The notes under the pieces were generated by a model that made no database searches, was not told the DNA's origin, and saw only the letters and a program-made list of their open reading frames with translations. This document shows positions 1 through 51,038 of a stretch of 51,038 nucleotides of DNA, one piece after another. How positions within the stretch are numbered: position 1 is the stretch's first letter; each line of letters starts with the position of its first letter. The stretch is taken from positions 1-51,038 of the forward strand of contig DSBG01000167.1 of NCBI GenBank assembly GCA_011046135.1, written 5' to 3'. The position numbers were made by a program, and so were the translations under genes. The DNA is from Deltaproteobacteria bacterium (GTDB lineage Bacteria; Desulfobacterota; Desulfomonilia; UBA1062).

Positions 1-94
1 GGCTCATGTCTTGTCCTCCTGTTGGTTTTGTTTGCTCTTAACCATTGTTGGACATCTCATGAGCCTTTTGCTACTCTATTTTCATCCTTCGTTG

Positions 95-110
95 TGCCCG
101 ACCACGGGCA
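95..110 (-). terminator. Possible hairpin terminator after the WP-repeat gene
   Basis: TGCCCG and CGGGCA arms around a 4-nt loop lie 7 nt past the stop codon of the minus-strand operon that ends at 117. There is no clear U-tract after it on the minus strand, so it may be a 3'-end stabiliser rather than an intrinsic terminator. A second pair, GGCTCATG (1-8) and CATGAGCC (58-65), sits just beyond. Confidence 0.35.
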
Positions 111-116
111 TGGAGG

Positions 117-1403
117 TTAGTGGTCAGTGGCTTTTTCTCGGGTAAATCTCAGGAGATTGAAAAAGAACCCGTACCGTTCCACTCCCTGGGAGTGTTTATA
201 GGAGGCCAGGAACGAGAGAGACCACGAGGTGCCCTCGGTGCTCTGTTCCCAGGCAAAGGTTCTCCAGAGAAGGGAGAATGTCGAGGCGTCTCCGCAGCGC
301 GTTCCATGGGCCAGGGTAAGAATCGGCGCCCAGTTTCTCATGAACCCATCGTCCGTGAACAGCGGGAGCACACACGGGAAGAACCAGCGACTGTCGTCAT
401 CGCTGTAGTCACGATAGAAAAGAGGAAAGAGCAGGAGTCTGCCGGAGCTCTCCTCGCCGGGCCCGATTCGGGAACTCTTTGTGCCGAGCAGGAGAATTGC
501 TGTACGCTCTTCCCTGATTCCCATGTCTTCATAGTGACTTTCCTTGTGGGTGAAAAAAGGCCAGAGGATTGAAAGCATTGTGTGCTGTGCACCCCTGGAC
601 TTCGACCAGTACAACGGAAAGATGCGTGTTTCCTCATATCCGCCCGAGGCCCATCGGATAAGGGGCCAGAGGATGTCCGTACTGGTGTGGTCTGAATCGG
701 AATCACGGTTGTAGGTAAAGAAGGGCCAGAGAAGAGAGAGGCTCGTGTGCGACGGACCGCGGTCGTACCAGAAGAAGGGAAGAAAGGCATCAATAGTCCG
801 TATGCCACGCTCTCGATGGATCAAAGGCCAGAGAATTGTCTGGTAGACTCCCCCTGAAGTTTTTTCCCAGCCATAGAGGGGAAAGACAACCAGGGTCTTC
901 CCATGGCAATAGCTGAAAATAGGCCACAGGAGGCGATAGGTTGTGTCGTCGTTCTTTCTGGTATTCGCATAGAGCGGCCACAGGAGGAACCGAGCTTCGT
1001 CAAAACCGAACCGGTTGAACATGACGCCGTACACCGGAAAGATACCACCATAGGGGCGTTCACGGTAGCTGCCTGAGAAAAAAGGAAAAAGTGTCGTGTG
1101 GGTGTGATCTGCATCTAAGGTTCTTGAATACAGGGGGGAGAAACGGGATCTCTGGTCTGAAAATCGTCCGAGGGGATAGAGGATATCCGTTTCCTGATGG
1201 AGATTGTCACGTGAAAACAGGGGCCTGAACGCTGTAAAATCAGGATGTATCTCGATAAATGGCCCGAGTACGGTTACATGATATCCATCGGGATGGGGGT
1301 CTGAGGTGAAAACCGGGGCAACGTTGAGTGCGAAAGCGCCGAGTTGTGTTCCGGAGAACAGCCACGCAAGGAGCAACCCGGTTATCAGCGCGGATCTGAG
1401 CAT
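117..1403 (-). CDS. Exported protein with repeated aromatic-proline motifs, unknown function
   Basis: This 428-residue protein opens with a hydrophobic signal-like segment (residues about 5-25). From about residue 73 to 345 it carries at least a dozen short motifs of the form hydrophobic-hydrophobic-W/F-P-L/F-F/Y/I, such as LLWPLY, VVFPLY, ILWPLI, LLWPFF and RIFPLY. They are spaced roughly 12-22 residues apart and separated by charged loops rich in D, R, H and S. The alternation of aromatic strands and polar turns suggests a beta-repeat protein, perhaps in the outer membrane. I do not recognise a named family. It is the last gene of the def-fmt-rpe-TPR-MCE operon, one base after the MCE stop codon, so a role in envelope lipid or lipoprotein handling is a guess from context. 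Confidence 0.75.
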   Translation of the reverse strand: MLRSALITGLLLAWLFSGTQLGAFALNVAPVFTSDPHPDGYHVTVLGPFIEIHPDFTAFRPLFSRDNLHQETDILYPLGRFSDQRSRFSPLYSRTLDADHTHTTLFPFFSGSYRERPYGGIFPVYGVMFNRFGFDEARFLLWPLYANTRKNDDTTYRLLWPIFSYCHGKTLVVFPLYGWEKTSGGVYQTILWPLIHRERGIRTIDAFLPFFWYDRGPSHTSLSLLWPFFTYNRDSDSDHTSTDILWPLIRWASGGYEETRIFPLYWSKSRGAQHTMLSILWPFFTHKESHYEDMGIREERTAILLLGTKSSRIGPGEESSGRLLLFPLFYRDYSDDDSRWFFPCVLPLFTDDGFMRNWAPILTLAHGTRCGDASTFSLLWRTFAWEQSTEGTSWSLSFLASYKHSQGVERYGFFFNLLRFTREKATDH

Positions 1404-1404
1404 G

Positions 1405-2430
1405 TTACCAGATCAGACCCAGGATGGTTCCCATGATGGTAATCGGCGTCTGTTCTTCTAGACCCCGTGCCGCGAGATTAACGCTGCGGATGGTCTCTTT
1501 AATTTCCTGATAGAGATCGTCATCCACGAGGATATGGCCCAGAGTGCCCCTGCCCGACGCAATCTCTTCGCTGATGAATCTGATGTTTTCTGATACGGCC
1601 AGGAGATTTTCATACAAGGATGGGTCGGTCATGAGCATGCTGACCGTGCTGTCATCGTTGAGACGAGAGGTGAAGGCTTGTGCTGAATCGAGAAAATCCA
1701 CCAGGCTGAGGTAGAGCGTGTCGTCGTGAACGAGTTTCCCGAGCGTGCCTTCCCCTGCACTGATGGTGTTTGTGATCTGGTCGATATGGTCACTCGTAGT
1801 AGAAAGGTTCTGCGATACTGTGGCAAAGTTGTCCGTGATCTCTCCCAGAGAGATCACGATCTCTGCGATACCCTCCCGGTTTTCACTCAGGATGGATGCG
1901 GCACTTTCAGAGAACTGAGTGACATTGTTCAGGATCCCCCTGAGAAGCTCCTCGTCCCCGAAGACTTCATTGAAGACACCAGAGAGTTCCGTGAGGTTCG
2001 CGGCCAGCTCGCCGAGTTGTGTGAGGAGGAGATCCAATGAGGGGGGTATCCGTGTCCGAGCCAGATTTCCACCTGGTTCAATGATGTTTGAAGACACCCC
2101 GGGGGTAAGGATGATGATCTTGTCTCCCAGCACCCCCTTGGTAGCTATGGACGCAGTGCTGTCGATGGGCAAGCGGATGTCCTCATGAATGGCTGCTCTC
2201 ACCAAAGCCGAAAAGTCCTTGTTCAGAGAAATGCCGACAACCTTGCCGACCTCCACTCCTGCGAGTTCAAGAGGTGACGACTCTTTCAATCCATCCACGG
2301 AGGAAAAAACCATGGTTATCGGGTAGGTTTCCTTTCTGCCGAGGGTAAGTTCACCGATTTGCATGGAGAGTAGAATGAACAGGATAAGAATGATGACGAC
2401 AAAGATTCCAACTTTTGCCTCATTCGTCAT
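1405..2430 (-). CDS. MCE/MlaD family lipid-transport substrate-binding protein
   Basis: The 341-residue product has one N-terminal membrane anchor (about residues 8-28) followed by an MCE domain (about 35-115). Visible MCE features are the VDGL.....LAGVEVGKV stretch and the STKGVLGDKII-like strand. A long helical C-terminal part (about 135-320) follows. MCE proteins form hexameric rings that pass phospholipids or other lipids between the inner and outer membranes, with an ABC permease and ATPase. No mlaE or mlaF lies next to it here, so its transporter partners must be elsewhere. The ATG at 2430 is preferred over an upstream TTG at 2436 because AGGG lies at good spacing before it. It follows the TPR lipoprotein by 27 nt. 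Confidence 0.85.
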   Translation of the reverse strand: MTNEAKVGIFVVIILILFILLSMQIGELTLGRKETYPITMVFSSVDGLKESSPLELAGVEVGKVVGISLNKDFSALVRAAIHEDIRLPIDSTASIATKGVLGDKIIILTPGVSSNIIEPGGNLARTRIPPSLDLLLTQLGELAANLTELSGVFNEVFGDEELLRGILNNVTQFSESAASILSENREGIAEIVISLGEITDNFATVSQNLSTTSDHIDQITNTISAGEGTLGKLVHDDTLYLSLVDFLDSAQAFTSRLNDDSTVSMLMTDPSLYENLLAVSENIRFISEEIASGRGTLGHILVDDDLYQEIKETIRSVNLAARGLEEQTPITIMGTILGLIW

Positions 2431-2457
2431 GGACAACCCTGCACTCTCGATTTTTCT

Positions 2458-4020
2458 CTACTCCAGGATCAACCTGATCTTTTCCTGGAGTTCCTCTGAG
2501 GGTGTTTTCTTGAAAAGGGAAGACTTCAAGTAATAATCAAGTGCCCTGTCCTTCTTTCCCAGACTCATCAGTATGTCTCCCATGTGCTCGTTGATGATCG
2601 GATCACTGTTGAGAATTTTCACCGACTGTTCAATGAAGCCCAGGGCCTCATGGTACCTTCCCATCCTATAGAGCACCCATGCCATTGAGTCAAGAATATA
2701 GGGGTCGTCGGGTTTCTGGTCGAGGGCTTCTCTGATCATGCGATATGCCTCTTCCAGGTGGATGCCGGAGTCTGCCCATACATATCCCACGAAATTGAGG
2801 GCAATTGCGTCGTGGGGATTTTTTTCAAGAAGAAACAGGGCGATCTCGAGGCCCTCTTCACGCTTACCGATGCTGTCCAGTTCAGTGGCGAGCTGATGTC
2901 CGATTTCGTTACAGGTGTCACGTGTGGGGAGATGTTCCCATGCAAGGGAGAGTACCGTGACACTTTCATCCGGTTTTCCCATGTCCCTCAGGATTGAAGC
3001 CTTGAGCATCGTGACGTCACAGAGGAGTTTATCTGCAGGAATAATCTCATCGAGGATGTTCAGGGCATGTTCAAACCTGCCCATACCTGTGAGCGCTATG
3101 GCGTGATAGTACCTGTCGTCTTGAGATGGTTCCTCCAGGGTGCTGATATGCTTGAGGGCGATTTCGTGCATTCCCTCCTGGAGGTAGACGATGATGAGCT
3201 TTCTCGTCAGCTGGTCGCTCGGGCTTATCTCATGGAGAGCGTTCAGATGGATGAGGGCATCCTGGTATCGCTTCTGTGTGATGTAATAATCCGTCAGTTC
3301 TCTATGGGCCTCGATGGAGGAGGGGCTTATCTGCAAGAGATCCAGATAGATGCGCTCCACCAGCTCAGGTTCTTCGAGCATATCGTGAATCCTACCCAGG
3401 TCGAGGTAGGCCGGAGTGAAATCAGGCCTGATCTCGATGACCTTTCTCAACGACTCTTTGGCGCAGTCAAGGTCTTTTTCTGCGAAACACGCCTTTGAAA
3501 GGGTGTAGAGGGTCATGCTGTCATCGGGTGTCCCCAGTATGGACTCGAGGATGGTTCTCGATTGTTGAAACTGACCCACCACGATTTTCAGGTTTGCTAA
3601 AAACATAAGGAGCTGCTGGTTGTCAGGATGGTTGAACAGCAGCGATTCCGTGTCGTCGATGGCAAGCTGCCACTGGCCGGCTTTTGCATAGATCTTTGAC
3701 CTGATCTTCAGGGCCTCATCGCGGTACGTTCCTTCTTCGATGATTCTGTGGAGGGTTTCCAATGCAGGTCGAGGCTGATTCAGGACAAAGTAGATACGAG
3801 CCTGAGCGAGAAGGGCAAAAGGATCAGGTATCCTGGAATAGAGTTCAAGTGCCGAATCCCAGTTTCCCTGGTTTTCTTCATACCTGGCGAGCAGCATGAT
3901 GAGTCTGGCATTGTTCGACTGAAGGGGGAGAGGTTCATCCCCCACCTGGGGCAGGTGAGCGCATGCAGCGAGGCTCATTGCTGCTATGAGTATGAATGCG
4001 AGTGCCCTAACCGATATCAC
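2458..4020 (-). CDS. Tetratricopeptide-repeat lipoprotein
   Basis: This 520-residue protein has a lipoprotein signal (hydrophobic residues 5-18, lipobox LAAC with Cys at about 20), so it should be anchored to a membrane on the periplasmic side. The rest is a long array of TPR-like helical hairpins, with repeated ALxxY and A-x-P-D-x spacing up to the C-terminus. TPR solenoids act as protein-binding scaffolds. The start is a GTG at 4020, inside the last codons of rpe (14-nt overlap). The frame has no better early start, and the signal peptide begins immediately. Operon position between rpe and the MCE protein hints at envelope assembly work but does not define it. Confidence 0.8.
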   Translation of the reverse strand: MISVRALAFILIAAMSLAACAHLPQVGDEPLPLQSNNARLIMLLARYEENQGNWDSALELYSRIPDPFALLAQARIYFVLNQPRPALETLHRIIEEGTYRDEALKIRSKIYAKAGQWQLAIDDTESLLFNHPDNQQLLMFLANLKIVVGQFQQSRTILESILGTPDDSMTLYTLSKACFAEKDLDCAKESLRKVIEIRPDFTPAYLDLGRIHDMLEEPELVERIYLDLLQISPSSIEAHRELTDYYITQKRYQDALIHLNALHEISPSDQLTRKLIIVYLQEGMHEIALKHISTLEEPSQDDRYYHAIALTGMGRFEHALNILDEIIPADKLLCDVTMLKASILRDMGKPDESVTVLSLAWEHLPTRDTCNEIGHQLATELDSIGKREEGLEIALFLLEKNPHDAIALNFVGYVWADSGIHLEEAYRMIREALDQKPDDPYILDSMAWVLYRMGRYHEALGFIEQSVKILNSDPIINEHMGDILMSLGKKDRALDYYLKSSLFKKTPSEELQEKIRLILE

Positions 4021-4663
4021 CAGGGGTGGTCTCCAGCATCTCTCGTACCCTCATTGCAGGATCTTTCCCGTCGAACACGCTGGAACCCGCAACGATGACA
4101 TCCACTCCCCTTTGCAGCAAGCCAGGAAGGTTCTCCCTGGTCACTCCACCGTCAACCTGGAGAAGAATCCCCCTGTCTTGTGTCAGCGCCTTGGCCTGTT
4201 CAATTTTTTGGAGAACCGCATCGATGAAGGCCTGCCCCCCGAAGCCAGGGTCTACACTCATGATGAGCAGGAGATCGATCTCGTCAAGGCAATAGGTGAT
4301 GGCGTCGAGGGATGTCGATGGATTGAGAGACACACCGGCTTTCAATCCTCGCTCCCTGATCATGGCAAGGGTCCTGTGCAGATGCCTCGTGGCTTCTGCG
4401 TGGATTGTTATCCCGTTTGCTCCGGCCTTCACAAAATCATCGATGAAGTGCTCTGGTTGAACGATCATGAGATGGCAGTCGAGGTACGCATCGGTGGCTC
4501 GTCGTACACTTCTGACCACCACCGGGCCAATGGTGATGTTCGGGACGAAGACCCCGTCCATGACATCCACGTGTATCCATGTGGCTCCTGCTTGTACGAC
4601 GAAAGAAATCTCGTCTGCCAGGCGGGAGAAATCAGCCGAGAGAATCGATGGTGCCAGGATCAT
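4007..4663 (-). CDS. rpe: Ribulose-phosphate 3-epimerase
   Basis: The 218-residue TIM-barrel enzyme interconverts ribulose 5-phosphate and xylulose 5-phosphate in the pentose phosphate pathway. Family landmarks are all present: the N-terminal APSILSADF, HVDVMDG with metal-binding His and Asp, LDCHLMI, MSVDPGFGGQ and VDGGV near the C-terminal phosphate site. Length is normal for the family. It starts in an ATGA overlap with the stop of fmt, and the TPR lipoprotein gene overlaps its 3' end. It is therefore translationally coupled within the def-fmt operon. Confidence 0.96.
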   Translation of the reverse strand: MILAPSILSADFSRLADEISFVVQAGATWIHVDVMDGVFVPNITIGPVVVRSVRRATDAYLDCHLMIVQPEHFIDDFVKAGANGITIHAEATRHLHRTLAMIRERGLKAGVSLNPSTSLDAITYCLDEIDLLLIMSVDPGFGGQAFIDAVLQKIEQAKALTQDRGILLQVDGGVTRENLPGLLQRGVDVIVAGSSVFDGKDPAMRVREMLETTPGDIG

Positions 4664-5607
4664 GGGTGTTCTCCTGTCTGTCCCAGGACAAGCCTGTTCT
4701 GCTTGAGTCCGCAGGCAAATGCCGGGCCGTCCATGGGATTTTTTCCTTCGAGCTGGAGTCTGTGCAGGGTCAGGAATCCCCCTGAGCAGGCAACCTTCAG
4801 GCTGGACCGTTCCTTGATGAGCGTGCCGGGGTTGAACCCGGTGGACCCCCTGGTAACGGAGGTTTTGAGGATCTTGAGCATCCGGTTGTTCAGGGAGGTG
4901 TACGCACAGGGCCAGGGAAGCAATCCACGAACCATGTTGTGCACATCTTCAACATCTTTGTTCCAGTCGATGTTCCCTTCCTCACGGTGGATTATGGGGG
5001 CATAGGTCGCTTTGGAGTCATCTTGCGGTACTGGTTGTAGTGCATCTGCGGCGATCAGAGACAGGGTTTTCTGCAGCATTCTCGCGCCGAGAAGGCTGAG
5101 GCTATGGGAGAGGCTTACTGCATCATCATCCTGCCTGATGGGGAACTCCTCCTGAAGATAGACCGGACCTGCGTCCATATCATGCTCTATTTTCATGATA
5201 GTGATCCCGGTTTTCGTCGCCCCGCTCATGATTGCCCTGTTGATGGGTGAGGCACCCCTGAATTCCGGTAGCAGGGATGCATGCACATTGATGAATCCGT
5301 ACCGGGGAATCCCGAGCATCTCGTCGGGGATCATCTTTCCGTATGCCACCACCACCACTGCATCGAGGTCGGAGGAGATCATCTTCCGGAAAAGTTCTTC
5401 GTTCGCCTTGAGTTTCTCGGGCTGGAACACCGGGAGCCCATGAGTCTTCGCGAGCACCTTCACCGGTGGAACAGAGAGGATTCTCCCTCTGCCTCTGGGT
5501 TTGTCGGGTTGAGTTACCACACAGGAGAGCTTGTGCTCTTTCGCCTCAAGGAGAGACTCGAGCGTGGGCAGGGCAAAATCCGGGGTGCCCATGAAGGCGA
5601 GTCTCAT
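4660..5607 (-). CDS. fmt: Methionyl-tRNA formyltransferase
   Basis: The 315-residue enzyme formylates Met-tRNA(fMet) with 10-formyl-tetrahydrofolate for translation initiation. The N-terminal RLAFMGTPDFA strand and a Rossmann-like formyltransferase core are clear, with the NVHASLLPEFRGASPINRAI motif region containing the catalytic Asn and His. An OB-like C-terminal domain follows from about residue 205. The start at 5607 is chosen over one 18 nt upstream because it makes an ATGA overlap with the end of def and puts Met directly before the conserved RLAFMGTPDF. Pairing with def, which later removes the formyl group, is a classic arrangement. Confidence 0.97.
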   Translation of the reverse strand: MRLAFMGTPDFALPTLESLLEAKEHKLSCVVTQPDKPRGRGRILSVPPVKVLAKTHGLPVFQPEKLKANEELFRKMISSDLDAVVVVAYGKMIPDEMLGIPRYGFINVHASLLPEFRGASPINRAIMSGATKTGITIMKIEHDMDAGPVYLQEEFPIRQDDDAVSLSHSLSLLGARMLQKTLSLIAADALQPVPQDDSKATYAPIIHREEGNIDWNKDVEDVHNMVRGLLPWPCAYTSLNNRMLKILKTSVTRGSTGFNPGTLIKERSSLKVACSGGFLTLHRLQLEGKNPMDGPAFACGLKQNRLVLGQTGEHP

Positions 5608-6104
5608 AGCTTCCCTTTTTTCCACTTCCGGAGGTAGATCGAGCGTTTCAGGGATGATGCGTAATCAAGGATAACGGTGCCATCCAGGTGATCGATCTCG
5701 TGCTGAAATATCCTGGCCAGGTAACCATCGGCTTCGATCTCGATCTCTTTCCCGGAGAGATCTATGCCCCGAATGAGAATGTGTTCCGCCCTGGGCACAT
5801 CTACCGAAATATCCGGGACGGAGAGGCACATCTCGTTATCCACACAGGAGCCTTCCTTTTCTGCGATAACGGGATTGATGAGAACGAGCAGCCGTCCTGC
5901 TTCACGATTTGCTGTCGGATCGACGAGGATGAGTCTCCTTGATTGGCCTACCTGTGGTGCTGCAAGACCGACGCCCGGGGCTGAGTACATGATGTGTTTC
6001 ATGTCCTCCACCAGGGAGGTGAGTTCCTGGTCAATGATGTCGACTTCCCCGGCTCGTTGTTTCAAGACAGTCTCAGGATAGATGAGAATTTCCTTCATTG
6101 ACAT
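5604..6104 (-). CDS. def: Peptide deformylase
   Basis: This 166-residue metalloenzyme removes the formyl group from new polypeptides. All three signature motifs are present: GVGLAAPQ, MCLSVP (the usual EGCLSVP with Met replacing Gly before the metal-binding Cys) and QHEIDHLDG with the two metal His and catalytic Glu. The start at 6104 is decided by the promoter: TTGACA and TATGGT boxes sit directly upstream, with only 6 nt between the -10 box and this ATG. An in-frame ATG further upstream would lie inside the promoter. There is no Shine-Dalgarno sequence, so the message is probably leaderless. It heads the operon running to 117. Confidence 0.95.
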   Translation of the reverse strand: MSMKEILIYPETVLKQRAGEVDIIDQELTSLVEDMKHIMYSAPGVGLAAPQVGQSRRLILVDPTANREAGRLLVLINPVIAEKEGSCVDNEMCLSVPDISVDVPRAEHILIRGIDLSGKEIEIEADGYLARIFQHEIDHLDGTVILDYASSLKRSIYLRKWKKGKL

Positions 6105-6110
6105 AGGGGC

Positions 6111-6140
6111 ACCATAAATCCAAAGGTGTTTGCCTGTCAA
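6111..6140 (-). promoter_or_regulatory. def operon promoter, predicted leaderless
   Basis: Read on the minus strand: TTGACA, 18-nt spacer, TATGGT, then 6 nt to the def ATG at 6104. The -35 box is a perfect consensus. Transcription would begin at or next to the start codon. Confidence 0.7.
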
Positions 6141-6295
6141 GTATCGGTGGATTCACACTTTTTTATGCTACGTGAACAAGGGTGGATTTCTGTAGGTACT
6201 GTACTGTGTGCACCTTCGGTTGTGTCTGCAGACCTTGCAGACCTCCAAGGCAATTCTCGGTTTCCCCCTGCGGCGATGACAGACGAGGTAGACTC

Positions 6296-7120
6296 TCATA
6301 ACGGCCACAACCCCACGGACTCAAAAGTTTTATTCAGCAGTTCAGAAGGGAGGTCTCTCCCTGTGAACAGCTTGAAGTTTTTTCTCGTCTGGTGATAGAG
6401 CATGGCATGGCCAGGGATCAGGCTCAGTGAACACGACCGTGCCGCTGATGAGAGTGCCGTCGGTTGCATGACAGTCTCCAGGATTCGAACGGTTTTTCTG
6501 AGTCTTCCCAGGTCGAGACTGAAGGGGATGACATCGGATACCGGGGTCGCCTGAATCAGGATGTTCACGTCTCCAAGGACACGATCTTCAAACGCGGCTA
6601 CCCGCTCGGAGGGGAAGGCGTCCAGGATTTTGTTCCGGGAAGAGGTGCTCCTTGCGATGATCCATATCTGCGCGGCTCCCTTGTGGAGAAGGGCATCAAC
6701 AATCGACCGTGCAACACCGCCTGCGCCGATGACGAGGCAATGCTCTCCCACGACCTTTCCAAGTGCCCCGAGAGCACCGAGCCCGTCGGTATTGTATCCG
6801 AACAAGGTTCCGTTTTCCTGTCTCACCACCGTATTCACCGCTCCTGCGCGTGTGGTGATCGGGCACGCCACATCAAGAAAAGGCACGACTGACTCCTTGT
6901 GCGGCACGGTGACATTGAATCCCGCAAGGTTTTCCCATCCTACAAAGGATCGCAGCGTCTCACGGAGAACTTCGGGTGCCACGTCATGGGAGATGTAGGC
7001 CATGTCCATATCGAGCTGGGAAAAGAGCGAGTTGTAGATTGCAGGGGCTTTAACGTGATGTGATGGGTGGGCGAGAATGGTAACGATTCTGGTCTGTCCG
7101 GTTATGTGCACGGAGTTCAT
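6296..7120 (-). CDS. aroE: Shikimate dehydrogenase (NADP+)
   Basis: The 274-residue enzyme reduces 3-dehydroshikimate to shikimate in aromatic amino-acid synthesis. The N-terminal half carries the substrate-binding NVTVPHKE motif with catalytic Lys, and NTDGLGALGAL with the conserved Asp. The C-terminal half has the dinucleotide-binding GAGGVARSI loop. The GHAMLYHQ..K.F.L.TG end is typical. The gene starts in an ATGA overlap with the upstream sirtuin gene, so the two are co-transcribed. This pairing has no obvious metabolic logic beyond NAD(P) use. Downstream, 6105-6295 contains only the def promoter. Confidence 0.95.
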   Translation of the reverse strand: MNSVHITGQTRIVTILAHPSHHVKAPAIYNSLFSQLDMDMAYISHDVAPEVLRETLRSFVGWENLAGFNVTVPHKESVVPFLDVACPITTRAGAVNTVVRQENGTLFGYNTDGLGALGALGKVVGEHCLVIGAGGVARSIVDALLHKGAAQIWIIARSTSSRNKILDAFPSERVAAFEDRVLGDVNILIQATPVSDVIPFSLDLGRLRKTVRILETVMQPTALSSAARSCSLSLIPGHAMLYHQTRKNFKLFTGRDLPSELLNKTFESVGLWPL

Positions 7121-7926
7121 GTTTTCCTGTGGACATACTCCTCCAGGGTGGCAAGAACCTCTCCCGCACTGCCCTGGATGATGAAATCTGAAACCTCGCC
7201 GGTCAAGGGGGTGGGTTCCCGGTTTATTTCCACGACGTGACAGTGGGATTTGGGAATCGGTACGTTCATGAATCCCCTGAACAAGGTGTTCATCCCCTTG
7301 GCGATCAGCGGAAGAGACGCCGCAGGCTCAACCTGGGCCGATGTTCCGATGACGAGCATGAGATCGCAATCCTCGGCACTTCTGAACGATTCTGTCAGCG
7401 CTTCCTTCGGAATTGCCTCACCGAAGAATACTGCATCGGGCTTCAGGATACCGCCACAGTCACACAATGGGGGAAGGGAGATGTCCGCAATCTTGAGAAC
7501 GTGGTCATATTCGTACCTGGCGCCACAGGTGATGCACTTGGCAAAGAGCATGTTCCCGTGAAACTCGATCACCTTCCTGCTCCCGGCCTTCTGGTGCAGA
7601 TTATCGATGTTCTGCGTGATGATAGTCTTGATGTGCCCCATCTCTTCCAAGTGGGCAAGGGCAAGGTGTCCCCTGTTCGGTTGGGCTTCCCACAGGGGAA
7701 AATCTCCGCATCGGCTCATATCCATCACGCAGCGCCACACCTCGTCAGGTTCTGAAAGGAAGCGGGAATAGAAGAACACCGTTGGATCATACCGCTCCCA
7801 GATGCCGCCGGGAGATCTGAAGTCTGGCACCCCAGATTCCGTGGATATGCCGGCACCGGTCAGAACAATGGTATGGTGAGAGTTTACCAGAAGATCCGAT
7901 GTCTTATCGATGAGGCCGAGATCCAT
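7117..7926 (-). CDS. Sir2-family NAD-dependent protein deacylase
   Basis: This 269-residue sirtuin removes acyl groups from lysines using NAD. It shows the NAD-binding GAGISTESGVPDFRS motif, the TQNIDNLH motif, the catalytic His in IEFHG, and a Cys pair set (CITC and CDC) for the structural zinc. Further NAD contacts, GTSAQVEPAA and EINREPTP, follow. I see no obvious Tyr/Arg desuccinylase pair, but I cannot rule out a preference for longer acyl groups. The ATG at 7926 is 8 nt after a -10 box and has no Shine-Dalgarno sequence. A 9-bp inverted repeat overlaps the -35 box. Confidence 0.93.
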   Translation of the reverse strand: MDLGLIDKTSDLLVNSHHTIVLTGAGISTESGVPDFRSPGGIWERYDPTVFFYSRFLSEPDEVWRCVMDMSRCGDFPLWEAQPNRGHLALAHLEEMGHIKTIITQNIDNLHQKAGSRKVIEFHGNMLFAKCITCGARYEYDHVLKIADISLPPLCDCGGILKPDAVFFGEAIPKEALTESFRSAEDCDLMLVIGTSAQVEPAASLPLIAKGMNTLFRGFMNVPIPKSHCHVVEINREPTPLTGEVSDFIIQGSAGEVLATLEEYVHRKT

Positions 7927-7934
7927 GGGAGAAG

Positions 7935-7963
7935 AGTGTACCAGAGGCGCACTACCAGGTCAA
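7935..7963 (-). promoter_or_regulatory. sir2-aroE promoter, predicted leaderless
   Basis: Minus strand: TTGACC, 17-nt spacer, TACACT, then 8 nt to the sirtuin ATG. The -35 box overlaps the inverted repeat at 7952-7983. Confidence 0.6.
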
Positions 7964-7983
7964 GGAGCATGCATACCTGGTAG
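7952..7983. promoter_or_regulatory. 9-bp inverted repeat over the sir2 -35 box, possible operator
   Basis: CTACCAGGT (7952-7960) and ACCTGGTAG (7975-7983) are perfect arms separated by 14 bp. One arm covers part of the -35 box of the sir2 promoter. The placement suits a repressor site, but a hairpin at the 3' end of the lolA transcript is also possible. Confidence 0.4.
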
Positions 7984-8073
7984 GGAACGGACAATGGACG
8001 TAGTTTTACTCGAAGGTGGCCTTTGCCTGCACACGTTACCCCCTGGAATAAACGGTTCGTGTCTCTGCAACGG

Positions 8074-8694
8074 TCAGTCTGTGGGCGCTCTGCCCCTATT
8101 CTCAGGCTCCGGAGCGAAATCGAGATCAAACAGATCGTGGTCGAGCCCCACATCGAATGCATAGTCGGTCAGCGTAATATCGCTGTAGTTTCCCGTGGAG
8201 TCTCTCAGGAGGAGTCTGTGTATCAGGTGCTCTTCAGTGGTCCAGATGGTCAGGGAGCCCGTCCCGTTCCTCGGGGTTAACAACAGGACATCTTCGAGCT
8301 CACTCACCGTGTACATCTCTTCCAAGGAGGCAAGTCCTGCAAAGAATCCCAAGATGTTCTGCGTGGCGATCTCTTTTGGAATTTCCTGAATCGTCGAGGT
8401 TCCTTCTTCCGGCAAATGAATGGCCACGGTATTCTCCAGGAGAATGATCACCTGACGCTGAGGAGTGAAGACATCCATTCTCACGCCGGAAGCGACATTC
8501 ACGGAGAGTTTTCCGGTGAAGTGAACCGTCCTGTTGGCCAGGAGCTGGAAGGTTTCCTGAGAGAAGGAAGCCACGAAATCCCGATGCCCTGAGTACCGGG
8601 TCTGGATCTCATCGAGGACTTCGGCATGAAGAGCCCCTGTAAAGGCCAGGAGAATCACGCTGATGAAAAGACTACTCTTCCAGTTCTTTGGCAT
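8074..8694 (-). CDS. lolA: Outer-membrane lipoprotein carrier protein LolA
   Basis: The 206-residue protein has a cleavable signal peptide (about residues 1-24, ending ALHA). The mature part matches the LolA fold: an early stretch around DFVASFSQETFQ, then the GKLSVNV and TPQRQVIILLENT strands and an alternating beta structure. LolA carries lipoproteins across the periplasm from LolCDE to the outer membrane. The start overlaps the end of ftsK by 23 nt, and ftsK-lolA adjacency is common in proteobacteria. It is the last gene of the plsC operon. Identity is by pattern, as LolA sequences are weakly conserved. Confidence 0.85.
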   Translation of the reverse strand: MPKNWKSSLFISVILLAFTGALHAEVLDEIQTRYSGHRDFVASFSQETFQLLANRTVHFTGKLSVNVASGVRMDVFTPQRQVIILLENTVAIHLPEEGTSTIQEIPKEIATQNILGFFAGLASLEEMYTVSELEDVLLLTPRNGTGSLTIWTTEEHLIHRLLLRDSTGNYSDITLTDYAFDVGLDHDLFDLDFAPEPENRGRAPTD

Positions 8695-10891
8695 AGGGTT
8701 TCATGAGCACCTTTCGGGGTTTTCCAGCAGTATCCGAGGGGCCGAGAATGCCGTCGCTCTCCATCTGTTCTATGATGCGGGCGGCCCTGTTGTACCCGAT
8801 CCTGAACCTCCGCTGAATAAGAGAGATGGAGGCGCTGCCCTTCGTGGTGACAAACTCCAGGGCTTCATCGTAGACAGGATCGTAGGGCTCATCGTCGACG
8901 AGGAGAGTTCCTGTTTCGTCTCTCGCGATTTCAGCGATCTGGTGAGAGATCTCTTCGACGTAATTCGGACTTTTCTGCTCGCGGATGAATTCGACGACTC
9001 TGTCAATCTCTTCTTCGGACACGTATGCTCCATGCACCCGCTTGAGATGGGAAGCTCCTGGAGTGAGGAAGAGCATATCGCCGAGTCCGAGGAGCTGGTC
9101 CGCCCCGGATGAATCCAGGATGGTTCTGGAATCGATTTTGGATGAGACCCGAAACGAGATGCGTGAAGGGAAGTTTGACTTGATGAGTCCGGTGATGACG
9201 TCGACCGAGGGTCTCTGGGTCGCCACGACCATGTGGATACCGGCTGCTCGAGCCATCTGGGCGAGCCGGGCGATATAGATCTCGATCTCGCGGGTTACCA
9301 TCATGAGGTCTGCCATTTCATCGATTATGATCACGATCTTGGGGAGAACTCCGGGTTCTTCACCATCGGATCGCAGGCTGGCCAGGGTGGTAGAAGGGTT
9401 CTTCTCTTCTTTCTTTACCTTTTTGTTGTAGGAATCCAGGCTCTTGACACCGAGGTCTCGGAAGAGTTCATACCGGAGTTCCATTTCCGATACAGCCCAC
9501 TTGAGAACAGGCAGTGCATCACGAGGGTCGATGACCACCGGGTGGAGAAGGTGCGGGATCCCTTCATAGTGGGAGAGCTCGATTCGTTTGGGATCGATCA
9601 TGATGAACTTCAGCTCCGAAGGATCGTTCTTGTACATGAGGGAGAGGATCATGGTATTGAGGCCCACGCTCTTGCCCGTCCCGGTGGCTCCGGCGATGAG
9701 AAGGTGGGGCATCTTGGACAGGTTGGTGATTGCCGGAGTTCCCTCGATATCTGTCCCGAGTGCAAGGCTCAGGGGGGATGTTGAGGAGATGAACTCTTTG
9801 CTCGCAAGGATCTTACGCAGGGATACGATTTCGCGTGACCTGTTGGGGATCTCGATTCCCACGGCGTTCTTGCCGGGAATGGGTGCGACAACACGCACTG
9901 GAGCCGCCTTGAGGGCCATGGCCAGATCGTCCGCCAGGGAAACGATCTTGTTTATCTTGATGCCCGGCGCAGGCGTGAATTCATACATGGTGATCACCGG
10001 ACCGGGTTTGATCTCGTTGATGTCTCCTTCCACACCGAAATCCCTGAGCTTCGAGGTGATCATGGTGGCATTCGCCTTGAGTTCTCTGTCGGAGATCGTT
10101 CGGTTCCTGGACGGTGTATTGTTAAGCAGCGACAGAGGCGGGAGTTGATAATTATCCACAAAATCGAGCGTTGCCTGCTTGGGAATCTCAGCCAGTTCTT
10201 TCGCTTCGTGATCGACGATCGTTATGTGCGGGTCTTTCTTCTCCTGGTTCATAGGCTTGAGTTTGTTCTTGATCGTCTTTGCTGGATTAGTTTCGGCCTG
10301 CTTGGAGATGATCCACCGTTTCTTTCTCAGTTCGTAGCTGTCCTTGATGGCGACGGTCACCTCTTTCATGGTTCGATAGGGCGTGGAAAGATCATAGCCG
10401 ATCATGATTCCCCCGAAGAGAAGCATCAGCAGGAGCACGAGCGATCCCCATTCATTGAGGTATGCGTACAGAGCACTGCCGATGATGGTGCCGATGATAC
10501 CGCCGGCCTTGATCGTCGTGGAAAAGATGCTGATCTCTTGTACGAAGATAGCCAGCAGCCCCAGAAAAACGAACAGGATGATGATCGTACTCAGGAGATT
10601 GATCCACTTCACCTGCTTCTTCTGCATGAAGAAGCGGTATGCGTACTCGGCGAGGAACACGGGAATCACGAATGCGGTAATGCCAACGAGGATGAACAAG
10701 CCGTCAGAAATGTATGATCCGACAACACCCATCCAGTTGTGGATGGGTTCGCTCTGTCCGAGACGGGTGAAACTCGGATCCGAAGGAGAGTAGGAGAAGA
10801 GGGCAAGGGTGAGAAAGATGGCGATAAAGCCCATGAACAGCCCGAGGCAGCGTTGAGGCAGATCGCTTGTTTTTTCTTTTTTCTTCGCCAT
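8672..10891 (-). CDS. ftsK: FtsK/SpoIIIE DNA translocase
   Basis: The 739-residue septal motor clears and aligns chromosome ends during division. It has about four transmembrane helices (residues 15-170) and a short linker (about 170-250), then the RecA-like motor with Walker A GATGTGKS (about 401-408) and Walker B IIIDEMADL (about 530). The C-terminal winged-helix gamma domain (about 675-739, around SASISLIQRRFRIGYNRAA) reads chromosome-orienting sequences. The linker is much shorter than in E. coli FtsK, as in most bacteria outside the enterics. ATG lies one base after the uppP stop codon. Confidence 0.97.
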   Translation of the reverse strand: MAKKKEKTSDLPQRCLGLFMGFIAIFLTLALFSYSPSDPSFTRLGQSEPIHNWMGVVGSYISDGLFILVGITAFVIPVFLAEYAYRFFMQKKQVKWINLLSTIIILFVFLGLLAIFVQEISIFSTTIKAGGIIGTIIGSALYAYLNEWGSLVLLLMLLFGGIMIGYDLSTPYRTMKEVTVAIKDSYELRKKRWIISKQAETNPAKTIKNKLKPMNQEKKDPHITIVDHEAKELAEIPKQATLDFVDNYQLPPLSLLNNTPSRNRTISDRELKANATMITSKLRDFGVEGDINEIKPGPVITMYEFTPAPGIKINKIVSLADDLAMALKAAPVRVVAPIPGKNAVGIEIPNRSREIVSLRKILASKEFISSTSPLSLALGTDIEGTPAITNLSKMPHLLIAGATGTGKSVGLNTMILSLMYKNDPSELKFIMIDPKRIELSHYEGIPHLLHPVVIDPRDALPVLKWAVSEMELRYELFRDLGVKSLDSYNKKVKKEEKNPSTTLASLRSDGEEPGVLPKIVIIIDEMADLMMVTREIEIYIARLAQMARAAGIHMVVATQRPSVDVITGLIKSNFPSRISFRVSSKIDSRTILDSSGADQLLGLGDMLFLTPGASHLKRVHGAYVSEEEIDRVVEFIREQKSPNYVEEISHQIAEIARDETGTLLVDDEPYDPVYDEALEFVTTKGSASISLIQRRFRIGYNRAARIIEQMESDGILGPSDTAGKPRKVLMKPYAKELEE

Positions 10892-10892
10892 G

Positions 10893-11687
10893 TTATGTGC
10901 CTGTCATGATGGAGTAGGATATGTACATGAAGCCAATTGTCCAGCAATACACCGAAAAGATGAAAAAACTATGTCTTTGTAACGTCCATATCAAAAATTT
11001 CAGAGAAATCAAACCGACAATACAGGCTATCCCGCCGGCGAGGAGATGATCGAGGGAGAGGGCTTCAGCATTGTCATGAAATTCAAGGACTGTTGCTCCG
11101 AGAATCGCGGGAATTGCAGCAATGAATGAGTAACTCGCTGCCCATTTTCTTTCCAGACCACAGAGTACCCCAGCAAAGATTGTGGAACCTGACCGTGAAA
11201 TTCCCGGGATGATTGCGAAGGCCTGGAACACACCGATCACGGCTGCGTCCCTGAAGCGTACCTGGCCGTAGGGAAGCGAGCTTTGTTTCACCCGATCGGT
11301 TGCAAAGGTGATGACTCCAGTGAGAATGAGCATCCATGAAGCGACCAGGGGCATGCTGAACAGTGATTCGAACCAGTCTTTGAAGGTCAGCCCGATTATT
11401 CCTGTGATGGCGGTGGTGACCATGATGCAGAGGATGATTCCTGCCTGATCTTTTCTGAAGGTCCCGGGCATGATTCCCCTGATGAGGGCAAAAAGATCAC
11501 GGTGAAAGAATACAATCACCGCAAGTGTCGTACCGGCGTGCACGCAGAGATTGAAGAGCACATCGCCTCGCCACGTCTCCCCGAACAGGTCCTGCGAGAG
11601 GGTGAGGTGGCCTGAGCTCGAAACGGGGAGGAATTCTGTGATTCCCTGGATGATGCCGAGAAGGAGAGCGACGAGAGAATCTGGCAA
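10893..11687 (-). CDS. uppP: Undecaprenyl-diphosphatase (BacA/UppP)
   Basis: This 264-residue polytopic membrane enzyme dephosphorylates undecaprenyl diphosphate to recycle the lipid carrier for peptidoglycan and other surface polymers. It shows the QGITEFLPVSSSGHL motif with catalytic Glu and the GISRSGSTI motif with catalytic Ser and Arg, and about eight membrane segments. The start is a TTG directly after the rnj stop (TAATTG), with GGAG six bases before it. The tight junctions suggest translational coupling with rnj and ftsK. Confidence 0.95.
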   Translation of the reverse strand: MPDSLVALLLGIIQGITEFLPVSSSGHLTLSQDLFGETWRGDVLFNLCVHAGTTLAVIVFFHRDLFALIRGIMPGTFRKDQAGIILCIMVTTAITGIIGLTFKDWFESLFSMPLVASWMLILTGVITFATDRVKQSSLPYGQVRFRDAAVIGVFQAFAIIPGISRSGSTIFAGVLCGLERKWAASYSFIAAIPAILGATVLEFHDNAEALSLDHLLAGGIACIVGLISLKFLIWTLQRHSFFIFSVYCWTIGFMYISYSIMTGT

Positions 11688-13304
11688 TTACATCTCCATA
11701 ATAATTGGAATTATCATGGGTTTTTTCCCGAGGCGTGATTTGAGAGCCATCCCGAGAGCCTCACGAAGACGGATTTGCATGACCTGCATGTTGAGGTCCT
11801 TGCCCAGGTACGAGTGCAGCGCCAGGGATGCCTGTGTTCTGATCATGTCCATGGTCTCCTGCTCCATGCTGGCGGGAACAACGCCTTTGCACATGATGTC
11901 GGGACCTAACACCACTTCTGATTTCGACGAGTCAAGAACCATGAACACCACCACCAGACCGCCCTCGGAGATGTGTCTGCGGTCTCTCAGGACAACATCC
12001 TGAATATCGCCCGTGAGTTCGCCATCGACAAAGCACTTGCCGTGCGGGGCTTCGCCGGTCATCTGCATGCCGTCTTCACTGATGGTCCAGATCTGTCCCG
12101 GGCGCGCGAGCACGATCTGAGAATCAGTCCTCAAGACATCTGCGACCCTGTCCGCCAGGGCTTTCATCTGGCGCAGTTCCCCATGGATCGGCATGAAAAT
12201 GCGGGGTGACAGCGCCTTGATCGTCTCAAGAACCTCTCCTCTGGTCGCATGGCCTGTGGCATGGACATCGGCGATATCCGGGTAGTAGACCCGAGCCCCA
12301 AAATCGATGAGTTTGTCAACACACCGGAAGATGGCGATCTCATTGCCCGGGATGATTCTGGCGGATATGATCACGCTGTCTCCGTTTTTGACCTTGAACT
12401 TATGCCATCCCCGAGAGATCAGGGAGAGCACTGAGTAGACCTCGCCCTGTGTTCCGGTACAGATAAGCATCACCTTGCTTCTGTCCATGGAGGTGATTTC
12501 CTCGGGCTTGATGAGGTCGCGCGTATCGAAATCGAGAACGCCGAGATCTGTTGCGATGTCTACAATCTGGTTCATGCTCCTGCCGATGATGGCTATTTTC
12601 CGCTGGTTTTGTACGGCCAGCTCATAGAGCATCTGGATACGGGTAACGTGGCTCGAGAAGGTGGATATCAGAACAGCGCCCGGGGTTTCTTTGATAATGG
12701 TATTGATGCACCTGGAAATACTTGACTCGTCAGCACATCTCGGATCTTGTTCCGCATTGGTGCTCTCACACATCAAGAGGCGAACGGGGTTGTCGATTGT
12801 GAGGTATTCGCGTGGTGTTTTCTTGAAATCACCCGAGTGGATCAGTCTTCCCTGGCTCGTGTTCATGTTCAGCGCAAAGCACCCGATGGTTGAGTGCTGG
12901 ACCTCGATGAATTCAATCTCCATCCCCGCTAAAGATATGTTCTCTCCGGGATGCACGGGCACCAGAGTGATGTTTCCATGCATGTCGTATTCTCTGAGCT
13001 TTTTCTTCACGAGCTCGAGGGTGAAGGGGTGACTGTACACCGGAATCGGCGCATCTTTTAAGAGGTAAGGGAGGGCACCGATGTGATCCTCGTGGCCATG
13101 GGTGAGGACAATGCCCTGGAAGGCTTCCTGATTGTCCACGATATGGGTGAAGTCAGGAATGATCTGATCGATGCCCGTGGGGTTTATCTTGGGAAACATG
13201 ATGCCGGCATCAATCAGGACAGACCCTCCGCTTGTCTCGATCACCATCGAATTGAGCCCGAATTCCCGTACACCGCCCAGCGGTATGACCTTCACAGAGC
13301 TCAT
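11688..13304 (-). CDS. rnj: Ribonuclease J
   Basis: The 538-residue metallo-beta-lactamase nuclease has 5'-exonuclease and endonuclease activity in RNA decay and rRNA processing. The zinc site is in THGHEDHIGALPYLL (about residues 74-88), followed by the beta-CASP insert and the RMMBL segment around HATGHATRGE with its metal His. Length fits the family. The gene starts in an ATGA overlap with the upstream acyltransferase, with GGAGG eight bases before the ATG. An RNase J rather than an RNase E at this locus agrees with a Desulfobacterota-type genome. Confidence 0.95.
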   Translation of the reverse strand: MSSVKVIPLGGVREFGLNSMVIETSGGSVLIDAGIMFPKINPTGIDQIIPDFTHIVDNQEAFQGIVLTHGHEDHIGALPYLLKDAPIPVYSHPFTLELVKKKLREYDMHGNITLVPVHPGENISLAGMEIEFIEVQHSTIGCFALNMNTSQGRLIHSGDFKKTPREYLTIDNPVRLLMCESTNAEQDPRCADESSISRCINTIIKETPGAVLISTFSSHVTRIQMLYELAVQNQRKIAIIGRSMNQIVDIATDLGVLDFDTRDLIKPEEITSMDRSKVMLICTGTQGEVYSVLSLISRGWHKFKVKNGDSVIISARIIPGNEIAIFRCVDKLIDFGARVYYPDIADVHATGHATRGEVLETIKALSPRIFMPIHGELRQMKALADRVADVLRTDSQIVLARPGQIWTISEDGMQMTGEAPHGKCFVDGELTGDIQDVVLRDRRHISEGGLVVVFMVLDSSKSEVVLGPDIMCKGVVPASMEQETMDMIRTQASLALHSYLGKDLNMQVMQIRLREALGMALKSRLGKKPMIIPIIMEM

Positions 13305-14563
13305 TGCGGTTCCTCCAGCAGGGAGCCGAGATGCCTCCTGAGCTCTGTTGAAGCAGCCGAGATATCGGCGAAGGTCTGTTTCGGTATGGGAATCTGTTCA
13401 AATTTCAGCGCAGGACCGATACGGATACGTACCGGAGACAGCTTAATTGAAGAAGTCCACCGGGGCATCAGCTCATAGGCGCCTGAAATTCCCACCGGGA
13501 TCACGGGAACCCCCAGGGCGAGGATAAGCCTGATCGTACCTGTTCGCAGCGGCAACAGAGAGCCGTCCCACGTTCGTTCCCCCTCAGGGAAGATTCCCAA
13601 AACATGACCCTGCTGCACGATTCGGAGAGCGTTTCGGATCGCCTGTACGTCTGTGGTATACCGTCTCACCGGGAATGATCGCCCATGGCGAAGAAACCAG
13701 GTCATGAACCTGTTGCGATATTCCGAGTTCTTGGCCATGAACCAGATATACCGCGTGGGTAACACTCCGAACACGATGGAATCGAGAAAAGAGGTGTGGT
13801 TGGGGACCACAAGAGCTGGTCCGTGGTCAGGTATATGCTCCAATCCTCTCACGTCGACTCTGAACAGGGTTTTGATGAGCGGCTTGGCTATCCTTCGTAA
13901 CACAGCGAAGAAGAGGCTGAAATCACGGGGATACCATGGGTGGATGCGCATGCGAAGTTCGCGATGGCCCGCAGCAGGAGCGGGCCTGTTCCGCAGACTT
14001 TTTTTCAGGAGGATCCGCGGATAATACTCGATGATCTGCTCCGGACCATGGGTGTGGGCAAGGGCCTTCTGAATGCAATCCTCCCACTTTTTCCCGGAGT
14101 CTTGAAGAAAATCGAAGAAAAGCACACCATGTTTCCGGGCAATGATGATAACTGTATTCGACTCAATGGTAACCGAGGTGATGGTGGTCAGCGGGATGTG
14201 TCTGTCACCCGAGGCTGCGGAAAAGAAGAGTTCATCGTGTTTCAATACCAGGCTTCCGGTTTCGAGTTCCCTCCTCCCATACAGGGTGGCGGTGACTCCC
14301 GCGAAACCCCGATATGGGCCTTTCACCGACTCCGCGGAAAGCCTTACGGTTCCACTGTGGAGAATGATTCCGGATTCACGCTGAGGAAGCTCGAAAGAGC
14401 GAATCTTTGCATACCATGCAGCGAGGGAATCTGTGTGACCATTAACGGAAATTCGTGATCGAGAAAGAATATCGATACGTGCCTGGCAGGAGGAACATCT
14501 CGTGTTATCGAGCCAATCAAAATCCCCACAAACAGGACACCTGTAGAGAATATCAGTTATCAT
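13301..14563 (-). CDS. Zinc-ribbon / GRAM-like / lysophospholipid acyltransferase fusion
   Basis: This 420-residue protein has three parts. Residues 1-30 hold a zinc-ribbon pattern C9-x2-C12-x10-C23-x2-C26. Residues about 62-170 read like a GRAM or PH-type domain: a GSLVLKHDELFF strand pair, IPLTTITSVTIE, and a terminal helix with KKWEDCIQKAL. Residues about 235-420 are a PlsC-type acyltransferase with the catalytic NHTSFLD (255-261), a VRRY segment, and the acceptor-binding FPEGERTWDG (325-334). It should acylate a lysophospholipid or related lipid at the inner membrane. The N-terminal parts may bind membrane or protein. It sits 3 nt after the canonical plsC and overlaps rnj. Confidence 0.85.
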   Translation of the reverse strand: MITDILYRCPVCGDFDWLDNTRCSSCQARIDILSRSRISVNGHTDSLAAWYAKIRSFELPQRESGIILHSGTVRLSAESVKGPYRGFAGVTATLYGRRELETGSLVLKHDELFFSAASGDRHIPLTTITSVTIESNTVIIIARKHGVLFFDFLQDSGKKWEDCIQKALAHTHGPEQIIEYYPRILLKKSLRNRPAPAAGHRELRMRIHPWYPRDFSLFFAVLRRIAKPLIKTLFRVDVRGLEHIPDHGPALVVPNHTSFLDSIVFGVLPTRYIWFMAKNSEYRNRFMTWFLRHGRSFPVRRYTTDVQAIRNALRIVQQGHVLGIFPEGERTWDGSLLPLRTGTIRLILALGVPVIPVGISGAYELMPRWTSSIKLSPVRIRIGPALKFEQIPIPKQTFADISAASTELRRHLGSLLEEPQ

Positions 14564-14566
14564 TGG

Positions 14567-15259
14567 CTAGTGAGTATAGCCGAGATTGATTGTGTTGTAC
14601 ACCTCTTCCATGAGTGATGCAACGGTGTGACCATCCGGATAGATGGGCGTTCCAACGACAACGGAGATCTTTCCGGGTGTCACCTTGGTGCTGTGCTTGG
14701 GAAGGATGTTCCGGGATCCGCACACACTCACCGGGACAATGGGGACATGTGCCTTCAGGGCAAGGTGAAATCCTCCCTTCTTGAAGGGGTAGATGATGTT
14801 CCCGTCCGGTGATCGTGTTCCCTCGGGAAAGATCATGATGGAGGTTCCTGATCTGATTTTTTCTGCTGCAATGTCCATGCTTTCGAGGGCCTTGGCGTGA
14901 TTGGATCGGTCGATGAGAATGTAGCCGATCCGCCGCATGCCGAGGCCCAGCAAGGGAATCCTGAAGAGTTCTTTTTTGGCTGTCCACCTGAACTGGATCT
15001 CCAGGTGACCGAGAAGGGCAAAGACATCAAAGTGACTCTGGTGATTGGGCATAAAAATCGCTGGCCCTTCTGGGATGTTCTCCTTTCCGAGAACCTCTAC
15101 CGACACATTCGCGCACCACAGGGTAAAACGTGCCCAATATCTGGCAAGTATGTGCGGGAGATTTCCTGTAGGGCTGAATAAGGAGATAATCACCACGGGG
15201 ATGATTGCCACGATGATGTACAGGTAGCACCCTACGGCACTCAGAACGGTCCAGGTCAT
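14567..15259 (-). CDS. plsC: 1-acyl-sn-glycerol-3-phosphate acyltransferase
   Basis: The 230-residue membrane acyltransferase converts lysophosphatidate to phosphatidate in phospholipid synthesis. It has an N-terminal membrane helix (about 5-28), the catalytic NHQSHFD motif (about residue 72) and the FPEGTRSPDG acceptor motif. Length matches the family. It heads the six-gene operon down to lolA. The start at 15259 has no Shine-Dalgarno sequence and lies 7 nt behind a -10 box preceded by a perfect TTGACA, so translation of a leaderless message is likely. Confidence 0.94.
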   Translation of the reverse strand: MTWTVLSAVGCYLYIIVAIIPVVIISLFSPTGNLPHILARYWARFTLWCANVSVEVLGKENIPEGPAIFMPNHQSHFDVFALLGHLEIQFRWTAKKELFRIPLLGLGMRRIGYILIDRSNHAKALESMDIAAEKIRSGTSIMIFPEGTRSPDGNIIYPFKKGGFHLALKAHVPIVPVSVCGSRNILPKHSTKVTPGKISVVVGTPIYPDGHTVASLMEEVYNTINLGYTH

Positions 15260-15266
15260 GGAAGAT

Positions 15267-15295
15267 CTTTTACAGAACTTTTACATAGATGTCAA
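15267..15295 (-). promoter_or_regulatory. plsC operon promoter, predicted leaderless
   Basis: Minus strand: TTGACA, 17-nt spacer, TAAAAG, then 7 nt to the plsC ATG at 15259. It is the best -35 and spacing combination seen on the minus strand here. Confidence 0.7.
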
Positions 15296-15343
15296 AGTTG
15301 CAGAGGAGGATTTTCGCGGGAGATTACTAGTATTACTCGCTCA

Positions 15344-15679
15344 TCATGCTCTATCGGTGCTGAAAACACGCATGAGGTCCTGAAGCATGTCATCTCGGGC
15401 TGAGATCACCTTCAGGATGGTCTCATAGCCCCGCTGCGAGATGATCAAGTTACAGAATTCCCGTGCGAGGTCGATCTCTGACGGATCCGTCTGGAACATT
15501 CCGTGAAGAGAGAGGTTTTCTGCAGAGGTGCTGGCATCGGTGCACGATCCCCGGAGGGCGGAGGTGACAAGGGTCTGCTCCCTTGATGGAAGATGTTCTG
15601 TCAACTGAGTTGCTATGGTTGCTGCGGTTCGTGCCAGAAGCAACTCGTGCGCCTTCAATGATGAAAGAAGTGAAACCAT
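15344..15679 (-). CDS. Small flagellar-rod-like (FlgB/FlgC/FlgG terminal-domain) protein
   Basis: This 111-residue protein ends with a stretch (about 70-107) matching the conserved C-terminal helix of flagellar rod and hook proteins: IDLAREF, then ISQRGYE, then KVISARDDMLQDL. Its first 25 residues, SLKAHELLLARTAATIATQL, resemble the N-terminal helix of the same proteins. The large middle domain of a true FlgC or FlgG is missing. No other flagellar genes are in the window. The start at 15679 is chosen because GGGAGAG lies at good spacing before it. An upstream in-frame ATG lacks that signal and would reach into the divergent kinase gene. It may be a rod-like mini-protein or a decayed remnant. 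Confidence 0.65.
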   Translation of the reverse strand: MVSLLSSLKAHELLLARTAATIATQLTEHLPSREQTLVTSALRGSCTDASTSAENLSLHGMFQTDPSEIDLAREFCNLIISQRGYETILKVISARDDMLQDLMRVFSTDRA

Positions 15680-15691
15680 GCAAACTCTCCC

Positions 15692-15721
15692 TTGCTCATG
15701 AATCGACAGAATGACTATAAT
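15692..15721 (+). promoter_or_regulatory. Promoter of the GlrK-like kinase operon, predicted leaderless
   Basis: TTGCTC, 18-nt spacer, perfect TATAAT (15716-15721), then 7 nt to ATG at 15729. The reverse strand of the same -10 reads TATAGT and may serve the divergent mini-protein gene. Confidence 0.6.
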
Positions 15722-15728
15722 CTTGACC

Positions 15729-17204
15729 ATGAAGAAACCCGGCCTGCTGGAAAAATTTATTCTGGCCTATGTGGTCTTTGTCTTTGTCCTGCTCGGTTTG
15801 AACATGCTCCTTCTCTATGTTTCTTCACGGCTCAGCAATCTCACGAGCGAGATCTACCTGGTGGACTACAGAAAAAAGGAACTCTCTAGCACCCTCATTG
15901 ACAACATCATCTCTTTAGAAGAAACGCAGAAGAAGTTCATGCTCCTTCAGCAAGACTCTTACCGTGAAATGATCGCCCAGAAGCAACAGGAGATCGATCA
16001 GGCCTGGATATTTCTGGAGACCGATTTCATGAGCTACGATGAGAAGGAGCGCGAACAGATCCGGAACGCACGGCAGCTTTGGAAAACGTATCTCGAACGC
16101 TACCAGAAACAGATTGATCGTATTCCCGAGGATCCGGATGAGCTTGAAGAGGTGTTCCGGAGCAACAGGAAAGAGATCGACGTCCTGGTCGAGTATGCCC
16201 GTGCCTCCAACCGCAATGCCGTGAAACAAATCGACAATAAGATCGTCTATCTCAAGGAACTCGGCGATCAGACCATGTCATCCACCTGGTGGGTGTTGGC
16301 GTTCGCTTTGAGCATTGGTCTTATCGTTCCTTTCCTCATCTATCGGAGTGTAACCCGCGATATTTCCCACATCAAAGGAGGTGTCAAAAAGATTGCAGCT
16401 GGAGATTTCACGTACACGATTCCCCTGGATTCTTCAGATGAACTCGGTAGGCTTGCGGAATCCTTCAACGCCATGGCATTGCGGCTGAAGGAACTTGACG
16501 ACATGAAGTCGGAATTCATTTCTGTTGTGTCGCACGAACTCAAGACCCCGCTCACCTCGATGAAGGAAGCGACGAACCTCCTCAAGGAGGGTGTCGCCGG
16601 GGAGATTTCCGAGAAGCAGATGCGACTCCTGGCTATCATGGAAGAGGGGATACGGCGCCTGCTCTACACCGTCTCCGAGCTTCTCGAAATGTCGAGGCTC
16701 GAAAGCGGAATGGTCAAGTTGAACCTGGGGAGCCATCCTATAAACAGTGTCGTCTCTTCGTTTGTTTCAGAATTCAAACCTTTTGCAGACACCAGCGGTG
16801 TGGAACTCATCGTCGAGTACCTTCCCAAAGACTGCCAGGTCACGATCGACAGGGACAAGATCCTGCAGGTGTTGACAAACCTCACGCATAATGCGATCAA
16901 ATATTCCGAGCGGGGATCGCATGTGAAGATCCGACTCAAGCTATCAGACCGTGTTCTCCTCACCGAGATCGAAGATTATGGGAAAGGGATACCGGAAGAA
17001 GACCTCTCGCTTATCTTTGATAAGTTCTATCAGTCAAAATATACCAGGGGACACAGCGGTATAGGGCTGGGACTGGCGATCTCCAGGGGTATCATTGATG
17101 CCCACGGAGGAACTATTTATGCAAAGAGTACGCTCAACAAAGGGAGTGTGTTTACCTTTTCTCTTCCTGTTGCTGTTCACCCTTCTCGGATGCGCTCCCA
17201 CTAA
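15729..17204 (+). CDS. GlrK/QseE-like sensor histidine kinase
   Basis: The 491-residue kinase has a transmembrane helix (about 8-30), an all-helical periplasmic domain (about 35-180), a second helix (about 186-206), HAMP (about 207-260), and a HisKA domain with the phospho-acceptor His near 269 in SHELKTPLTS. A HATPase_c domain follows, with NLTHNAIKYS, DYGKGI and GLGLAISRGI. The H-box context, SMKEATNLLKEGV, is like that of enterobacterial GlrK/QseE. It is followed by a lipoprotein and a sigma-54 regulator, the order of glrK-qseG-glrR. The start at 15729 lies 7 nt after a TATAAT box. An upstream ATG at 15711 would lie upstream of the transcript. Confidence 0.92.
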   Translation: MKKPGLLEKFILAYVVFVFVLLGLNMLLLYVSSRLSNLTSEIYLVDYRKKELSSTLIDNIISLEETQKKFMLLQQDSYREMIAQKQQEIDQAWIFLETDFMSYDEKEREQIRNARQLWKTYLERYQKQIDRIPEDPDELEEVFRSNRKEIDVLVEYARASNRNAVKQIDNKIVYLKELGDQTMSSTWWVLAFALSIGLIVPFLIYRSVTRDISHIKGGVKKIAAGDFTYTIPLDSSDELGRLAESFNAMALRLKELDDMKSEFISVVSHELKTPLTSMKEATNLLKEGVAGEISEKQMRLLAIMEEGIRRLLYTVSELLEMSRLESGMVKLNLGSHPINSVVSSFVSEFKPFADTSGVELIVEYLPKDCQVTIDRDKILQVLTNLTHNAIKYSERGSHVKIRLKLSDRVLLTEIEDYGKGIPEEDLSLIFDKFYQSKYTRGHSGIGLGLAISRGIIDAHGGTIYAKSTLNKGSVFTFSLPVAVHPSRMRSH

Positions 17205-17670
17205 ACTGTTCCTCGGAAAACTGGATGCAGCCGAGGACGAAATTGCTCGAGGAAAGCCGTATGGATACGATCTTGCGCACAAACCTGCGCTGCTCCCCCC
17301 TTCATACGATGCCAGGCACAGGCTCGCCCTCATCGTTGAGTCGGTGCTTCTCGGAGCGTATTCATATCCCGAGGTCAGAAAGGACCTTGAAGGAATCAGG
17401 GAAGATCCTCATCTCCCCAAGTATCTCAGGGTTGAGGCAGGCTATCTCCTGGTGCTCTTTGATGAGCTTCAGAGGACGAGGCGGGAGGTGCAGCATCTCT
17501 CGGAAGAGATGAAGAAATGTTCAGATCACAGTGAAAAAGCGCAAAAAACCATCGAAGAACTCAAGAAGCACATTGAGGAAAAGCACAAGGAACTGGAGGT
17601 TCTGACCTTCAAACTTAACAAACTCGAGGAGATCCATCTGGATACTGAAAAGCGGAGAGGAACCCAATGA
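17119..17670 (+). CDS. QseG/YfhG-like coiled-coil lipoprotein
   Basis: The 183-residue protein has a lipoprotein signal (hydrophobic residues 9-21, lipobox LLGC). A globular or helical region (about 25-115) and a long charged coiled coil (about 115-175) follow. Its place between a GlrK-like kinase and a GlrR-like regulator, and its C-terminal coiled coil, recall QseG, an outer-membrane lipoprotein that controls the activity of GlrK in E. coli. It overlaps the kinase gene by 86 nt. The start at 17119 is supported by GGAGG eight bases upstream and places the signal peptide at the N-terminus. Direct homology to QseG is an inference, as sequence similarity is limited to general features. Confidence 0.75.
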   Translation: MQRVRSTKGVCLPFLFLLLFTLLGCAPTKLFLGKLDAAEDEIARGKPYGYDLAHKPALLPPSYDARHRLALIVESVLLGAYSYPEVRKDLEGIREDPHLPKYLRVEAGYLLVLFDELQRTRREVQHLSEEMKKCSDHSEKAQKTIEELKKHIEEKHKELEVLTFKLNKLEEIHLDTEKRRGTQ

Positions 17671-19028
17671 GGTCAAAACACAGGATACTCGTGCTCGATG
17701 ATGAACCGAACATCGTGGAAGTCCTGATAACACGACTGGAAGTCCTCGGTTTCCCGGTACAGGGGTGCACCAGTGCTCAAAAAGCCCTCGATATCCTCAG
17801 GAAAGAAGAGTTCAGTCTCCTGATAACCGACATGAAGATGCCCGACATGGATGGGATGGAGGTTCTCAGAAAGGTCAAGAAGATTGACCCGGATCTTGAG
17901 GTGATCATCTTTACCGCCTACGGGTCCATTGAGGGGGCTGTTCGGGCCATACAGCAGGGGGCCCACGACTACCTTGTCAAGCCCTTCGAACCCGTGGAAC
18001 TTGTGGTCAAGATAGAAAGTGCCCTGGAGAAGCGGGAACTCAAACAGCGGGTGAAATATCTCGAGCAGGAGGTCGAAGACAGACTCGATCACCGTATCTA
18101 TGCACAGAGCTCTGCGATGAAACGGGTGCTCTCCCTGGTCCGGCAGGTGAGTCAGTCTGACGCAACCATTCTCATCCTCGGGGAATCCGGCACAGGGAAA
18201 GAACTCATCGCCAAGATGCTCCACTACGAGAGCACAAGGAGGCATGCCAAGTTTGTCATCGTCGATTGTGGAGCGACACCTTCAAGTCTCATCGAAGCTG
18301 AACTTTTCGGGTATCGAAGAGGTGCCTTCACCGGCGCGGTGAAAGACAAACGGGGCATCATTGAGGAGGCAGATTCGGGGACCCTGTTTCTGGATGAGAT
18401 CGGCAATATTTCGGCTGAAATGCAGACCCGACTGTTGAGGGTGTTGGAAAGCGGAGAATTCAGACCCCTGGGCGACATTGGACAAAAAAAGGCGGATATC
18501 CGGGTTCTGACCGCTACCAACGTGGACCTCAAGAAAAAGGTGGATCAGGGACTTTTCCGAGAGGATCTCTACTACCGGCTCAAGGTTATCACCATCCAAC
18601 TTCCTCCCCTGAGGGAGCGAAAGGAAGACATCATCGGTCTGTCACAGATATTCCTGACGGAATTCAGCAGCAAAACGGGCAAGCGGATTGAAGGCATTGA
18701 CCGAGAGGCAATGGATCTGCTGCTCTCATACCATTGGCCTGGAAATGTCAGGGAGTTGAAGAATATCATGGAAGCCGCGGTTGTCCTGTGTACCACGGGA
18801 ACCATCACCCCAGAGGAGATCCTTTCCTCGGGAATCTTCGAGCGGACAGGTAATGTGCCCCATCAGGAACTGAACATCTTGGATACTCAGGAAAAAGAAC
18901 TTCTGCTCCAGGCCCTCAAAAAGGCACGATGGGTGCAGAAGGATGCCGCACAGCAGCTGGGGATATCACGACGGGTCATGCACTACAAGATCAAAAAGTT
19001 CAACCTGCGCCCAGAACGGTCGGATTGA
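17667..19028 (+). CDS. GlrR-like sigma-54-dependent response regulator
   Basis: This 453-residue NtrC-family activator has a receiver domain with phospho-acceptor Asp55 in ITDMKMPD, a AAA+ domain with Walker A GESGTGKE and the sigma-54-contacting GAFTGA loop, and a C-terminal Fis-type helix-turn-helix (about 420-445). It should be phosphorylated by the upstream kinase and turn on RNA polymerase at -24/-12 promoters. It starts in an ATGA overlap with the lipoprotein gene, with GAGAGG before the ATG. The enterobacterial counterpart drives small RNAs of amino-sugar control and rpoE. The targets here are not visible. Confidence 0.94.
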   Translation: MRSKHRILVLDDEPNIVEVLITRLEVLGFPVQGCTSAQKALDILRKEEFSLLITDMKMPDMDGMEVLRKVKKIDPDLEVIIFTAYGSIEGAVRAIQQGAHDYLVKPFEPVELVVKIESALEKRELKQRVKYLEQEVEDRLDHRIYAQSSAMKRVLSLVRQVSQSDATILILGESGTGKELIAKMLHYESTRRHAKFVIVDCGATPSSLIEAELFGYRRGAFTGAVKDKRGIIEEADSGTLFLDEIGNISAEMQTRLLRVLESGEFRPLGDIGQKKADIRVLTATNVDLKKKVDQGLFREDLYYRLKVITIQLPPLRERKEDIIGLSQIFLTEFSSKTGKRIEGIDREAMDLLLSYHWPGNVRELKNIMEAAVVLCTTGTITPEEILSSGIFERTGNVPHQELNILDTQEKELLLQALKKARWVQKDAAQQLGISRRVMHYKIKKFNLRPERSD

Positions 19029-19095
19029 TCCGGGAGACACGATCCCTGGTACACACGGTTCCTATGAGCGTGCCTGTTCGTCGACAGCAGGAGCG

Positions 19096-20454
19096 CTACT
19101 CTTCTTTCTTGTCCATTTTCCGGTACAGGGTCCGCGTGGATATGCCCAGCAGCTTGGATGCGAGCAGCTTGTCTCCTTTGGTTCGTTTGAGCGTTTCTTC
19201 CATGAGAATGTGTTCGACCTCGTCAAGCGGTGTACCGAGGGGAATAGTGACCGAGTCCAGAGATGCGTTCTCTGTCAGGATGAGTTCTCCGGGCAGGTCG
19301 TCAGGGCCGATGATGCCGTCTTTGTCCATCACGACGCACCGTTCGATGACATTCTCCAGTTCCCGGACGTTCCCGGGCCAAGCGTAGTTCAGGAGAATCT
19401 CCATTGCCTTTGACGCGATCCCGTCGATCGCTTTCCCGTTCTTCGTTGAGAACCTGTTGATGAAATGCTGGACGAGGGAGGGGATGTCTTCTTTCCTTTC
19501 CTTGAGCCTGGGCAGGAAAATGCTGATGACGTTCAGCCTCCAGTAGAGATCCTCACGGAAGAGCCCCTCTCTCACGAGAGAGACGAGATCCTTGTTGGTT
19601 GCCGCGATGATTCGGGTATCCACCTTCTGGGTCTTGTTGCTCCCGAGGCGTTCGAAGGTTCCTTCCTGGAGGATTCTGAGCAGTTTCACCTGAACAGGTT
19701 GTGGGATCTCCCCAATCTCATCGAGAAAGATGCTCGAGTTGTCAGCGACCTCGAACCGGCCCTCTTTTCTTCCTGATGCTCCGGTGAAGGCCCCTTTTTC
19801 ATAGCCGAAGAGTTCGCTTTCAATGAGTGTCTCGGGGATGGCCGCACAGTTTACCTTTACCATGGCTTTCTCCCCGCGCGGGGAGAGATTGTGGATCATG
19901 TCTGCAATGACTTCTTTTCCGGTTCCCGAGTCTCCCATGATGAGCACATTGGCATGGCTTGGCGCAACCTGATGAACAACCTCGATGATCTTCTTCATCT
20001 TCGGGCTCGCCGTCTCAAAGAGCGGCTCTGAATGGATCGCATTCAGACGCTCTTTCATGCTGATGTTGTCCATGGTGAGGACCTGCTTCTCGATGGCTTT
20101 GTTCACGGCCTTGAGGATATCGGCTTTTTTGAATGGTTTGGTGAGGTAATCATACGCCCCCTGCTTCATGGAATCCACGGCGCTGTCCACTGAGGCATAC
20201 CCGGTGATCATGATGACCTCCGTACAGGGGGAGATGGACTTGGTCACCTTCAGGAGTTCTACACCGTCCATCCCGGCCATGCGGATGTCGGATATGAGCA
20301 GGTCTATGTCACCTTGGCGAATGATCTTGAAGGCCTCATCGCCGTTGGATGCAGTTTCTACGGTGAACCCCTCTTTTTCCAGGATCATTCTCAGTGATTG
20401 ACGGATACCGACTTCGTCATCGACCACAAGTATTTTCTTTTGCAGGGTCGTCAT
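19096..20454 (-). CDS. Sigma-54-dependent response regulator, second system
   Basis: The 452-residue NtrC-family protein has a receiver domain (Asp56 in LLISDIRM), a AAA+ domain with Walker A GDSGTGKE and the GAFTGA loop, and a Fis-type DNA-binding domain (about 420-448, around KLLASKLLGISTRTLYRKM). It overlaps the end of the secreted-protein gene upstream and closes the operon that starts with rarA. Its partner is the PAS/Cache kinase at 21528-23690. It converges tail to tail on the first regulator, leaving 67 bp between stop codons with only a weak inverted repeat. Confidence 0.94.
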   Translation of the reverse strand: MTTLQKKILVVDDEVGIRQSLRMILEKEGFTVETASNGDEAFKIIRQGDIDLLISDIRMAGMDGVELLKVTKSISPCTEVIMITGYASVDSAVDSMKQGAYDYLTKPFKKADILKAVNKAIEKQVLTMDNISMKERLNAIHSEPLFETASPKMKKIIEVVHQVAPSHANVLIMGDSGTGKEVIADMIHNLSPRGEKAMVKVNCAAIPETLIESELFGYEKGAFTGASGRKEGRFEVADNSSIFLDEIGEIPQPVQVKLLRILQEGTFERLGSNKTQKVDTRIIAATNKDLVSLVREGLFREDLYWRLNVISIFLPRLKERKEDIPSLVQHFINRFSTKNGKAIDGIASKAMEILLNYAWPGNVRELENVIERCVVMDKDGIIGPDDLPGELILTENASLDSVTIPLGTPLDEVEHILMEETLKRTKGDKLLASKLLGISTRTLYRKMDKKEE

Positions 20455-21509
20455 GGGAGAAAGGGATCCTCTCGAAGGGCATGAATCGTGAGCTGATTTT
20501 TCCCCTCGTGTACGTTGATTTCCTCGAAAATTGCCTCTCCAGTCTCATTGGTGGCATAGAGCAGATACGTTCCGACATCGATATCTTCGAAGATACTCCG
20601 GCCTTTCTTGCTGTCTACGGCAGACTTGTACCTGAGTGAGGAGCGTTTGAGTTTTTCAACAGCACTGGTGTACTCCGCCATCACCTTACGCCGGTCCGAA
20701 GAAAAGGCCTCCTGTGCCAGGGCATGGGCATTCCGGCGGGAAGCAAGCTCTGTTTCCGTTTTCATGAGGGTGTTTCTTATCGGTTTCAATTGCGCCTCGA
20801 AGGCCTCCTCTACGTCCATCACCCGGATGTGTCCCTTGTATCCTTTCTCAGAGGAGAAGTGCAGATCCAGGACTTCAATGGCGAATGAACCACTCAGGTC
20901 CGAACGAATCTGCTGGAGCTCCTCCCGGGAAAGATTCCCTATGAAAAACTGGAATCGCTCCGGATCGTGACCGTTGTTTGTCATGGTCTCACCCGGAGCA
21001 AGCCCCAGCTTGAGGGTTTGAGGGTGGATAAATTCCAGAACAAGGGCCGTAGTGGTAGGGAGGACCTTCGAGCCAATGGACGGTCTGAAGGTGATATCAG
21101 TGATAATGCGATCTGAGCTGTTGTGTACGGCATAATGGAACATGATGTCTCCGAGGCTCGAGGATTCGGGGGAGATTGCGATATTGATGGAGCCGATGGT
21201 GAAGGAAAGTTTCGAGATATAGGAGTTTCGGAGAGAGGAGACCCTGTCTGCATATCCTTTTTTTTGCTCTTCCCAGAGGTTGGACGCCTGTTCGACTTCC
21301 TTCGTGAGCATCTTGAGCCGGTAGTGCTCCTCCAGGCTTGATACCTGCGAGGAAAACCGATTTCTCAGGTGTTCCAGCACCGCTGAGGTGCCACCGGAAA
21401 GCATCTGTATCTCGGCGATACTTGGCGGCACAGTTACCACCACTCGTGCGCCATAGCAGTTCAGGGTGCATACCAGCACCAGACAGAGGATCAGGGAGGG
21501 CACCTTCAT
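20451..21509 (-). CDS. Exported coiled-coil protein between kinase and regulator, unknown function
   Basis: This 352-residue protein begins with a signal peptide (hydrophobic residues 4-17). A coiled-coil stretch (about 38-90) follows, then a beta-rich central domain (about 95-225, including HNSSDRIITDITFRP), a second coiled coil (about 228-300) and a short beta C-terminus. No family is recognised. Its position between a sensor kinase (18 nt upstream) and its response regulator (overlapping) suggests a periplasmic accessory that sets kinase activity, as QseG does in the neighbouring system. A structural envelope role is equally possible. Confidence 0.7.
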   Translation of the reverse strand: MKVPSLILCLVLVCTLNCYGARVVVTVPPSIAEIQMLSGGTSAVLEHLRNRFSSQVSSLEEHYRLKMLTKEVEQASNLWEEQKKGYADRVSSLRNSYISKLSFTIGSINIAISPESSSLGDIMFHYAVHNSSDRIITDITFRPSIGSKVLPTTTALVLEFIHPQTLKLGLAPGETMTNNGHDPERFQFFIGNLSREELQQIRSDLSGSFAIEVLDLHFSSEKGYKGHIRVMDVEEAFEAQLKPIRNTLMKTETELASRRNAHALAQEAFSSDRRKVMAEYTSAVEKLKRSSLRYKSAVDSKKGRSIFEDIDVGTYLLYATNETGEAIFEEINVHEGKNQLTIHALREDPFLP

Positions 21510-21527
21510 GGGTTGAATTCCTCGTCC

Positions 21528-23690
21528 TCAGTTTTCCGATGCCTGGACAGGGAGGGAGATGATGAAGGTCGACCCAGTTCCCTTCTGGCTTTCCACCTCC
21601 ACCCACCCGTCGTGGGCATTGGCGATGTACTGGACCAGGGCAAGGCCCAGCCCCGTTCCGTTGTCCTTTGTCGTGAAGTAGGGATCAAAGATCCTCCTTG
21701 CGTATTCCTGAGGTATTCCATACCCTGTATCCTTGACCAGCAACAGGAAATTTTCTTTTATTCTCATGAGCGAGATCTCGATCGTTCCCCCCGATGGCAT
21801 TGCATCTTCTGCATTTTTAATGAGATTTATCAAAAGTTGTTTGAATTGTCCACGGTCTATCATGATCTTGGGTACGGTGTCATGGCAGGTGATGCTCGCT
21901 TCGATGTTTCTTCTGTTGAGCTCGGGGATGAGCATGGATACAACAGCCTGCACCTCCACCTGCGGGTCAACGAGCTGTTTTTTTGGAAGGGGGAGTCTGG
22001 CATAGGACAGGTACTCATCGGTAACCGTGGAGAGTCGGTCGATTTCCTGCTTGATGATATGAACGAGTTCAAGGGACTGTTTCGAATCACCCCGTTCCTT
22101 CAGTTCATCTTCCAGGAGTTCGCTGTGCAGCAGTACAGACGTGAGGGGATTGCGAATTTCGTGAGCGACATGTGCGGACATCTGTCCCACTGCTGCGAGT
22201 TTCTCAGCCTGGATCAACTTTTCAGTGAGGGCTTTCTTGTCGGTGATGTCCACGGCGTACTGCACCACATAGTCAACCTCTCCCCTTGCCCCGAAAAGGG
22301 GGATGGCGCTGACGTCGAAGAAGTAGGGTTTCCCATTGATCTCTTTCCTCCTGTCGGTCTCTGTCACGATGCGTCCGGTCTGGAAACTCTTTTCCACGAT
22401 GTCCAGATGACAGAGCCGTTCATTCTCAGTAAAATCCAGAGAACAGTGCTTGTCGATGATCTCATCACGCTTCTTTCCGTAGAGATCACAAAGTCTCTGG
22501 TTTACGTCGGCAAAGGTGAAGGCTGAATCGATCAGGGCAAGATAGTGAGGCACTCCGTTGAAGATGGTTTCAAGTCGTTTGTGAGCAACGAGAACCCTGT
22601 CTGCCCACTTGTTCCTCTCCGATGCCTTTGCCCGGGCCTTGTTGATTCTGAGCATGATAAACGTCGCAATCAGCACGAAGCTGATACTGACGGAACCCAG
22701 GACCAGGGTGTTGCGGAAGGTCCCGGACATGAGGGAAATCACCTCGCTGTACGGGGAAGTTGTGACCGTGACCCACCTCCTGTTCAGGAAGTGGACCGAG
22801 GAGAAGGCCAGCAGTTTCTTCGTGGGGGTTTGTTCAGGATAGTGGGGGAAGATGAACTCGTACCTGCCGTCATTTTTCAGTTCCATGGAATTTCTGATGG
22901 TCTCCACCCCAGCGGTCTTGATCCCCTGTTTTTTCATATCCAGGATGATGTCATGAAGATTGAGTCCCACCCACTTGGGATTGGGGTGATAAAGAATCAT
23001 GCCGGTTTCATCCAGGAGCCAGGCATAGCCTGTTTCCGAGGGTCTGATAGGGGCCACGTAGCGGGCCGTGATGTTCGCAAGATCAATCGCGCATCCGATG
23101 ACTCCATGGAAAGTTCCGTCCGGGCCTTTCAGGGGAAAAGAGATGACAAAGGTCTCGAACCGGTCTGGGATGTCTATGTACTCTTCGCCCCCCACCAGGA
23201 TGATGTCAGAGACGAAGGGGACGCCAAGTTCCTTGGCAACGCGGAAATAGGTGCGGAAACTGAAATCCTTTCCTTCCAGACCGGGCAGGACCTTTTCCGG
23301 GATGTGCAGCCGCATGATGCCCATGGAGTCTTCCCAGAATACGAACGATACTTTGCTCTTGAGTGACCTGTGGGCGTTCTCCAGGGCAATGGCTATGGCA
23401 TTGGAGTCTCCCTGTGAGACGTCATCGATATTTGCAGTGAGGTTGAGGATGTTGATGATATCAAACATGTACTGTTCGATGCCCATGGCTGTCTGCTGTG
23501 CCAGCAGACCCTGTTCGCGATTGAACTGCTGTGCCATTTCACGCTCAACACTGCGGTAGGAGTACAGGGCAAAGAGCACAACGAATCCGAGCACAATGAA
23601 GGTGCCGACCCAGATGACAATCTCCCACCTGGTTTCCCTGATGGTGATGGTGTGGCGTTTCGTCTTTTCCTGAGATAGTGAGGTATTCAC
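21528..23690 (-). CDS. Cache/PAS sensor histidine kinase
   Basis: The 720-residue kinase has a transmembrane helix (about 25-46), a large periplasmic domain of the double-Cache type (about 50-320), and a second helix (about 328-348). A cytoplasmic PAS domain (about 370-485), a HisKA domain with His510 in AHEIRNPLTS, and a HATPase domain with NLIKNAEDAM, DTGYGIP and GTGLGLALV complete it. The NtrB/AtoS-like kinase core pairs with the sigma-54 regulator two genes downstream. Cache domains usually bind small molecules such as carboxylates or amino acids, but the ligand is not predictable here. The start is a GTG overlapping the stop of the preceding gene (GTGA). Confidence 0.93.
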   Translation of the reverse strand: MNTSLSQEKTKRHTITIRETRWEIVIWVGTFIVLGFVVLFALYSYRSVEREMAQQFNREQGLLAQQTAMGIEQYMFDIINILNLTANIDDVSQGDSNAIAIALENAHRSLKSKVSFVFWEDSMGIMRLHIPEKVLPGLEGKDFSFRTYFRVAKELGVPFVSDIILVGGEEYIDIPDRFETFVISFPLKGPDGTFHGVIGCAIDLANITARYVAPIRPSETGYAWLLDETGMILYHPNPKWVGLNLHDIILDMKKQGIKTAGVETIRNSMELKNDGRYEFIFPHYPEQTPTKKLLAFSSVHFLNRRWVTVTTSPYSEVISLMSGTFRNTLVLGSVSISFVLIATFIMLRINKARAKASERNKWADRVLVAHKRLETIFNGVPHYLALIDSAFTFADVNQRLCDLYGKKRDEIIDKHCSLDFTENERLCHLDIVEKSFQTGRIVTETDRRKEINGKPYFFDVSAIPLFGARGEVDYVVQYAVDITDKKALTEKLIQAEKLAAVGQMSAHVAHEIRNPLTSVLLHSELLEDELKERGDSKQSLELVHIIKQEIDRLSTVTDEYLSYARLPLPKKQLVDPQVEVQAVVSMLIPELNRRNIEASITCHDTVPKIMIDRGQFKQLLINLIKNAEDAMPSGGTIEISLMRIKENFLLLVKDTGYGIPQEYARRIFDPYFTTKDNGTGLGLALVQYIANAHDGWVEVESQKGTGSTFIISLPVQASEN

Positions 23691-25045
23691 TCCAGGTACA
23701 GCTCCTTTTCAACAGACAGGGGGATATCGTGCTCTCTTCCCAAGCACTCTTCTCGTGTCAGGGCAAACAAAGGACTGATCTCCACCGGGATTCCGGGATC
23801 GAGCGTGACACCCGCATCTTCAATCCACGATCGGTGGAGCGAGCTCTGCATTTCCATGGCGCTTTCCAGGGAGTCCTGGCCCGATCTGTTCTTCACCGGG
23901 GCGAATTCATGCTCGCGGAACACCTCGAGGGTTACGGATTTCTCTGCCAGAGGCAGGGCATCGAAGATGAAGGTCTCGAATTTGATCCCCTCGATCTCGT
24001 TGGTTCTGCCGGCTACATCGAGGGTCTGGATCTTCTTGCGTGCCCGGTGGTAGGGAAGGCTGAGGTCTTCCGTGGTGATCTTCTCCACGAAGCTGCGGTT
24101 GATCATGTGGATGGCAATGGAGCCTGCCCAATAGAGCATCTCCCCGCGATCATCGGTGGCATAGCGCAGGTCATCTGCCATATCACTGTACTCTACCAGC
24201 GAGGTTTTTCCATCTATGAGGGTGATAACCCCGACTTTTTCTTCGAAGCTGATCTTCCGGACCACCTTTGAGGACATTTGGGCCCCCTGTGAAGCATGGA
24301 GGCCGATGAAGAGGGGATCGCAGACCTGAACCAGGGGGTTGTCGACCTGGAAGAAGAAGATCTCCTCGATCCCGAGATGTTCCATTGTTTCAAGGCATCG
24401 ATTTCTCTTCAGTGCCATGAGTGTGCCGCCGTGCCCGTCCGGATTCAGGAAGAGGCCTCCCTCAGGGGAGATTATGAAAGCGCCTTCCGGCGTGAGCGAG
24501 GGGAGAAGTCCCTGGGTAAAGAAATGCACGGACTCGCTTTCGAGACCGAAGAAGGAATGTTTCCCAAAAAAAGACTTCGTGTCCGCATCGTTGACCCTGG
24601 AGGTCATGACGAACAGGGGAATGCTCACCCCGAAGCGTCTGTTCAGGGCGAGAATTTTTTCTGCATGCAGCTGGAAGAGGCTCTTGTGTTTGACCGGGGT
24701 GACTTCCACCACACCCTTGGGGGCCTCGATCCCGAGGCGGGAACCCTGGCCGCCGGCCACGACGAGGGCTGCGATCCTTCCCGATTCGAGAAGGTGTGTT
24801 CCTTTTTCAATGAATGGAAGGGCCTCCTTCGTTGTCGCGAAACTCGCGGGAAGAACCTCTGCAGGGTGAATGTCTCCCCGGGGAGGGGTGTAGAGATGAC
24901 TCCCTGCCATGAGTTGGCGCACCAGATCCAGGTCGATCGCATCGAGATCCTGCCGGATACGTTCCGGGTCAAGGTGGAAAGCGTTATTTTCGAGAAGGTC
25001 TGCGATGTGGTCCTGGCCGAGATCCCTGAGTCTTTTCTCGAGCAT
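23687..25045 (-). CDS. UDPGP-family UTP-sugar-1-phosphate uridylyltransferase
   Basis: This 452-residue protein belongs to the eukaryotic-type UDPGP family that makes UDP-GlcNAc, UDP-glucose or related sugars from UTP and a sugar 1-phosphate. The nucleotide-binding motif VVAGGQGSRLGIEAPKG is near residue 105, and the central region has PDGHGG and a QVDNPLVQ sequence with the metal-binding Asp. It is unlike the bacterial GlmU or GalU enzymes. The start at 25045 is chosen over a start 120 nt upstream because AAGGAG lies seven bases before it. It still overlaps the end of rarA by 62 nt. Its substrate cannot be told from sequence alone. AGX-type UDP-GlcNAc pyrophosphorylases are the closest in appearance. 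Confidence 0.85.
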   Translation of the reverse strand: MLEKRLRDLGQDHIADLLENNAFHLDPERIRQDLDAIDLDLVRQLMAGSHLYTPPRGDIHPAEVLPASFATTKEALPFIEKGTHLLESGRIAALVVAGGQGSRLGIEAPKGVVEVTPVKHKSLFQLHAEKILALNRRFGVSIPLFVMTSRVNDADTKSFFGKHSFFGLESESVHFFTQGLLPSLTPEGAFIISPEGGLFLNPDGHGGTLMALKRNRCLETMEHLGIEEIFFFQVDNPLVQVCDPLFIGLHASQGAQMSSKVVRKISFEEKVGVITLIDGKTSLVEYSDMADDLRYATDDRGEMLYWAGSIAIHMINRSFVEKITTEDLSLPYHRARKKIQTLDVAGRTNEIEGIKFETFIFDALPLAEKSVTLEVFREHEFAPVKNRSGQDSLESAMEMQSSLHRSWIEDAGVTLDPGIPVEISPLFALTREECLGREHDIPLSVEKELYLE

Positions 25046-26270
25046 CCATGAACTCCTTAATCCTTTTTTCAAGGCCGATGTCCTTGGGGCTGTAGAGCTT
25101 TGTTTTTTCAAGACCCTGCGGCATGTACTGCATATCAAGGGCACCGTAGGGGTCATCGTGGGCATAGATATAACCCTGAGCGTATCCCAGATCGTTCATG
25201 AGTCGGGTAGGGGCATTCCGAAGCGCAAGGGGCACCCCGGGTGTTCCCGTGTTCCTGATGAGGTCACGCACGGTTTTTTCCACCAGGTAGAGGGCATTGC
25301 TCTTTGGTGCGCAGGCAAGGTACACAGACACCTGATAGAGGGCGAGTTCACCCTCGGGGCTGCCCACAAAGGTGAAGGCATCCTTTGCGCTCGTCGCCAT
25401 GCGCAGGGCGTTGGGATCAGCCATGCCGATATCTTCCGATGCGATGCGGATCATCCGGCGCAGGATGAAAAGCCTGTCCTCTCCAGCCTCCAGCATCCTG
25501 CCAAGCCAGTAGATGCTGGCATTGACATCACTGGCCCGGACACTTTTATGGAAAGCGGAGATGAGATCGTAGTGATTTTCTCCCTTCCTGTCGTGGTACA
25601 GAGGTCTGTCCATAAGCCCGGATAATTCCTCCAGTCCGATGTGTGACGCCTCGATACTGGTGATCGCGAGTTCCAGCACATTGAGGGCCGCCCTGGCATC
25701 ACCATGGGCAGCTTTTGCCATGGCACCCATGGCCTCAAGAGAAACGGTTTTCCCCGATTTGCGCAGTGTTGGATCCCGTTCCACGGCATGGGAGAGAATC
25801 GTCTCAATGAGCTCCTGCTCGAGTGGCTTCATAACGATCACCCGCATACGCGAGAGAAGGGGAGATGTGATGGCAAAGGAAGGGTTCTCCGTGGTGGCAC
25901 CGATCAGGATGATGTTCCCATCTTCCACAAAGGGGAGAAGTGCATCCTGTTGGGGCCGGTTGAACCTGTGGATCTCATCGATGAACACGATGGGAGTGTT
26001 GTCCTCTCCAGTGGCTTTCCTGGTGACCTCCCTGATTTCCTGAACTCCGCTCATCACTGCGCTGATGCTGTGAAAGGATTCGGGATAGAGGGTCGCGATG
26101 ATGCTTGCCACGCTCGTCTTGCCGGTACCTGGTGGACCCCACAACATTGCGGACTGAAAGGTTCCCTTGGCGCAGTCGTGGAGAAAGGTTCGAGCCTCGT
26201 TCTGTCCCAGGAGATCGTCTATTTTTTTGGGACGCAGGCGGTATGACAGCGGAGGAGGATGCTTGTGCAT
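24984..26270 (-). CDS. rarA: Replication-associated recombination protein A (MgsA/RarA)
   Basis: The 428-residue AAA+ ATPase acts at stalled replication forks and gaps. It has the N-terminal LRPKKIDDLLGQ, Walker A GPPGTGKTS (about 46-54), Walker B IVFIDEIHRF, and a C-terminal tetramerisation region with CAPKSNALY and GYAQGYIYAHD. Length is normal. It heads a five-gene operon with the sugar uridylyltransferase and the second two-component system. The ATG has no Shine-Dalgarno sequence and lies 7 nt after a possible -10 box. Confidence 0.96.
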   Translation of the reverse strand: MHKHPPPLSYRLRPKKIDDLLGQNEARTFLHDCAKGTFQSAMLWGPPGTGKTSVASIIATLYPESFHSISAVMSGVQEIREVTRKATGEDNTPIVFIDEIHRFNRPQQDALLPFVEDGNIILIGATTENPSFAITSPLLSRMRVIVMKPLEQELIETILSHAVERDPTLRKSGKTVSLEAMGAMAKAAHGDARAALNVLELAITSIEASHIGLEELSGLMDRPLYHDRKGENHYDLISAFHKSVRASDVNASIYWLGRMLEAGEDRLFILRRMIRIASEDIGMADPNALRMATSAKDAFTFVGSPEGELALYQVSVYLACAPKSNALYLVEKTVRDLIRNTGTPGVPLALRNAPTRLMNDLGYAQGYIYAHDDPYGALDMQYMPQGLEKTKLYSPKDIGLEKRIKEFMDAREKTQGSRPGPHRRPSRK

Positions 26271-26277
26271 GACCTAC

Positions 26278-26306
26278 TGTATAGCATAAAAGAAAATCGG
26301 TGAAAA
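26278..26306 (-). promoter_or_regulatory. rarA operon promoter, predicted leaderless
   Basis: Minus strand: TTTTCA, 17-nt spacer, TATACA, then 7 nt to the rarA ATG. Both boxes match four of six consensus bases, so this is weaker than the def and plsC promoters. Confidence 0.4.
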
Positions 26307-26341
26307 ATTATTAAATGATTCACAAAACCCTTAAGGAAACT

Positions 26342-26436
26342 ATGAATACAGACGATACTGCATGCAGGTTCTTCAAGATTCATTCCCCGTAGAACCTCCT
26401 CATATTTGCAGGTCACATGCTGACCTGCTTTTTTTT
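26342..26436 (+). ncRNA. Candidate small RNA or leader-peptide transcript
   Basis: A plus-strand transcript would contain a 16-codon ORF (26342-26392) with AAGGA just upstream, a stem made of AGGTTCT (26366-26372) and AGAACCT (26391-26397), and then the intrinsic terminator. All protein genes to the left are on the minus strand back to 19028, so the terminator needs a local plus-strand transcript. It looks like an attenuator, but nothing obvious lies downstream except the tRNA with its own promoter. The promoter of this RNA was not identified with confidence. Confidence 0.45.
26408..26436 (+). terminator. Strong rho-independent terminator
   Basis: A perfect 8-bp stem (GCAGGTCA with TGACCTGC), a 5-nt loop and an immediate run of eight T. 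The T-run is on the plus strand only, so it does not end a minus-strand transcript. Confidence 0.85.
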
Positions 26437-26579
26437 GTTTTTTTCTCTGCGAGAGGTTTCCGCATAAGAAACAACCCGAGAGATACTGAGCACAGTTTAT
26501 GAAAAAGGGCGGGCACGACCTGCGTTATCTTCAGAAATTCGTTCAGGTTTATCGCCTTCAGGGATCACGATATGTGGCC

Positions 26580-26607
26580 TTGACAAAAGAACTGAATTAA
26601 TTATAGA
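26580..26607 (+). promoter_or_regulatory. Promoter of initiator tRNA
   Basis: A perfect TTGACA (26580-26585), 16-nt spacer and TATAGA (26602-26607) end 13 nt before the tRNA. Confidence 0.75.
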
Positions 26608-26620
26608 AGGACAACTGTGC

Positions 26621-26697
<77 letters not shown>

Positions 26698-26831
26698 GTT
26701 TTTTTGCTGCTCACCCACAGTCATGATACCTCTTGAGCCAGCCGTGAAACACTTGCATAGTGAGACAGGTGTTCTGTTCCCGCCCCACTCGTGATACCGG
26801 CTTCACAGACAGTTTCAGCGCCTGCTGAGCC

Positions 26832-27475
26832 ATGGGAGATATAGTGGACATAACCATTCTGTACGACAACACCTCCTTGCGGGACGATCTCATCAGCGAC
26901 TGGGGATTTGCATGCCTCGTGGAATCTGAACGCTTCGCCCCCATCCTCTTCGATACCGGGGCAGATGGCAGGATCCTGCTTATCAACATGGAGCGGCTCG
27001 GGGTCGAGGTCGGACGGATCGGCTCTGTATTCATTTCGCACAATCACTTCGATCATACCGGAGGATTGGGAGCCTTTCTGCAGGTAAATCCCGCGATATC
27101 GGTATTCGCTCCGTATCCGTGCGACACTATTGATGGAGCGGAGCAGGTGACACTCGTGAGGGAGTCCTTTGAGATCGGGCCGGGTATCCTGAGCACCGGG
27201 GTTCTGAACAGTCGCTCCTTCTCGAGGAGAAGCAGGGATTGGTCGTCATCGTAGGGTGCGCCCATCCCGGGATGGCTTCCATACTGGAAGCCGCTTCTCC
27301 TCGCGGCCCCATCCACGCACTTGTCGGGGGTATGCACGGATTCAGGGATCTCGATCTTCTCGACGGGATTGAGGTTATCTGTCCCACGCACTGCACCCAG
27401 TACCAGGATGAAATCGGAAAGGTCTATCCCCTTCACGTCACTCCCGGAGGGGTAGGCAAACGAATCCGCCTGTAG
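26832..27475 (+). pseudogene. Metallo-beta-lactamase-fold hydrolase, frameshifted
   Basis: The first frame (26832-27254) encodes the metal site SHNHFDHTGGL (H-x-H-x-D-H) near residue 78 of an MBL-fold hydrolase, of the type related to the 7,8-dihydropterin methyl-ribofuranosylaminobenzene phosphate synthase group. After about 27205 the homologous reading continues in another frame, with EQSLLLEEKQGLVVIVGCAHPG and a normal-looking C-terminus ending VGKRIRL at 27475. One base appears to be missing near the GGGGTTCTGAA stretch. It could be a true pseudogene, a sequencing error or, less likely, programmed frameshifting. The upstream region lacks a good Shine-Dalgarno sequence. Confidence 0.8.
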
Positions 27476-27630
27476 CCCCACGCTCTTTGGCAGGCGATCA
27501 CAGGGATTTTCACTCCCTGCCATTAGCAGAGCCAGGACCAAAATAGTTTGAGGAAAAGAGTGTTGTTAAACCCGTCTTGCATGATGATAGTGCATCTGAC
27601 TGGAAACAGGGAGCGTTGACAAGGTGCGCA

Positions 27631-28164
27631 CTATGCACCCTCGGGGTTTTTCCGGGAATGGTCTGTCCGGAAGTTTTCCTGACAAGGGTGCAGGAATGAC
27701 CTGAGAATGGTTTTCGTCTTTGCATAGATGTCCGGGTCTGCACTCGCCCGTGGGCCAGCCACATTGAGGACCCTGATGCGGTGCTCCCTGACCCATGCCC
27801 TGATGTGTGCAGCGGCACCATCTACAGAGGTTGTGTCTGCATCGATGTGGATCCAGGGTTTACGGTGCCTGACCGCCATCCTGCGGGTGTAATCTGACCC
27901 TCCGGTGAGTTCGCCGCGGGAGATGATCAGGGTGCCGTCGGAATCAATGACATTCTGTTCGGTCCGTGCCGGATACTCGGCAGAGGGGAGTTCCCTGAGC
28001 CGGTAGGTTTCGGAGAGCGGGCCGTCTTCCGTTTTTCTCCCGAGAGGAATCCACCCACCGTGGGGTATTCCGGCCTCGATCGCTGCATCGAGGGCTGCCT
28101 GGTCGGCTCCGGTCTGCCCGCCCGAGATGATTCTGGTGATCATACCATCTGGTTTTGTGCTCAT
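27631..28164 (-). CDS. Putative molybdenum-carrier / SLOG-type nucleotide-binding protein
   Basis: The 177-residue protein begins with the signature IISGGQTGADQAALDAAIEAGI, the glycine-rich nucleotide-binding loop of the family annotated as putative molybdenum carrier. That family is related to lysine decarboxylase/LOG and DprA-like (SLOG) folds. Further features are GGSDYTRRMA and the VLNVAGPRAS strand-loop. Members bind molybdenum cofactor or nucleotides. The cellular role is unsettled. The true start may be the Met seven codons in (28143), where the conserved strand begins. The AGGGAAG before the first ATG is too close to be ideal. It stands alone, with no molybdenum genes nearby. Confidence 0.8.
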   Translation of the reverse strand: MSTKPDGMITRIISGGQTGADQAALDAAIEAGIPHGGWIPLGRKTEDGPLSETYRLRELPSAEYPARTEQNVIDSDGTLIISRGELTGGSDYTRRMAVRHRKPWIHIDADTTSVDGAAAHIRAWVREHRIRVLNVAGPRASADPDIYAKTKTILRSFLHPCQENFRTDHSRKNPEGA

Positions 28165-28318
28165 CTTCCCTGGATACTCTCTTCACACAGTGATGCCGGA
28201 AAACCCCGGCCATGCTGGAGAGCCTAGTTGATCGAAGGCTTCGCTGTCAAGAATATGGGAGCAGCGCCAGACCCTTCCCATGTGTATCGAAGCTGTTTCC
28301 TCCGGTACAATCGGATCC

Positions 28319-28347
28319 TTGACTTACCTGCGAAAATTCGATATTTT
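28319..28347 (+). promoter_or_regulatory. Promoter-like sequence far upstream of atoE
   Basis: TTGACT, 17-nt spacer, TATTTT. If used, it would give a 5' untranslated region of about 500 nt before the ATG at 28854. Confidence 0.45.
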
Positions 28348-28502
28348 GTCAACAGAGCAACTTGTTGTAATCGTTACGCAGAAAACAGCGAGAGATTCTG
28401 TATTGATATCGAAGAGGAGGTTTCCTGACCAGGCGTGACGGTTGGCGGAAACCACGAGATCAGACCGTAGAAAGGTATCTGGTTCAACCGGGCCTGTGGA
28501 GT

Positions 28503-28514
28503 TGACCCGGGTCA
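28503..28514. promoter_or_regulatory. 12-bp palindrome TGACCCGGGTCA, possible operator
   Basis: A perfect palindrome between the upstream promoter-like sequence and the transporter gene. It is a candidate regulator site only by symmetry and place. Confidence 0.3.
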
Positions 28515-28853
28515 CGAGGAGGCAATGAACTGCCATCTCGCACATGTTTCCATATCAAGGCTTCTTTGTTTCAGGAACCGCATCTGGCTACCCTGCCACG
28601 CATGGGGCACCTCTCCCTCTCTCACAAAAACGTATGGTTCTTGCCCTATCCCTGACATGGACCGATCGCTGCACTGCGTAAACGGGACGTGCCCTGCGGG
28701 GTAGCGGTATTTGCGTGGTAAACCGCTCAGGAATGGAGCTCATGTCATAAGGAAAGGAGGTGGTGTGTAGAAGCTGAAAGGGGTGTGCATATTGAATTGT
28801 TTGTTTTCTCAGTCATTTCCGTAAGGAAAGATCATGCGAAAGGGAGGTATCTA

Positions 28854-30254
28854 ATGTTAGCAAAAGTCGGTAAATTTTTCGCTGAAAACTTTAGAAGGTG
28901 GCTTCCTGACTCTTTCATCTTCGCTATCCTGCTGACCCTGATCGCTGCCCTGATGGCCCTGATCTTCGTGGGGGCGAAACCGTTCGAGATCGTCCAGTCG
29001 TGGTACAAGGGGTTCTGGATCCTGCTGGCATTCGCCATGCAGATGATCCTTATTCTCGTGACGGGATATGCCATCGCCATTTCACCGCCGGCCGAGAAAT
29101 TTCTCGACTGGCTCTCGAAAAGGGTGAAGACACCCGGGGCCGTGTACGTCGTGGTGACGTTCGCAGGCTGCATCTTTTCTCTGATCAGCTGGGGATGGAT
29201 TGTTCTGACCGCTGTGTTGGGAAGAGAGCTGGCCACCAGAGTCAAGGGGGTGGACTACCGGCTCCTTGCCGCGTGTGTGTACACTGCATTTCTTCCGTGG
29301 CACGGGGGTCTTTCCGGGTCGATACCGCTCGTGCTCAACACGCCGGATAACTTCCTCATCAAAGCGGGTGTCCTGGGGACGACCATTCCGACGACCATGA
29401 CGCTCCTGAGCCCCATGAACATCGTGTGCGGCCTCAGCCTCCTGATCGTTCTTCCCGCCCTGATGCTGCTCATGAAACCCGCAGAAGGGAGTGTCACGGA
29501 ATTCGCTGACATGGTTGACGAGGGACACAAGGCAGTCAAACCCATGACTGTGGAAGAAGAAGCCAACTCCCTCAATCTTCCGGGCAAGAACCTCTCTGAC
29601 ATGTTGAATAACAGCCTTATACTCCAGCTCATCATCGTTGCGGCCGGGCTGTGGTTCCTCGTGCACCACTTTGCCACCAAAGGGTTCGATATCAACCTCA
29701 ACATCATGAACTTCCTGTTCATCATGGTCGGCATGCTCGCCCACAAGACCCCGTTCAGGTACCTCATCGCCATGAAGCGGGCCTGCAGCAACATTTCGGG
29801 TATCGTGCTCCAGTTCCCCTTCTATGCCGGTATCATGGGTATCATGATCCATACGGGTCTCGGTTCTGCCATCGCCGCATGGCTCGCCGGGTTTGCCACC
29901 GTGGCAAGCTTCCCCTTTATCGCTTTTCTCATTGGCGGGATCGTGAATATCTTTGTGCCATCGGGAGGCGGGGAGTGGGCCGTTGTGGGGCAGCCCATCC
30001 TCGAGGCAGCTCAAACACTCGGTGCCTCCTTGCCGGCGGACCAGCTCACGGCATTCATCGCTCGATCGAGCATGGCTGTTGGGTATGGTGACGCCTGGAC
30101 CAACATGATCCAGCCGTTCTGGACCCTGGCGTTCTTCCCGGTGATCGCTGCAGGAACAAAGATGCAGGCACGTGACATCATGGGGTACACCTTCATTTCG
30201 CTCATCGTGTCGTTCTTTATCTTTGCCATCTGTGTCACGTGGGTCCCTGTGTAG
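28854..30254 (+). CDS. atoE: Short-chain fatty acid transporter, AtoE family
   Basis: This 466-residue inner-membrane protein has about a dozen hydrophobic segments and the AtoE landmarks WLPDSFIFAILLTL near the N-terminus and FVPSGGGEWAVVGQP near residue 370. AtoE-type carriers take up short-chain fatty acids such as acetoacetate or butyrate. The start at 28854 is set by GGGAGG six bases before the ATG. Upstream in-frame codons lack membrane-protein character. It is followed on the same strand, after a 90-nt structured gap, by a beta-keto-acid cleavage enzyme, which makes acetoacetate or another short keto acid a likely cargo. Confidence 0.92.
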   Translation: MLAKVGKFFAENFRRWLPDSFIFAILLTLIAALMALIFVGAKPFEIVQSWYKGFWILLAFAMQMILILVTGYAIAISPPAEKFLDWLSKRVKTPGAVYVVVTFAGCIFSLISWGWIVLTAVLGRELATRVKGVDYRLLAACVYTAFLPWHGGLSGSIPLVLNTPDNFLIKAGVLGTTIPTTMTLLSPMNIVCGLSLLIVLPALMLLMKPAEGSVTEFADMVDEGHKAVKPMTVEEEANSLNLPGKNLSDMLNNSLILQLIIVAAGLWFLVHHFATKGFDINLNIMNFLFIMVGMLAHKTPFRYLIAMKRACSNISGIVLQFPFYAGIMGIMIHTGLGSAIAAWLAGFATVASFPFIAFLIGGIVNIFVPSGGGEWAVVGQPILEAAQTLGASLPADQLTAFIARSSMAVGYGDAWTNMIQPFWTLAFFPVIAAGTKMQARDIMGYTFISLIVSFFIFAICVTWVPV

Positions 30255-30269
30255 CAGGTGCGGGTACCG

Positions 30270-30322
30270 TGGTGGAGGGCCTGGCATCTCAGTGCCCTCC
30301 ACCATCATGATGAGAGCCAGGC
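30270..30322 (+). promoter_or_regulatory. Two overlapping, mutually exclusive hairpins between atoE and the BKACE gene
   Basis: Hairpin A pairs GGTGGAGGGC (30271-30280) with GCCCTCCACC (30294-30303), plus one more pair outside. Hairpin B pairs GCCTGGCATCTCA (30279-30291) with TGAGAGCCAGGC (30311-30322), with one bulged base. The two share bases, so only one can form at a time. Neither has a U-tract. It could stabilise the upstream message or set translation of the downstream gene. Confidence 0.55.
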
Positions 30323-30344
30323 ACTACCATTGTGAGGGAACCTT

Positions 30345-31271
30345 ATGAAAGAACAAGTAATAGTTACCGCGGCTGTAACGGGAAGTATCCATACACCCAC
30401 CATGTCTGACTACCTTCCCATCACGCCGAAGCAGATTGCCGATGAGGCGGTTCGCTGCTCTGAGGCGGGGGCCTCAGTCGTTCATGTCCATGCACGCGAT
30501 CCAAAGACCGGGATGCCGCTCTCCCGGATCGAACTCTACGAAGAGATGCTGGAGAGCATCGTGTCCCGGTGCAATGTCGTCGTGTGCATCACCACCGGTG
30601 GAGGGTTAGGCATGACAACCGAGCAGCGGGTCGAACCTGTCACCCGGTTCAGACCCGAGATGGCCTCGTTCAATGCCGGGTCCACAAATTTTGCACTCTT
30701 TCCCGCACTCGACAAGATCAGGGACTTCAAATTCGACTGGGAATCTGAGTATCTCGCCAAGAGCGAAGATTTCATCTTTCCCAATACCTTCAAATCGATG
30801 AGGGAGTTCATCCGCATCTTCAGTGACAGTGAGACCAAGCCTGAATTCGAGTGTTACGATGCAGCCATGATCAACAACATTGCCTTCATGATCAGCAGGG
30901 GGTATCCTGTCGAGAAGCCGGTATACATCCAGTTTGTCATGGGTGTGCTTGGCGGTATTACCCCGGGTTCCGAGAACCTGCTCTTTCTCGTCAACTATGC
31001 TCAGCGGTTGATCGGCGATTTTGAGTTCTCCGTGTGCGCGGCGGGGCGGGATCAGTTTCCCATGTGCACCCAGGCACTCCTTTTGGGTGGAAATGTGCGG
31101 GTGGGGCTGGAAGATAACCTGTATCTCAGAAAAGGCCAGCTAGCCAGGAGCAGTGCAGAACAGGTGGTAAAGATCATACGAATTGCCCGTGAGCTGGGTA
31201 TAGAGCCGACTTCTCCCGACGATGCCCGCGCATTACTCGGGCTCAAGGGATTGGAAAAGGTAATCCTCTGA
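30345..31271 (+). CDS. Beta-keto acid cleavage enzyme (BKACE / Kce family)
   Basis: The 308-residue TIM-barrel enzyme belongs to the family of 3-keto-5-aminohexanoate cleavage protein, which reacts a beta-keto acid with acetyl-CoA to give acetoacetate and a new CoA ester. The zinc-binding VVHVHARDP motif (about residues 44-52) and the VCITTGGG and FNAGSTNFA strands are clear. GAGGGAA precedes the ATG. The specific keto acid is not known. The DUF849 family covers many substrates. Pairing with AtoE suggests that the cell either exports or imports the acetoacetate-type product or substrate. Confidence 0.93.
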   Translation: MKEQVIVTAAVTGSIHTPTMSDYLPITPKQIADEAVRCSEAGASVVHVHARDPKTGMPLSRIELYEEMLESIVSRCNVVVCITTGGGLGMTTEQRVEPVTRFRPEMASFNAGSTNFALFPALDKIRDFKFDWESEYLAKSEDFIFPNTFKSMREFIRIFSDSETKPEFECYDAAMINNIAFMISRGYPVEKPVYIQFVMGVLGGITPGSENLLFLVNYAQRLIGDFEFSVCAAGRDQFPMCTQALLLGGNVRVGLEDNLYLRKGQLARSSAEQVVKIIRIARELGIEPTSPDDARALLGLKGLEKVIL

Positions 31272-31299
31272 ACAGACCTCATAAAGGAAAGGTCAGCGT

Positions 31300-31427
31300 G
31301 TCTCCTGTGCAGATCTTTTCATAATGACGCGGCTGCCCTGGTGAATCTTGAATCCATAACCAAGTTCAGTGCATGATAAAAAAACCCTCTTTAGCCCCCT
31401 TTTCCCTTACGAAATCTGCACAGGAGA
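31300..31427. repeat. 128-bp element with 15-bp perfect terminal inverted repeats (MITE-like)
   Basis: GTCTCCTGTGCAGAT (31300-31314) and ATCTGCACAGGAGAC (31413-31427) are perfect inverted repeats enclosing about 98 bp of non-coding sequence with A- and C/T-rich runs. No target-site duplication is clear at the edges. It may be a non-autonomous transposon, an insertion-sequence remnant or a long-range RNA stem. Confidence 0.55.
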
Positions 31428-31454
31428 CGGAAAAAACATACCAGGGGCTGCTCC

Positions 31455-31478
31455 GCAACGCAACACGAAATGCGTTGC
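31455..31478 (-). terminator. Stem-loop after carB
   Basis: An 8-bp perfect stem (GCAACGCA with TGCGTTGC) with an 8-nt loop begins 4 nt past the carB stop on the minus strand. There is no immediate U-tract. The first T-run lies about 20 nt further on. Confidence 0.45.
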
Positions 31479-31481
31479 CTG

Positions 31482-34400
31482 TTATTTTATCTCGGTATGA
31501 TACTCCTGCAGGGATTTGAGGGTTCTCTTTCCTTTCCTGATGGCCTCGATGCCCCGTGCCGCTGCAATGGCCGCCGAGAGTGTGGTGATGTAGGGGACCT
31601 TGTACCTGATGGCTGCCTTGCGGATATACGAGTCGTCATGCATGCTCAGTTTCCCGCTCGGCGTATTGATGATGAGGTCATATTCACGGTTCTTGACGCC
31701 GTCCACGATGTTCGGTCTTCCCTCGTGGAGCTTGAGCACCACCTCACTTTCGATGTCGCACTCCGCGAGGAACTCGTGGGTTCTCTGCGTAGCCTTGATG
31801 GTGAAGCCGAGATCTTTGAAGAGCCGTGCAGGTTCGAGTACTGCAGGCCTTTCTTTGCGGGAAACCGTGATGAGAACTGTTCCCTCCTTCGGCAGATACT
31901 GCGAGGCAGCCTCGGATGCCTTGTAGAACGCCATGCCGAAGGAATCAGACATCCCCAGTACTTCTCCGGTGGAACGCATTTCCGGTCCCAGGAGGGGGTC
32001 GACTTCTGGGAACATATTGAAGGGAAACACGGCCTCTTTTACCCCATAGTGCGGAATGTTCTTCGGCTTCAGGTCGAGGTCGGCGATTTTCTTACCCAGC
32101 ATGATCTGAGTTGCGACGCGGGCCATGGGGATGTTGCACACCTTGGAGACGAGCGGAACGGTGCGTGAGGCACGAGGATTTGCCTCTAGGACATACACCG
32201 TGTCCTTGGCAATGGCATACTGCATGTTCATGAGGCCGACCACCCCGAGTTCAATGGCGATTCTCCTGGTATACTCATAGATGGTCTCCAGGTGCTTGGG
32301 TGAGATGCTGATGGGGGGAATCACGCATGCGGAATCGCCAGAATGGACACCTGCCTGTTCAATGTGCTCCATGACAGCAGGGACAAAGGCATCGGTCCCG
32401 TCGCAGATGGCATCTGCTTCAGCTTCTATGGCGTTCTCCAGGAATTTGTCGATGAGGATGGGTCGCTCGGGAGTCACTCCCACTGCTGCCAACACATACT
32501 GCTTGAGCATCTCTTCGTCATGCACCACCTCCATTCCCCTCCCGCCGAGCACGTAGGAGGGTCTCACCATCAGGGGATATCCGATTCTGTCTGCCACGAT
32601 GATGGCATCATCGAGAGTGCTGGCCATTCCCGATTCGGGCATGGGGATACCGAGATTTTTCATCATCTGGCCGAAGTGATCTCTGTCCTCGGCGAGATCG
32701 ATGGTATACGGAGATGTGCCCAGGATCTTGACCCCGGCCTTGGCCAGGTCACCGGCGATATTCAAGGGGGTCTGTCCGCCGAACTGTACAATGACACCCT
32801 CCGGTTTTTCTTTGGTATAGATACTGAGCACTTCTTCTACGGTCAGCGGCTCGAAGTAGAGCTTGTTGGAGGTGTCGTAGTCCGTTGACACGGTCTCGGG
32901 GTTGCAATTGACCATGATGGATTCAAATCCCATGTCCCTGATGGCGAACGCCGCGTGTACACAGCAGTAGTCGAATTCAATACCCTGGCCGATCCTGTTG
33001 GGACCGCCCCCGAGCACCATGATCTTGGGATTCGAGCTCACCCCAACAGTATCAATGGTGTTGTAGGATGAGTAGAAGTACTGTGCGTTTTCCACCCCGC
33101 TGACCGGCACCTTGTCCCAGCTGTGGGTAATCCCCAGAGACATTCTCCTGGTACGGATGTCCTCTTCCGGAATTCCCAGGAGCTTTCCCAGGTACTTGTC
33201 TGCAAAACCGTCTTGTTTGGCACGTGCCAGGAGTTCATCGGGCAGGTCCTTCCCCTTGCAGGCCAGGATTTGTTTCTCAAGCTCAACAAGTTCACCCATC
33301 TGCTCGATGAACCAGGCCTTGATGTGCGTTCTCTGGGTGATGTCCTCGACAGAAGCCCCTTTCCTGAGGGCTTCATAGATGATGAACTGACGCTCGCTGG
33401 AAGGTTCTCCCATGAGATCGAGCAGTGTTCTGAGGTCCTTGGTGTGAAAATCTTTAGCGAAACCCAGGCCTGAGCGGTCAATCTCCAGAGATCTGATGGC
33501 CTTCTGCAGGGCTTCTTTGTAGGTCTTACCGATGCTCATGACCTCTCCCACAGCCTTCATCTGTGTCCCGAGCTTGTCCTGGACCCCCTTGAACTTCTCA
33601 AAGGCCCACCGGGCAAATTTCACCACCACGTAGTCCCCGGAAGGACTATAGGCATCCAAGGTTCCCTCCTTCCAGTAGGGAATTTCATCCAGGGTGAGCC
33701 CTGCGGCGAGCTTCGATGAGATCAGGGCTATGGGAAACCCTGTGGCCTTTGATGCAAGGGCGGAAGAGCGTGATGTCCGGGGATTGATCTCGATGACCAC
33801 CACCCGGCCGCTTACCGGATCATGGGCAAACTGGACATTGGTGCCGCTTACCACCTCGATGCCCTCCATGATGGCATAGGCGTACTTCTGGAGGGTTTTC
33901 TGGAGTTCAGGTGAGATCGTGAGCATGGGTGCGGTGCAGAACGAGTCTCCGGTATGCACGCCCATGGGATCGACGTTTTCAATGAAACACACCGTGATCA
34001 TGTTGTTTTTCTCATCACGTACCACCTCGAGCTCCAGCTCCTCCCAGCCGAGCACGGATTCCTCCACGAGGACCTGGCCGATGATGCTTGCTGCCAATCC
34101 CCTGCTGGCAACGGTTCGGAGTTCCTCGACATTATATACGAGGCCTCCACCGGTCCCCCCCAGGGTGTACGCAGGTCGGATGACGACGGGAAACCCGAGC
34201 TCAGAGGCGATTTTTTCAGCTTCCTCAACACTGTATGCAGGTTCACTTTTCGGGATTTCGATACCCAGGCGGTTCATCGTGTCCTTGAATGCGATCCTGT
34301 CTTCACCTCGTTCTATGGCATCTGTGTTCACAGCGAGGATCTTCACCCCATACTTCTCGAGAACACCCGTGCGGAAGAGTTCCGATGTGAGGTTCAGGCT

Positions 34401-34682
34401 GGATTGACCCCCCAGGTTTGGAAGAATTGCATCCGGACGTTCCCGTTCGATGATTGACGTCAGGGTGTCCACATTGAGGGGTTCAATGTAGGTGATGTTA
34501 GCCGTTTCTGGATCGGTCATGATGGTGGCGGGGTTCGAATTGACCAGGACCACCTCGTAAGCGAGTTCTCTGAGGGCTTTGCATGCCTGGGTTCCAGAAT
34601 AGTCGAATTCGCAGGCCTGTCCGATTACGATAGGACCTGAGCCGATGATGAGTATTTTGTGGATGTCATCGCGTTTCGGCAT
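31482..34682 (-). CDS. carB: Carbamoyl-phosphate synthase large subunit
   Basis: The 1066-residue enzyme makes carbamoyl phosphate for pyrimidines and arginine from glutamine-derived ammonia, bicarbonate and two ATP. Two homologous ATP-grasp halves are visible: an N-terminal IGSGPIVIGQACEFDYSG with EINPRTSRSSALASK, and a second copy with LGGGPNRIGQGIEFDYCC and EANPRASRTVPLVSK. A C-terminal allosteric MGS-like domain (from about residue 930) ends the protein. The start at 34682 is preferred because GGGGAG precedes it at proper spacing. The small subunit gene carA is not adjacent. A TTGACT/TATAGT promoter lies about 30 nt upstream. Confidence 0.97.
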   Translation of the reverse strand: MPKRDDIHKILIIGSGPIVIGQACEFDYSGTQACKALRELAYEVVLVNSNPATIMTDPETANITYIEPLNVDTLTSIIERERPDAILPNLGGQSSLNLTSELFRTGVLEKYGVKILAVNTDAIERGEDRIAFKDTMNRLGIEIPKSEPAYSVEEAEKIASELGFPVVIRPAYTLGGTGGGLVYNVEELRTVASRGLAASIIGQVLVEESVLGWEELELEVVRDEKNNMITVCFIENVDPMGVHTGDSFCTAPMLTISPELQKTLQKYAYAIMEGIEVVSGTNVQFAHDPVSGRVVVIEINPRTSRSSALASKATGFPIALISSKLAAGLTLDEIPYWKEGTLDAYSPSGDYVVVKFARWAFEKFKGVQDKLGTQMKAVGEVMSIGKTYKEALQKAIRSLEIDRSGLGFAKDFHTKDLRTLLDLMGEPSSERQFIIYEALRKGASVEDITQRTHIKAWFIEQMGELVELEKQILACKGKDLPDELLARAKQDGFADKYLGKLLGIPEEDIRTRRMSLGITHSWDKVPVSGVENAQYFYSSYNTIDTVGVSSNPKIMVLGGGPNRIGQGIEFDYCCVHAAFAIRDMGFESIMVNCNPETVSTDYDTSNKLYFEPLTVEEVLSIYTKEKPEGVIVQFGGQTPLNIAGDLAKAGVKILGTSPYTIDLAEDRDHFGQMMKNLGIPMPESGMASTLDDAIIVADRIGYPLMVRPSYVLGGRGMEVVHDEEMLKQYVLAAVGVTPERPILIDKFLENAIEAEADAICDGTDAFVPAVMEHIEQAGVHSGDSACVIPPISISPKHLETIYEYTRRIAIELGVVGLMNMQYAIAKDTVYVLEANPRASRTVPLVSKVCNIPMARVATQIMLGKKIADLDLKPKNIPHYGVKEAVFPFNMFPEVDPLLGPEMRSTGEVLGMSDSFGMAFYKASEAASQYLPKEGTVLITVSRKERPAVLEPARLFKDLGFTIKATQRTHEFLAECDIESEVVLKLHEGRPNIVDGVKNREYDLIINTPSGKLSMHDDSYIRKAAIRYKVPYITTLSAAIAAARGIEAIRKGKRTLKSLQEYHTEIK

Positions 34683-34713
34683 ACAAATCTCCCCTGTCGC
34701 AAAGTGCGGTTGC

Positions 34714-34743
34714 ACTATAGGGAAAGCCCCGCAGGAGAGTCAA
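34714..34743 (-). promoter_or_regulatory. carB promoter
   Basis: Minus strand: TTGACT, 18-nt spacer, TATAGT. The leader before the ATG would be about 25 nt and includes a GGGGAG Shine-Dalgarno sequence. The rest of the 292-bp gap up to gap (34744-34974) shows no gene. Confidence 0.65.
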
Positions 34744-34974
34744 GATAAATTAGGGCTCTTTGGATGGTTGAGCGCTCTCCCGGAAGCACCGGAAGCCTCG
34801 AGGTTTTTCAGCCCGATATCCCTGGTCGCCGAGAAGATGAATTGCACAGCATTCCGAGAGGTTAGCTAGGCGTGTCCGGATAGTTGTCGCTGAGACTAGA
34901 GGTTCCTCCGGTGTTCGACGCCCATCCTCGACTCTGCGAACGCCCCCGTGTTCACAAGCGGTTGGTTATACCAA

Positions 34975-35991
34975 CTACCCGGGAAACCCCTTCTGTGCGA
35001 TGAAGTGTGTAAGATCTGCAATGCGGCATGAGTAGCCCCACTCGTTGTCATACCAGGCCACCACCTTGGCCATAGTGTCCCTGAGTATCTGAGTGTACTC
35101 AAGGTCAATGATGGAGGAGTGGTCGTCCCCCTTAAAGTCGGTGGACACGAGCGGTTGCTCTTCACACGACATGATTCCTTTCAGGGATGTCTTAGCAGCG
35201 CGTATGAGCTTGTCCCGCAACGCTTCGGTCGTGGTTGCCTTTTTCAACTCAACGGTCAGATCAACCACGGATACGGTGGGCGTGGGAACACGCAGTGCAT
35301 ACCCGTCGATCTTTCCCTTCAGATCCGGAATGACCAGGGAGAGCGCCCGGGCGGCACCCGTTGATGTGGGAATAATGTTCATAGCTGCAGCTCGAGCCCT
35401 CCTGAGGTCTTTGTGGGGCATATCGAGGATCCTCTGGTCGTTTGTATACGCATGGACCGTGGTCATCATGCCTTTTTCTATGCCGAACGCCTTGTGGACC
35501 ACCAGGGCAGGGGGTGCGAGGCAGTTGGTTGTACAGGAGGCATTGGAGATGATGGTGTGTTTCCTCGCGTTGTAGTTCTTGTGATTGACTCCCATCACCA
35601 CGGTGATGTCTTCATCCTTTGCCGGGGCAGTGATAATAACCTTCTTCGCGCCACCGTAGAGGTGCTGCGATGCGTCGACCCGGGAACGGAAGAGCCCGGT
35701 TGACTCGATAACGATATCCACACCCTCGTCATCCCAGGGGATGGATGAGGGATCCCGCAGGGAATAACTCTTGATCTTATGGTTGTCTATGATGAAACTG
35801 TCCTTCTTCACCAGGACTTTTCCCTCGAATTTTCCGTACGTTGAATCATACATGAAGAGATGCGCATTGGTTCCGACATCAAAGAGATCGTTGATTGCGC
35901 CGACCTCGAGGGTATCACTGTGCCGCTCGAGGATGGCCTTCAACACCTGTCGTCCAATTCTTCCGAAGCCGTTAATGCCGACACGGACCAT
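34975..35991 (-). CDS. gap: Glyceraldehyde-3-phosphate dehydrogenase, type I
   Basis: The 338-residue glycolytic and gluconeogenic enzyme oxidises glyceraldehyde 3-phosphate with NAD and phosphate. It has the N-terminal NGFGRIGRQ Rossmann motif, the SNASCTTNC active site with Cys153, and the HAYTNDQ and PTSTGAARA segments. AGGAGG lies five bases before the ATG. It follows the GAF-domain gene by 11 nt, so both probably share a transcript. A short TTGGT/ACCAA stem just after the stop codon lacks a U-tract. Confidence 0.97.
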   Translation of the reverse strand: MVRVGINGFGRIGRQVLKAILERHSDTLEVGAINDLFDVGTNAHLFMYDSTYGKFEGKVLVKKDSFIIDNHKIKSYSLRDPSSIPWDDEGVDIVIESTGLFRSRVDASQHLYGGAKKVIITAPAKDEDITVVMGVNHKNYNARKHTIISNASCTTNCLAPPALVVHKAFGIEKGMMTTVHAYTNDQRILDMPHKDLRRARAAAMNIIPTSTGAARALSLVIPDLKGKIDGYALRVPTPTVSVVDLTVELKKATTTEALRDKLIRAAKTSLKGIMSCEEQPLVSTDFKGDDHSSIIDLEYTQILRDTMAKVVAWYDNEWGYSCRIADLTHFIAQKGFPG

Positions 35992-36002
35992 ACTCGCCTC
36001 CT

Positions 36003-36560
36003 TTAATTATCATCGAGCCGGTACTTATGGGCTACGAGCAGGTCATAGTTGGTCTTCAATGCCTGGTGGAGTCTGGCATTGTCCAGCGCTATGGCGCTGA
36101 GTTTTGCCACTGCCTCCAGGAAGAGCATTTCCTGCTTGTTGAATTTCCGAACCTTGTCGGAATAGACCCGCAACACTCCGATGACCTTTTTCCCTGTTGT
36201 CAGGGGAGCGACGATCACGGATCTGAACCCCTCGGCCTTTGCCCCTGCACTGTACTGGAAATCAGGGTCAGTCTGCGCGTCTCTGATCCAGATAATCTTT
36301 CCCTTCAACACCTTCTGATCAAGACCGCTTTCCTTGATCAGGACGGGACCTTTACGGATGTAGCCCTTGGAAAGACCGTAGGACGCACCCATGAGAAGGG
36401 CCTTTCTCCTGGTGTCCAGAAGACGGATCGAGGCCGCCTTGACAGACATTGCCCCTGCCACTGCTTTGACGATTTCATCGAGAACAGTGCTCAGATCAAG
36501 TGACGCATTGATGACCTGTACGACATCATAGAATGCTTTAAAGTAATTTTTTTCTTTCAC
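36003..36560 (-). CDS. GAF-domain protein
   Basis: This 185-residue protein is essentially a single GAF domain (about residues 20-170), with helical ends and typical segments such as LLDTRRKALLMGASYGL, IRDAQTDP and VAPLTTGKKVIGVLRVYS. GAF domains bind small ligands, haem or cyclic nucleotides, or act as dimer modules. No output domain is present. The start is a GTG with GGGGG before it. It lies 11 nt ahead of gap. A metabolic sensing role for central carbon flow would be a guess. Confidence 0.85.
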   Translation of the reverse strand: MKEKNYFKAFYDVVQVINASLDLSTVLDEIVKAVAGAMSVKAASIRLLDTRRKALLMGASYGLSKGYIRKGPVLIKESGLDQKVLKGKIIWIRDAQTDPDFQYSAGAKAEGFRSVIVAPLTTGKKVIGVLRVYSDKVRKFNKQEMLFLEAVAKLSAIALDNARLHQALKTNYDLLVAHKYRLDDN

Positions 36561-36647
36561 AGTTACCCCCGTTATCCAGAAACGATTCGGTACTGTCTCC
36601 CGTACCCCCGGTTGCGCCTAAGAATATGAGTGAACTTGTTGAGTCCT

Positions 36648-36666
36648 CTTGTTACAAATTAACAAG
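36648..36666. promoter_or_regulatory. 7-bp inverted repeat upstream of the GAF-gap unit
   Basis: CTTGTTA and TAACAAG are perfect arms around a 5-bp centre, about 90 bp upstream of the GAF GTG. It may be an operator. No clear promoter was found beside it. Confidence 0.3.
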
Positions 36667-36739
36667 GCCCTGTTCAGAGTCAAGGAACTCATTCGGAACC
36701 TGGTGTGATTTTCTTTACGAAACGATGGTAACGGTCTTG

Positions 36740-37993
36740 TCAGTCAGTGCTCTGGAGGCGTTCAATCCTGTCCAGAAGAGGCGGGTGGGAATAGTAGAAC
36801 CATGCATAGAGTGGGTGCGGATGGAGGTTGGAGAGGTTGTCCTTGGCAAGTTTTTTCAGTGCCTGGATGAGGAACGCAGGGGAACCCGACAGGGACAGTG
36901 CATAGGCATCAGCCTGTCGTTCAAAGTATCGCGAGAGCATGCTTCCCAGGGGGGTCAGGAAGAAACTCACCGGTTTGAAGAGAACGGCGAGTATGAGCAG
37001 CCCTGCATAGGGAGTCACGGAGCTCAGGCCGAATGCCTCGTAGATAAAGGGGTTCGGGATCAGGAGGTATGCCGTGTAGAGAACCACCAGGGACAGGAGG
37101 AATGACAGGGCAATCTGAAGGCGCACGTGTCCTTTTTTCCAGTGACCAAGTTCGTGGGCGAGCACCACGCTGATCTCATCGGGGGTGTGGTTTTCGAGCA
37201 GGGTGTCGTAGAGCACGATGCGTTTCGTTCTCCCGATACCGGTGAAATAGGCATTGGTATGCCTGCTTCTCTTTCCGGCATCCATCATGTAAATACCCTT
37301 CACCTGCAGGCCGGCCCTGTGGAAGGTGTCCGTGATTTTTTCAGTGAGCTGCCTGTCCTCGATGGGTTCGAACCTGTTGAACAGGGGTGCTATCAGAACC
37401 GGGTAAATCCAGGTGATCAACAGTTGGAACAGAATGAAGAAGAGCCAGGCGAGCAGCCACCAAAGCGCTGGTGCGACGTGTATCAGGCCGAGCAGCCCTC
37501 CCAGGAGAATCCCCGCCAGGACGGCGGATACAGCCAGGGAGAGTGCCAGGTCTCTTAGCCAGAGACTGGCCGTGATCGTACTGAAAGAAAAGCGCCGTTC
37601 AATGACGAAGGTCCGGTACAGATCAAAGGGGATGCCAAGGAGTGTCAGCAGAAAGCCAATCAGGAGAAAAAACATCAGCCCGGAAAGGATGAAGTGGGTG
37701 TTCTGGAACAGATCGAGGCCAAGGAGCCACGGGAGGACCCCGCCAAGCATCACGATGATGATGGCGATATCGGTTATCAGTTCTTCCGCAGATCCCACGG
37801 AGGTATCAGCGAGGGTATAATCACGCATTTTTTTCAGGGTTTCCACATCGACTACACCGGAGAACACACCGGGGATTTCGTGGCCGTGTAGTTTCAACGA
37901 GGAGCGGTTGAGGATCTGGAGGAAAACCCTGGTGAAGACATGCAGGGCATAGAGGGCAAGAAACACGAGGAGAAGCAGGGATGGATTATTCAT
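36740..37993 (-). CDS. M48-family (Ste24/CAAX protease 1-like) membrane metalloprotease
   Basis: The 417-residue zinc protease has several membrane helices (about 5-25, 75-95, 103-125, 150-200, 290-345). The zinc-binding HELGH motif is at 280-284 in VVLAHELGHWKKGH, and a third ligand Glu sits in the YFERQADAYAL segment near residue 365. The layout and length match Ste24-type rather than HtpX-type enzymes. Bacterial members act in membrane protein quality control. The substrate is not known here. It appears monocistronic. The 174 bp upstream to the next gene hold only inverted repeats. Confidence 0.92.
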   Translation of the reverse strand: MNNPSLLLLVFLALYALHVFTRVFLQILNRSSLKLHGHEIPGVFSGVVDVETLKKMRDYTLADTSVGSAEELITDIAIIIVMLGGVLPWLLGLDLFQNTHFILSGLMFFLLIGFLLTLLGIPFDLYRTFVIERRFSFSTITASLWLRDLALSLAVSAVLAGILLGGLLGLIHVAPALWWLLAWLFFILFQLLITWIYPVLIAPLFNRFEPIEDRQLTEKITDTFHRAGLQVKGIYMMDAGKRSRHTNAYFTGIGRTKRIVLYDTLLENHTPDEISVVLAHELGHWKKGHVRLQIALSFLLSLVVLYTAYLLIPNPFIYEAFGLSSVTPYAGLLILAVLFKPVSFFLTPLGSMLSRYFERQADAYALSLSGSPAFLIQALKKLAKDNLSNLHPHPLYAWFYYSHPPLLDRIERLQSTD

Positions 37994-38146
37994 GATGTTC
38001 TGCTGTCATGTATGCACGCGCCTCTTCACGTGTTTCCGGCGGTGAAACGGTTCCATCTTCCGTTGTCACGCCGTTACGGGCGTGCCGGAATGCTCTGTAC
38101 ATGCGGTTCCCCTACGGACGACACGCTCCGGAGTTTCATCATCCGG

Positions 38147-38170
38147 TGATTCTGTCAACGGGCAGAATCA
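38147..38170 (-). terminator. Stem-loop overlapping the ferritin-like stop codon
   Basis: TGATTCTG (38147-38154) and CAGAATCA (38163-38170) form a perfect 8-bp stem with an 8-nt loop that starts in the stop codon on the minus strand. No U-tract follows. Confidence 0.4.
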
Positions 38171-38635
38171 CCCGCCGTCGGTTTGTGGAAATGCCGTGTT
38201 GGTGTACAGGTATTCCACCTTTTCCTTGTGTTTGAGTTCTTCGCTCGCAATCTTGGTGAAGACGTCCTTCAGTTCACCCTCAGGGTGGAGGTCTGCGAGC
38301 CCTTTGTAGAAATTATAGGAATTCAGCTCACGATGTGCTGCAACGAGGTAGACATCCTTTGATTCGAGGTTTTTCTGGATATCGGGTTTTTCCATATGCT
38401 CGGCAATCTTGTAATCCAGGGGGTGATTCATGCGCAGCCCCTCGGCGCCATACTTGCCGTTTCGGTACGTCTCGAGGAATTCCCGGTGCTTCTTTTCTTC
38501 TCCAGCCAGAAGATTCAAGGCGTCTTTCGCTCCCTTGTCTTCAACTTTTTCGTGAAGATCCGTGTAGAACTCATACGCCTCAATTTCGCGCTGGATTGCG
38601 ATATCGATATAGTCGCCTAACCTCTTCTGTTCCAT
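38168..38635 (-). CDS. Ferritin-like di-iron (rubrerythrin-type) protein
   Basis: The 155-residue four-helix protein has two internal repeats. Each carries di-iron ligands: an REIEAYEFY helix with EEKKH, and an HRELNSYNFY helix with EELKH. Such proteins act in peroxide reduction or iron handling in anaerobes. The rubredoxin domain of true rubrerythrin is absent. The second helix pair has Asn (YNFY) where Glu is typical, which may alter the metal site. The start at 38635 is set by GGAGGG before the ATG. A TTGATT/TATTGT promoter lies just upstream, so it is likely its own unit. Confidence 0.88.
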   Translation of the reverse strand: MEQKRLGDYIDIAIQREIEAYEFYTDLHEKVEDKGAKDALNLLAGEEKKHREFLETYRNGKYGAEGLRMNHPLDYKIAEHMEKPDIQKNLESKDVYLVAAHRELNSYNFYKGLADLHPEGELKDVFTKIASEELKHKEKVEYLYTNTAFPQTDGG

Positions 38636-38664
38636 GCATTCCCTCCTCTTGATCATTTTTCTCT

Positions 38665-38693
38665 ACAATAGTATCACCAGGGGAAAAAATCAA
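38665..38693 (-). promoter_or_regulatory. Promoter of the ferritin-like gene
   Basis: Minus strand: TTGATT, 17-nt spacer, TATTGT. The -10 box ends 29 nt before the start codon, so this gene has a normal leader with a Shine-Dalgarno sequence. Confidence 0.55.
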
Positions 38694-38721
38694 ATGCACC
38701 CGTGAACGTAATCGACAGGTG

Positions 38722-40350
38722 CTACATCATGGTCACCCGCCAGAGCAGACCCATGAAGGGCAGAATAGTCCACAAGCCGAGTACATAGGCAGTATACAGG
38801 CGGTGGTCAAAGATCACCTGTTCGCGGTAGAAATCAATGCCTTTTGCCAGGAAGAACAGAGAAGGCAGAAGCCCGTAGGCGAGGGCAGGGGAAATTTTGA
38901 GGGGGTAGCTCAGGAACAGCACGAGGGCAAGCCCCATGATGGAGTATTCGAGCAGCATGATAGCCCGTTCTTCCGTGATGTGTCTTACCAGGCTGAGACG
39001 GCCGATGATGGCATCCTTCTCCATGTTTTTGAGTCCGAGCAGGATTTCAGCACCCAGGTAGTGGGTGAAGACGTATGCCATAAGCAACACGATATTGGGG
39101 TAGAGCTTTGCTCCGCTCAGGCTCAGGGGTGTTACAATAGAGATGAGGATGAAAATGACCGCCCCGGAGAGGCTTCGGACATAGTCCTTCATGGTGCCCA
39201 CATCCATCAAAGGACGTACAAGCGCCACACCCACGATGAGCAGCCCGCCCGTTAATCCCGTGGTGAGCAGACCGATTGACGCAGCCAGCCCGGTGGAAAT
39301 TGCCCAGATGATCCACTGATACGAGGAGTGCCCCGGGCCTGTGGAGGACAGGGCGAGGAAGAAGATTGCCAGGAGGATATCCCAGCGATAGGGCTGTTGG
39401 GAAAAGACCATTGCGGCCATGGCAATCCCGAGGCTTCCCAGGGCCGGCAGCAGGGGAGAACCGGAAAGAATGTTCAGCGTGATATTTTCCACTTTCGACT
39501 GCGTGTGGATCTGCTTGAGGGCATCGATACACTCCTCGATGACCCAGTGGGGCGTGGAAGCCCCTGCGATAACCGCTACCTTTGCATCGGGACTCAGCGA
39601 GACGTCAGCCAACTGATCGGGGGTTTCAACCCTGATCACATGTGCATTCTCCTTGGCGGCGATTTCGGCAAGACGTTTGGTATTGGCGGAATTCTGGCCC
39701 CCGATGACGATGAAGGCATCGTGGTCCTTGGCAAGCTCTTTGACTTCATTCTGCCGGTCGACTGTCGAACGGCAGATCGTGTCTGAGACGTCGAGGACAT
39801 CAGCCTTCTCCCTGAGGATGGAGATGATCTCTTTGTACACGGACACGTCGAAGGTGGTCTGGGAGACGACGGCAAGCCTCCCGACATGGGGGAGGTTTTT
39901 GGCATCCTCCACCGACTGGATCACCACGGACTTTTCTCCGGCTACACCCAAGTGGGCATCCATTTCAGGATGGTCCCTGTCTCCCACGATGGCGATAAGA
40001 TCAGCGTTTTTGGCTGCCTTCTTGATGACGCTGTGAAGTTTGAGCACCATGGGGCAGGCCGCGTCGATGACTTCGATCCCGCGCGAGGTCAGAGTCTCTT
40101 TCTTTTCCGGGGAGATCCCATGGGCACGGACAATGGCGAGATCACCTCTTTGAAGAGTCGGGTCATTGATGTCATGGATGATACCGATGCCCCGCTTGCT
40201 GAGCGCGCTGATGACCTGGGGATTATGGATGATCTGACCCAGGGTATAGATTTTTCTCCCGGGATTTTTCTGTCTCACCTTGAAGGTGATGTCGATGGCA
40301 CGTCTGACCCCGAAACAGAATCCAGCATGTCGAGCGATGGTGATCTTCAT
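38722..40350 (-). CDS. ispH: 4-hydroxy-3-methylbut-2-enyl diphosphate reductase fused to a UbiA-like membrane domain
   Basis: Residues 1-285 are a complete IspH, the last enzyme of the MEP isoprenoid pathway, making IPP and DMAPP. The three iron-sulfur Cys are at 12, 99 and 193, and the active-site His and Glu are in DHPE (126-129). Also visible are GGQNSANT and GASTPHW. Residues about 290-542 add some eight hydrophobic helices. Around 435-462 the sequence (EILLGLKNMEKD, then GRLSL and EERA) resembles the second Asp motif region of UbiA prenyltransferases. The first Asp-rich motif is not seen, so activity is uncertain. Normal IspH proteins end near residue 290-320. The gene overlaps tlyA by ATGA, with AGGAG before the ATG. 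Confidence 0.9.
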   Translation of the reverse strand: MKITIARHAGFCFGVRRAIDITFKVRQKNPGRKIYTLGQIIHNPQVISALSKRGIGIIHDINDPTLQRGDLAIVRAHGISPEKKETLTSRGIEVIDAACPMVLKLHSVIKKAAKNADLIAIVGDRDHPEMDAHLGVAGEKSVVIQSVEDAKNLPHVGRLAVVSQTTFDVSVYKEIISILREKADVLDVSDTICRSTVDRQNEVKELAKDHDAFIVIGGQNSANTKRLAEIAAKENAHVIRVETPDQLADVSLSPDAKVAVIAGASTPHWVIEECIDALKQIHTQSKVENITLNILSGSPLLPALGSLGIAMAAMVFSQQPYRWDILLAIFFLALSSTGPGHSSYQWIIWAISTGLAASIGLLTTGLTGGLLIVGVALVRPLMDVGTMKDYVRSLSGAVIFILISIVTPLSLSGAKLYPNIVLLMAYVFTHYLGAEILLGLKNMEKDAIIGRLSLVRHITEERAIMLLEYSIMGLALVLFLSYPLKISPALAYGLLPSLFFLAKGIDFYREQVIFDHRLYTAYVLGLWTILPFMGLLWRVTMM

Positions 40351-41084
40351 GCAGCTCCTTGTGTGGTTGCATGGATAAGATATTCCTGGTTTCCCTTGGA
40401 GCCTCGTATCGGGGAAGGGATGACACCCGATACTGCGAGCCTTGACGAGGAAAAGAAATCCTGAATATCGGTGAGCACCGCTTCAACAACCCTGCTGTCT
40501 CTGATGATGCCGCCTTTTTTAACCTCGTGCCTGCCTGCCTCGAACTGCGGTTTGATCAGGGCGATGATGTCCGCAGATGGCTTCAAAACCTTCATGACCG
40601 GGCTGATCACGAGCTTCAGCGAAATGAACGACACGTCAAAGGTCGCGATATCGCACTTCTCGGGTATGAGGGAAGAATCGAGCATCCGCGCATTTACCTT
40701 TTCAAGGGTGATCACCCTCTCGTGGTTCCGCAGAGACCAGTGGAGCTGACCGTGACCGACATCAACGGCATAGACCTTCGCGATGCCCCGTTTGATCATC
40801 ACGTCGGTAAACCCTCCCGTGGAGGCCCCGATATCGATGCCAACTCTGTCAAGAACATTCACCTGGAATGTATCCAGCGCGGCTTCCAGTTTCAATCCTG
40901 CTCTGCTTACATAGGGCATGGGCTGTTTCAGCGTTATCTCTGATGTTACATCAATGGATGTGCCGGCCTTGGTGACCGGCTTGCCGTTGATCAGTACAGA
41001 GCCTGCCATGACAAGGGCAAGGGCCTTGGATCGTGTCTCGGCATAGCCTTTTTCAACAAGCAGTGTGTCCAGACGCACTTTCAT
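40347..41084 (-). CDS. tlyA: TlyA-family rRNA 2'-O-methyltransferase
   Basis: The 245-residue protein has an N-terminal S4 RNA-binding domain (about 1-60, RLDTLLVEKGYAETRSKA) and a FtsJ-type methyltransferase domain. The SAM loop is DIGASTGGFTDV (about 85-96), and FDVSFISL and LIKPQFEAGR follow. TlyA enzymes methylate cytidines in 16S and 23S rRNA, and some members have a haemolysin label from older work. It overlaps both dxs and ispH by ATGA. The pairing with isoprenoid genes is common in bacteria, but its reason is not clear. Confidence 0.94.
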   Translation of the reverse strand: MKVRLDTLLVEKGYAETRSKALALVMAGSVLINGKPVTKAGTSIDVTSEITLKQPMPYVSRAGLKLEAALDTFQVNVLDRVGIDIGASTGGFTDVMIKRGIAKVYAVDVGHGQLHWSLRNHERVITLEKVNARMLDSSLIPEKCDIATFDVSFISLKLVISPVMKVLKPSADIIALIKPQFEAGRHEVKKGGIIRDSRVVEAVLTDIQDFFSSSRLAVSGVIPSPIRGSKGNQEYLIHATTQGAA

Positions 41085-42928
41085 GCAAGTTCTCGGATTG
41101 CCCTGGAAATTCCAGGTACGTCGAGATTCAATTTTTTCCTGAGATCACGAAGCGAGCCATGCTCTATGAACTCATCGGGTATCCCCAGGAGTTTAAATTT
41201 CAGGGGACTCGTCATATCGGAGAGGGTCTCCACGATGGCTGAGCCGATACCTCCCTGAACACACCCATCTTCGATCACGAGAAATCTGCCGGAGCATCTC
41301 TGCACCATATCCCTGACGAGCTTCCTGTCGATGGGTTTCGCGTACACGAGGTCCACCAGGGCAATATCTCCGATATCTTCTATCGCATCGAGGGCGGTGT
41401 AACACAGCGGGCCAGCACAGAATATCACGGCCCTCGATCCGTTTTTGAGAACCTCAGCCTTTCCCGGTTTCATTTTTCCCGCTTTCAGGGGTGAGGTGAT
41501 CACGTTCTCCCGGGGGTAACGGATGGCAACAGGACCCTGGACCTTCAGGGCATACTCGAGCATCCGTGAGAGCATGAGCTGGTCTCTGGGGACCATGATA
41601 GTCATGTTCGGAATACTCCTCATGTATGCGATATCGAAGATCCCATGATGCGTGGGACCATCAGATCCCACCAGCCCGGCCCGGTCGATGGCGAAGATCA
41701 CGGGTGCGTTCTGGAGTGCCACATCGTGGATGATCCCGTCGTAGCTTCTCTGGAGAAAGGTCGAATAGATTGCGACAACAGGCTTGAGACCATAGAGAGC
41801 CATGCCGGCAGCCATGGTGACTGCATGGCCTTCTGCGATGCCCACGTCGATAAAGCGATCGGGAAAACGCAGGGAAAATGGTTTCAGGCCTGTTCCTGTG
41901 GTCATTGCTGCGGAGATCCCCACGATCCGGGGATCTTTCCTCGCGAGATCAATGAGTGTCTTGCCGAAGATATCCGAGTAGGTGCTCTCCTCATGACCCT
42001 TGGCAGCCTCTCCATTGTCGGGATCGAATTTGCTTACCCCGTGATAGTTTTCCGGATCCTTGACCGCCGGCCAGAAACCCCGGCCCTTCTGAGTTATGAC
42101 ATGGAGGAGGATAGGTTCATGCATGCTCGAGATATTCTGGAAGGCTTCGACGAGGTGAGCCATGTTGTGCCCGTCGATGGGCCCGACATACCGGAATCCC
42201 ATTTCTTCGAACAGGAGGCCCTCGGTCACCGCTCCCTTGAGATTTCCCTCGATATGTTTTGCGATCTTGTAGATTGCCTCACCGAAGACAGGAATTCCTT
42301 TCAGCGTTGACTTGATACCCTCGCGCACGTCTCTCACACGCTTGGAGGTCATGGTTCTGCTCAGATAGTCCGCGAGAGCCCCCACCCGTTTGGAGATGAA
42401 CATCTTATTGTCGTTGAGCACAACGATGAGGTTCTGCTTTTTCGTGCCCACGTAGTTCAATCCCTCAAAGGTGAGTCCGTTGGACAAGGAACCGTCCCCG
42501 ATGACCGCGATCACTCGGTTGGGGCTGTCGACCTTTGCCAGGGTCTCGCAGATTCCACTCGCAGCCGGGATGGCGTTTCCCACGTGTCCTGACACAAAGA
42601 CATCATAGGGGCTTTCTGCCGGATTGATGAAGGAGCTGATGCCGCCCATCTGTCTCAGGGTTGAAAACTTCTCCCGCCTTCCCGTGATGATCTTGTGGGT
42701 ATATGCCTGGTGCCCGACATCCCAGAGGATCTTGTCGCAGGGTGCCTTGAAAACATGGTGCAGTGCAAGGGTGAGCTCTACGGTTCCGAGGCTCGAAGCC
42801 AGGTGCCCGCCGGTCTGACTCACATTCGCAATGATGAATCTCCGTATCTCCTCAGCGAGGGGCGTGAGCTCCTCGAGGCTCAAGGATTTCAGATCGTTCG
42901 GTGAATGAATACGGTGAAGAATCTGCAT
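41081..42928 (-). CDS. dxs: 1-deoxy-D-xylulose-5-phosphate synthase
   Basis: This 615-residue thiamine-diphosphate enzyme condenses pyruvate and glyceraldehyde 3-phosphate in the first step of the MEP pathway. Visible motifs are GHLASSLGTVELTLALH, VGHQAY, the ThDP-binding GDGSLSNGLTFEGLN, and DRAGLVGSDGPTHHG in the pyrimidine-binding domain. The start at 42928 puts the gene 2 nt after the ispA stop codon and directly before the conserved N-terminus. Upstream in-frame codons overlap ispA and look non-coding. Together with ispA and ispH it supplies isoprenoids for quinones and undecaprenyl carriers. Confidence 0.97.
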   Translation of the reverse strand: MQILHRIHSPNDLKSLSLEELTPLAEEIRRFIIANVSQTGGHLASSLGTVELTLALHHVFKAPCDKILWDVGHQAYTHKIITGRREKFSTLRQMGGISSFINPAESPYDVFVSGHVGNAIPAASGICETLAKVDSPNRVIAVIGDGSLSNGLTFEGLNYVGTKKQNLIVVLNDNKMFISKRVGALADYLSRTMTSKRVRDVREGIKSTLKGIPVFGEAIYKIAKHIEGNLKGAVTEGLLFEEMGFRYVGPIDGHNMAHLVEAFQNISSMHEPILLHVITQKGRGFWPAVKDPENYHGVSKFDPDNGEAAKGHEESTYSDIFGKTLIDLARKDPRIVGISAAMTTGTGLKPFSLRFPDRFIDVGIAEGHAVTMAAGMALYGLKPVVAIYSTFLQRSYDGIIHDVALQNAPVIFAIDRAGLVGSDGPTHHGIFDIAYMRSIPNMTIMVPRDQLMLSRMLEYALKVQGPVAIRYPRENVITSPLKAGKMKPGKAEVLKNGSRAVIFCAGPLCYTALDAIEDIGDIALVDLVYAKPIDRKLVRDMVQRCSGRFLVIEDGCVQGGIGSAIVETLSDMTSPLKFKLLGIPDEFIEHGSLRDLRKKLNLDVPGISRAIRELA

Positions 42929-42930
42929 GA

Positions 42931-43815
42931 TCACATGACCCTTTTCAGCATCCACTGTGCCAGATCTCTGAGTTCCGTCTGTTTTTTCAAGTCGGACCCC
43001 TCGATTGATTTCAGGGCCTTCTCGGTTGATGCAACCGCCCATGCCCGTGCCCTATCGATGCCGATGGCCTTTACCACGGTCGCCTTGTCCTGCAGGAGAT
43101 CTTTTCCCGAGGTCTTGCCAAGGGTCGTATCACTTGTGGTGACATCAAGGATATCGTCGATCGCCTGGTAGGCAAGACCAAGGTAGGTGCCATAGGTTCT
43201 CAGGGACGAGATCCGTGCAGCATCATCACTCACGATGCGTCCTCCCGCGTACATGCAGAGCTCGAAGAGGCGGGAGGTTTTTTTTCGGTAGATGTCCTCG
43301 ATCTGCACAAGGTCGAGCTGTGCACCTTCTGCCATTACATCCTCGTATTCTCCCTGCACAAGACCACGGAATCCGCAGACATCCGAAATGGTGCAGCACA
43401 GGTCGACCTTTACCTCATCAGAGTAGAAGCTGGAGCAGAGAAGGGAGAGCGCCTGAAAGATGAGGGCATCACCTGCCAGGATCGCTGTTGCTTCTCCGAA
43501 TTGTGCGTGGCAGGTGGGTCTCCCCCTCCTGAGAGTGTCGTTGTCGAGGGCGGGGAGATCATCATGGATGAGGCTGAAGGTGTGGATCATTTCTATGGCA
43601 AGTCCTGCGGGCAGGGCATCACGGTCTTTCCCTCCCATGGCTTCGCATGCGAGCATGGTGAGGATCGGCCTGATCCGTTTTCCTCCTGCACAAAGGCTGT
43701 AGGCGAAGGCGCGATAAACTCCGGAATCCACCCCGATGGATGACAGATAGGTGGTAAGGTAATCGTTGAAGAGGTCTTTCTTCTCTTTCAGTAGCGCATC
43801 AATGTCCACGGCCAT
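42931..43815 (-). CDS. ispA: Polyprenyl (farnesyl/geranylgeranyl) diphosphate synthase
   Basis: The 294-residue trans-prenyltransferase shows GGKRIRPILT, the first Asp-rich motif in HDDLPALDND with two extra residues between the Asp pairs, as in bacterial FPP synthases, and the second Asp-rich motif DDILD. It joins IPP units to allylic diphosphates, most likely to C15 or C20. The ispA-dxs-tlyA order is common in proteobacteria. An xseB gene, often present upstream, is not here. A TTGAAG/TATCTG promoter lies just ahead of it. AGGTGA precedes the ATG closely. Confidence 0.95.
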   Translation of the reverse strand: MAVDIDALLKEKKDLFNDYLTTYLSSIGVDSGVYRAFAYSLCAGGKRIRPILTMLACEAMGGKDRDALPAGLAIEMIHTFSLIHDDLPALDNDTLRRGRPTCHAQFGEATAILAGDALIFQALSLLCSSFYSDEVKVDLCCTISDVCGFRGLVQGEYEDVMAEGAQLDLVQIEDIYRKKTSRLFELCMYAGGRIVSDDAARISSLRTYGTYLGLAYQAIDDILDVTTSDTTLGKTSGKDLLQDKATVVKAIGIDRARAWAVASTEKALKSIEGSDLKKQTELRDLAQWMLKRVM

Positions 43816-43828
43816 TCACCTGAGAGAG

Positions 43829-43857
43829 CAGATAGCACGCACAAATCCTTTCTTCAA
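43829..43857 (-). promoter_or_regulatory. Possible promoter of the ispA-dxs-tlyA-ispH operon
   Basis: Minus strand: TTGAAG, 17-nt spacer, TATCTG, with 13 nt to the ispA ATG. The leader would be only a few bases. Confidence 0.5.
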
Positions 43858-43867
43858 GTGGAATGGG

Positions 43868-44776
43868 TCAGTGTGGCGAGTAGATCTTGTCCTCGGAAAG
43901 TTTCCGGTAGAGCATCATGATGGTGTTTACATAGATCTCGCTGCGGTTGTAATGCCAGACAGCCTTTCGCTTTTTCTCCACGCTCGCTCCTTCACCCCAT
44001 CCGGCCTTTGTGAGGTAGTTTGCAATGCTCGCCATGGCATCCTTGATGTTGAAGGGGTCTCTCCTGCCATCGCCATCGCCGTCCACGCCATAGGTGAGAA
44101 AAGAGGTGGGTATGAATTGCCCCGGTCCCATGGCTCCGGCAAAAGACCCGTGGATCTCCAGCGGGTCTATCTCGAGTTCATCAGACAGAACGATGAGACC
44201 ATAGAGCTGGTTCACTGCCCATCTGCCCCTGGTCTGCGCACGTTGGATCGTCCGCTCATCAGAGAGCAGGGGATAGGTCTCGATATGGCGATCCTGGACG
44301 CGTGCGAAGTAGTCAGGATCGAGGAGGACAGCGAGATTCGTGTACGCGAGAAAAACATTGTAGCGCATGGGATACGTGCCCAGTCGTGATTCAACGATGA
44401 GGATCGCTGTGATGATCTCCGGGGAGACATCCCATTGGTATCCGATGGAGGTAAAGGTGCCGGAGTGGCTTGTGATGAACTCTCTGCCTTTTTCGATGTA
44501 TGCGGGATCAATTTCCATGTAGAGCGGTTGTTTCTCGGAAGGTTTCGGGCTGGAATAGAAAAGGTTTTTGATAACAATTTCTGTGTTGATGGCAACCCGC
44601 GGGTCAGCGAGCATGGCTGTGGCCCGTGATCGTTCCAGCCCTTTTTCAACGAGGAGGTCTTCGACAAAGCTTCTGATGGTGAAATCCTGGGATGAAGCCA
44701 TGGCGGGCAAAGAGATTCCCACCGCAGCCAGAAGGAAGAGCAGGAGAGATGCGCATACGCGTAGTGGCTGTCTCAT
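43868..44776 (-). CDS. MltB-type lytic murein transglycosylase
   Basis: The 302-residue protein has a signal peptide (about 1-26, ending PAMA). A peptidoglycan lytic transglycosylase domain of the SLT_2/MltB type follows, with catalytic Glu in VESRLGTYP, then GAMGPGQFIPTSF and the DGDGDGRRDPF calcium-type loop. It cleaves the glycan backbone with anhydro-sugar formation in the periplasm. The start at 44776 is preferred because it begins the signal peptide and has GGGGAG upstream. The in-frame codons further upstream have no signal-like content. No lipobox is visible, so it is probably soluble. Confidence 0.92.
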   Translation of the reverse strand: MRQPLRVCASLLLFLLAAVGISLPAMASSQDFTIRSFVEDLLVEKGLERSRATAMLADPRVAINTEIVIKNLFYSSPKPSEKQPLYMEIDPAYIEKGREFITSHSGTFTSIGYQWDVSPEIITAILIVESRLGTYPMRYNVFLAYTNLAVLLDPDYFARVQDRHIETYPLLSDERTIQRAQTRGRWAVNQLYGLIVLSDELEIDPLEIHGSFAGAMGPGQFIPTSFLTYGVDGDGDGRRDPFNIKDAMASIANYLTKAGWGEGASVEKKRKAVWHYNRSEIYVNTIMMLYRKLSEDKIYSPH

Positions 44777-44819
44777 GACCGAGAACTCCCCGGGTGATTG
44801 TGTTGTGTATCTGATCGGC

Positions 44820-44848
44820 ATTCTACTGGATAGAGCTGCCATGTACAA
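44820..44848 (-). promoter_or_regulatory. Promoter of the MltB-like gene
   Basis: Minus strand: TTGTAC, 17-nt spacer, TAGAAT. The -10 box ends 43 nt before the start codon, giving an ordinary leader with a Shine-Dalgarno sequence. Confidence 0.5.
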
Positions 44849-44946
44849 GACTGTTCGTCTCCTCCTGTCCATCGGGTCTCGGTATCGCCGCGAATCCAAT
44901 CGAGAATGAAACAGTCCTTTTCTTGAAGGCAGAGAGAATCCGCTGC

Positions 44947-44975
44947 TTGACTTGTCTCGACGGGAGTCATACAAC
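44947..44975 (+). promoter_or_regulatory. accC promoter, predicted leaderless
   Basis: TTGACT, 17-nt spacer, TACAAC, then 6 nt to the ATG at 44982. A GGGAG in the spacer is too far upstream to act as a Shine-Dalgarno sequence and would not be in the message. Confidence 0.6.
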
Positions 44976-44981
44976 CAAACC

Positions 44982-46316
44982 ATGAAGAGAATCCTCATTG
45001 CCAACCGAGGCGAGGTTGTCGTCAGGGTGCTCAGGACGGCACGAGAGATGGGTCTCGAAACCATTGCGGTGTATTCCGAGGCCGATAAAGATATGGAGTA
45101 TCTCAACTGGGCGGATGAAGCGGTTCAGATCGGTCCAGAGCAATCGACCAAGAGCTACCTGAACATCGATGCCATCATTTCTGCAGCGATTGCGTGGAAG
45201 GCCAATGCCATTCATCCAGGCTATGGTTTTCTCTCGGAGAATCCAAATTTTGCATCTGTGTGCGAGGAGAGGGGAATCGAGTTTATCGGTCCATCCAGCG
45301 CCACACTGAGAACCATCGGGAACAAGTCCCGAACAAAGGATGTTGCGAAGTCGCTGGGTATTCCCACCATTCCGGGTTCCTATGGAATGGTCTCCGACAT
45401 TGAGCAGACGATTGTTCTGGCCCGTGATCTCGGTCTTCCCGTTATTATGAAGTCCCTCTACGGCGGTGGAGGCAGGGGGATGAAGGTTGCCTATGCCGAG
45501 GATCATCTCAGAACACACTTTGCCAGCGTGAGCAGCGAGGCCCATGCCGCCTTCGGAAGGAACGAGGTCTACCTCGAACGGTATATCACCTCACCACGTC
45601 ATCTTGAGGTGCAGATTATTGCGGACCATTATGGCACTATCCAGACGCTCTCTGACCGGGAGTGTTCAATCCAAAGGCGCCACCAGAAAATCATCGAGGA
45701 GGCTCCTATCCCGAACATCGATGAGGCGCTGAGAGAAAAACTCTGGGAATGGTCCAGGATGATCATGAAGGCCATCGGTTTCCGGGGCCTCGGCACTGTT
45801 GAATTCCTCATGGATCAGGGAGGGGAGATCTATTTTCTGGAGATCAACGGGAGGCTCCAGGTGGAACACCCGGTCACTGAGATGATCACCGATATCGATC
45901 TGGTCAGAGACCAGATCATGATTGCGGCAGGAGCTCGCCTCGACGGAAGAACCCTGAACACCTCAGGACATGCCGTTGAATGTAGGCTCAACGCGGAAAA
46001 CACTGCGAGAAATTTCATGCCGACAACGGGAGTGATCACCCACATGAGACTTCCCGGAGGGCCGGGAACACGGGTCGACACTCATATTTTCCCGGGTTGC
46101 CAGATAACTTCGTACTACGATCCCCTGCTGATCAAGCTCATCGGCCATCATAAAACCAGACACGGCGCACTCAGGCGCATGGACAGAATGCTCGACGAAA
46201 CCGAGATCAGGGGAGTTACCACAAACAGGGATCTCCTCATCAAGCTCATCAACAACGAGAAATTCCTTTCAGGGAATGGTGATACCTCGCTGGTCACCGA
46301 GTTGCTGATGAAATAG
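44982..46316 (+). CDS. accC: Biotin carboxylase (acetyl-CoA or acyl-CoA carboxylase subunit)
   Basis: The 444-residue ATP-grasp enzyme carboxylates biotin on a carrier protein. It has the N-terminal KRILIANRGEVVVRV, the glycine-rich KSLYGGGGRGMK loop, ERDCSIQRR-like DRECSIQRRHQK, and the catalytic EINGRLQVEHPVTE. The usual Thr of the ENTRIQVEH motif is Gly here. No biotin carrier gene or carboxyltransferase lies next to it, so it could serve acetyl-CoA carboxylase or another biotin enzyme. The start at 44982 begins the conserved N-terminus and lies 6 nt after a -10 box. An earlier in-frame ATG-less stretch was not used. Confidence 0.93.
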   Translation: MKRILIANRGEVVVRVLRTAREMGLETIAVYSEADKDMEYLNWADEAVQIGPEQSTKSYLNIDAIISAAIAWKANAIHPGYGFLSENPNFASVCEERGIEFIGPSSATLRTIGNKSRTKDVAKSLGIPTIPGSYGMVSDIEQTIVLARDLGLPVIMKSLYGGGGRGMKVAYAEDHLRTHFASVSSEAHAAFGRNEVYLERYITSPRHLEVQIIADHYGTIQTLSDRECSIQRRHQKIIEEAPIPNIDEALREKLWEWSRMIMKAIGFRGLGTVEFLMDQGGEIYFLEINGRLQVEHPVTEMITDIDLVRDQIMIAAGARLDGRTLNTSGHAVECRLNAENTARNFMPTTGVITHMRLPGGPGTRVDTHIFPGCQITSYYDPLLIKLIGHHKTRHGALRRMDRMLDETEIRGVTTNRDLLIKLINNEKFLSGNGDTSLVTELLMK

Positions 46317-46380
46317 TCAGGAACCTGATGCCGTGTCCTGCCGCTTCACGGGTGCGAAGCGTTCGTGCGTGCGGGATGTC

Positions 46381-47388
46381 TTATGAAAAAGCCTTGGTAA
46401 TCTCGTCAACTGTAAAGACAGGCAACGCTGTTGCCACACCACCACGGTAGAGAATGAGGGTCTGTTCTTGTGTCATGGATCCGATGCGTGCGCCGGAGAT
46501 GGATTCCTGTCTCCACGCCGAGAGAATCCCCTCGACAGACTCAGGCCTGCAGCACACGAGGAGCGATCCTGATGCAAGGGTGCCCAGGGGATCCATGTCA
46601 AAGGATTCCAGGATCTCTCCGGCGATTTCCAGAATCGGAATCGTTTCCCAGTGAACTTCGACACCGCAGCCACTTGCAATGGCAAGTTCCCTCAACCCCG
46701 TTGCGAGCCCTCCCTCGGTGGGGTCATGCATTGCGGTGATTCCTCCGGATTCGAGGGCGATCCGAGCCTCTTTCACAATGCTGATGCCCGGTTCATCGAT
46801 GAGTCTTCGTGCGCGGATGAGGGTATCTGGTGCGGCATGAATCCTGTCGGCTTTCTCCCGTGCCAGGATGCCGATCGCCTCGATGGGGATGCTTTTTGAC
46901 AGCAGGATCGCATCACCGGGCTGCGCATTTGATGCCCTGACAAGGTTGCTGCCCGTAAGCATTCCGATCATGAATCCTACAGCGATCGGCCTGTCGATCC
47001 CATAGGTGATCTCGGTGTGACCACCCACCAGGGTAATACCCATTGACGAGCAGACATTCTTCAGATCGACAAAGATCTCGTGCACCCGGTCACGGGTGGT
47101 TGAGCCTTCAGGCAGCAGAATCGTTACGAGCAGGTACTTCGGGATGCCCCCCATGCAAGCGATGTCGTTGGCGTTGATGGTGACAAGGTGCTGGGCAATG
47201 GACTCGGTGGCAAAGGTTATGGGATCGGTTTTGAAGACCAGGTGCTGTCCACCGAAGCGGATGACGCAAGCATCCTGTCCGATGCCCGGGCCCACGATCA
47301 CGTTGGGGTCATCAGTCTCGAGATCCTTGAGGAGGGTCCCCAGAAACTCCAGGGGGAGCTTCCCGATGGGGAGAATGTCCTGGTTCAT
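46381..47388 (-). CDS. AIR-synthase-related protein (HypE/ThiL/PurM fold)
   Basis: This 335-residue protein has the two-domain fold of the PurM/HypE/SelD/ThiL family: GPGIGQDACVI near the N-terminus, then VTINANDIACMGGIPK, LVGGHTEIT, and MHDPTEGGLATGLRELA in the second half. Members bind ATP and form acyl-phosphate or iminophosphate intermediates. It is most like the HypE-like uncharacterised group. The C-terminal Cys of true HypE is not present. It overlaps folE2 by ATGA in a three-gene pterin operon, so a link to folate or deazapurine chemistry is possible. Convergent accC ends 64 bp away. Confidence 0.85.
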   Translation of the reverse strand: MNQDILPIGKLPLEFLGTLLKDLETDDPNVIVGPGIGQDACVIRFGGQHLVFKTDPITFATESIAQHLVTINANDIACMGGIPKYLLVTILLPEGSTTRDRVHEIFVDLKNVCSSMGITLVGGHTEITYGIDRPIAVGFMIGMLTGSNLVRASNAQPGDAILLSKSIPIEAIGILAREKADRIHAAPDTLIRARRLIDEPGISIVKEARIALESGGITAMHDPTEGGLATGLRELAIASGCGVEVHWETIPILEIAGEILESFDMDPLGTLASGSLLVCCRPESVEGILSAWRQESISGARIGSMTQEQTLILYRGGVATALPVFTVDEITKAFS

Positions 47389-48158
47389 GGTAACTTTCCA
47401 CTTTCTATGTAGGCATAGGCGCTGTGATTATGGATGCTCTCGAAGTTCTCCGCCTCCACCGAGAACCAGGAGAACTCGCTGCGTTCGCTCAGGAGCGAGG
47501 CGATCAGCCTTACCACGTCTTCCACGAACATCGGGTGGTTGTAGGCATGCTCGGTCACATATTTTTCGTCAGGTCTCTTGAGGATGGGGTAGACCGGACT
47601 GGACCCACACTGTTCGATGAGCGTGATGAGGTCTTCGATCCAGAAAAACTTTTCGTATCTCACTATGACCGAGACAATGCCGCGCTGGTTGTGGGCTCCG
47701 AACTCGCTGATCTCTCTGGAACAGGGACACAGCGTTTGAATGGGGACTTTTACCCCGACCTTGAACTCTCTGCGCTCTCCCACCATGCCCATGAGGGAGC
47801 AGGTGTACTCCATGAGGCCGACAGATCCCGACACGGGTGCCTTCTTTTCTATGAAGTAGGGGAACTCGATCTCCATGTGGGCGCTCTGGGCCTCCAGCGT
47901 TTTTTTGATCTCGTTCAGGATGTGTTCGAAGTTCTTTATGTGGATCTCTTCCTTGTGTTCGTTGAGCACCTCGATGAAGCGGCTCATGTGCGTCCCCTTG
48001 AACTCTCTGGGCAGATCCACATAGAGATTGATGGACGCAACCGTGTGCTGAGTTCCCCGCTGTTTGTCAGAGACCACGATGGGATAGGCAATCCCCTTGA
48101 CCCCGACTTTTTCTATGGCCAGAGGTGTGTCCGGGGGAAGGTTCTGCACATCCTTCAT
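47385..48158 (-). CDS. folE2: GTP cyclohydrolase FolE2 (type IB)
   Basis: The 257-residue enzyme converts GTP to 7,8-dihydroneopterin triphosphate, the first step of folate and of queuosine precursor synthesis. Family features are PIVVSDKQRGTQHTVASINLYVDLP, the metal/active-site Cys in LCPCSREIS, GAHNQRG and the C-terminal SIHNHSAYAY. FolE2 uses other metals than the zinc of FolE1, which is useful when zinc is scarce. It overlaps queD by ATGA, so the first two steps of the queuosine pathway are in one operon. Confidence 0.95.
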   Translation of the reverse strand: MKDVQNLPPDTPLAIEKVGVKGIAYPIVVSDKQRGTQHTVASINLYVDLPREFKGTHMSRFIEVLNEHKEEIHIKNFEHILNEIKKTLEAQSAHMEIEFPYFIEKKAPVSGSVGLMEYTCSLMGMVGERREFKVGVKVPIQTLCPCSREISEFGAHNQRGIVSVIVRYEKFFWIEDLITLIEQCGSSPVYPILKRPDEKYVTEHAYNHPMFVEDVVRLIASLLSERSEFSWFSVEAENFESIHNHSAYAYIESGKLP

Positions 48159-48535
48159 GCCGTCTCTTCCTGGTGGGAATAGGATACGCAGCAGGCTTCA
48201 TTCTCCCACACCACCACTTCTTTGAGGGTCACCGGGGACGGTATGGAAGGGGAGAGGTGTTCGAAGATAGCACGTGCGATATGTTCCGCAGAGGGGTTTT
48301 GTTCCTGAAACCAGGGCAGGTCATTCAGGTACCGGTGATCGAGTTCGTCCAGGGTTTTTTTCAGGAGAGTTTTCAGGTCCCTGAAGTCCATCACGATGCC
48401 GGTTCCATCGAGGGTGTGGGACTTGACCGTTACCTCCACCCGGTAGTTGTGCCCATGGAGTCGCTCGCAGTCACCCTGGTATCCCCTGAGCCTGTGGGCA
48501 GCGCTGAATGAGTCCACCACTTTTGCCTGGAACAT
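48155..48535 (-). CDS. queD: 6-carboxy-5,6,7,8-tetrahydropterin synthase
   Basis: The 126-residue T-fold enzyme turns dihydroneopterin triphosphate into 6-carboxy-tetrahydropterin for queuosine. Zinc His residues are in FSAAHRL and HGHNY. The catalytic Cys is in GDCERLHGH, which fits QueD rather than the PTPS-III folate type. DFRDLK and LDHRYLND complete the family pattern. The start at 48535 is chosen because it begins the conserved strand and lies 6 nt after a -10 box. The upstream in-frame codons have no such features. It leads the folE2/AIRS-like operon. Confidence 0.93.
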   Translation of the reverse strand: MFQAKVVDSFSAAHRLRGYQGDCERLHGHNYRVEVTVKSHTLDGTGIVMDFRDLKTLLKKTLDELDHRYLNDLPWFQEQNPSAEHIARAIFEHLSPSIPSPVTLKEVVVWENEACCVSYSHQEETA

Positions 48536-48541
48536 GGGCAG

Positions 48542-48571
48542 AACATAGTACAACTGCCGGGATAAACGCAA
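48542..48571 (-). promoter_or_regulatory. queD operon promoter, predicted leaderless
   Basis: Minus strand: TTGCGT, 18-nt spacer, TATGTT, then 6 nt to the queD ATG. The -35 box is weak. Confidence 0.45.
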
Positions 48572-48738
48572 CCATAGAATACAGCCCTGATGCACGTCTG
48601 TACAGGCATCATCTCCGGTGGGCGGATTGTCTCACTCGGGGGAGCAGTGCTGTCTTCATGAGCAGGAGACACACGCTCTCCGGGCAGGATTTCCTTGTCA
48701 GATCAGCTCTTTTGCGATAACAGGGGTAGTATGCACGG

Positions 48739-49710
48739 ATGCAAAACAGAGGCAGCTATCGCCCTATGCCGACATTAGAATTTCCTGATACCCATATCTT
48801 GCGCCAACTCGCAGGAGACAGCTGTACCCACCTGAAAATCATGGAGGAGTCGATCGGTGTCAAATGCTTCATGAAGGGAAACAGCATCGAACTGCAGGGT
48901 GAGAGTTTTGATGTTGAGCTTGCAGAGCACGCTCTGAGGGATCTGTACCAGCTCATCAAGGGTGGATTTCCGGTGTTTCCCGATGATGTCTGGTATGCGG
49001 TGAGAATGCTGGCCAAGGACAGGACGCTGCACCTCGAGGATGTTTTCAGAGACAGCATTCATATTTCGTCTACGAAGAAGGTTATCTTTCCCAAGAGCAT
49101 TCAGCAGAAACACTATATTGATTCCATGAGGGTCAAGGATGTGCTCTTCGGTATCGGTCCTGCCGGAACAGGCAAGACCTACCTCGCCCTTGCCATGGCT
49201 GTGAACTATCTGCTCAAGAAAAAGGTTGAGCGGATCATTCTCACCCGACCGGCAGTGGAGGCGGGAGAGCGGCTCGGATTTCTCCCCGGGGACCTCCAGG
49301 AGAAGGTGAATCCCTACCTGAGGCCGCTCTATGATGCGTTGTACGACATGCTGGAATACGATCATGTGCTGAGGCTCATCGCCCGGGATCAGATCGAGAT
49401 TGCCCCGCTCGCATTCATGCGGGGCAGGACGCTCAACGATGCATTCATCATTCTCGACGAGGCTCAGAACACAACCTCTGAGCAGATGAAAATGTTTCTC
49501 ACCCGCATCGGGTTCAATTCCAAGGCGGTGATCACGGGCGACATCACCCAGATCGACCTCCCCGCCGGGGTGAAGTCCGGTCTGGTCGAGGCTGCCCAGA
49601 TCCTGAAGGACATCGATGAACTCGGGTTCGTGTACTTCAGCGAAGACGATGTGGTCCGTCACAAGATCGTGGCCAAGATCATCAGGGCATATGACCGGAG
49701 TTCTCGGTGA
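48739..49710 (+). CDS. phoH: PhoH-family ATPase
   Basis: The 323-residue protein has an N-terminal KH-like region (about 10-75) and a PhoH helicase-like ATPase domain with Walker A GPAGTGKT (140-147), Walker B FIILDEAQN and a TGDITQIDLP motif. PhoH-like ATPases are linked to RNA metabolism and sit beside ybeY in many bacteria. A possible promoter with TTGTCA, 17-nt spacer and TAACAG ends 15 nt before the ATG at 48739. A second in-frame ATG nine codons later (48766) is also usable. It overlaps ybeY by 4 nt. Confidence 0.94.
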   Translation: MQNRGSYRPMPTLEFPDTHILRQLAGDSCTHLKIMEESIGVKCFMKGNSIELQGESFDVELAEHALRDLYQLIKGGFPVFPDDVWYAVRMLAKDRTLHLEDVFRDSIHISSTKKVIFPKSIQQKHYIDSMRVKDVLFGIGPAGTGKTYLALAMAVNYLLKKKVERIILTRPAVEAGERLGFLPGDLQEKVNPYLRPLYDALYDMLEYDHVLRLIARDQIEIAPLAFMRGRTLNDAFIILDEAQNTTSEQMKMFLTRIGFNSKAVITGDITQIDLPAGVKSGLVEAAQILKDIDELGFVYFSEDDVVRHKIVAKIIRAYDRSSR

Positions 49711-50165
49711 TCAGGGTTGATATCCTGGATCGTCAGAGCCTGTTCGCAATAGACCGCACGATCATCAGGGCGTGGGTGAAAGAAAGCCTCAGAATAGAGG
49801 GAAAAACCGATGCAGAGATCTGCATCCTTTTTACGGACAACGCCGGGATCAGAGAGCTCAATAAAACATATCTTGGTCGAGACAGGAGCACCAATGTCAT
49901 CTCGTTCTCCCAGCAGGAAGGCATCGGCCCCGTCAATCCCCATCTGGGTGATGTCGTCATCTCGCTGGAGGAGGCAGCGCTTGAGGCTGAAGATGGTGGC
50001 ATGCCTGTATCCGAAAGGATCTTGCAGCTCCTGGTTCATGGGATCTGCCATCTCTGTGGCTACGATCATGAGGGGGTTTCGGATGACATGGTGCAGCAGA
50101 TGGAGACCGCAGAGGAGATGATCCGGAGGCGCCTCAAAGTTCCCCAGGCCTTTGTGAAGCGATAG
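49707..50165 (+). CDS. ybeY: Endoribonuclease YbeY
   Basis: The 152-residue metal-dependent RNase works in 16S rRNA 3'-end maturation and ribosome quality control. The zinc motif HGICHLCGYDH (111-121) with three His is complete, and the TNVISFSQ segment is typical. The start is a GTG that overlaps the phoH stop codon (GTGA), so the two are translationally coupled. The 204 bp after it up to the tRNA cluster hold a short GTGAG/CTCAC hairpin and the tRNA promoter. Confidence 0.95.
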   Translation: MIRVDILDRQSLFAIDRTIIRAWVKESLRIEGKTDAEICILFTDNAGIRELNKTYLGRDRSTNVISFSQQEGIGPVNPHLGDVVISLEEAALEAEDGGMPVSERILQLLVHGICHLCGYDHEGVSDDMVQQMETAEEMIRRRLKVPQAFVKR

Positions 50166-50331
50166 ATGATCGATGAAGCGTGTTCCTGCGCGAGCAGAAT
50201 GAGACTCGTGAGCAAAAGATGAGTTTGTGAAAACGTCTGCATGGTGAGGCGCTCACGCAATCCCTGGAACAAGCGAAATTAGTGAACAATTACTTTTAGT
50301 TAATAAGATTAAGCGCTTGCAGAAAAAGTGC

Positions 50332-50360
50332 TTGCCAGGCCCCATGCCCTTTGCTATAAG
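50332..50360 (+). promoter_or_regulatory. Promoter of the tRNA cluster
   Basis: TTGCCA, 17-nt spacer, TATAAG, with a GC-rich stretch just after it, 9 nt before tRNA-Pro. A similar AAGCGCTTGC sequence lies 17 nt upstream of the -35 as an imperfect direct repeat. Confidence 0.7.
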
Positions 50361-50369
50361 GCTCCTCTA

Positions 50370-50447
<78 letters not shown>

Positions 50448-50461
50448 AGCAGGGGCACTGG

Positions 50462-50538
<77 letters not shown>

Positions 50539-50548
50539 AAAACATTGT

Positions 50549-50625
50549 GGTGAGTGTAGCTCAGATGGTAGAGCACAGGATTGTGGCTCCTGTGGCCGAG
50601 GGTTCGATCCCCTTCACTCACCCCA
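50549..50625 (+). tRNA. tRNA-His (GTG)
   Basis: Anticodon loop TTGTGGC reads GTG. The extra 5' G (position -1) opposite C73, a histidine identity element, is encoded at 50549. CCA is encoded. Confidence 0.94.
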
Positions 50626-50644
50626 CAATATAAGCATGAGGTAG

Positions 50645-50721
50645 GCGCCCGTAGCTCAGTCGGATAGAGCGTCGGACTTCGAATCCGCAGGTCGGGCGTT
50701 CGAGTCGCCCCGGGCGTACCA
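50645..50721 (+). tRNA. tRNA-Arg (TCG)
   Basis: A 77-nt cloverleaf with encoded CCA. Anticodon loop CTTCGAA reads TCG. It is close in sequence to the TCT tRNA-Arg two genes upstream. Confidence 0.94.
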
Positions 50722-50732
50722 GGAAAAGACAT

Positions 50733-50808
50733 GGGCCATTAGCTCAACAGGTAGAGCAACTGACTCTTAATCAGTAGGTCGTAGGTTCGAGCCCTACATG
50801 GCCCACCA
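50733..50808 (+). tRNA. tRNA-Lys (CTT)
   Basis: A 76-nt cloverleaf with encoded CCA. Anticodon loop CTCTTAA reads CTT. It is the last gene of the cluster, and AT-rich DNA begins right after it. Confidence 0.94.
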
Positions 50809-50815
50809 GTTAAAT

Positions 50816-50847
50816 CAAGGGGTTATCGGTTATTCCGATGCCCCTTG
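50816..50847 (+). terminator. Composite stem-loop after the tRNA cluster
   Basis: CAAGGGG pairs with CCCCTTG, and inside it ATCGG pairs with CCGAT around a TTATT loop. It may end the tRNA transcript, but only a weak A/T stretch follows. It could also belong to an attachment region. Confidence 0.5.
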
Positions 50848-50856
50848 AAATTTATC

Positions 50857-50877
50857 TAGCTACCCTATAGCTACCCT
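50857..50877 (+). repeat. Tandem TAGCTACCCT repeats downstream of tRNA-Lys
   Basis: Two exact copies at 50857-50866 and 50868-50877 with one base between. A longer inverted repeat, TTAGGCAAGTC (50886-50896) and GACTTGCCTAA (51024-51034), surrounds the rest of the AT-rich tail to the window end. No gene is visible in 50809-51038. Confidence 0.6.
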
Positions 50878-51038
50878 TTGCCAATTTAGGCAAGTCTTTT
50901 AAGTCTAAAAAACCTATATTAGGATCTGAAGTTTCGCACATAAATAGATATCATCAAATCAAATTCAAGGGTATGAAAATATTCATTTAAGCATGGAAAA
51001 GCAGCTCCGAATTTAGTAGTCTTGACTTGCCTAAGTAA

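Follow-up and report, generated by a model that had tools for sequence, protein, structure and literature searches.

An exported WP-repeat protein family linked to a barrel-less MlaD as a probable outer-membrane-side part of MCE lipid transporters

The window analysed here, a stretch of 51,038 nt, is one entire contig of a 2.9 Mb source genome assembled in 181 contigs. Near its start lie three consecutive genes, all on the reverse strand, encoding a TPR-repeat protein, an MCE-domain protein of the MlaD kind and an exported protein with a long array of WP repeats (Table 1). The name REP is a working name given here to the last of these products and its homologue family. A single base separates the end of the MCE ORF from the REP ORF, and the MCE product matched the MCE domain model well above its threshold (PF02470, 1e-16, 61.4 bits against a cut-off of 25.1). 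All gene calls are longest ORFs, so start positions are uncertain. The three genes close a conserved run, ftsK-lolA-SIR2-aroE-def-fmt-rpe-TPR-MCE-REP, in which the LolA-like lipoprotein carrier (8074–8694, reverse strand; PF03548 at 1.2e-13) is consistent with a capacity of this genome for lipoprotein sorting to the outer membrane. Neither mlaE nor mlaF was present beside the MCE-REP pair. The single mlaE of the source genome occurs on another contig (L073:6910–7677, forward strand), behind a glycerol-kinase-like gene and without mlaF or mlaD, and mlaF was not located anywhere in the source genome.

Table 1. Positions of the genes and protein features discussed in the text, in window coordinates.
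Feature	Position	Strand	Remarks
REP, exported WP-repeat protein, 428 aa	117..1403	-	ATG at 1403, stop 117-119
REP signal peptide, predicted type I, residues 1-25	1329..1403	-	assigned by eye, AFA before LN; lipobox absent in this copy
REP repeat array, approximately residues 27-349	357..1325	-	units of ~18 residues, one hhWPLF-type motif each
MCE protein, hydrophobic C-terminal tail of 17 residues, starts EEQTPIT	1408..1458	-	conserved; candidate docking strand
MCE/MlaD partner, 343 aa, TTG start, barrel-less	1405..2436	-	sole MlaD found in the source genome
TPR-repeat protein, upstream in the same gene run	2458..4020	-	conserved here only in f1 (the source's family)

The preliminary description of this locus, made from the sequence, had reported a dozen or more W/F-P-L-F/Y motifs in REP, and 13 matches to the pattern [FWLYV]P[LFIV][FYLIV] were counted, whereas 5000 same-residue shuffles averaged 0.75 and never exceeded 5. 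Its remark that the protein matches no known family also held, as REP had no family match in Pfam or NCBIfam and none among PDB sequences even at E 10, and a 21-member REP alignment was likewise without relatives in these three collections. In an alignment of 129 homologues, 17 prolines are near-invariant (positions 30, 48, 61, 77, 90, 123, 143, 161, 175, 193, 209, 227, 247, 263, 282, 327, and 347, each kept in 87–100% of sequences) at a spacing of mostly 17–22 residues, indicating that the motif pattern is conserved and not compositional. REP comprises about twenty of these short repeats. Within a unit of ~18 residues, W or F precedes the proline, L or F and then F or Y follow it, positions -3 to +2 around it are hydrophobic, and a charged or G/D/N-rich stretch lies midway. 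Family members are 420–500 aa long.

Relatives of REP were identified in 37 of the 41 nearest genomes of the source and, using a profile search, in 114 of 395 genomes sampled evenly across the phylum, spread over 27 family labels (hand count, phylum-wide set). The distribution figures are phylum-level; the one search that reached further, a scan of genome contigs with short patterns, recovered six loci, all from metagenome-assembled Deltaproteobacteria/Thermodesulfobacteriota. No relatives were found in viral contigs, nor on plasmids with two queries. As the genomes are phylogenetically related, counts across them, here and below, are not independent. An apparent second copy in the source genome (G000:C4, E 0.005) was treated as a chance match, since none of the three forward frames at that contig end encodes a repeat protein. 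A weak second REP-like ORF (a 276 aa open frame, L199:5833–6624) occurs in genome G007, on the same contig as MlaA and MlaC. Judged by these searches, REP is a large protein family without a prior name.

A conserved linkage of REP with the MCE gene, on which the preliminary description had made its interpretation depend, was recovered across genomes. An MCE/mlaD gene occurs immediately upstream of REP in 103 of 132 loci (median gap, 8 bp; ≤30 bp in 84/103), and a second order, with REP immediately before mlaE, occurs in ten (nine detected by program and L197 added by hand). This second order, REP-mlaE-(mlaF)-mlaD, is carried by divergent REPs (L183, L184, L192–L197, L170, and L181). The commonest operon is mlaE-mlaF-mlaD-REP, with REP as the fourth gene, and in most loci mlaE and mlaF fall within the same run. 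The coupling to an MCE gene without mlaE or mlaF, as first described, is therefore true of the source locus, where it is a local split, and does not extend to the family. Among the loci of f1, def-fmt-rpe-TPR-MCE is followed by REP in 18/20, with the remaining two at contig edges. In a second family (f2), MCE precedes REP in 14/14 loci, mlaE and mlaF are usually upstream of MCE where inspected, and both were found in 12 of the 14, one with a short MlaE match. The 98 regions outside f1 and f2 (97 genomes plus one second match) divide into MCE-REP (n = 71), REP-mlaE (n = 10), contig edge (n = 3), and neither (n = 14), where the values of 71 and 14 are derived by subtraction from totals of 103 and 15, with L197 moved to the REP-mlaE class. 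Nine of the 14 regions in which REP does not adjoin mla genes belong to a single family, f30, in which REP adjoins a CoaD-like gene (identified by eye) in the inspected cases. The proposed co-occurrence with the TPR lipoprotein gene proved to be confined to f1, with TPR upstream of MCE in 18/20 loci compared to 0/14 in f2, and this gene probably lies outside the core system.

The partner MlaDs share a distinct form. Their median length is ~342 aa (n = 113), with a median of 44 residues beyond the last GxGTLG motif, compared to 210 in MlaDs fused to a C-terminal domain of ~180 residues with alternating hydrophobicity. By this length after the last GxGTLG, the MlaDs of the source and of the other REP loci lack a C-terminal β-barrel. 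According to PMC10665443, the MlaD of Veillonella parvula carries a barrel of this kind, and two barrel-less MlaDs are predicted to end in mini-barrels built from one strand per subunit. The REP partners instead terminate in a short hydrophobic tail with a consensus close to EQ-P-I-T-V-L-G-T-L-G-T-L-F, detected in 111/113 partners and in 0/19 barrel-fused MlaDs; the two unmatched partners (L094 and L121) have MlaD reading frames broken into pieces. By analogy with the predicted mini-barrels, the tail may form such a structure with one strand contributed per subunit. At a separate locus, a 586 aa ORF (L278:2600–4360, reverse strand) has an MCE start running into a TolC-like outer-membrane factor, either as a fusion or through an assembly-error frameshift.

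REP and the tailed MlaD were inherited together. In one order with 46 genomes, REP is present in 28, all of which possess a tailed-type MlaD or a piece of it: 26 have an adjacent MlaD of 307–369 aa, the partner of G443 is cut by the contig end (L300), and in G419 pieces of REP and MlaD lie at contig ends. None of the 18 REP-negative genomes of this order has a tailed MlaD; these keep short MlaDs, other-type MCE proteins of ~300–390 aa, or none. Phylum-wide, MlaD lengths were compared for the best 150 matches by E-value, out of matches in 384 genomes. Among these 150, none of the 30 MlaDs longer than 400 aa occurred in a REP genome, compared to 27 of the 31 MlaDs of 216–400 aa. The four mid-length proteins outside REP genomes dissolve as counter-cases on inspection, as one is a tailed MlaD on a contig that starts at mlaE, one is cut by its contig, and two are of other types. 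That REP might belong to another envelope process and merely be co-transcribed with the transporter genes is suggested by its separation from mla genes in f30 and a few others, and by the housekeeping genes upstream at the source locus. This would leave it to coincidence that many families link REP to the transporter genes, in two different orders, and that REP is co-inherited all-or-none with one MlaD type, and we regard it as very improbable.

The components that complete other Mla systems are mostly missing from REP genomes. In 42 REP genomes chosen by hand (22 from f1, 5 from f2, and 15 others, mostly with a single MlaD), MlaC was absent from 41 and MlaA likewise from 41, the source genome being without both; the sole exception was G007, which has REP along with MlaA and MlaC. 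In sister mlaE-mlaF-MCE operons of the same order, the fourth gene encodes a PF03886 (PqiC-type) lipoprotein (4/4 tested), which suggests that REP holds the slot taken there by an outer-membrane lipoprotein. These sister operons (L290, L293, L296, and L302) are of a mixed Mla-Pqi type, with an N-terminally extended mlaE (~376 aa), mlaF, an MCE of ~310 aa, and the lipoprotein. Co-inheritance with the tailed MlaD would be expected equally if REP were a periplasmic assembly factor or plug for the MlaD tunnel that does not handle lipid but acts on the hydrophobic tails by folding, capping, or regulating them. Genomes without MlaA, MlaC, and a fused barrel would then be left without an outer-membrane component, unless it is one that went unrecognised, and the PqiC-type lipoproteins that fill the same slot in the sister operons also speak against such a factor, which we consider improbable.

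Sequence features of the REP N-terminus point to export. A hydrophobic N-terminal segment is present in 141 of 142 homologues, and 25/142 carry a lipobox by pattern, of which ~21 were accepted by eye (discarded: L038, L048, L060, and the doubtful L185). The source REP and most homologues lack a lipobox. In E. coli, Asp after the lipoprotein Cys causes retention in the inner membrane. The residue after the lipobox Cys in REP homologues is mostly Ala and never Asp, so at least some REPs appear to carry a lipid anchor, with the outer membrane as its most likely site. From its ordinary signal peptide, the source copy is predicted to be periplasmic or outer-membrane-associated.

The fold of REP can be stated with much less confidence than its probable side of the envelope. 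AlphaFold2 returned very poor models both for REP with seven sequences (pLDDT 31) and for the fragment encoded by window positions 531–1088 (pLDDT 36), and that both place hairpins between successive prolines is a hint at most. Direct-coupling and pairwise-property covariation analyses (~95–103 effective sequences) gave no usable signal for hairpins, parallel stacking, or a barrel, with adjacent repeats scoring above more distant ones on average. Beta-strands are a plausible reading of the motifs. The repeat profiles are alike at all lags from 1 to 7 (correlation, 0.37–0.42), and this equality leaves a β-propeller or alternating up/down strands unsupported. In description, the array resembles MORN-type β-hairpin repeats, which have short equal units, a polar turn, and conserved aromatics, but the REP motif is centred on W-P and Pfam repeat models did not match REP.

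A further possibility is an integral outer-membrane β-barrel of ~20 strands, each centred on a WP motif and together enclosing a hydrophobic lipid lumen, as a free-standing counterpart to the barrel that fused MlaDs carry. Such a barrel would explain why REP substitutes for barrel-fused MlaD in REP genomes, and if the motif lies mid-strand, polarity is lowest over the stretch from -5 to +4 relative to the proline, with aromatics near both ends. The dyad alternation of hydrophobicity expected of barrel strands is missing, however (lag2-lag1, -0.04 in 129 REPs compared to +0.21 in 19 fused barrels), as is an up/down alternation of repeats (profile correlation, 0.405 at lag 1 and 0.411 at lag 2). 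Outer-membrane barrels typically end in an aromatic residue, and just 17/143 REPs have a C-terminal F, W, or Y; it would also be odd for each strand to have a proline at its centre. Several clades have lipoprotein forms, and profile comparison detected no similarity between REP and the barrel of fused MlaDs (hhalign probability, 0.1 over one column), though for barrels a missing similarity is weak evidence. Overall, the sequence pattern gives no support to a classical integral barrel, which we consider unlikely.

Taken together, REP probably serves one type of MCE lipid transporter as its dedicated component on the outer-membrane side. The observations behind this reading are the linkage, the co-inheritance, the exclusion of barrel-length MlaDs, the absence of MlaA and MlaC from most REP genomes, the signal peptides, and a minority of lipoboxes. 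MlaE (permease) and MlaF (ATPase), with a barrel-less MlaD of ~342 residues, would make up the engine in the inner membrane and, in the periplasm, a tunnel assumed to be hexameric as in known MCE proteins. The tunnel would reach towards the outer membrane and end in the conserved hydrophobic tails, on which REP may dock. As an exported protein, lipid-anchored in several clades, REP would sit on the periplasmic face of the outer membrane, presumably also in the case of the source copy, and would receive or deliver phospholipid there, depending on the direction of transport. In doing so it would replace the C-terminal barrel of fused MlaD, MlaA together with MlaC, or the PqiC-type lipoproteins of other systems. 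The earlier idea of an outer-membrane partner for lipid or lipoprotein transfer thus survives on its lipid side, as the best reading, while nothing points to lipoproteins. Counting against this role, mla genes do not adjoin REP in 14/98 regions from families other than f1 and f2, the source genome has its mlaE on another contig, most REPs are without a lipobox, and G007 has both MlaA and MlaC. A more specific and tentative proposal is that REP is a new kind of lipid-handling protein with ~18–20 equal WP-cornered β-hairpin or solenoid units, whose W-P-L-F residues would stack into a single unbroken hydrophobic seam and pass phospholipid between the MlaD tails and the outer membrane, and that REP with the tailed MlaD makes up a separate trans-envelope MCE type, with which barrel-fused MlaD has alternated as the phylum evolved.

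The transporter kind is already known from several systems. All of them share the MCE protein, and the canonical MlaFEDB-MlaC-MlaA system also has MlaE and MlaF in common with the REP system but differs in MlaC and MlaA, which were found neither in the source genome nor in 40 of the 41 other chosen REP genomes. As described in PMC10665443, the Veillonella parvula system resembles the REP system in having MlaE and MlaF, in the helical region of its long MlaD, in the absence of MlaA and MlaC, and in reaching the outer membrane, and differs in that a 10-strand barrel is fused to its MlaD in place of a barrel-less, tailed MlaD with a separate REP. PqiC, a PF03886 outer-membrane lipoprotein in the PqiABC system (PMC10897342), is like REP an exported protein in its own right whose gene accompanies an MCE gene. 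This likeness extends to the lipoprotein forms of some REP clades and to the shared gene slot in sister operons; the PF03886 model has 161 positions, compared to a repeat protein of 420–500 aa, and matched 0/21 REP members at E 1. No description of the REP gene or of the tailed MlaD signature was found in the open-licence literature searched, where both the outer-membrane-side family and the signature are apparently undescribed.

The barrel is present in only ~10% of MlaD sequences, and as yet unidentified proteins have been suggested for the barrel-less ones (PMC10665443). In bacteria that lack MlaA and MlaC, the finding bears on the way in which an MCE transporter makes its connection to the outer membrane. 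For one phylum, REP is a concrete candidate, a single gene that adjoins mlaD and is co-inherited with a MlaD type that bears a signature, which makes the question experimentally testable. REP and the tailed MlaD would together provide a genomic marker for a fourth arrangement, beside the canonical Mla, PqiC-type, and barrel-fused systems.
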